Shown here in pieces: positions 1 through 23,668 of a stretch of 23,668 nt of DNA. The stretch lies in IMG/VR virus record IMGVR_UViG_3300009151_000396, positions 1 to 23,668 of that record; one strand, written 5' to 3'. This DNA comes from a virus. Below the pieces are notes generated by a model. The model did not search any database. It was not told the DNA's origin and worked only from the letters and a program-made list of their open reading frames with translations. The first letter of the stretch is position 1. Each line of letters begins with the position of its first letter. Both the position numbers and the translations under genes were made by a program.

Positions 1-297
1 CTTGAAAGTGACATAGGGCCAAGAATCCTATATCACCTTGCCGAGAACCCCGAAGTAGGGGAGAAGTTGGCGAAGCTGTCAACGATCAATGCGCTGCGCG
101 AGATTGGGAGACTGGAGGCGAAGTTAGAAGCGCCTACCGGAACAGTAAAACCTGTGTCGGTGTCAAAAGCACCTGCACCGATTAAACCGATCAAGGCGAT
201 GGGGTCAACATTGGACAACAAGCTAGACAGTAACGGGGAATTCCACGGTACTTATGCCCAATGGCGAGCCGCACGCAAGGCCGGAAAAATCCGCTGA
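1..297 (+). CDS. Scaffolding protein, C-terminal fragment
   Basis: The reading frame is open from the first base and ends in TGA at 295-297; the N-terminus lies outside the window. The visible 98 residues include a stretch beginning near GPRILYHLAENPEVGEKLAKL and continuing to REIGRLEAKLE. From memory this pattern is common in scaffold or capsid-assembly proteins encoded just upstream of P22-type coat genes. The remainder is a Lys/Pro/Ala-rich tail ending in a basic, Trp-containing segment (YAQWRAARKAGKIR), consistent with a coat-binding C-terminal domain as known for P22 gp8. The coat gene follows after 28 bp. The role is inferred from position plus this motif; a minor head protein is the alternative. 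Confidence 0.65.
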   Translation, partial: LESDIGPRILYHLAENPEVGEKLAKLSTINALREIGRLEAKLEAPTGTVKPVSVSKAPAPIKPIKAMGSTLDNKLDSNGEFHGTYAQWRAARKAGKIR

Positions 298-325
298 TTC
301 CATTCTCATTATTTAAGGACAAATC

Positions 326-1573
326 ATGTCAAACAATCTGTTGACTATTAGTAAGATCACTAACGAGGCCTTGATGGTCTTGGAAAACGAACTCACCTTC
401 ACGGGTGAAGTTGACCGTAACTATGATGATCAATTCGCCGTTGTTGGCGCGAAGATTGGTAACACCGTTAACGTTCGCCGTCCGGGTCGCTTCATTGGTA
501 CGACCGGCCCTGCGCTGAACGTTGAAGATTTCAACGAAACCAGCGTTCCTGTCACCCTGTCCACCCAGTTCCACGTCGATACCCAGTTCACCACGCAAGA
601 CTTGGCGCTGTCGTTGGATATGTTCTCGGATCGTGTGCTGAAGCCCGCGATTGCTGCGATTGCCAACAAGATCGACCGCGATGGTCTGGTCATGGCGAAG
701 AACAATACCGCGAACATCGTTGGTACTGCCGGAACTCCTCCGACTGGCCTGATTACCTACCTGACTGGCGCTGCGTACCTCGACAGCGAAGGCGCACCGC
801 GTGACGGTCGTCGTTCGTGCATCGTTGAGCCGTTTACCTCCGCGACCATCGTGGACAGCCTTAAAGGTCTGTTCATGCCGTCGGCTAAAATCACTTCTCA
901 GTATGAGAAGGGTTTGATGGGAACTGACTCTGCCGGTATGAAGTGGAAGATGGATCAGAACGTGGTCAATCAGACGTTTGGTTCGTACTCGACCGCTACT
1001 TTGGCTTGCGCTACCACGACCGCTACGGGCTTCCTGACGACTGGCTGGGCTTCGACCTCAACCATCGCCCTGACTGCTACGACCGCGACCGCTGGCCTCA
1101 AGCAAGGCGATGTGATTCAGATCGCTAACGTCTACGCTGTGAACCCGCAGAACCGTCAAGCCTACGGCTCGAACAAACTGCGTAACTTCGTGGTGACTGC
1201 CGATGTAACCGTCGCTACCAGCGGCACGACCTCTGTGACTGTTTCCCCGGCTGTTATTACTGCTGGTCAGTTCCAAAACGTGAACGTGGCTTCGACCTCG
1301 GCTACCGCTGTTGTTACTCCGTTCAACCAAACCGGCGTAGTCTCGCCGCAGAACATCATCATGCACCGCAATGCCTTCACGGTTGCGATGGCTGATCTTG
1401 AACTGCCCGAAGGCGTGCATTTCGCTGGTCGTGCAAGCGACAAAGAACTGGGCATGAGCATCCGCGTTGTCCGTCAATACACCATCAACAACGACTCGAT
1501 CCCGACTCGCCTTGATGTGCTGTATGGCTGGGCCCCGCTGTACCCGGAACTCGCCTGCCGCGTCGCAGCTTAA
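326..1573 (+). CDS. Major capsid (coat) protein, P22 gp5-like
   Basis: The 415-aa product has the opening typical of the P22 coat family: NNLLTISKITNEALMVLEN, then residues with GAKIGNTVNVRRPGRF, then a DTQFTTQDLALSLD segment. P22 gp5 itself is 430 aa, so the length fits a full coat protein. These proteins fold as HK97-type subunits with an inserted beta domain; the Thr/Ala/Ser-rich part near residues 220-340 may hold the inserted or peripheral domains. AAGGA sits 9 bases before the ATG. It follows the scaffold fragment and precedes a small virion protein, the usual coat context. The family call is based on remembered sequence pattern and gene order. Confidence 0.93.
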   Translation: MSNNLLTISKITNEALMVLENELTFTGEVDRNYDDQFAVVGAKIGNTVNVRRPGRFIGTTGPALNVEDFNETSVPVTLSTQFHVDTQFTTQDLALSLDMFSDRVLKPAIAAIANKIDRDGLVMAKNNTANIVGTAGTPPTGLITYLTGAAYLDSEGAPRDGRRSCIVEPFTSATIVDSLKGLFMPSAKITSQYEKGLMGTDSAGMKWKMDQNVVNQTFGSYSTATLACATTTATGFLTTGWASTSTIALTATTATAGLKQGDVIQIANVYAVNPQNRQAYGSNKLRNFVVTADVTVATSGTTSVTVSPAVITAGQFQNVNVASTSATAVVTPFNQTGVVSPQNIIMHRNAFTVAMADLELPEGVHFAGRASDKELGMSIRVVRQYTINNDSIPTRLDVLYGWAPLYPELACRVAA

Positions 1574-1600
1574 TAACTCACACAGAAAAGGAAACGACAA

Positions 1601-2032
1601 ATGTCTAATCCCGGCCCAGCATCAGCAACTACTATTCACCCGTCGAATTTGGCGACCAATCAGGCGATCCGTCTGCTTGCCTCTGCGAGCGCTGTACCTC
1701 TCTCGTTCACTGGCGATGCAACTGTTACCCTGCAAATCAACAATACGACTTCCTACGCAGTCACCAACGTAGCCATTACCAACGCCAACAAAGACGTTAG
1801 CGCTGGTTACTTGGCGATTTGGACTGGCCCAGCAGGTACGGGCACTGAGATTGTCACTAACGCAGCACTGACTAGCAACACCAGTTCCGCGTATGTGACT
1901 AACTCGACCGTGGTGTCTGCTACTAAAAACGCCAACCTTTCGGCGCAAACTCTGTATGTCAAAGTAGGTACTGCCGTCGCCGGTGGTACTGTAGACATCT
2001 TCGTCTACGGCTATGACTTCTCGGAGTTTTAA
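1601..2032 (+). CDS. Small virion protein, possible capsid decoration protein
   Basis: The product is 143 aa, rich in Thr, Ser, Ala and Val, with no membrane segment or signal peptide. From about residue 30 it looks all-beta (for example LTLQINNTT-like and TLYVKVGTAV strands), the composition seen in immunoglobulin-like head decoration or fiber proteins. It starts 27 bp after the coat stop, with an AAAGGAAA ribosome site, and is followed directly by an intrinsic terminator. It is therefore probably made with the coat at high level. I do not recognise a family; decoration is inferred from composition and placement. Confidence 0.7.
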   Translation: MSNPGPASATTIHPSNLATNQAIRLLASASAVPLSFTGDATVTLQINNTTSYAVTNVAITNANKDVSAGYLAIWTGPAGTGTEIVTNAALTSNTSSAYVTNSTVVSATKNANLSAQTLYVKVGTAVAGGTVDIFVYGYDFSEF

Positions 2033-2050
2033 TTAGTAACGAAGAAAAGG

Positions 2051-2085
2051 GAAAGCCGATTCCAAAAGGGTCGGCTTTCTTTCTT
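2051..2085 (+). terminator. Intrinsic terminator after the coat transcription unit
   Basis: An 8-bp perfect stem AAAGCCGA (2052-2059) / TCGGCTTT (2071-2078), extended by a G-C pair at its base, closes an 11-base loop. It is followed by a T-rich tail (CTTTCTTT). It lies in the only sizeable gap between late genes on this side, 19 bp after the preceding stop, and points along the plus strand. Confidence 0.85.
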
Positions 2086-2100
2086 TAGAAAGGTTGAAAA

Positions 2101-2442
2101 ATGGTCAATACCTCAGTTATTCGGGTCAGCGGCAAGACGTTTGCGCTAGACCTTACTACCTCGGCTAGTACCGCTTTGCTAGTCAGCGCAACAACGAACG
2201 ACCAAACCAATTACGTTCAACTGCTCAATACCGGAACTGGTATCGCGGCTGTTGAATTGTCGAACAGCAGCACCGTAGCAACTCCTGCAATTCCTTCGAC
2301 CGGCAATGGCAGCACCAGCTACATTCTGCCCGCAGCGATGAACTACCCGCTGTTGATTGCAGCACCGAAAGCACCGTTCTATCTTAAGGCTATCAGTTCC
2401 GGCACGAATACTCTCTACATTGCCGCCGCCCAAGCCGACTAG
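2101..2442 (+). CDS. Small hypothetical virion protein
   Basis: The 113-aa product opens MVNTSVIRVSGKTFALDLTTSAS and is Ala/Thr/Ser-rich, with predicted beta strands and no membrane segments. AAAGG lies 8 bases before ATG, just after the terminator stem. The gene begins the fiber-like cassette that runs to 5064, with 8 bp separating it from the next gene. Its bland beta-rich composition resembles the 143-aa protein encoded upstream, so both may be head- or fiber-associated. I cannot name a family. Confidence 0.7.
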   Translation: MVNTSVIRVSGKTFALDLTTSASTALLVSATTNDQTNYVQLLNTGTGIAAVELSNSSTVATPAIPSTGNGSTSYILPAAMNYPLLIAAPKAPFYLKAISSGTNTLYIAAAQAD

Positions 2443-2450
2443 GGGTCGTC

Positions 2451-3818
2451 ATGTCTCAGACACTAACGAATCAAACAGCAAATACATCGACGATTAATAT
2501 CGTCCCTGTGCAAGGCATATTCACCGACACGCAAGGCTTTGTAACCTTCGTCGGGCCTGCTGGCACGTACTTCACCGTTGGTGCTAGTGGTGTTGCATCT
2601 ATTACTAGCGGCACGATTAACGGCGCAACGATTGGCGCTACAACGCCTTCAACCGGCGTGTTTACCAACATCGATACCACTACGGGCACGATCTCGACTA
2701 CGCCTGCAACGGGTAATGACATAGTAAATAAAAGCTATGTCGATGCGTTGGTGACAGGTCTTGACGTTAAGGGTTCGTGTATTGCTGGAACGACTGTCAA
2801 CATCACGCTGTCAGGTACGCAAACGATTGATGGTATCGCGCTGATTGCTGGCGATAGGTGTCTAGTCAAGAATCAAAGCACTGCATCAGAAAACGGCATC
2901 TATGTTGTGGCAAGTGGTGCGTGGACACGCTCGACCGATATGGATACGTGGTCGGAAGTTCCCGGCGCGTTTACGTTCATAGAGCAAGGCAGCAGTCAAG
3001 GCGATACGGGGTGGGTGTGTACGGCTAACGCTGGTGGGACTATCGGTGTCACCGCGATAAACTGGTCGCAATTCTCAGGCGGTGCATCGTATACCGCAGG
3101 AACTGGTATCACGATTGTCGGTTCGGCTATCAGCCTGACCAACCCTGTTGCTGTAAACCTTGGTGGTACGGCGGGAACTGCTACGCCGACAGCAGGTGCG
3201 GTGGCTTACGGCAGCGGTACTGCCTATGCGTTTACCGCTGCGGGTACTTCGGGACAATTCTTGCAGTCTGCCGGTGCAGGTACGCCAGTATGGGCAGCAC
3301 CCTCAACTGCGATAACGATCACCGACGACACGACTACCAATGCAACGCGCTATCCGCTGTTTACCAGCGCGACTAGCGGCACGATTTCGGCTGAAAACAC
3401 CAGTTCCACGCGGTTGAGTTTCAATCCCTCGACTGGTTATTTGACGGTTACAGGACTGACTAGCCCGATCATCAACAACCCGACCGTGACTAACTACGTC
3501 GAAAGCGTTGTTGCGGTTGGTACGGTAACGACTACGAACACTCTGTCACTGACTAACGGTACGGTTCAAACTGCAACCCTGACGGCTTCGACTGCTTGCG
3601 TATTTACGATGCCGACTGCAACTGCTGGCAAGTCTTTTGTGCTGTTGCTAAAGCAAGCTGCATCTACAGGCAACGGCACTGCAACGTTTACTAGCGTGAA
3701 GTGGGGCACAAGCGGTGCGCCTACGATTACCGCCACGGCGGGCAAGATGGACATTCTGACGTTTATCAGCGATGGAACGAACTGGTACGGTTCGATTGCA
3801 CAGGGATATACACCTTAA
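2451..3818 (+). CDS. Beta-rich phage fiber protein
   Basis: The 455-aa product has three visible parts. Residues about 1-85 hold short repeats of the GTINGATIGATTPSTGVFTN type, the triple-beta pattern of trimeric phage fibers. Residues about 85-210 begin NKSYVDALVTGLDVKGSC and contain segments such as GDRCLVKNQSTASENGIYVV and GAWTRSTDMD; this domain is widespread in phage fiber proteins. The rest is Thr/Ala/Gly-rich and ends in a compact beta domain near FTMPTATAGKSFVLLLKQA, ending GTNWYGSIAQGYTP. GGGG precedes the ATG. Its stop overlaps the next start as TAATG, which suggests coupled expression with the adhesin. Whether it forms a head fiber or a tail fiber cannot be told from sequence. Confidence 0.82.
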   Translation: MSQTLTNQTANTSTINIVPVQGIFTDTQGFVTFVGPAGTYFTVGASGVASITSGTINGATIGATTPSTGVFTNIDTTTGTISTTPATGNDIVNKSYVDALVTGLDVKGSCIAGTTVNITLSGTQTIDGIALIAGDRCLVKNQSTASENGIYVVASGAWTRSTDMDTWSEVPGAFTFIEQGSSQGDTGWVCTANAGGTIGVTAINWSQFSGGASYTAGTGITIVGSAISLTNPVAVNLGGTAGTATPTAGAVAYGSGTAYAFTAAGTSGQFLQSAGAGTPVWAAPSTAITITDDTTTNATRYPLFTSATSGTISAENTSSTRLSFNPSTGYLTVTGLTSPIINNPTVTNYVESVVAVGTVTTTNTLSLTNGTVQTATLTASTACVFTMPTATAGKSFVLLLKQAASTGNGTATFTSVKWGTSGAPTITATAGKMDILTFISDGTNWYGSIAQGYTP

Positions 3819-4699
3819 TGTTTGCAGCTAAAAACTTTTTCCTAGTCGGTGGTGCTGCGGTAATATCTGCCGATTTCCTTGTCATTGCAGGTGGTGGAGG
3901 CGGTGGCGGTGGAAACGGCGGGCCAGCAGGCGGCGGCGCGGGTGGCTATCGCACTAGCGCTGGCACTAGCGGCGGTGGCGCATCGGCTGAATCAGCCTCT
4001 AGCATTGCTATTGGCACTGCATACACTATTACTGTTGGTGCAGGAGGTGCAGGCGGCGGCTCAAATGCAAACGGCAGTCAAGGATCAAATTCAGTTTTTA
4101 GCAGTATTACTTCAACCGGCGGCGGCTATGGAGGGTGCTATAACGGCTCTATAGGAACCAATGGCGGCACAGGTGGCTCGGGCGGCGGTGGCGGTGGCGT
4201 TGGAACTAGCAACGGCACAGGAGGTACTGCCACGACAAATCAAGGCTATGCAGGCGGGGCGGGTTTTGGAAACATTACCTTATCTGCTGGCGGCGGCGGC
4301 GGCGGCGCTGGTCAAGTAGGAAATGGTGGCGGTAGTGGAGTTGGCGGGAATGGCGTTGCGTCAAGCATCACCGGCTCGTCGGTAACAAGGGCCGGAGGGG
4401 GAGGCGGGGCAAGCGATAACTTACCGACGGGCTATGCTGGAGGAAGCGGCGGCGGCGGCGCAGGTAGCGGAACGGGAACTGGTACTGCCGGAACTGCTAA
4501 CACCGGCGGCGGTGGTGGCGCGGGAAGGGTTACAACTGGAGGAACGGGCGGCAGCGGCGTAGTCATCATCAAAATTCCTGACACTTACACTGCAACCTTC
4601 TCCGGCGGCGTAACGCAGACTTCCACGACCAGCGGCGGGTTCAAAATTTATACTGTGACCGCTACATCGACAACTAGCGAAACCGTATCGTTTGCTTAA
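3818..4699 (+). CDS. Glycine-rich fiber/adhesin protein
   Basis: The start is ATG 3818-3820, overlapping the previous stop as TAATG; an in-frame extension back to 3701 would lie inside the fiber gene and is not needed. The product is 293 aa. After a short hydrophobic beginning (FFLVGGAAVISADFLVIAGG), residues about 25-245 form long Gly-rich runs with intervening AYTITVGAGGAGG and GVVIIKIPDTY strands, as in phage glycine-rich domains. The known structural parallel is the polyglycine-II sandwich of phage S16 gp38-type adhesins, which bind host receptors at fiber tips. A small beta domain (about 250-293) ends the protein. A receptor-binding role is inferred. Confidence 0.78.
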   Translation: MFAAKNFFLVGGAAVISADFLVIAGGGGGGGGNGGPAGGGAGGYRTSAGTSGGGASAESASSIAIGTAYTITVGAGGAGGGSNANGSQGSNSVFSSITSTGGGYGGCYNGSIGTNGGTGGSGGGGGGVGTSNGTGGTATTNQGYAGGAGFGNITLSAGGGGGGAGQVGNGGGSGVGGNGVASSITGSSVTRAGGGGGASDNLPTGYAGGSGGGGAGSGTGTGTAGTANTGGGGGAGRVTTGGTGGSGVVIIKIPDTYTATFSGGVTQTSTTSGGFKIYTVTATSTTSETVSFA

Positions 4700-4707
4700 G
4701 GAAAATC

Positions 4708-5064
4708 ATGGCGCATTTTGCAAAACTTGACTCAAACAATGTCGTAACTTTCGTTACCGTAGGTCGTGACGAAGATGACGGCAAAGAGGCAGAACTAACT
4801 GCCCGCACCGGCGACGTTTACAAGCAGACCAGCTACAACACCCACGGCGGTGTTCATGCTCTCGGCGGTACGCCATTCCGCAAGAATTACGCGGGCATCG
4901 ACTACACCTACGACGCGCAACGGGATGCTTTCATTCCTCCGCAACCGTTTCCGTCTTGGATGCTGAAAGAAGATAGCTGTTTGTGGGGTGCGCCTGTGCC
5001 TATGCCAACGGACGATAAGCAATATTCGTGGAACGAAGCCACTCAATCATGGGATCAGGTATGA
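4708..5064 (+). CDS. Conserved small podovirus protein, fiber-cassette associated
   Basis: The 118-aa product starts MAHFAKLDSNNVVTFVTVG and contains KQTSYNTHGGVHALGG, RKNYAGIDYTYD, RDAFIPPQPFPSW and a C-terminal YSWNEATQSWDQV. I recall this arrangement from marine and freshwater phages (for example cyanophages), encoded near structural genes, with no defined function. AAGGA lies 6-7 bases before ATG. The TGA overlaps the next ATG (ATGA). It has no membrane or catalytic motif. Confidence 0.8.
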   Translation: MAHFAKLDSNNVVTFVTVGRDEDDGKEAELTARTGDVYKQTSYNTHGGVHALGGTPFRKNYAGIDYTYDAQRDAFIPPQPFPSWMLKEDSCLWGAPVPMPTDDKQYSWNEATQSWDQV

Positions 5065-5258
5065 AACTCATCAAGCTGACGAATGCAACCAAAGGTCGTA
5101 TTGGTGAGAATCTGATTATAAATACCGAAATGATTATGTCTTTCTTTGAGAACACTCAGGAAGATGGTACAAAAGTTTCCGTAGCCTTTGGAATGAACGG
5201 CAACTCGTGGGAAGTCCAAGAAACTATTGATGAAATTATGAGCGCGATTGATGGTTAA
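5061..5258 (+). CDS. Small protein with FlbD-like pattern
   Basis: The start at ATG 5061 overlaps the upstream stop (ATGA) and is preferred over an in-frame extension to 5028. The 65-aa product runs MKLIKLTN..., then NTEMIMSFFEN, a DGTKVSVAF strand, and ends WEVQETIDEIMSAI. The strand, helix and hydrophobic spacing resembles the short FlbD-type protein, whose bacterial members accompany flagellar genes. The resemblance is by eye only and the function here is unknown. Confidence 0.7.
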   Translation: MKLIKLTNATKGRIGENLIINTEMIMSFFENTQEDGTKVSVAFGMNGNSWEVQETIDEIMSAIDG

Positions 5259-5556
5259 CTTGCAATGGCAGATTCTTAGTGTCGAGGAAACCGACAGCGT
5301 TATCACTAGCGCCCATTACCGGGTGACGGCTAGGGGCTATGAACAGGTGGTGCAAAGCGAGGGACATTGGAAGTTTCCTGATCCGGTGGCAATTCTTCCC
5401 TATCATAAAGTGCGGCAAACAGATATCATTTCGTGGATCGAACAAGGATCAAAAGGCGCAATCAGCAGCAACTTAGAAAGCCAGCTTTTAGCGCTGAACA
5501 AGGAAAAACCTGTGCTGCCGTGGCTAAAGACTGCTTTCACGCCGTTTAAGGACTGA
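5251..5556 (+). CDS. Conserved hypothetical phage protein
   Basis: The 101-aa product starts at ATG 5251, within the last codons of the previous gene; a TTG just before it is less likely. It contains VITSAHYRVTARGYEQVVQS with a GHWKFPDP turn, then DIISWIEQGSKGAISSNLES and a terminal LPWLKTAFTPFKD. I have a general memory of similar small proteins in podovirus virion regions, but no function. It is soluble and mixed alpha/beta. It ends 2 bp before the gp4-like start, with the AAGGA for that gene inside its final codons. Confidence 0.72.
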   Translation: MVNLQWQILSVEETDSVITSAHYRVTARGYEQVVQSEGHWKFPDPVAILPYHKVRQTDIISWIEQGSKGAISSNLESQLLALNKEKPVLPWLKTAFTPFKD

Positions 5557-5558
5557 AA

Positions 5559-6530
5559 ATGGCTCAACCGATTGACATTATTAGCCGCGCCTTGAAGGAC
5601 ATAGGTGCGCTAGAAGCAGGCGAAACGCCGACAGCGGATGCCGCGCAGGACGCATTCGATATGCTCAACGACCTAGTGGATCAATGGTCAAACGAGCAAA
5701 TGATGGTGTTTTACAAGACCGAGATCATCTTTCCTGTAGTGCAGAATCAAATCCAATACACCATCGGGCCGGGTGGTCAGATTGGCGCGACGTTCATTGG
5801 CTCAATCTCAGGGACTACTCTGACGATCACATCTATATCTGCCGGTGCGGTGGCTATTGGGCAGACTCTGAGTGGTACAGGGGTTACGGCGGGAACAACC
5901 ATCACAGGTTTTAATTCAGGCGCAGGCGGCAACATCAACGAGGCTGGTACGTACACAGTCAACGTGCCGCAAACTGTCGCCAGCACCACGCTATCGGCTT
6001 ATTACCAGCGTCCTCTAGCAATCAATTCTGCTTTCGTCCGTGTCACTACCACTAGCAACGGTGTGCCCATTTATAACGGTGGACTTGACTATCCTGTTGG
6101 CGTTTTGAACGTCGAAGAATACGAGCAAATTGGACTGAAAAGCCTCAACGGGCCGTGGCCTAAAGCGCTTTACTATATGCCCGGCGAACAGCTAGGCACG
6201 ATCTACGTATGGCCTAACCCTGCACAGGGCGAAATGCACCTGTTTGCGGATACGGTGTTTGCCCGCTATCAGACAATGTATGACTCTATCGCGCTGCCGC
6301 AAGGCTACAGCATGGCGCTGCGGTGGTGTTTAGCAGAGCGTCTTATGCCAATGTACGGCAAAGCCTCAACGACTCAAATCACGATGATTAATGCTTATGC
6401 CGCACAGGGCAAAGCGACGATCAAACGCACGAATATGCGACCGACCCAAGCTGCTAGATACCCCGATTCCCTCCTAGTTGGCAAGATGAAGGATGCGGGC
6501 TGGATTCTTAGCGGCGGGTTTATGAGGTAA
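5559..6530 (+). CDS. Tail accessory factor, P22 gp4-like, with inserted module
   Basis: The 323-aa product opens MAQPIDIISRALKDIGALEAGE and continues with DMLNDLVDQWSNEQ, the usual N-terminal helices of the gp4/head-completion family. The C-terminal part, ALPQGYSMALRWCLAERLMP with the final RYPDSLLVG region, is also family-like. gp4 binds the portal and prolongs the neck. P22 gp4 is 166 aa, so this one is long. Part of the excess is a beta-rich module at residues about 78-147 (FIGSISGTTLTITSI ... GTYTVNVPQTVAST) that recurs in the next gene. AAGGA precedes the ATG. The gp10-like gene follows after 3 bp, matching the 4-10 order in P22. Confidence 0.85.
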   Translation: MAQPIDIISRALKDIGALEAGETPTADAAQDAFDMLNDLVDQWSNEQMMVFYKTEIIFPVVQNQIQYTIGPGGQIGATFIGSISGTTLTITSISAGAVAIGQTLSGTGVTAGTTITGFNSGAGGNINEAGTYTVNVPQTVASTTLSAYYQRPLAINSAFVRVTTTSNGVPIYNGGLDYPVGVLNVEEYEQIGLKSLNGPWPKALYYMPGEQLGTIYVWPNPAQGEMHLFADTVFARYQTMYDSIALPQGYSMALRWCLAERLMPMYGKASTTQITMINAYAAQGKATIKRTNMRPTQAARYPDSLLVGKMKDAGWILSGGFMR

Positions 6531-6533
6531 GAA

Positions 6534-8633
6534 ATGCCGGATTTCGGATTCGTAGGGGCTAGTTACGAAGCGCCTAGCATCTACCAAGATGCACAGGAGT
6601 GCATTAACTGGTATCCCGAAGTAGACCCTACCAAAGCACAAGGTGAGCGCGGTGTAGTGGCTCTGTACCCCACGCCGGGGCTAGTCTCGCAGATTGTGTT
6701 GCGAAACCAGCAGGAAGTCAGGGGGATGCGTACCCTGTCAGGTGGCTCAATCCTGTTGGCGGTGTGTGGCCCTTATGTCTACTCGATGGATTCGACTTAC
6801 GTCCCGACCATTATCGGGCAGCTTAATTCGTCCTCCGGTCGTGTCGGCATTACTGACAACGGGCTGAATGCGTACATCGTAGATGGAACGTATCGCTACA
6901 CGTGGAGAATTTCCACGCCATTAGGCGCACAGTTTGTAGGATCAGTCTCAGGAACGACCTTAACCGTCACCCTGATGAACAGCGGAACGATTACGACGGG
7001 TCAGCAACTGTTTGGGATAGGTGTAACTGCGGAAACCGTAATCACAGCGCTAGGCACAGGTTCGGGCGGGGTGGGTACGTACACCATCAATATCTCGCAG
7101 ACTGTCGCATCCAGCACCATGAACTCGGCGGCTGTAGCCTCTGTGATGACTGCCTCAATCGGCAGCGGTGTGCAGTCGTTTGCTGTGACTAATGGCGGGT
7201 CTAACTACTCCAACCCGATCATCACCTTTAACACGCCCTCGGGTGGTGTGGCAGCTACGGGGACAGTGACTGCTGTGGCAGGTGTCATTACTGCGGTGAC
7301 GATCACCAACCCCGGCACTGGCTACAGCACGACCGCGACGTTCACGATTGCCGACACATTGGGCGGAACTGGTGCGTCAGGTACGGGTACGGTCACAATG
7401 GCTAACTACTCTCTGAACGTGACAGCGACTTCGGGAACGTTGTATCCGGGTCAGACCATCCAAGGTACGGGAATTACTGCTAACACCATTATCACGGCTT
7501 TGGGCACAGGTACGGGCGGAACAGGTACGTACAGTGTCAGTCCGTCGCAGACGATCTCTAGCGAGACTATGTATGCGCTGAACTTCACGGTGCTGCCTGC
7601 AACAGATGGCGCATTCTCAGGCGCAACCTCGGTAGACATCCTAGATAACTACATCATCTATAACCGTCCGAACACGCAACAGTTTGGCGCTACGTCTGCA
7701 CTATCGCCATTCTCTCTAGCGCTGTCATTCTCAAGCAAAGACGGATCACCTGACAATCTAGTGGCTGTCATGGTTGACCATCGAGAAGTTTATCTGCTGG
7801 GCGAAGTCTCTAGCGAGACATGGATTGACTCAGGTACGTTTCCCTTTCCTTTGCAGCGCATACCGGGAACGTCTACGCAACACGGCATAGCAGCGAAATT
7901 CTCTATTGCTAGGCTTGGCAATTCGTTTGCTTACATCTCGAAAAACAACCGTGGCGATGCAACGATTGTGCAGATGAATGGCTATTTGCCGCAACGAATT
8001 AGCACACACGCAGTAGAGAACACATTAGAAGGTCAAGTCATTAGCGACGCTGTGGCGTGGTCGTATCAGCTAGAAGGCCACGAAGTCTATGTAATTTCGT
8101 TTCCAACTTTGCAGCTTACGTGGGCTTATGATTCAACGACTGGACTATGGTTCAAGTGGTTGTATTGCACAAATACCAACGAATACCAAAGGCATCGCGG
8201 AAATTGCGCTGCATTTTTTCAAAGTTCTACCCTTGTCGGTGACTATGAAAACGGCAAGATTTACGCATTGAAAAACGGTGTTTATACGGATGATGGTCAG
8301 CAGGTGCGTCGCCTAAGACGATGCCCACATCTAGTCTCTGACTTTCAGCGCCAGTATTTCGACGAGTTGCAGATTCAGTTCCAGCCCGGTGTCGGCGTTT
8401 CTACAGGTCAAGGCGACGATCCGCAGGCTATGTTGAGATGGTCTAACGATGGCGGCTCTACGTGGTCGAATGAGCATTGGACAACTATTGGTCAGATCGG
8501 CAAATACAAAAATCGTGCGATATGGCGCAGGCTAGGCACAGCGCGGGATCGTATTTTTGAAGTGGTAATGACTGATCCTATTAACTGCGTAATTGTCTCT
8601 GCAAACATCAAAGCTACGTCAGGGGAAAGCTAA
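6534..8633 (+). CDS. Packaged DNA stabilization / tail hub protein, P22 gp10-like
   Basis: The 699-aa product starts MPDFGFVGASYEAPSIYQDA then ECINWYPEVDP and YPTPGL, the hallmark opening of the gp10 family. The typical C-terminal half is intact: SKDGSPDNLVAVMVDHREVYLLGE, GTSTQHGIAAKFSIARLG, VAWSYQLEGHEVYVI and LRWSNDGGSTWSNEHW. P22 gp10 is 472 aa. The surplus of about 227 residues matches an insertion at roughly residues 133-350, made of two copies of the module also found in the gp4-like protein (133-197 and 290-347) around a GGSGY-type repeat region (198-290). gp10 binds gp4 to close the neck and holds DNA in the head. Confidence 0.9.
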   Translation: MPDFGFVGASYEAPSIYQDAQECINWYPEVDPTKAQGERGVVALYPTPGLVSQIVLRNQQEVRGMRTLSGGSILLAVCGPYVYSMDSTYVPTIIGQLNSSSGRVGITDNGLNAYIVDGTYRYTWRISTPLGAQFVGSVSGTTLTVTLMNSGTITTGQQLFGIGVTAETVITALGTGSGGVGTYTINISQTVASSTMNSAAVASVMTASIGSGVQSFAVTNGGSNYSNPIITFNTPSGGVAATGTVTAVAGVITAVTITNPGTGYSTTATFTIADTLGGTGASGTGTVTMANYSLNVTATSGTLYPGQTIQGTGITANTIITALGTGTGGTGTYSVSPSQTISSETMYALNFTVLPATDGAFSGATSVDILDNYIIYNRPNTQQFGATSALSPFSLALSFSSKDGSPDNLVAVMVDHREVYLLGEVSSETWIDSGTFPFPLQRIPGTSTQHGIAAKFSIARLGNSFAYISKNNRGDATIVQMNGYLPQRISTHAVENTLEGQVISDAVAWSYQLEGHEVYVISFPTLQLTWAYDSTTGLWFKWLYCTNTNEYQRHRGNCAAFFQSSTLVGDYENGKIYALKNGVYTDDGQQVRRLRRCPHLVSDFQRQYFDELQIQFQPGVGVSTGQGDDPQAMLRWSNDGGSTWSNEHWTTIGQIGKYKNRAIWRRLGTARDRIFEVVMTDPINCVIVSANIKATSGES

Positions 8634-8857
8634 TGCTACCTACCTCACAGACACAGCCTTATCCGCAGTCTGAATTCCTTGAAGCAAATACCAATCGTCC
8701 AACGAGGGCGTGGCAGCAATTCTTTATCAACCTGTTGAACTTCTCTAGTTCGATCAGCGCAAAACCCGGCAATGCTGTGTTGCCTAGCAAGCCTGCGGGC
8801 TTTATGAACGTCACGGTTAACGGTCAGCAGTTCAAAGTGCCGTACTACAACCAATGA
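8633..8857 (+). CDS. Small hypothetical protein at the gp26 position
   Basis: The 74-aa product begins at ATG 8633, overlapping the gp10-like stop (TAATG), and ends in ATGA with the next gene. The central segment TRAWQQFFINLLNFSSS is an amphipathic helix; the tail GFMNVTVNGQQFKVPYYNQ looks like a beta hairpin. No membrane segment or coiled coil is seen. It sits exactly where P22 encodes its tail needle gp26 (233 aa), but it is far too short and lacks the long coiled coil. I cannot assign a function; a minor tail component is plausible. Confidence 0.72.
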   Translation: MLPTSQTQPYPQSEFLEANTNRPTRAWQQFFINLLNFSSSISAKPGNAVLPSKPAGFMNVTVNGQQFKVPYYNQ

Positions 8858-9288
8858 ACCTAATCATTAGCGAAACGCCAAGCCGTGAGCAGATAGACCA
8901 CCTGCAAGCAGAGATGGTCAAAATGCCGCAGGTTGAACTGCAAACGGATCATTACTTTGCGGGCGGGATGTATTGCCGTCGCGTATTCCGTCCGGCTGGC
9001 ACGACGATTGTCGGCAAGGTTCATAAGAAGGCGCATATCTTTCTGTGTGCTGCTGGAGAAATAATTGCTTGGTCAGAAAAAGGCATGGTTACATTAAAGG
9101 CGGGCGATGTAGTGGAATCGCAACCCGGCACAAAGCGCGTGACGTATGCAGTCCAAGATTCTATTGGCATCACGATTCATCAAACCGATAAGACCGATTT
9201 GGATGAGATCGAAGCCGAAATTATTGAGCCGGACGTAATGGCGCTGTATGACGCACGAAATCAGATTAAACAAGGACTAATATCATGA
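8854..9288 (+). CDS. Cupin-like phage protein
   Basis: The 144-aa product is soluble and has a beta-barrel pattern: VFRPAGTTIVGKVHKKAHIF, then GEIIAWSEKGMVTLKAGDVV, then QPGTKRVTYAVQDS. This matches a cupin-like fold, with His residues in the VHKKAHIF strand where cupin motif 1 usually holds its metal ligands. Metal binding and catalysis are not certain. It occupies the position of P22 gp14 (a head assembly protein) between gp26 and gp7. Both ends overlap neighbours by ATGA, so translation is probably coupled. A virion or assembly role is inferred from location only. Confidence 0.72.
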   Translation: MNLIISETPSREQIDHLQAEMVKMPQVELQTDHYFAGGMYCRRVFRPAGTTIVGKVHKKAHIFLCAAGEIIAWSEKGMVTLKAGDVVESQPGTKRVTYAVQDSIGITIHQTDKTDLDEIEAEIIEPDVMALYDARNQIKQGLIS

Positions 9289-10070
9289 CATGGGTAACTG
9301 CTGCTGTTATTGGTGGTAGCGCTGCGTTAAACGCTTACACAGGATCAAAGCAAGCTGATGCAGCTAAACAAGCAGCACAACAGCAAGCAGATGCTGCTGC
9401 TAATGCTCAACGCATTCAGCAAGAAGAGTTCAACCTTATCAACGAGCAACAGCGCCCACAACGTGAATTAGGCTACAAAGGTGTTAGTCAGATTTCGGAC
9501 ATGATGCCGTATCTGACAAAACAGTTTGGTGCTCAAGATTTGCAAGAAGGATTAGCACCTAACTATGACTTCATGCTTAAGCAAGGTCAAGACATTAACG
9601 CGGCTAGAGCAAACCTAGCTGGCGGTCTTGTTGGTGGCAATGCTTTGCAAGGGCTTAACCAGTTCACGCAAGATTACGCAAACAATGCGTATCAAAATGC
9701 ATTTACTAATTTTACAAATAATCAATCAAACATTTACAACCGTCTTGCTGGTATAGCAGGAATCGGACAGACTGCACAAAGCGCGGTTAATGCAGCAGGT
9801 TCTAACCTAGCAAATAACTTGTCTAGTCTTGGCGTAGGTGGTGCAGCAGCTACAGGGTCAGGCTTGATCGGCGCTGCCAATGCTTACAGTAATGCGGGCA
9901 GCAACATTGCCAATAACGCTACGTTAGCGTCGCTGATGTATAAACCTGCGGTTACGCCGCAAGGACAAACAATTACAAATCAAAGCGCTGTCGGTGCTGC
10001 TGGTGGACTTTCCGGGCTTCCTAGCGATTGGAGCAATGGCGGCACAGGCTTGCAACTGAAAACAGGTTAA
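9285..10070 (+). CDS. DNA ejection protein, P22 gp7-like position
   Basis: The 261-aa product starts with a short hydrophobic stretch (TWVTAAVIGGSAALNAYTG) followed by an Ala/Gln-rich helix (residues about 20-50). The middle contains GLNQFTQDYANNAYQNAF and NIYNRLAGIAGIGQTA, then Gly/Ala/Asn-rich sequence. I recall this pattern from podovirus internal or DNA-transfer proteins. It is the first of three ejection candidates of rising size (261, 499, 785 aa), parallel to P22 gp7 (229), gp20 (471) and gp16 (609). Such proteins leave the head with the DNA to form a channel across the cell envelope. It starts by ATGA overlap. Confidence 0.75.
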   Translation: MTWVTAAVIGGSAALNAYTGSKQADAAKQAAQQQADAAANAQRIQQEEFNLINEQQRPQRELGYKGVSQISDMMPYLTKQFGAQDLQEGLAPNYDFMLKQGQDINAARANLAGGLVGGNALQGLNQFTQDYANNAYQNAFTNFTNNQSNIYNRLAGIAGIGQTAQSAVNAAGSNLANNLSSLGVGGAAATGSGLIGAANAYSNAGSNIANNATLASLMYKPAVTPQGQTITNQSAVGAAGGLSGLPSDWSNGGTGLQLKTG

Positions 10071-10079
10071 GGATAAATC

Positions 10080-11579
10080 ATGGCAGATTTTGGATTTAAC
10101 ACAAACATACCGCTAGGCGTACAGCCGCCTAAAAACAATCTTGCCGATATGGTTAACGCAGCATCGGGTTTGCAAAGCTATCAGCAAGCGCGGGAGATGA
10201 ACCCGATCCAGCTTGAAGCTGCACGTTTACAACTTCAGCAAGCGCAGCAGATAAATCCTTTGGAAGTGGAAGCAAAGAATTTAGCTGTTTCAAAAGCAAG
10301 GCAAACGCTGCCGTTTGAAGTCAAAGCAAGTGAGGCAACTTCAAGCACCGCACAATCGCAAGCTAATTCCGCGCAATTAAAATTGATGCACGAACATCAA
10401 GGAAATTTTGCTCGTGAATCGTTGAAGCTATTAAATCGTCCTCAATTAAATGCGGAAGATATAGATGATTTTTTGGTTAAAACCATTAGAAATGCAGGCG
10501 GGAACGATCAAGTTATTGCACAGGCACGATCTGAAGTGCCAAAAACAGGAACGACGGCAGACCTAAAAGCATGGTTAGCAAGGCATTCACTTAATGCGTT
10601 AACTGCGGAAGCGCAAATAGAAAAAACGTTCCCATCGGCAGCTATGCAAAATCTTGGCGCAACGTCTGTGCCTATGACAATGGGAAGTCCGTTTCTTGCT
10701 GTCACGCCGCCGGGTACACCAGCAGGCCCAGCAAGCACAATGACTGTGCCGCCGACAGCTTTAGAAACGCCAACTGGCGGGGTTAACCCAATCACAAATT
10801 TGCCGCAAGTGATAGTAAGAGATGCGTTAGGAAGAACCACAGGTTTTCGTGATGTGCAACCCAGCGCAACTACCCCAACTGGGCCAATTACTCCAACCAT
10901 TCCGCAAAGTGAATCGCTTGAAACGGGAAAGGTTTATCAACAACAAATTATTGATGCAAGGGCGGCAGCACAACCTGCAAAAGTTGCATTAAACAACATT
11001 GACACAGTTCTAAAGTATTTGCCATTAGCGGCAACGGGTAAGTTTTCAGAGGCACAGCAAGGCATTCAATCGGTACTAGGTTCAGTCTCAGGAAACAATG
11101 CAGCAGAATTAGCCGCATCTGCTAGAGACATTATCAGCAAAACTATTGAAGATTTGGCATTGAACAAAAATGCCGCGCTTGGCAATAAGTTTGCTGCTGA
11201 TCTTGCAGCGGTACAAAAATCAATAGCTAGTGCAGAACGAAATCCAACGGCTATTAGATCGTCGATGGAACAACTGCGCCCGTTGTTGCAGCACGCATAC
11301 AACTATTCGCAAGGCTTGGATAAGGCAGTTTCAAGGAATCCAACGGCGCAATATGTTAAGCCGCAATTTGATGCTGCAATGAATGAAGCCTTTGATATGA
11401 AAGCAATGATGATGCTGAATGCTTATCAAGGCGGCAGCACAGATGGGCTAAAAAAATGGACGGCAGCAAACAAGGTAACCGTTCCCGAACAGCAAAAATT
11501 GTTTGGTCAGTTAGAGCGCTATAAGGCATTGGTTGATGGTGACTTGGGAAGATACAACACCCTTGCAGGAGCGCGTTAA
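10080..11579 (+). CDS. DNA ejection / internal virion protein, P22 gp20-like position
   Basis: The 499-aa product is dominated by Ala/Gln-rich alpha-helix. Residues about 30-125 (SGLQSYQQAREMNPIQLEAARLQ onward) look like a long coiled coil. A Pro/Thr-rich linker spans about residues 190-290, then a second helical domain (SLETGKVYQQQIIDARAAAQ to the end) follows. No transmembrane or enzymatic motif is seen. It lies between the 261-aa and 785-aa proteins, as gp20 lies between gp7 and gp16. AAGGAT precedes the ATG and 2 bp separate it from the next gene. The assignment is by size, composition and order; direct homology to gp20 was not tested. Confidence 0.72.
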   Translation: MADFGFNTNIPLGVQPPKNNLADMVNAASGLQSYQQAREMNPIQLEAARLQLQQAQQINPLEVEAKNLAVSKARQTLPFEVKASEATSSTAQSQANSAQLKLMHEHQGNFARESLKLLNRPQLNAEDIDDFLVKTIRNAGGNDQVIAQARSEVPKTGTTADLKAWLARHSLNALTAEAQIEKTFPSAAMQNLGATSVPMTMGSPFLAVTPPGTPAGPASTMTVPPTALETPTGGVNPITNLPQVIVRDALGRTTGFRDVQPSATTPTGPITPTIPQSESLETGKVYQQQIIDARAAAQPAKVALNNIDTVLKYLPLAATGKFSEAQQGIQSVLGSVSGNNAAELAASARDIISKTIEDLALNKNAALGNKFAADLAAVQKSIASAERNPTAIRSSMEQLRPLLQHAYNYSQGLDKAVSRNPTAQYVKPQFDAAMNEAFDMKAMMMLNAYQGGSTDGLKKWTAANKVTVPEQQKLFGQLERYKALVDGDLGRYNTLAGAR

Positions 11580-11581
11580 TC

Positions 11582-13939
11582 ATGGCTGATGAATTTGACA
11601 TCTCCGGTCTAGGAAAAGCGCTAGGTGTTAAAACTGCTGGAAAAAATGAGATCGAACGGCACGTTGTTGCTACTGATGCAGAAGCTGAAGCATTAGCTAA
11701 AAAGCTGGCAGCAGAGAAAAGAAATTTTACTGTTAGCGTACAGCCGACACAGGGTGACTTCAACCTTGAGGGGCTTAGAGGTGCGTTAGGTGTCAATCCT
11801 GCTGCTGTGACCGCTGCGCCTGTTGCTGAAACAACTGCTGCACCTGCTGCGGTGACTGCTGCCGCGCCTGCTAGAGCGCAGTTTGCTCCTGTCTCATCGT
11901 TTGTTGCACCTAGTCCATCCAATCAAGCAATCGCATCGACGATTGAATCCATACCGGGCGTGCGTGAAATTGGCGCTGCCGGTTTAGCTGCCGGTGCAAT
12001 TATCTCAAAAAGCATGAGTGGCATTCAGCAGCTAGTGGGACGATATTTCCCCGGACTATCTGAAGAACGGCGCAATGCTATAGCGCAGAACGCAGCGCAA
12101 AACATAGCAAAGACCGAGGCAGCAGTAAAGCCAGCAGAGGAACAATATCCTGTTGCAACAACTATTGGTGAGGTTGGTGGTTTCTTATTAAACCCTGCAA
12201 ACAAGTTAGTGCCGGGATTTGGCCCTGCAACCGGAATAATTGGGGCTGGTACAAAAGCGGCAGCGCAAGGTGCTATTGCAAACCCGTTGACTACGCCAGC
12301 AACTAGCGAGACTGTACCCTTTGAGACTGAGAAGCTGAATCAAGCGCTTACAGGCGCGGCTGGCGGTGCGTTGCTTGGGCCTGCTTTGCACGTTGCTGCC
12401 AATACGTTAGGTCGAGGCATTGATGCCGTTAGACAGCGTTTTGGCAACATGATCCCTAACGAAAGACTCCAAGATAACGCCATTCAAGTCATTCAATCTG
12501 CGGGCATTGATCCTAGCAAAGTCTCTCCAGTTTTTTTTAATGGATTAGTAGACCAAGCCAAAAATGCCCTCAAAACTGGCGATGTGCAAGGATTTAAAAA
12601 CTTTGCTGTTCGATACTCAGAAGCATCAAATCTGCCTGTGCCTGTGCCTATGCTTCGTGGTCAGGTAACACGTGACCCAATGCAATATGCTGTTGAGCAA
12701 AACCTAAAAGGTTTGCAAGGGGTTGGCGAGCCAATTCAAGAAGTAATGACAAAAGCAAACACAGCATTATTTCAAAACTTTGATGCACTTGGTGCAAAAA
12801 AAGGTCAAGACATAACGACTAGCGGCGATACATTACGCGGTGCGTTGTTGAAAGTTGACGAATCCGAAGCGGCAAAGGTACGTGATGCGTACGCGGCTTA
12901 TAGAAACTCAACTGGCAAAGATATTCCAATATCACTTCAAGGTTTGTCACAAGATTATGCACGAATAGTGCATGATTTTGGACGCAGCATGATACCCGAA
13001 GGTGTAAGAAACAACATGGAATCTTTAGGATTGTTGCGAGGAAAACAAAACAAACTTGTTACCATTGACGATGCTGAAGCATTAATAAAAAATATTAACT
13101 CAATTCGTGATCCAAGCAAGCAAGAAAAAAGTACGTTAACTGCGCTTAGTGACCTTCATCGTTCAATACAAAACGCAATTAATGAGGCAAGCGCAAACTT
13201 GCCCGGTCAAGCTGGCGCTGCGGCAAAAGAAGCAAGGGCAGCAGCAAGCAAAAGGTTTACAACCATTGAAAGCATCCCAGCTTTAAAAGATGCGTTAGAT
13301 GGCAAAGAACCGGATAAATTTATTAGAAAACATATTTTGACTGGTAATGTTGATGAAATTTCTAGAATGCAAAAGTATTTGCAAGAACATAATCCTAAAG
13401 CATTACAACAATTACAATACGATGTAATAAGTCATATTAAACAAAAAGTAATGGGAAACAAAGGTGAAGATAACGCATTATTTAAAAATGAAACAATGAG
13501 GGATTTTGTTGGCGATAAAACTGAATCATTGGCAAGGCTCAAACGATTTTTGTCGCCAGAACAATTAAGTACGTTGCGACAAATGAATCGTGTTGCAGAA
13601 AATATATATGTTGAGCCAATAGCAAGCGCAATAAACAGATCAAACACAACGGTGCAAGCTGCTAATTTAGTTCAAAGTGTTGTGAACTCAGGCGCAATAA
13701 ATGATATTGCTTCGATGATTGCTACTGCAAAACTTCCATACATTGCGCCGTTAGGGCAAAGATTGCTAGGCGCAAATCAGTCTGTTAGAGGCGCAGAATT
13801 GGTTAAACAAGCTATCGAACCAACAGCAAGACCAAGAACTGAAATCAAAACTTTTATCAAGCCGGGAGTTGCGGGCGCTGGTGCAATCACTGCGGCAACG
13901 CGACAAAGTAACATCCAAAACGAACAGCAAAACCAATAA
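11582..13939 (+). CDS. Large DNA ejection / internal virion protein, P22 gp16-like position
   Basis: The 785-aa product begins with a duplicated short motif, FDISGLGKALGV at residues 5-16 and FNLEGLRGALGV at 60-71, then an Ala/Val/Pro-rich linker. Residues about 125-270 contain moderately hydrophobic Gly/Ala segments (IGAAGLAAGAIISKSMSGI, VPGFGPATGIIGAG, LTGAAGGALLGPALHVAAN) suited to membrane contact. The remainder is a long soluble helical region. No lytic transglycosylase motif is obvious. Size and order match gp16, the largest P22 ejection protein. From about 12.9 kb the gene is more A-rich than the fiber and tail genes. Confidence 0.72.
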   Translation: MADEFDISGLGKALGVKTAGKNEIERHVVATDAEAEALAKKLAAEKRNFTVSVQPTQGDFNLEGLRGALGVNPAAVTAAPVAETTAAPAAVTAAAPARAQFAPVSSFVAPSPSNQAIASTIESIPGVREIGAAGLAAGAIISKSMSGIQQLVGRYFPGLSEERRNAIAQNAAQNIAKTEAAVKPAEEQYPVATTIGEVGGFLLNPANKLVPGFGPATGIIGAGTKAAAQGAIANPLTTPATSETVPFETEKLNQALTGAAGGALLGPALHVAANTLGRGIDAVRQRFGNMIPNERLQDNAIQVIQSAGIDPSKVSPVFFNGLVDQAKNALKTGDVQGFKNFAVRYSEASNLPVPVPMLRGQVTRDPMQYAVEQNLKGLQGVGEPIQEVMTKANTALFQNFDALGAKKGQDITTSGDTLRGALLKVDESEAAKVRDAYAAYRNSTGKDIPISLQGLSQDYARIVHDFGRSMIPEGVRNNMESLGLLRGKQNKLVTIDDAEALIKNINSIRDPSKQEKSTLTALSDLHRSIQNAINEASANLPGQAGAAAKEARAAASKRFTTIESIPALKDALDGKEPDKFIRKHILTGNVDEISRMQKYLQEHNPKALQQLQYDVISHIKQKVMGNKGEDNALFKNETMRDFVGDKTESLARLKRFLSPEQLSTLRQMNRVAENIYVEPIASAINRSNTTVQAANLVQSVVNSGAINDIASMIATAKLPYIAPLGQRLLGANQSVRGAELVKQAIEPTARPRTEIKTFIKPGVAGAGAITAATRQSNIQNEQQNQ

Positions 13940-13948
13940 GGACTAACT

Positions 13949-14674
13949 ATGTCAGTCAACCTATCCCCTATCGGCAACGGGTTTCAGTTCCTCACTAACG
14001 CAGGAACTCCCCTATCCGGTGGCTTGATCTACACGTATCAAGCAGGTTCTAGCACGCCTCTAGCGACGTATACCGACAACAGCGGCAACGTGGCTAACGC
14101 TAACCCTATTGTTCTCGGTAGCGATGGTCGCCCTGCCACTGAGATATGGATGACCTACGGCTATAACTATAAGTTTGTGCTAAAGGATTCGACGGGTTCG
14201 CTGATTCAGACTTACGACAACTTGTACGGCATTCTAGGCACTATTCCGGCATCGTCGCCAACCTTGCCATCAGGCGTGATTGTTTTATGGTCGGGCGCTA
14301 CTGGCTCGATTCCGTCCGGCTATTACCTGTGCGATGGTTCTAACGGCACTCCCGATCTTCGCAATCGTTTCCTTGTAGGCGCAGGTTCTACCTATGCGGT
14401 TGCAGCTACTGGCGGCTCGACGGATGCGGTGGTAGTTAGCCACACCCACACAGCGACAGCAGTGGATGCAGGACACACGCATAGCTACGTTGCAGGTCAA
14501 GGCAGCATCAATGCAGGCGGTGGTGCAGCACTGCAAACCACTGGCGCATCGACTACTTACACAACGGGATCAGGCACAGCAAACGTCACGGTGACTAACG
14601 CATCGACTGGTGTCAGTGCGACCAACGCTAACCTGCCTCCGTACTACGCCCTCGCGTACATTATGAAGTCGTAG
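13949..14674 (+). CDS. Tail fiber with head-binding-like N-terminus and collar domain
   Basis: The 241-aa product has an N-terminal beta domain (residues about 8-90: GTPLSGGLIYTYQAGSSTPL, YTDNSGN, ANPIVLGSDGRP) resembling tailspike or fiber particle-binding domains. A phage tail collar domain follows (about 107-155: LPSGVIVLWSG, GYYLCDG, TPDLRNRFLVG). The His-rich segment HTHTATAVDAGHTHSYV (165-181) has HxH pairs like those that bind iron in T4-type short and long fibers. The end, NLPPYYALAYIMKS, is the classic fiber terminus. It closes the ejection block, where P22 encodes its tailspike, so it probably forms the receptor-contacting fiber or a tip. AAGGA precedes ATG. Confidence 0.87.
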   Translation: MSVNLSPIGNGFQFLTNAGTPLSGGLIYTYQAGSSTPLATYTDNSGNVANANPIVLGSDGRPATEIWMTYGYNYKFVLKDSTGSLIQTYDNLYGILGTIPASSPTLPSGVIVLWSGATGSIPSGYYLCDGSNGTPDLRNRFLVGAGSTYAVAATGGSTDAVVVSHTHTATAVDAGHTHSYVAGQGSINAGGGAALQTTGASTTYTTGSGTANVTVTNASTGVSATNANLPPYYALAYIMKS

Positions 14675-14676
14675 TC

Positions 14677-14838
14677 ATGGAAGATATGGATACCCGGTTG
14701 TCTGTGCATGAGGCGGTCTGCGCGGAGCGTTGGAAAGAAACCATCCTCCGCATTAAACGCATAGAAAGCATCGGCATTGCCTGTGCTGGCGCAATTATTC
14801 TTTTGTTGCTGCACTTAGTGACAAAAACAGGGGGCTAA
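14677..14838 (+). CDS. Small single-TM lysis-module protein
   Basis: A 53-aa reading frame starts at ATG 14677, 2 bp after the fiber stop, and ends at TAA 14836-14838. The first part is charged and helical (VHEAVCAERWKETILRIKRIE); residues about 33-47 form one membrane helix (IACAGAIILLLLHLV). The layout of a short amphipathic N-terminus plus one C-terminal TM is like small XhlA-type accessory proteins encoded beside holins and endolysins. That comparison is structural, not sequence based. It is the first gene of the lysis module. Confidence 0.72.
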   Translation: MEDMDTRLSVHEAVCAERWKETILRIKRIESIGIACAGAIILLLLHLVTKTGG

Positions 14839-14842
14839 ATGA

Positions 14843-15376
14843 ATGATAGACCCGATCACTATTGGAGCAGCCTTTGCACTAGCTAAGACTAGCGTTGGCT
14901 TCGTCAAGGAAGCGATCAACCTTGGGCATGAGATCAAAGATTGTTACGACGATCTCAGCAAGTTTTTCAAGGCTCAAGGGCAGATTGAGAAAGCTGCTAA
15001 AGAGGTTGAGGTACTAAAGACTCAGCCTAAATCTGACGATCCGAAGCAAGCAGCAGCGCAAGAAAGCGTCTTGTCGCAAGCATTCACGATTGTGATGCAG
15101 CGCAAGCAGATGCGCGAGTTTGAACGTGAACTGCGGGATATGTTTGCACTCAAGGGCGAGATGGATTTGTATGCCGAACTCTGTGCAGAGCGCGACAGAA
15201 TCAGCGGCGAGCAAGACGCAGAAAATCGAGAAGCAATCCGCAAAGCTAGGCTGGCTAAAGACCGAGCAGCAAGGAAGAAACAAGAACAGGAAGAACTGCT
15301 AATGACAGCAGGAATCTTTGTGGTTCTAGGCATTGGCGGCATCATCATTTTTGTAGCAATTTACTACAGAGGCTAA
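14843..15376 (+). CDS. Conserved tail-anchored phage protein in lysis module
   Basis: The 177-aa product starts MIDPITIGAAFALAKTSVGFV, followed by charged helical sequence. The central part, AFTIVMQRKQMREFERELRD, is followed by GEMDLYAELCAERDRI. Residues about 120-150 are very basic and acidic (RKARLAKDRAARKKQEQEE), and a C-terminal transmembrane helix spans about 153-174 (AGIFVVLGIGGIIIFVAIYY). Proteins of this plan occur near structural or lysis genes in many aquatic phages, with no established role that I know. It lacks the N-terminal TM of an inner-membrane spanin and has no lipobox. ATG at 14843 is used; an ATG at 14839 is in another frame. Confidence 0.77.
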   Translation: MIDPITIGAAFALAKTSVGFVKEAINLGHEIKDCYDDLSKFFKAQGQIEKAAKEVEVLKTQPKSDDPKQAAAQESVLSQAFTIVMQRKQMREFERELRDMFALKGEMDLYAELCAERDRISGEQDAENREAIRKARLAKDRAARKKQEQEELLMTAGIFVVLGIGGIIIFVAIYYRG

Positions 15377-15378
15377 CT

Positions 15379-15771
15379 ATGTTTCCACTAGGCGCAGTCT
15401 TAGACATTGGCAGCAAGATACTCGACAAGGTATTTCCTGATCCTGCGGCGGCTGAAGCTGCAAAGCTAAAGCTGTTAGAAATGCAGCAAAACGGCGAACT
15501 GGCGGCATTGAATGCTGACGTGTCAGAGCAGCACGAACTGACCGACCGGCTTAAAGCGGATATGTCCTCGGATTCGTGGCTGTCTAAAAACATCCGACCG
15601 ACCACATTGATTTTCATCCTTGTCACCTATACCGTGTTCGGACTTATGTCAGCATGGGATATCGAGGTAAACAAGGAATACGTGCAACTGTTGGGCCAAT
15701 GGGGAATGCTAATCATGTCCTTTTATTTCGGCGGCAGGACGTTAGAGAAAATTATGAGCGTTAAGAAATGA
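15379..15771 (+). CDS. Holin, 3TM superfamily-like
   Basis: The 130-aa product has an amphipathic N-terminus (MFPLGAVLDIGSKILDKVFPDP) and a charged helix (AAEAAKLKLLEMQQNGE). The segment NIRPTTLIFILVTYTVFGLM follows, with a second membrane helix WGMLIMSFYFGGRTLEKIM. The RP before the first membrane helix and the closing GGRTLEK are typical of the GTA/phage 3TM holin family (PF11351) as I recall it. Holins collect in the inner membrane and open it at a set time so endolysin reaches the wall. AGAGG lies upstream of the ATG; the end overlaps the next gene by ATGA. Confidence 0.85.
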   Translation: MFPLGAVLDIGSKILDKVFPDPAAAEAAKLKLLEMQQNGELAALNADVSEQHELTDRLKADMSSDSWLSKNIRPTTLIFILVTYTVFGLMSAWDIEVNKEYVQLLGQWGMLIMSFYFGGRTLEKIMSVKK

Positions 15772-15992
15772 GAGAGAAAACGATCTGTTTCGTGACGATT
15801 CTTGTCAGCATCACGCTGTCGCTGGTCATGATATCAATGGTGGGTGTGTTTCTAGTTGGCTTATTCATGCCTAACAGCATCATCAATAACGACGATGTAT
15901 TCAAGATTATCGGCCCATCGTTTCAAACCATTGTGGGTGGCTTTATAGGCATCCTAGCCGCAGTCAAAGTCACGGAGCGTATTGAGAAATGA
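15768..15992 (+). CDS. Two-TM membrane protein, possible second holin or antiholin
   Basis: The 74-aa product has a short basic N-terminus (MREKTICFV), a long hydrophobic helix at about residues 6-33 (TILVSITLSLVMISMVGVFL), a polar loop (NSIINNDDVFKI) and a second helix at about 50-68 (FQTIVGGFIGILAAVKV). It is translationally coupled at both ends (ATGA with the holin and with the endolysin). Two-TM proteins between holin and endolysin often modulate lysis timing. That role is inferred from context and topology. Confidence 0.75.
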   Translation: MREKTICFVTILVSITLSLVMISMVGVFLVGLFMPNSIINNDDVFKIIGPSFQTIVGGFIGILAAVKVTERIEK

Positions 15993-16513
15993 AGGCTAAC
16001 TGGGAAGCTGCATTCGCTCATGTCATCCAGTCTGAGGGCGGCTACGTCAACGATCCGCACGACAAAGGTGGCGAGACTAATCTAGGTGTGACGCGCATAG
16101 CATGGGGCGAGTATCTAGGCCGCGCAATCATGGATGGCGAGATGCACGCGCTAACGGTTGAGGCTGTAAAGCCGTTCTATAAGCGCCAATACTGGGATCG
16201 CTGCCGGTGCGACGACTTGCCCGCAGGCGTGGACTACGCGGTATTTGATTTCGCTGTGAACGCCGGAACAGGCATGGCTGCTAAGTTTCTACAGCGTGCG
16301 GTAGACACAAAAGACGATGGCGCTATCGGTGCGGGTACGTTAGCTGCGGTATCTAATCATCAGCCTAGCCAAATCCTAGAGCGATTCTCGGATCAGAAAG
16401 AGGCTTTTTATCAGGGCATAGTATCCCGGCATCCCGAACAATCTAAGTTTCTAAAGGGTTGGTTAAGCCGGGTTGAGGCAGTCGAAAAAGCTGCTAACAC
16501 TATGCTGGCGTAA
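15989..16513 (+). CDS. Endolysin, GH108 family N-acetylmuramidase
   Basis: The 174-aa product has the family signature near its start: FAHVIQSEGGYVNDPHDKGG then ETNLGVT, with the presumed catalytic Glu at residue 16 in SEGGY. Further family features are the FYKRQYWDRC region and the DYAVFDFAVNAG segment; the C-terminal region corresponds to the peptidoglycan-binding part found in this family. The enzyme cleaves the glycan strand of murein. There is no signal peptide, so release depends on the holin. It is the last gene of the late plus-strand unit. Its 3' end overlaps the convergent minus-strand gene by 14 bp. Confidence 0.92.
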   Translation: MKANWEAAFAHVIQSEGGYVNDPHDKGGETNLGVTRIAWGEYLGRAIMDGEMHALTVEAVKPFYKRQYWDRCRCDDLPAGVDYAVFDFAVNAGTGMAAKFLQRAVDTKDDGAIGAGTLAAVSNHQPSQILERFSDQKEAFYQGIVSRHPEQSKFLKGWLSRVEAVEKAANTMLA

Positions 16514-16658
16514 CTTTCTTACCGAAGGCAGCGGTTAGCTGCTGCTCGGTAGGTTCACGCTGTTGCGTCTTAGGGCACGATCTGATCTTGCACCACATGA
16601 CATTATCGCCCTTTCGGAAAGCAACGTCACAAACCTTGCACCGTTCATAGTTTTCCAT
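16500..16658 (-). CDS. 52-aa Cys-rich zinc-ribbon-like protein
   Basis: On the minus strand, ATG at 16656-16658 opens a 52-aa frame ending in TAG (CTA at 16500-16502). It begins MENYERCKVCDVAF and has WCKIRSC, giving Cys at 7, 10, 23 and 28 (CxxC...CxxxxC), a plausible zinc-binding set. The C-terminus is plain and polar. It overlaps the end of the upstream 59-aa gene by 14 bp and, head-on, the last 14 bp of the endolysin gene. It is the last gene of the leftward operon. Function unknown. Confidence 0.6.
   Translation of the reverse strand: MENYERCKVCDVAFRKGDNVMWCKIRSCPKTQQREPTEQQLTAAFGKKVTPA
16520..16551. other. Hairpin at the convergent gene boundary
   Basis: TACCGA (16520-16525) pairs with TCGGTA (16546-16551), and inside it GCAGC (16528-16532) pairs with GCTGC (16538-16542) around a 5-base loop. 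It lies 6 bp beyond the endolysin stop and inside the last codons of the opposing 52-aa gene. No T-run follows on either strand, so it is not a classic intrinsic terminator. It may stabilise mRNA 3' ends or pause polymerase. Confidence 0.45.
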
Positions 16659-16824
16659 CATCGTCTTTCATCTGATAAATACAAAAAAGTTTCAGCGATG
16701 AGGCGGTTTTGACGATCTCATCCGCTAGATCACACGCCTTTGCCCAGTCCTTTGCAAGCAGCGCATAGTGCGCGTTTTGGCGCAGTCGCGCAATTTCGAT
16801 AATGCCTTCAGCGTAGTCCATCAT
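16645..16824 (-). CDS. 59-aa soluble helical protein
   Basis: ATG at 16822-16824 (a second ATG follows at once) opens a 59-aa frame ending TGA (TCA at 16645-16647). The product contains YAEGIIEIARLRQNAHYALL and then AKDWAKACDLADEIVKTASS, which suggests two amphipathic helices, and ends in an acidic tail (KDDDGKL). Its start overlaps the stop of the upstream 49-aa gene. The helical, Ala-rich periodicity and chain of overlaps support it as real. Function unknown. Confidence 0.6.
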   Translation of the reverse strand: MMDYAEGIIEIARLRQNAHYALLAKDWAKACDLADEIVKTASSLKLFCIYQMKDDDGKL

Positions 16825-16970
16825 AGTAATTTCCCAAATAAAAGTCCGAGTAAGAATCCTGACAAAATGCCGGTCACCAAGCCTTGCTGAATGGCGCTTT
16901 TACGATGGCGCTCGACAAGCTGCTCAAGCGCATCAGGCTGTAGCGTCTTGATGTATTCGCGGTCAAACAT
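16821..16970 (-). CDS. 49-aa single-TM protein
   Basis: ATG at 16968-16970 opens a 49-aa frame ending TGA (TCA 16821-16823). The first half is charged and helical (MFDREYIKTLQPDALEQLVE); the second half is one membrane helix (residues about 31-49, LVTGILSGFLLGLLFGKLL) with Gly spacing suited to helix packing. Both ends overlap neighbours (8 bp upstream, 3-4 bp downstream). No family is recognised. Confidence 0.6.
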   Translation of the reverse strand: MFDREYIKTLQPDALEQLVERHRKSAIQQGLVTGILSGFLLGLLFGKLL

Positions 16971-17139
16971 GATGCACCGCCCAAAGAATAGCGCCGATTA
17001 AGGCAATGCAAAGACCAGCAAACAGAACAAACGCACAAACATCCTCTGCAAACGTTGTTTGTTTTGTCTTGGGATTACAGACAAACATAAAACCGCAAAA
17101 GCCGATTGCTGCCATTATCAAGCCACTAAAGAAGATCAT
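16963..17139 (-). CDS. 58-aa two-TM protein
   Basis: ATG at 17137-17139 opens a 58-aa frame ending TGA (TCA 16963-16965), with AGGAAA about 6 bases before the start on the minus strand. Two hydrophobic helices (residues about 2-21, FFSGLIMAAIGFCGFMFV; and about 34-55, FVLFAGLCIALIGAILWAV) flank a short polar loop with NPKTKQTTFAED. A hairpin-like membrane protein is likely. It begins 17 bp after the end of the winged-helix gene. Confidence 0.62.
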   Translation of the reverse strand: MIFFSGLIMAAIGFCGFMFVCNPKTKQTTFAEDVCAFVLFAGLCIALIGAILWAVHHV

Positions 17140-17156
17140 GTTTTTTCCTATAAAGA

Positions 17157-17552
17157 TTACGGCATAGGGTTCGGTGGCACTCTTTGCACCAAGACGAGAG
17201 CGTTTTGAATTTTGTCAAACTGTATTCTGTCTGTGGCTTGATTGTCTGACATTTCGAGCATAGAGCCGGATGCTCCTTCAGCCTCCATCGTCGTTGCTTC
17301 CTCATTTTCTAGTTCCTTTATTTTCTTGTAATTGATGCGCCACATCATGTGCTTGGTGCGAGTTTTGCCGTTGTATTGCAGGCGCAAACCCATTCGCAAA
17401 ATTAAACCATCGCGTACCATGCTGGTCATATAGCGAGTGATATTCCCGGCATCGTCGTTGAGGATTATGGCGATGTTGGTGGCGGTCAGTTCCATATTTA
17501 GGCGCAGAACTTCCTGCATACCTTCAATGATTTGACGGGCGCGGGGTTTCAT
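17157..17552 (-). CDS. Predicted winged-helix DNA-binding protein
   Basis: The 131-aa product has a helix at residues about 4-17 (RARQIIEGMQEVLRLN), TATNIAIILND as a second helix, a turn, then GNITRYMTSMVRDGLI as a recognition-type helix. A wing follows (LRLQYNGKTRTKHMMWRIN). This is a plausible winged helix-turn-helix over about residues 4-75. The C-terminal 55 residues are acidic and probably disordered. It overlaps the upstream lipoprotein stop by 4 bp (ATGA). It could regulate the leftward operon or late genes. The fold is a prediction by eye. Confidence 0.7.
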   Translation of the reverse strand: MKPRARQIIEGMQEVLRLNMELTATNIAIILNDDAGNITRYMTSMVRDGLILRMGLRLQYNGKTRTKHMMWRINYKKIKELENEEATTMEAEGASGSMLEMSDNQATDRIQFDKIQNALVLVQRVPPNPMP

Positions 17553-17791
17553 TTCAGATGTGAGGTGAACTTAGGTATGCAGGTCACTTCCACAACCGAA
17601 GGGATCATGTGACCATTGACCTTTCGATTTGTAGTGATGACCATAGCGCGGGTGTTGGAACTTTCGCATTCATTGATTGCTGCAATGACTTGCATCCGCG
17701 ACATGGGAGACACTTCCTTATCGACTAGCAGCAGTGACGTACCATCTGCTGCACAGCCTGTAAGAAGCAAGACAAGACAAAGCATTTTCAT
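17549..17791 (-). CDS. Small lipoprotein
   Basis: The 80-aa product has a short signal peptide with a lipobox: MKMLCLVLLLTGCAADG, with LTGC and the lipidated Cys at residue 13. The mature part (about 67 aa) has QVIAAINECESSNTRAMVIT and an exposed beta segment (SVVEVTCIPKF), with two further Cys that could form a disulfide. A lipoprotein in a phage early operon could act in superinfection exclusion, as known for T5 Llp-type proteins. That role is only inferred. Both ends are translationally coupled by ATGA overlaps. Confidence 0.75.
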   Translation of the reverse strand: MKMLCLVLLLTGCAADGTSLLLVDKEVSPMSRMQVIAAINECESSNTRAMVITTNRKVNGHMIPSVVEVTCIPKFTSHLK

Positions 17792-18051
17792 TTTGCCACC
17801 TGTATGAGTGTGTCGCCGTTTTTGCTTTTCTCACGATTGAAGATCACGGTTATGTCTGTGTGACTTGATTTCGTGGGGATGAAGTGACCATCGAGAATGT
17901 AGAGGTTACGTTCCCGCAAGTAAGCAATGCACTTTTTCCTTGCTTCGTTGTACCGACTTGGGTCTTGTGGTCTCCAATTATCGACGGGTATCAAATCAGG
18001 CTGCAAAGCGTCGTAACTCATCATCCAATGTATTGCGTCGGCTAATCTCAT
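17788..18051 (-). CDS. Hypothetical 87-aa protein
   Basis: The start is placed at ATG 18049-18051, which overlaps the upstream stop (ATGA); a longer in-frame start at 18099 would overlap the previous gene by 52 bp. The product begins MRLADAIHWMMSYDALQPDL and continues with IPVDNWRPQDPSRYNEARKK, a helix plus turn. It ends in beta-type sequence (HTDITVIFNREKSKNGDTLI). It is soluble. The ATGA at its end starts the lipoprotein. No function is known to me. Confidence 0.7.
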   Translation of the reverse strand: MRLADAIHWMMSYDALQPDLIPVDNWRPQDPSRYNEARKKCIAYLRERNLYILDGHFIPTKSSHTDITVIFNREKSKNGDTLIQVAK

Positions 18052-18416
18052 TCTTCTTCCTCCGGTAAAAATCTGCGTCGTGCGGGATTTTTTGTCCAAT
18101 ACTCATGATTAAATCGAAAGTTTCTACGTTGTTCGTCGGTAAGATGTTTAGTGATATTGTTTGTTGAATCTTTCCGCGTTGTTTTGATCAGTTCTTTTTT
18201 GAAACGCGATCCTTCCATCCCAATCAGTTCGACAAAATGTTCAGCGCGTTCCATTAGAAACATAATTGCGTCGATGGCTTTGTCTTGCGCAACAAAAACT
18301 TTGTGCCTTGATGAATCTTTACGTTTTATTGGTTTTAGACAAGCATCAATGACTGCAAGCGACACAACATTCATCAAAAGTTGCATACAGGCTAAAGACT
18401 GGAATTGTTCGTCCAT
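18048..18416 (-). CDS. Hypothetical helical basic protein
   Basis: ATG 18414-18416 is chosen because AAAGG lies 7 bases upstream on the minus strand; the frame stays open to 18581, but that part overlaps the 60-aa membrane gene. The 122-aa product runs MDEQFQSLACMQLLMNVVSL, then helical segments such as DKAIDAIMFLMERAEHFVEL. It has a basic C-terminal third (FRFNHEYWTKNPARRRFLP) ending EEEE. No catalytic motif is visible. It could bind nucleic acid given the basic tail, but that is a guess. Confidence 0.7.
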   Translation of the reverse strand: MDEQFQSLACMQLLMNVVSLAVIDACLKPIKRKDSSRHKVFVAQDKAIDAIMFLMERAEHFVELIGMEGSRFKKELIKTTRKDSTNNITKHLTDEQRRNFRFNHEYWTKNPARRRFLPEEEE

Positions 18417-18460
18417 AGTGTGCCTTTGTAGGGTACTTGCCGCAGCTTTCCCCCGTTGAT

Positions 18461-18643
18461 CTACCACCAGCCAAACCAACAGCCGGTTCCATGTACCCAA
18501 GCGACAGGGAAAAAGATTGCGCCAGCAATCAAGAACCCCCAGCTTGCGGTTTTCAAACACACCACGATATGCGTGATCCATGCTGCAATTACCCAGACAA
18601 TCATGGCGATACCAAAAAACCCAGCAACGTCATCCGTATCCAT
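18461..18643 (-). CDS. Small two-TM phage membrane protein
   Basis: The start is ATG 18641-18643, after a GGGGG-type ribosome site (GCAGGGGGCGAT). Longer in-frame starts run into the DUF736-like gene and are rejected. The 60-aa product is almost wholly hydrophobic: FFGIAMIVWVIAAWITHIVV, then CLKTASWGFLIAGAIFFPVAW and a terminal HGTGCWFGWW. The ITHIV.C.KTASW.FLIAGAI..P core is a pattern I recall from many beta- and gammaproteobacterial phages and prophages. No function is established to my knowledge. Confidence 0.78.
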   Translation of the reverse strand: MDTDDVAGFFGIAMIVWVIAAWITHIVVCLKTASWGFLIAGAIFFPVAWVHGTGCWFGWW

Positions 18644-18656
18644 ATCGCCCCCTGCA

Positions 18657-18905
18657 TTAGAAAAGAATGTCGTTATCCAAGTCAGACAAATTGCCAGCTT
18701 TCTTAGGCTTGGGCTGATCCTTGTTCTTGTGCTGCATACTGCAAGACATGAACTTGCCTTTAGCGCCCTCTCTGATCCATGCACTAACCCACACAGGCTC
18801 GCCGTTCATGTCCAAGCCATCGCCACGATAATCGGGGTGATTGTCTGCCTCTTTTTTCAAGTTCTTGAACAGCGTGAACGAGCCGGGTTTCGGTATGTAA
18901 GCCAT
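18657..18905 (-). CDS. DUF736-like protein beside ERF recombinase
   Basis: ATG 18903-18905 is the start, 3 bp after the ERF stop with AAAGG upstream; the TTG two codons earlier is less likely. The 82-aa product runs MAYIPKPGSFTLFKNLKK, then NHPDYRGDG, then EPVWVSAWIREGAKGKFMSC, and ends in an acidic tail (SDLDNDILF). The PDYRG, WVSAW and GKFMS features recall small DUF736-type phage proteins. The acidic C-terminus is like those of single-stranded DNA-binding proteins, which fits a position next to ERF. That partner role is inferred. Confidence 0.75.
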   Translation of the reverse strand: MAYIPKPGSFTLFKNLKKEADNHPDYRGDGLDMNGEPVWVSAWIREGAKGKFMSCSMQHKNKDQPKPKKAGNLSDLDNDILF

Positions 18906-18907
18906 GA

Positions 18908-19528
18908 TCAACCTTTCTTCAATGCTGCACGTTGTTTGGAATCAAATCGTGACCACAATGCCGTCTTTTCGTCAGCATCAAGGTTTTGATCGTCTATGTA
19001 TTTTTTTGCACTTTCAATATCGTTCAGATTAATTTGAGCAATGACTTCCTCCGCAACGTCAGACAAGAATTTTTGTTCATCGGCAGGCATGGTGTCCCAC
19101 ACAGAAACAGCTATTGACTTGGGCGCTGATTTGGTGGCTGCATTGCCGTCATCGTCCTCATTTTCCGGCGCAACACCAGCGGCAGCGGCAAGGCTATACC
19201 TGCGGGCATAAGTCAAAGCACTACCGTAACCCTGGGCATCTGCCTTGCTAACTGGCAAGTTAAGCACGCCACAAGACAGCCACTCACCGGATGCGTGGAG
19301 CAGGATTGTTTCGACGCGCACTTCGTCTTTGTCGCTAGGTTCGATCCGCTGAATGTAACTCAGTCCGCACTGACCAAATGCAGGGCGGATTGCTTCAACA
19401 ACCGAGGACAGGTCAGCATACTTTGACTTGAAAAACGGATTGGCGCTGTCTTTGATTGCGCCCTTGATGTTCATCTGCGCCATTGCAAGCGCGGTGGCTA
19501 GGTTGGTGATGCTTTCTGATTTGTTCAT
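18908..19528 (-). CDS. erf: ERF family single-strand annealing recombinase
   Basis: The start is ATG 19526-19528, preceded by AAAGG; the extra 21 residues of the longer frame are unlikely. The 206-aa product has both ERF hallmarks: NPFFKSKYADLSSVVEAIRP at residues 30-49 and GYGSALTYARRYSLAAAAGV at 100-119, followed by acidic ENEDDDGN. ERF anneals complementary single strands and is used by P22-like phages to circularise or recombine DNA. P22 Erf is of similar size (204 aa). The C-terminal 70 residues are less conserved and may include a self-association domain. It sits in the leftward early operon, as in P22. Confidence 0.92.
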   Translation of the reverse strand: MNKSESITNLATALAMAQMNIKGAIKDSANPFFKSKYADLSSVVEAIRPAFGQCGLSYIQRIEPSDKDEVRVETILLHASGEWLSCGVLNLPVSKADAQGYGSALTYARRYSLAAAAGVAPENEDDDGNAATKSAPKSIAVSVWDTMPADEQKFLSDVAEEVIAQINLNDIESAKKYIDDQNLDADEKTALWSRFDSKQRAALKKG

Positions 19529-19529
19529 T

Positions 19530-19625
19530 TCAGCAACCTTTCGCAAAACAAAAAATTTCAAGAAAAACATACAAAGACATTGATACAACACCAGTTGTTA
19601 ATAAGATTTTTTCGATGGTATTCAT
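19530..19625 (-). CDS. 31-aa hydrophobic peptide
   Basis: ATG 19623-19625 opens a 31-aa frame ending TGA (TCA 19530-19532). The core is one membrane helix (ILLTTGVVSMSLYVFLEIF). It sits between the 24-aa peptide and ERF with a TGATG overlap at its start, and its last codons (encoding AKGC) contain the ribosome site for erf. It may be a real micropeptide or a coupling ORF for erf translation. Confidence 0.45.
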   Translation of the reverse strand: MNTIEKILLTTGVVSMSLYVFLEIFCFAKGC

Positions 19626-19699
19626 CACGACAGCACTCCCGTAACGATAAGTAGAAAGATGATTGTGAAACCGATAGCCACTGCGCGGTCGCCGTTCAT
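19625..19699 (-). CDS. 24-aa hydrophobic peptide
   Basis: ATG 19697-19699, overlapping the upstream stop as ATGA, opens a 24-aa frame ending at TGA (TCA 19625-19627). Residues about 7-22 form a membrane helix (AIGFTIIFLLIVTGVL). The exact chain of stop/start overlaps on both sides argues that it is translated. Function unknown. Confidence 0.42.
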   Translation of the reverse strand: MNGDRAVAIGFTIIFLLIVTGVLS

Positions 19700-19983
19700 G
19701 ATCCAGCCACCAATCGACGGCAGAAAATGTCGTAGTCGTATTCGCCGCGGCTCATGCGTCGCGCCCATTCGTGATCTAGTTCTGACTCAGTCATTATTGA
19801 TTCGCGTGGTTTGAAGTGAACGCCCTCGGGTTTGCACGTTCCCCAAGCGTTACGTTCAAGGTTGCAGAACGTCGGCAAGACGTGCCCGCTGATGGGTGAA
19901 AACTGCGGCTTGCGGGTGCATTCGCTTGCTTCAATGTTGTCGGCGTTTTTCTTGTAATGAGCGCAATTTTTGCAGAGGTTCAT
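19696..19983 (-). CDS. Cys-rich phage protein, possible zinc binder
   Basis: The 95-aa product opens MNLCKNCAHYKKN with CxxC (4, 7), then Cys at 22, 40 and 50. It contains NLERNAWGTCKPEGVHF, a pattern recalled from small phage proteins with a CKxCxHY start. The C-terminal part is charged, with DHEWARRMSRGEYDYDIFCR. AGGAG lies 7 bases before ATG on the minus strand. The four or more Cys suggest structural zinc. Function is not known. Confidence 0.75.
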   Translation of the reverse strand: MNLCKNCAHYKKNADNIEASECTRKPQFSPISGHVLPTFCNLERNAWGTCKPEGVHFKPRESIMTESELDHEWARRMSRGEYDYDIFCRRLVAGS

Positions 19984-20010
19984 GGTTGTCTCCTGTTGTT
20001 GTCAATTAGT

Positions 20011-20026
20011 GGGGGCTTGCGCCCCC
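20011..20026 (-). terminator. GC-rich hairpin after the first leftward gene
   Basis: GGGGGC (20011-20016) pairs with GCCCCC (20021-20026) around a TTGC loop, in the gap between the 62-aa gene and the Cys-rich gene. The T-run after it on the minus strand is poor, so it would terminate weakly or act as an attenuator that a phage antiterminator could pass. Confidence 0.5.
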
Positions 20027-20034
20027 GTTTAGAT

Positions 20035-20223
20035 TTACTGAATGGTGTAACCAAGAGCCTCGATTTTTTCCGCAACGTCGGGAGCAATCGACTTGCGAAC
20101 GTTGATGCTAGTGCAGGCGAAGCCATAACGCTCCGCAAACAACTGCAAGCCACGCTCCGACTGAGCGACGATAGTTACCTCGGTGGAGGCAAAGTCGGAA
20201 GGAACTACTTGGAAATCAAACAT
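20035..20223 (-). CDS. First leftward early protein, 62 aa
   Basis: The product runs MFDFQVVPSDFASTEVTIVA, then GLQLFAERYGFACTSINVRK and an ending with APDVAEKIEALGYTIQ: a compact alpha/beta protein with no HTH, so it is not an obvious repressor. GGAGG lies 8 bases before its ATG on the minus strand, an excellent ribosome site. It is immediately downstream of the leftward promoter, the position of N-type antiterminators in lambdoid phages, but it lacks the Arg-rich N-terminus of N. Function unknown. Confidence 0.73.
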   Translation of the reverse strand: MFDFQVVPSDFASTEVTIVAQSERGLQLFAERYGFACTSINVRKSIAPDVAEKIEALGYTIQ

Positions 20224-20272
20224 CGGGAAACCTCCGAAAAGTTGTTGTTGTCAATTCGCTACCACAAGACGA

Positions 20273-20301
20273 ACTTTACACACCTAATTGGCATAAGCCA
20301 A
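20273..20301 (-). promoter_or_regulatory. Leftward early promoter (PL-like)
   Basis: Reading the minus strand, TTGGCT (plus 20296-20301) and TAAAGT (plus 20273-20278) are separated by 17 bp, each matching four of six sigma-70 consensus bases. They lie about 50-75 bp upstream of the first leftward start. A dyad operator overlaps the -35. Confidence 0.5.
20288..20301. promoter_or_regulatory. Dyad operator candidate TTGGC-N4-GCCAA
   Basis: TTGGC (20288-20292) and GCCAA (20297-20301) form a perfect inverted repeat around ATAA, overlapping the -35 of the leftward promoter. The geometry is that of a repressor or Cro dimer site. Confidence 0.5.
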
Positions 20302-20351
20302 CACTTGTTGCAAAGGAAAATTGTAAAGTATTCTTAACTAAATCCACGCTG

Positions 20352-20392
20352 CTTGACAAGATAGCTTTGCACAGGTTACGCTTGTTTGCAAG
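20352..20392 (+). promoter_or_regulatory. Rightward early promoter (PR-like) with CTTG/CAAG dyads
   Basis: TTGACA (20353-20358) is a perfect -35. A weak -10, TACGCT (20377-20382), lies 18 bp on. The -35 lies inside the palindrome CTTGACAAG (20352-20360), and CTTGTTTGCAAG (20381-20392) covers the -10/start region. A related CTTGTTGCAAAG lies at 20304-20315 near the leftward promoter. Repeated half-sites over both promoters fit operators read by the adjacent Cro-like protein. Confidence 0.55.
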
Positions 20393-20415
20393 TTTCTTTA
20401 CCTATAAGGATTGAT

Positions 20416-20637
20416 ATGAACGTTCAACAAGCAGAAGCGCATTTCGGCAATCGTAGGAAGCTGGCAGAGGCGCTAGGCATCACCAGTCAGGCGATCAGCC
20501 AATGGGTCAAGCGCAAGCAAATGCCCGAAGGCGTTGCCTACAAACTCGAAGTCATTACCGGCGGTGCTTTGAAGGTCAACCCCAATGACTACATCCCCGT
20601 CAAACAGATGGTGGCAGAGATCGTCCCGCAGCAGTAG
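20416..20637 (+). CDS. Cro-like HTH regulator
   Basis: The ATG at 20416 has AAGGA upstream; an in-frame start at 20386 would place the start within the promoter region and is rejected. The 73-aa product has MNVQQAEAHFGNRRKLAEAL and GITSQAISQWVKRKQMP, with the HTH at residues about 14-33, then GVAYKLEVITGGALKV, the shared tail of Cro/YdaS-type regulators. It presumably binds the dyads next to it and turns down early transcription. It is the first gene of the rightward operon, and the leader promoter starts at its stop codon. Confidence 0.87.
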   Translation: MNVQQAEAHFGNRRKLAEALGITSQAISQWVKRKQMPEGVAYKLEVITGGALKVNPNDYIPVKQMVAEIVPQQ

Positions 20638-20666
20638 TTGACAAACAAAAAAAAGTCGTTTACTGT
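20638..20666 (+). promoter_or_regulatory. Strong-looking promoter after cro
   Basis: A perfect TTGACA (20638-20643) begins directly after the cro stop, followed by an A-tract and TACTGT (20661-20666) at 17-bp spacing. GACAAAC (20640-20646) and GTTTGTC (20669-20675) form an inverted repeat flanking it, a possible regulator site. Confidence 0.6.
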
Positions 20667-20805
20667 GTGTTTGTCCGAGAGAAATATCGGGCCGCGTTGG
20701 AAGCGCGAACACAAGCACAAGAATCCTCTAGTGGGGATGGCAACCTGTGTTTGTGCAGGCTTCCAACCGCCTCCCCACTTGAGGGTTTTTGTTTTTAGGG
20801 ATGCT
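20667..20805 (+). ncRNA. Structured leader RNA upstream of the replication genes
   Basis: The stretch between cro and the O-like start holds no convincing gene. Its main feature is a nested hairpin: AGTGGGGA (20730-20737) with TCCCCACT (20772-20779), then TGG with CCA, then CCTG (20744-20747) with CAGG (20756-20759). A T-rich run follows (TTTTTGTTTTT, 20786-20796). CGCG pairs at 20693-20696 and 20704-20707 form a smaller stem. GCACAA (20715-20720) could instead pair with TTGTGC (20751-20756), opening the inner stem. This looks like an attenuator or small RNA; no known riboswitch class is recognised. Confidence 0.5.
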
Positions 20806-21591
20806 ATGAACTACTACGAGCACCACTTAGGCGACTACGCGCAAGCAACCGCGCACCTCACTTTTCTTGAGGATGCCGCATATCTGCGGATGATCCGAAA
20901 ATACTATGCCGAGGAAAGCCCGCTGCCGGGTGACGTTTCAGCTATACAAAGGTTGATAGGTTGCCGCACCCGCGAGGAACGAAAAGCTGTTGATGTGGTG
21001 CTCGCAGAGTTTTTTTTCTTGGAAGGTGGGCATTGGCACAATAAAAGGTGCGATCAGGAAATTGCTCGGTTTCGGGAGAAGCAAGACAAGGCCCGTCATA
21101 GTGCAAACGCTCGTTGGAGCAAAGTGCCAACGCAGTCCGATGGCAATGCGAACGCAATGCGAACGCATAGCGAAGGCAATGCTCACCAGTCACCAGTCAC
21201 CAAACACCAGTCACCAGTAATAAATACACCGCCTGAAGGCGTATCAGAATCCGTATGGAAAGATTTTCTCTCGCTCAGAAAGACTAAGCGGGCGACAGTC
21301 ACAAAAACGGCTATGCAAGGGATTGAACGGGAGGCACAGAAAGCAGGCTTAACCCTACAGGCTGCTTTGCAAGAGATGTGTGCAAGAGGGTGGACGGGAT
21401 TTAAGGCTGAGTGGCTGCAAAAGAAAGGCAGCTATCACGAATCGTTGACAAGAACTGGATCATCAATTTTTGGAGGTGTGCGCCATGAAAGAGAAGTTGC
21501 CGGATGCGTGGATCAAGAAAATCTTTCAGGTAATGCACGCCAATTACGGATTGAAGTGGTTACGGATGTGGATGGCGGGACAGGTAGTTGA
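20806..21591 (+). CDS. O-like replication protein with DUF1376 domain
   Basis: The start is ATG 20806 with AGGGA before it; a TTG at 20638 would turn the leader into protein and lacks family support. The 261-aa product opens MNYYEHHLGDYAQATAHLTF, then AAYLRMIRKYYAEESPLPGD, the standard DUF1376 domain (about residues 1-90). This domain is frequent in phage replication initiators placed before a loader gene. The linker (about 108-145) is encoded by tandem DNA repeats (see 21131-21217). The C-terminal domain is about 145-225. The end overlaps the next gene by 107 bp in another frame. It probably binds its own repeats to start replication. Confidence 0.85.
   Translation: MNYYEHHLGDYAQATAHLTFLEDAAYLRMIRKYYAEESPLPGDVSAIQRLIGCRTREERKAVDVVLAEFFFLEGGHWHNKRCDQEIARFREKQDKARHSANARWSKVPTQSDGNANAMRTHSEGNAHQSPVTKHQSPVINTPPEGVSESVWKDFLSLRKTKRATVTKTAMQGIEREAQKAGLTLQAALQEMCARGWTGFKAEWLQKKGSYHESLTRTGSSIFGGVRHEREVAGCVDQENLSGNARQLRIEVVTDVDGGTGS
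21131..21185 (+). repeat. 11-bp tandem repeats, candidate origin iterons
   Basis: Four consecutive 11-bp units follow one another without gaps: GGCAATGCGAA (21142), CGCAATGCGAA (21153), CGCATAGCGAA (21164) and GGCAATGCTCA (21175). A weaker fifth copy, CGCAGTCCGAT (21131), precedes them. The period is not a multiple of three although the repeats are in a coding frame, so a DNA-level role is likely. Confidence 0.7.
21183..21217 (+). repeat. 7-bp tandem repeats beside an AT-rich stretch
   Basis: Five 7-bp units abut: TCACCAG, TCACCAG, TCACCAA, ACACCAG, TCACCAG. They directly follow the 11-bp repeats and are followed by the AT-rich TAATAAATAC (21218-21227), a possible unwinding site. The units encode HQSPV-like peptides, so a protein-level linker repeat is a competing view. 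Confidence 0.65.
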
Positions 21592-21853
21592 TGGCGAGGA
21601 TGTGGGGATAGTTAATGCTATGCAGATATGGGCTGAGAAGCTGGCAAATCAGCGTCCTGACACGATCAAGCGGGCTTTGGACAGCCTGCCGCTTGAACCG
21701 CCGACGTTGCCTCAGTTTGTGGAATTGTGCCGGTCACATTGGACACCGCCGATCATGTTGGAGGCAAAGATAACGCCGGAGGAAATTGCCCGCAACAAAG
21801 CAAAGATTAAAGCGATTCTTGATGGTATGAAAAACAAACAGGCAGAACAATGA
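21485..21853 (+). CDS. Replicative helicase loader, lambda P-like
   Basis: ATG 21485 follows a GGAGG site (21472-21476). The 122-aa product runs MKEKLPDAWIKKIFQVMHAN, YGLKWLRMW, AMQIWAEKLAN, ALDSLPLEPPTLPQFVELC, a series matching lambda P-type loaders and their relatives. These proteins recruit the host replicative helicase to the initiator at the origin. It is shorter than lambda P (233 aa), so only the core N-terminal domain is present. It overlaps the O-like gene by 107 bp in a different frame, and the following gene starts by ATGA overlap. Confidence 0.8.
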   Translation: MKEKLPDAWIKKIFQVMHANYGLKWLRMWMAGQVVDGEDVGIVNAMQIWAEKLANQRPDTIKRALDSLPLEPPTLPQFVELCRSHWTPPIMLEAKITPEEIARNKAKIKAILDGMKNKQAEQ

Positions 21854-21993
21854 CCGATCTTGAAATTATGCAGGCGTATCTCATGCTTAAAGTGCGCCAA
21901 GCTGATTGGCATGGCGTAGCAGATGCGGCAATGGATATCCGAGAAATGGAAGCCCGGAAAGCTGTAGAGCAAAAGAATGAAGTGGCAGGATAG
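21850..21993 (+). CDS. 47-aa small protein after the helicase loader
   Basis: ATG 21850 overlaps the loader stop (ATGA) and the frame ends TAG 21991-21993. The 47-aa product has LEIMQAYLMLKVRQADWHGV followed by ADAAMDIREMEARKAVEQKN: two amphipathic helices, soluble. The overlap on both sides and helical periodicity support it. No function is known. Confidence 0.6.
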   Translation: MTDLEIMQAYLMLKVRQADWHGVADAAMDIREMEARKAVEQKNEVAG

Positions 21994-22153
21994 GGTAGCA
22001 ACAGCAGTGCGCGTGCAGAACATGACGCGAGAAGAACGGGCAGCAGCAATGCCTATGTCAGCCGAAATCGTGAGGGCGTTTGCGGCTGAGTTTTCGGTGG
22101 TTGAAGTTAGGGCAACAGAAAACAACCTTTTCTATGAATGGATAAAAAAATGA
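21977..22153 (+). CDS. 58-aa basic-start small protein
   Basis: ATG 21977 opens a 58-aa frame that overlaps the 47-aa gene by 17 bp and ends TGA 22151-22153. The product begins MKWQDRVATAVRVQNMTREE and ends VEVRATENNLFYEWIKK. It resembles, by memory only, a small protein that often follows phage P-like genes. It looks soluble. Function unknown. Confidence 0.6.
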   Translation: MKWQDRVATAVRVQNMTREERAAAMPMSAEIVRAFAAEFSVVEVRATENNLFYEWIKK

Positions 22154-22446
22154 TGCTAGATAAATGGTTTCCCAACTTGCAGTTTCCGCGTGTACGTAAC
22201 ACCGATCCTGATACAAGCCACATGGCAGCGGATCAGGCAGCAGACCTAGCCACCAAGCATCACGGCATCATCCTGCAAGCGTTAGAACAACCCGGCACGA
22301 TCTATGACATTGCCGACAGAACTGATCTTGACCACAACGCCGTAGCTAGGCGTATGAGCGAGTTGGAACGTATGGACTTGGTTTACACCAATGGACAAAA
22401 GAAAGGCGCAAGTGGCCGTATGTGCCGCGTATGGGTGCGGAAATGA
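22138..22446 (+). CDS. Winged-helix DNA-binding protein
   Basis: The 102-aa product has TDPDTSHMAADQAADLATKH, then HGIILQALEQPGTIYDIADR, then DHNAVARRMSELERMDLVYT as a recognition helix, and a wing with KKGASGRMCRVWV. This is a MarR-like winged helix over residues about 40-100. An in-frame ATG at 22150 would instead give the usual ATGA overlap with the previous stop, so the first four residues are uncertain. It may regulate the nin-region or late genes. Confidence 0.8.
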   Translation: MDKKMMLDKWFPNLQFPRVRNTDPDTSHMAADQAADLATKHHGIILQALEQPGTIYDIADRTDLDHNAVARRMSELERMDLVYTNGQKKGASGRMCRVWVRK

Positions 22447-22967
22447 AGACCATCGGCTACATCATTTTGATTGAAGCAAAGGCAACGCAGGACAAAACTT
22501 CGGAGACCATGTCTTACGGTTATCCGAATGAGACAGACTCAGAAATGTTACTGCGGCGCGGCAGAGCAACTTTGTTTGAAAGCTATGAAGAAACTGAACA
22601 AGCGTTGAAAGAAACATTGTTGGCGGCTACTGCACAAAATAGTAAATGGCCCGAAAAATTTATATACAAAATTGTTCCGGTAGAAGTCACTGCACCACAT
22701 TCCAAGTCGGAGCAAAAGCCGGTGGCGTGGATGGATGAGTACGGGGATGTTCTTTCCGCAAGTGTTGTTGACGGCAATGGTTTGCGTAACATTCCTCTCT
22801 ACACCACCCCACCACCACAGCGCGAGTGGGTTGGGCTGACGGAGGAGGAAATTGACCGGCTGAACCATGTTCGTGTGGATGGTTGCAGTTGCAGTTTTTG
22901 CGAAATTGAGGGTTTAGAAGAATTTGCCAAAGCCATCGAAGCCAAGTTGAGGGATAAGAACACATGA
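22443..22967 (+). CDS. Conserved phage early protein with REWVGLTEEEI motif
   Basis: ATG 22443 overlaps the prior stop (ATGA), preferred over an in-frame start at 22422. The 174-aa product opens MKTIGYIILIEAKATQDKT. The middle has KFIYKIVPVEVT. The C-terminal half follows a widespread phage pattern: KPVAWMDEYGD, IPLYTTPPPQREWVGLTEEE, then CSCSFCEIEGLEEFAKAIEA. That C-terminal pattern is attached to many different N-terminal parts in Gram-negative phages. Its function is not known to me. The Cys pair in CSCSFC could bind metal. Confidence 0.78.
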   Translation: MKTIGYIILIEAKATQDKTSETMSYGYPNETDSEMLLRRGRATLFESYEETEQALKETLLAATAQNSKWPEKFIYKIVPVEVTAPHSKSEQKPVAWMDEYGDVLSASVVDGNGLRNIPLYTTPPPQREWVGLTEEEIDRLNHVRVDGCSCSFCEIEGLEEFAKAIEAKLRDKNT

Positions 22968-23131
22968 ACAACTACGAAGATGACTTTATCCGCATCATCA
23001 ACAAGCCCGATCAATACAAGCCGGAAGTATGGACAAGAAAATTAAAACGGTTAAAGGTCGGAACATGGCTGTTTGGCTTGCTGCCTGTTTATGCGTATGA
23101 GTTTACCGAGTGGGAGAAGAACGGATGCTAA
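22964..23131 (+). CDS. 55-aa hypothetical protein
   Basis: ATG 22964 overlaps the stop of the previous gene (ATGA) and ends TAA 23129-23131. The product begins MNNYEDDFIRIINKPDQYKP, then a basic stretch (RKLKRLKVG) and a hydrophobic segment (TWLFGLLPVYAYEF) too short for a sure membrane helix. It ends EKNGC. It may be peripheral to the membrane. Unknown family. Confidence 0.58.
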   Translation: MNNYEDDFIRIINKPDQYKPEVWTRKLKRLKVGTWLFGLLPVYAYEFTEWEKNGC

Positions 23132-23535
23132 TCAAATTACTTGAACCCGATCCGATCCTGTTTGATGACCCTGTGCGCCCAAAGATTAGCCCGCAGCGGA
23201 AACTTAGTTCCGGGCGTTATGTGTATATGTGGCTAGAAGGTGGAAAGATTGAAGCGGTCGCGTGTTTTGCATACCGATTCAGCATCCCAAAAACGGAGAG
23301 CGAATTATTGCGTGGTGACAAGCACGATGATTTGGGGTTGAAAGTTATTTTGTATTCGATATGGAGTTACAAGAAAGGTTGCGGGCAAAAACTTGTGCGA
23401 TCTATCCTTGCAAGGTATCGGGAAGATAAAGTAATCACTATGTCGCCCAAGACTGACATGGCGCGAGACTTTCATCTACGCAACGGCGCAAAGGTGCTTC
23501 AAGTCAACAGAACAACGGTTAACTATGAATACTAA
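23125..23535 (+). CDS. GNAT-like acetyltransferase
   Basis: ATG 23125 lies inside the last codons of the 55-aa gene; the in-frame 23110 start is less likely. The 136-aa product has an N-terminal polar stretch, strands around RYVYMWLEGGKIEAVACFAY, then LKVILYSIWSYKKGCGQKLV with a GCGQKL turn like the acetyl-CoA-binding loop (Q/RxxGxG/A). ITMSPKTDMARDFHLRNGAK fits the late GNAT strand-helix pattern ending near GAKVLQVNRT. A GNAT fold is probable but substrate is unknown. It overlaps the ninB start by 11 bp. Confidence 0.65.
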   Translation: MLIKLLEPDPILFDDPVRPKISPQRKLSSGRYVYMWLEGGKIEAVACFAYRFSIPKTESELLRGDKHDDLGLKVILYSIWSYKKGCGQKLVRSILARYREDKVITMSPKTDMARDFHLRNGAKVLQVNRTTVNYEY

Positions 23536-23668
23536 GCGCACCGTTGAACAAAACGCGGCGCAATGGCGAATCCTCAAGGCTTGGTCAAAACAGAAAGAAT
23601 GGCTGATAAACGGTCAAAAGACGTTCCTGCACGAAAACGACTGGAAGGACATACTCACAGCTACTTAC
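23525..23668 (+). CDS. ninB: NinB-like recombination protein, N-terminal fragment
   Basis: ATG 23525 overlaps the previous gene; 48 codons are visible and the frame leaves the window open. The pattern EQNAAQWRILKAWSKQKEWL and then HENDWKDILTATY matches the start of the NinB (lambda Orf) family, with its EQN motif and a W-K-D-x-L segment. Lambda Orf binds single-stranded DNA and stands in for host RecFOR functions. It fits the nin-region position after the replication genes. Confidence 0.75.
   Translation, partial: MNTKRTVEQNAAQWRILKAWSKQKEWLINGQKTFLHENDWKDILTATY

Follow-up and report, generated by a model that had tools for sequence, protein, structure and literature searches.

The closest described counterpart of the locus analysed here is the exo–xis region of phage lambda, in which a chain of genes of about 60 codons (orf60a, orf63, orf61, ea22 and ea8.5) lies distal to the recombination genes in the leftward pL operon. 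The products of this set include a small helical protein and Ea8.5, which has a zinc-finger fold; translation of orf60a, orf63 and orf61 has been confirmed by ribosome profiling, and they affect the lysis–lysogeny balance (PMC8614690). More generally, spacings of −4 and −8 between consecutive genes are common in translational coupling (PMC12548453). Here, a window of 23,668 nt (positions 1 to 23,668 of the IMG/VR record IMGVR_UViG_3300009151_000396) was analysed, in which four chained minus-strand frames of similar size, hereafter O1 to O4, are likewise distal to a recombination gene. In lambda, exo, orf60a, orf63 and orf61 overlap serially by 4, 28 and 20 nt at the same operon position. However, Orf60a, Orf63, Orf61 and Ea8.5 gave no significant match to O1–O4 using hmmsearch or blastp; owing to this lack of sequence similarity, we describe the set as working like exo–xis and not as belonging to it. 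The two systems differ further in that no counterpart of the membrane proteins O1 and O2 was identified in exo–xis, and integrase and excisionase genes were not seen beside the O1–O4 set.

The contig encodes a P22-type coat protein (PF11651), Erf, a GH108 endolysin and a holin with three transmembrane segments (3TM), and the combination of coat, Erf and endolysin places the phage as P22 type. Its coat protein is 82%–87% identical to those of the P22-type metagenomic genomes MW202674 and MW202520 and 55% identical to that of the P22-type Xanthomonas phage PBR31. The lysis cassette, with the holin (15379..15771, +) and the endolysin (15989..16513, +), is directed rightward, and the erf operon is directed leftward, with the gene for the Erf-type ssDNA-annealing protein (18908..19591, −; true start probably downstream of 19591) upstream of O1–O4. 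MW202674 and PBR31 (the latter for the ssb region) share this opposition of a lysis cassette and a leftward erf/ssb-type layout. The arrangement resembles the lambda and P22 plan, by analogy with which O1–O4 would occupy the far end of a leftward pL-like operon. Neither an integrase nor a cI-type repressor could be recognised in the window, so any part in the lysogeny decision would be hypothetical. Promoter and terminator scans gave results at the shuffled or background level. Reading by eye suggested a small frame of HTH-like, possibly Cro-like character at about 20416–20634 (+), which diverges from the leftward operon; beyond it, a DUF1376 protein is encoded rightward.

Counted from ATG, O1 (17139–16963, −) has 58 codons, O2 (16970–16821, −) 49 and O3 (16824–16645, −) 59, and O4 (16661–16500, −) has 53 from its first ATG or 52 from its second at 16658. 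O1 and O2 overlap by 8 nt (ATGTTTGA), O2 and O3 by 4 nt (ATGA), and O3 and O4 by 17 nt (first ATG of O4) or 14 nt (second). These coordinates confirmed the earlier note on this DNA, made from the letters alone, which had reported four overlapping minus-strand frames of 58, 49, 59 and 52 codons within 640 bp. Its judgement that such a chain is improbable by chance was also borne out: among 40,000 random sequences of 640 nt from a first-order Markov model with matched dinucleotide content, a chain of ATG-initiated ORFs of at least 45 codons with comparable spacing reached three members in 24 cases and four in none. Each of the six reading frames contains several stops across 16500–17139, and thus no single longer gene accounts for the stretch. 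The placement of the chain at the end of the leftward operon likewise held, as the O4 stop falls inside the convergent endolysin gene at its 3′ end, giving an antisense overlap of 14 nt. In contrast, the description of the stretch as one that could pass as non-coding did not hold, because it is fully tiled by ORFs, and although the four frames are real, the word 'hidden' and the count of four were overstated, O1–O4 being the distal half of a run of eight serially overlapping genes from 18051 to 16500 (−).

The proximal half of this run starts with o103 (17788..18051, −; 87 aa from a conserved ATG at 18051), which has a strong Shine–Dalgarno (SD) sequence, GGAGG, and overlaps the preceding stop as ATGA. 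It is followed by lipo80 (17549..17791, −; 80 aa), with a lipoprotein-like N-terminus and a 4-nt overlap at each end, and by wHTH131 (17157..17552, −; 131 aa), a label given from appearance only and for which a Pfam search returned no match. Directly upstream of O1 and overlapping it by 14 nt lies zn59 (17126..17305, −; 59 aa), which carries a zinc-ribbon-like CxxC...CxxC pattern. Profiles of endonuclease VII and HNH matched the cysteine region of zn59 weakly, so that the likeness of zn59 to zinc-ribbon or HNH–endonuclease VII-like CxxC proteins, at fewer than 60 residues, is one of marginal scores; O4 had no credible match among these proteins. The last 149 nt of wHTH131 (17157–17305, −) are shared with zn59 on the same strand in a different frame. 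Within this overlap, dN/dS was 0.20 in the zn59 frame vs. 1.33 in the wHTH131 frame; selection there acts on the zn59 frame, and the wHTH131 frame looks unconstrained. The wHTH131 frame was open through the overlap in 13 of 13 relatives, an outcome that synonymous re-coding would leave in 0.5%–5% of cases, and in relatives at greater distance the overlap was between 8 and 221 nt long.

Relatives of O1–O4 were obtained from IMG/VR. Two contigs, L001 (92.6% identical over 2.5 kb) and L002 (86%), could be aligned over the entire stretch with no indel in coding sequence, and all four frames were intact in both. Pooled pairwise dN/dS was 0.16 (O1), 0.15 (O2), 0.06 (O3) and 0.10 (O4) in the close clade and 0.33, 0.15, 0.22 and 0.09, respectively, over all relatives; these pooled values are descriptive, because pairwise counts are not phylogenetically independent, a problem from which single-pair tests are free. 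When the observed substitutions between the window and L002 were re-dealt among like bases within each frame, the deficit of amino-acid changes had P values of 0.0016 (O1), 0.0004 (O2), < 0.0002 (O3) and < 0.0002 (O4). The re-dealt substitutions created a stop in 38%–65% of trials, whereas the real L002 frames contained none. Frameshifts or stops accumulating at neutral rates in relatives had been named in the earlier note as the sign that these were not genes; at 86%–93% DNA identity none was found, and dN/dS was low. This pattern of codon substitution shows the four frames to be genuine protein-coding genes under purifying selection.

The predicted proteins fall into membrane and soluble types. 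O1 contains two hydrophobic segments, predicted to form a two-helix membrane hairpin, and O2 combines a polar N-terminal part with a single predicted C-terminal membrane segment, in agreement with the membrane helices initially attributed to two of the frames. Conserved motifs in O1 are GG/SG-x-x-M ... EDxCA ... GxGIxxIG. O3 and O4 have no hydrophobic segment and are soluble. O3 (59 aa) starts with a near-invariant MxDY, belongs to a family widespread in viral contigs and, judging from its residue pattern, is probably helical. O4 corresponds to the CxxC/CxxxxC protein of the first reading (C8/C11 and C24/C29); its pattern is CxxC-x12-CxxxxC, and the four cysteines C8, C11, C24 and C29 are invariant in 14 aligned members. 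From this cysteine pattern, O4 is a putative zinc-binding protein; the AlphaFold models made alone and with homologues were of low confidence (pLDDT 69 and 61), and Foldseek gave no fold match better than E = 2.9. The first O4 ATG is replaced by ACG in L002 and Met2 is invariant; therefore, the 52-codon version from 16658, as originally read, probably has the true start. SD energies were −4.2 (O1), −6.6 (O2), −4.2 (O3) and 0 (O4) kcal/mol against a mean of −1.4 kcal/mol for other minus-strand ATGs, and an SD-like AGGAAA lies upstream of O1. Lacking a Shine–Dalgarno site, O4 is the gene likeliest to need coupling.

None of the four proteins had a credible match in Pfam or PHROG, holin families included for O1, and NCBIfam (O3) and PDB sequence searches were likewise negative. 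A PDB match of the O1 profile to 8pjs (E 1.6e-5) was rejected, as it spans 14 residues of a designed protein. Searches against these libraries point to O1–O4 as new and essentially undescribed families. Small overlapping genes arranged in this way are commonplace in phages, but the families they encode are new to the libraries covered here. Reading of raw sequence can thus find real phage genes of fewer than 60 codons that lie outside Pfam and PHROG models.

Profile searches of the fetched loci yielded 65 non-redundant arrangements, and dozens of distinct viral loci contained divergent homologues of O1 and/or O3. O1, O3 and O4 form alignable families (40, 37 and 24 distinct proteins, respectively) that are usable for annotation. 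Stop/start overlaps (−4, −8 or similar) are conserved among relatives; O1 comes after the zinc-ribbon gene, in most cases with a spacing of −4 or −14 nt. Among the named phages searched, there was no O1 match, no credible O4 match and one weak O3 match. A weak O3 homologue is found in MW202674 at 8087–8269 (annotated from 8108), just ahead of a recombination-enhancement gene. A probable weak homologue in MW202520.1 (1742–1918, −), which has no annotation in the public record, begins inside the endonuclease gene that precedes it, the two overlapping by 4 nt. O1, O2 and O4 were not seen in either genome.

Beyond being real genes, O1–O4 are likely, in our reading, to be accessory genes that are probably co-translated, that occupy the promoter-distal end of a P22-type early leftward pL-like operon and that work like lambda exo–xis. 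Their co-transcription, coupling, early timing and role are inferred from established knowledge. O1–O4 would be read from one polycistronic early mRNA, downstream of erf and convergent with the lysis cassette, and the overlaps of 8, 4 and 14–17 nt would place terminating ribosomes on the next start. Shine–Dalgarno sites may assist O1–O3, and O4 would probably depend on coupling to O3. The products could serve as accessory early proteins acting on the host or on phage development, comparable to the exo–xis small proteins. O1 and O2 would act at the membrane, O3 would be a small helical partner protein and O4 a zinc-binding adaptor.

The set might instead be a cassette of small inhibitors, each useful independently, for host takeover or counter-defence, moron-like rather than developmental regulators; this is a less likely reading, to which the turnover of O2 lends some support. 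O2 is confined to the clade of the window and missing from most relatives. The complete O1–O2–O3–O4 order occurs in six of the 65 arrangements (spacing −8, −4 and −17/−14), and nearly all of some two dozen arrangements without O2 join O1 to O3 by a 4-nt overlap. In three contigs, a different gene of 67–71 codons (DLRDYFAAKAMQGYMNDxYDYDP...; L047:4623–4838, L079:4789–5004 and L107:4801–5004) fills the slot between O1 and O3, also with a 4-nt overlap on O3. O2 is thus an optional cassette that is absent or swapped with the start/stop overlap re-formed, and the slot provides a natural case of such small-gene exchange. Recombination within O1 also fits a cassette of inhibitors, as does the mixture of short proteins with no relation to one another, some of membrane type and some putatively zinc-binding. 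The O1 concerned (L055:5001–5177) is a recombinant of two phage clades with the break inside the 58-codon gene: its first 36 codons match the clade of the window (102/108 nt), and the remainder matches the other clade (54/66 nt vs. 34/66). However, the zinc-ribbon gene is, like O1, O3 and O4, mostly kept in fixed order under strong purifying selection, which argues against independently useful genes. In a broader proposal, which we regard as rather unlikely, the zinc-ribbon gene would make up, with O1, O3 and O4, a conserved undescribed early set of P22-type environmental phages that jointly reprogrammes the host membrane or transcription, with the O2 position as a dedicated effector-exchange slot.

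An alternative to accessory genes of the exo–xis kind is that all four proteins are subunits of a single heteromeric complex whose ratio is set by coupled translation. Coupled pairs are described in the title of a reference cited in PMC12548453 as often encoding subunits of one complex; the overlap spacings at this locus are typical of such pairs, and O4 directly follows O3 wherever it is present (−14, −17 or −32 nt). A complex of all four is nevertheless improbable, as most relatives lack O2 and O3 lies in some contigs 1.6–4.7 kb away from O1 or in other operons. It is also quite unlikely that O1 and O2 serve lysis as an antiholin, a pinholin or factors of lysis timing. Although the two-helix hairpin of O1, the single C-terminal helix of O2 and the closeness of both genes to the endolysin 3′ end (no more than 0.7 kb) would suit such a function, the genes are located downstream of erf on the other, early-type strand, the lysis strand already has a 3TM holin, O1 stays with the zinc-ribbon gene in divergent relatives and O2 is dispensable. 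Finally, spurious ORFs in a non-coding or regulatory RNA stretch that would separate the endolysin from the last real gene, a reading that could appeal to four short frames without a family match, have a negligible probability and are refuted by codon-level selection (dN/dS of 0.06–0.16, with no stops or indels in close relatives). Divergent homologues that keep residues and order, and the absence of an Rfam match, also count against them.

Scans of bacterial genomes revealed no O4 relative and a single O1 relative, on an Armatimonadetes metagenome-bin contig. This contig (CAIRTT010000066.1:1–2322), binned as Armatimonadetes, carries partial zinc-ribbon, O1 and O3 homologues; it may represent a prophage or a phage that was binned wrongly. 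A second O3–O4 pair was observed on the opposite strand near the end of another contig (L046:6780–7119, −), which may be a true inverted copy or an assembly artefact.

Follow-up and report, generated by a model that had tools for sequence, protein, structure and literature searches.

A likely phage replication origin inside a DUF1376 gene, with repeat arrays and a palindrome conserved at the DNA level

Does a gene for a DUF1376 protein, a family without an assigned function in Pfam and termed 'primosomal' in PHROGs, contain the replication origin of the phage that carries it? The question is raised by a 23,668-nucleotide stretch of viral DNA (IMG/VR record IMGVR_UViG_3300009151_000396, positions 1 to 23,668; hereafter, the window), for which a preliminary description, made from the sequence alone, had proposed an iteron-like origin hidden inside an O-like replication gene.

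The locus and its gene products

The gene in question (Table 1) encodes a protein whose residues 2-87 match PF07120 (DUF1376) over the full model (101.5 bits against a curated cut-off of 30.1, E=3.5e-29) and whose residues 108-211 match phrog_678, 'replication initiation O-like' (E=7e-20); it has several further PHROG matches labelled 'primosomal protein'. In AlphaFold2 models, the N-domain (pLDDT 89) has helices at residues 20-36, 44-50, and 56-69 and strands at residues 71-73 and 76-78, pLDDT exceeds 93 over most of residues 141-200, and the linker is predicted to be disordered. We infer from the topology of its model that the N-domain is winged-helix-like. Fold searches against the PDB gave no significant match for either the N-domain (best E=0.22) or the full protein, so DNA binding by the N-domain is inferred only from this topology and from the co-inheritance described below. 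The DnaD N-domain was rejected as a fold relative, being only a weak neighbor (2vn2, E=1.2), and no sequence relative of the protein was found in the PDB, where the best hit (LTV1, E=0.006) was taken as chance.

Table 1. Features of the proposed origin and its surroundings (positions in the window)
Feature	Position	Strand	Description
ERF-type single-strand annealing protein	18908-19591	-	left of the Cro-like gene
Cro/YdaS-type regulator	20386-20637	+	P22_Cro E=3.3e-18, YdaS_toxin E=4.2e-10; upstream of the DUF1376 gene
DUF1376 gene	20806-21588	+	261 aa; putative replication initiator and site of the proposed origin
N-terminal domain, aa 1-105	20806-21120	+	proposed iteron-binding domain: helices and a two-strand wing
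11-bp iteron array	21125-21182	+	unit TGCGAACGCAA, 5.3 copies; TRF score 60
7-bp array	21183-21218	+	unit ACCAGTC (core ACCA), 5.1 copies; TRF score 58
A/T stretch TAATAAATACA	21218-21228	+	10/11 bases A/T; between heptamers and palindrome
Palindrome CGCC-TGAA-GGCG	21230-21241	+	codes for some of P-P-E-G-V; may be the right-hand edge of the origin
C-terminal helical domain, aa 148-220	21247-21465	+	proposed contact to helicase or loader
Next ORF, 122 aa	21485-21853	+	proposed helicase-loader/P-position protein

The two repeat arrays are the highest scoring of the 12 tandem arrays that Tandem Repeats Finder reports in the window (the third scores 43); the 7-bp array begins at the very next base after the 11-bp array, and both lie within the coding sequence. 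Each 11-bp unit is a 10-bp near-palindrome, TGCG-AA-CGCA, plus one base. The 7-bp array is A/C-rich on the sense strand, and we infer that it may be an unwinding or single-strand element. The preliminary description had reported 11-bp and then 7-bp arrays inside an O-like gene, followed by an AT-rich stretch. The arrays held, its units GGCAATGCGAA and TCACCAG being TGCGAACGCAA in another register and a rotation of ACCAGTC, respectively; the AT-rich stretch also held but is short. The interval that it gave, 21131-21227, misses 6 bases of the first 11-bp unit and stops short of the palindrome.

The order of regulator and DUF1376 gene is the same as in ydaS-ydaT-ydaU of the Escherichia coli Rac map. 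The early region, with its ERF-type protein, is of lambdoid type, and the phage is probably temperate, a likely assignment; a DNA search of the isolated-phage collection found no overall relative of the window. The claim that the next gene is P-like is weakly supported, as it rests on position and on a single depositor annotation, 'replication protein P', of a homolog in MW202520 (E=1e-8). The 122-aa ORF has no Pfam or PHROG match at 1e-3, the downstream gene has no PF06992 (Phage_lambda_P) match in two related phages, and an hhalign profile comparison with lambda P gave no match (probability 0.7%), so the product is not demonstrably P. Across isolated phages and Rac, the neighbor of the DUF1376 gene encodes an IstB/DnaC-like ATPase, a helicase loader, a DnaB helicase, or a primase/helicase.

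DUF1376 genes are common in beta- and gammaproteobacterial phages and prophages (Acinetobacter, Vibrio, Moraxella, Pseudomonas, Xanthomonas, Burkholderiales, and E. coli Rac). Within a set of Polynucleobacter and related genomes (L087-L103, L112), many Polynucleobacter genomes carry a DUF1376 gene of the window's type with TGCGA(A/T)CGCA units, and several of them have ACCAGAC-type heptamers. DUF1376 is rarely mentioned in the open-access literature that was searched; one passing mention places the protein in a list of shared proteins beside a putative helicase loader. Subscription papers lay outside this search, and an earlier report is not excluded.

Conservation of the arrays and the palindrome at the DNA level

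The self-match of the DNA at a given lag in the best 24-nt stretch was compared with that in sequences whose synonymous codons had been shuffled within each gene, a null that keeps both the protein and its codon usage. With 5,000 such shuffles, the window gene was significant at lags 7 (p=0.0008), 11 (p=0.0004), 14 (p=0.0008), and 22 (p=0.0016), and every other lag between 5 and 29 had a p of at least 0.02. The same analysis was applied to 158 non-redundant DUF1376 genes drawn from viral and bacterial contigs. At p<0.01, where ∼1.6 genes are expected by chance, lag 7 was significant in 95 of them and lag 11 in 66, with harmonics at lags 14, 21, 22, and 28. Among the remaining lags not divisible by 3, most were significant in 0-7 genes (lags 5, 8, 10, 13, 16, and 17 near chance), and lags 3, 6, 9, 12, and 18 were significant in 8-14, some genes having a hexamer array. 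When one representative was taken from each of 24 clusters of ∼55% N-domain identity, 16 were significant at lag 7 and 12 at lag 11, and a second null gave 106 and 88 of the 158 genes, respectively. Among the isolated phages with helicase-type neighbors, Vibrio 1.052.A, Acinetobacter P1068, and Moraxella Mcat18 have both periods; Xanthomonas Rb1, Thalassomonas BA3, and Pseudomonas phPA-G have lag 7. Of the 158 genes, 14 lack an array signal.

Control regions of the same genes gave lag 7 in the N-domain of none of 158 and lag 11 in the C-part of 2 of 155; lag 7 appeared in the C-part of 10 genes, probably because the linkers vary in length. As a positive control, lambda gene O was significant (p<0.02) only at lags 20, 23, and 24, which match the distances between its four annotated iterons. 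Applied to a gene with a proven origin in its coding sequence, the synonymous null thus picks out that origin alone.

Codon changes between relatives were counted as well. Among seven close relatives, synonymous codon differences numbered 2/202 in the array, compared with 67/698 in the N-domain and 109/345 in the C-domain. Among six relatives at intermediate distance (N-domain identity 69-73%), identical residues had a changed codon in 11/123 cases in the array, 242/431 in the N-domain, and 127/183 in the C-domain, so that 91% of shared codons are unchanged in the arrays, against 44% and 31% in the two domains. The arrays of these six relatives retain 83-90% DNA identity at a protein identity of only 62-80%. 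Based on these results, the 11-bp and 7-bp periodicities and the sequences of their units are kept at the DNA level, beyond what the protein needs, across DUF1376 genes. Selection at the DNA level had been called likely in the preliminary description, and this claim held. The check that it proposed came out in its favor, as relatives keep the DNA period and units while the residues vary; the outcome that it named as a refutation, residues kept and periodicity lost, is the opposite of what is observed.

Unit sequences differ across the family. The 11-bp units include TGCG-AA-CGCA+A (the window's type), AACG-nn-CGTT+C (GTTCAACG), C-run types, and AACCCAAGCC. The heptamer core is nearly always ACCA (for example, ACCAATA, ACCAGAC, and ACCAAGA), with a sense-strand composition of 51% A, 33% C, 7% G, and 9% T. 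In all 51 genes in which both arrays are significant, the heptamers follow downstream of the 11-bp units. In several genes, an extra array of the gene's own 11-bp unit lies inside the DUF1376-coding part (aa 35-65), and this part has 428 matches to the unit against 119 expected (66 genes).

These second arrays occur at coding nucleotides ∼106-200 (in L023, L042, L045, L161, L206, and others), where they spell even conserved residues such as MRTHSDCIA. In some genes, a hexamer array (CAGATA, GAGACA, or a C/A-rich 6-mer) seems to stand in for the heptamer array, with lags 6 and 12 significant instead of 7; examples are those of Pseudomonas phage AH02 (L256:592-1398) and Limnohabitans phage DC33 (L248:10211-10942) and genes encoding PTPTPTP linkers. 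The DC33 record (L248, PQ492659) is 39 kb long and filed under Inoviridae; its size and gene content resemble those of a tailed phage, and the label is likely a taxonomy error.

The type of iteron follows one part of the protein. Two relatives (L010 and L020) have the window's C-domain (89% amino acid identity) and palindrome but another N-domain (48% and 34%, respectively) and another array; in L010, the downstream gene is also the same as the window's. On a tree of 34 N-domains, the iteron type changes 3 times, compared with a minimum of 6 and a mean of 10.6 in 200 shuffles, and on the C-domain tree it changes 8 times (shuffles, minimum 7, mean 10.6). These data show that iteron type goes with the N-domain, not with the C-domain. 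Such co-inheritance matches what would be expected if the N-domain reads the iterons, an inference for which there are no binding data. The types that track the N-domain (such as TGCGAACGCA and GTTCAACG arrays) are natural protein-site pairs for specificity.

The palindrome was analyzed through its wobble positions. In genes encoding x-P-x-G-V, the third base of codon x forms a Watson-Crick pair with the third base of the Gly codon in 57 of 66 cases, against a permutation mean of 28.1 (p<1e-4). All four pair types occur (G-C 36, A-T 14, C-G 4, T-A 3), the changes are largely silent, and there are only 2 G-U style pairs. On a 40-gene tree, there are 9 changes on each side of the palindrome and 11 in the pair state, which means that the two sides mostly change together. 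The independent-pairs test of this covariation was not significant, there being too few supported branches and most of the covariation falling on poorly supported ones. A best-stem test per gene recovered the palindrome at p<0.01 in only 3 of 95 genes, as it is too short for most single genes, and for this reason the case rests on the position-specific wobble covariation. We conclude that the downstream palindrome is conserved at the DNA level across DUF1376 genes, with branch support that is low for the formal pair test.

Other lineages (L083, L115, L174, L113, L201, and L208) have a different palindrome after the heptamers, such as CCCCCGCAAGCGGGGG encoding P-R-K-R-G. This suggests that a hairpin is preserved even where the amino acids that it encodes differ.

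The origin reading and its rivals

We consider it likely, with a probability of about 0.8, that positions 21125-21241 are a phage replication origin inside its own initiator gene, laid out like ori-lambda; binding and origin activity are inferred. In the proposed mechanism, the DUF1376 N-domain would bind the near-palindromic 11-bp iterons, whose spacing of about one helical turn would place them along the same face of the DNA, to form an O-some-like complex. Strain from this complex would open the neighboring A/C-rich heptamer array and A/T stretch, and the C-terminal domain would draw the product of the next gene, a helicase or loader, to the strand thus exposed. The palindrome would mark the far edge of the origin or aid loading or priming. 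That the heptamers act as a single-stranded track is a possibility raised by analogy with the single-stranded DNA binding of lambda O, and no data bear on it. A GC-skew switch at the site, which the preliminary description had offered as a check, was not found: the window has none, four complete relatives do not show one consistently, and the skew minima of these relatives fall at places other than the array.

If correct, the origin reading gives a likely specific role to a widespread family of unknown proteins and predicts the origins of many phages from sequence alone. It also describes one stretch of DNA under three constraints: a protein, two repeat periods, and a hairpin.

The rival that survives best, which we still regard as unlikely, is that the arrays are DUF1376 binding sites that act as an autoregulatory operator (by roadblock or repression) or as another control site. 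Conservation at the DNA level and co-inheritance with the N-domain indicate a binding site equally well under this explanation, and a gene for a Cro-type regulator lies upstream. Against it, the site is ∼320 bp inside the gene rather than at a promoter, the heptamer array and palindrome follow in a fixed order that has no obvious operator role, the neighbors are helicase-loading genes, and the layout matches that of the lambda origin.

A second rival, very unlikely in our view, holds that phages swap N-terminal modules by way of the short repeats, which would make the site a recombination hotspot or module junction. The exchange seen in L010 and L020, which share the C-domain and palindrome (and, in L010, the downstream gene) with the window and differ in N-domain and array, speaks for it. 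However, the arrays are conserved also where no swap is seen, and a swap replaces the array along with the N-domain, so the array is cargo rather than shared crossover homology.

That the conserved element acts as RNA, as an mRNA hairpin or an antisense target, is likewise very improbable. The palindrome could fold in mRNA, and covariation cannot separate RNA from DNA; however, the 2 G-U style pairs stand against 57 Watson-Crick pairs, and tandem near-palindromic 11-bp units are well matched to a protein that binds double-stranded DNA. A terminator is ruled out by the lack of a U-tract after the hairpin.

A further rival, also very unlikely and by now largely refuted, is that the repeats are a by-product of slippage or of protein-level selection in the linker (NQEPITN, HQTPDT, and MRTHSEGN repeats), for which it can be said that the linker is predicted to be disordered and that 7-bp repeats necessarily encode a 7-residue repeat, whereas the signal survives a null that keeps every amino acid (which rules out purely protein-level repeats), slippage under frame selection favors multiples of 3 rather than periods of 7 and 11, and synonymous change is suppressed in the arrays.

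Comparison with known origins

The lambda origin, with its iterons and AT-rich tract, sits in the middle of gene O (PMC7466680); dimers of O bind to these iterons (PMC5043065), and single-stranded A/T-rich DNA is a further ligand of O (PMC7466680). The window resembles ori-lambda (four 18-bp iterons) and the six-iteron lambdoid origins in having near-palindromic iterons inside the initiator gene (PMC3349717, PMC7466680). Lambda and the window also share an order: iterons, an A-rich stretch, and then an inverted repeat with a 4-nt loop. The 12-nt inverted repeat of lambda lies just past its AT-rich tract (L243:563-590), the same place in the layout as the window's palindrome. Both systems divide the initiator into an N-part and a C-part, and the arrays of both are detected by the same synonymous-null test. 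A helicase-loading gene lies downstream in lambda, and genes of this kind are neighbors in DUF1376 relatives; in the window, this place is taken by the 122-aa ORF, which is not demonstrably a loader. The lambda-like layout claimed in the preliminary description thus held, as DNA-conserved intragenic repeats, an adjoining A/T tract, and an inverted repeat beyond it are all present.

The two systems differ in that the window's units are 11 bp long and gapless, compared with 18 bp with spacers in lambda, and in that 7-bp units form a second tandem array in the window at a place where lambda has nothing but its AT-rich tract; to our knowledge, this heptamer array has no lambda counterpart. The A/T stretch of the window, at 11 bp, is shorter than the 38 bp of lambda (PMC3349717), and the DUF1376 family contains several unrelated iteron types. 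A profile of 25 DUF1376 sequences showed no detectable homology to lambda O by hhalign (probability 0.2%, E=0.26), and only the linker/C-terminal part of the protein resembles PHROG 678. The term 'O-like' therefore held in part, for the layout and the C-terminal PHROG match and not for homology to lambda O; because no such homology is detectable, we propose that the DUF1376 origin works like ori-lambda but that its protein is not a member of the lambda O family.

A second comparison is offered by the Rac prophage of E. coli K-12, in which ydaU encodes a DUF1376 protein, with ydaS on its upstream side, matching the window, and ydaV, which encodes an IstB/DnaC-like ATPase, after it. The ydaU linker has a lag-23 periodicity (11.5x2 bp, p=0.0005) with GTGTTCAAAC-like units, followed by an A-rich stretch and CCCCCGGGGG; compared with the window, the units are more degenerate and there is no heptamer array. 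Rac has a functional origin, oriJ (PMC3945230), for which no placement within ydaU was found in the open-access literature searched.

A bolder reading would join these observations. In it, DUF1376 proteins are a widespread class of initiators, distinct from lambda O, that reached the same intragenic design; the same codons carry two codes, one made of N-domain-specific 11-bp duplex iterons and the other of an ACCA-core, strand-specific 7-bp track for single-stranded loading or unwinding that is absent from lambda; and oriJ lies in ydaU. Taken jointly, these propositions remain tentative, and we would put the odds slightly against all of them being correct.

The origins of iteron plasmids differ from the proposed one in that their sites are not inside coding sequence and their Rep proteins belong to another family. 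They share with it the placement of tandem initiator sites beside an unwinding region, and the unwinding region of plasmid P1 itself carries 7-bp repeats.
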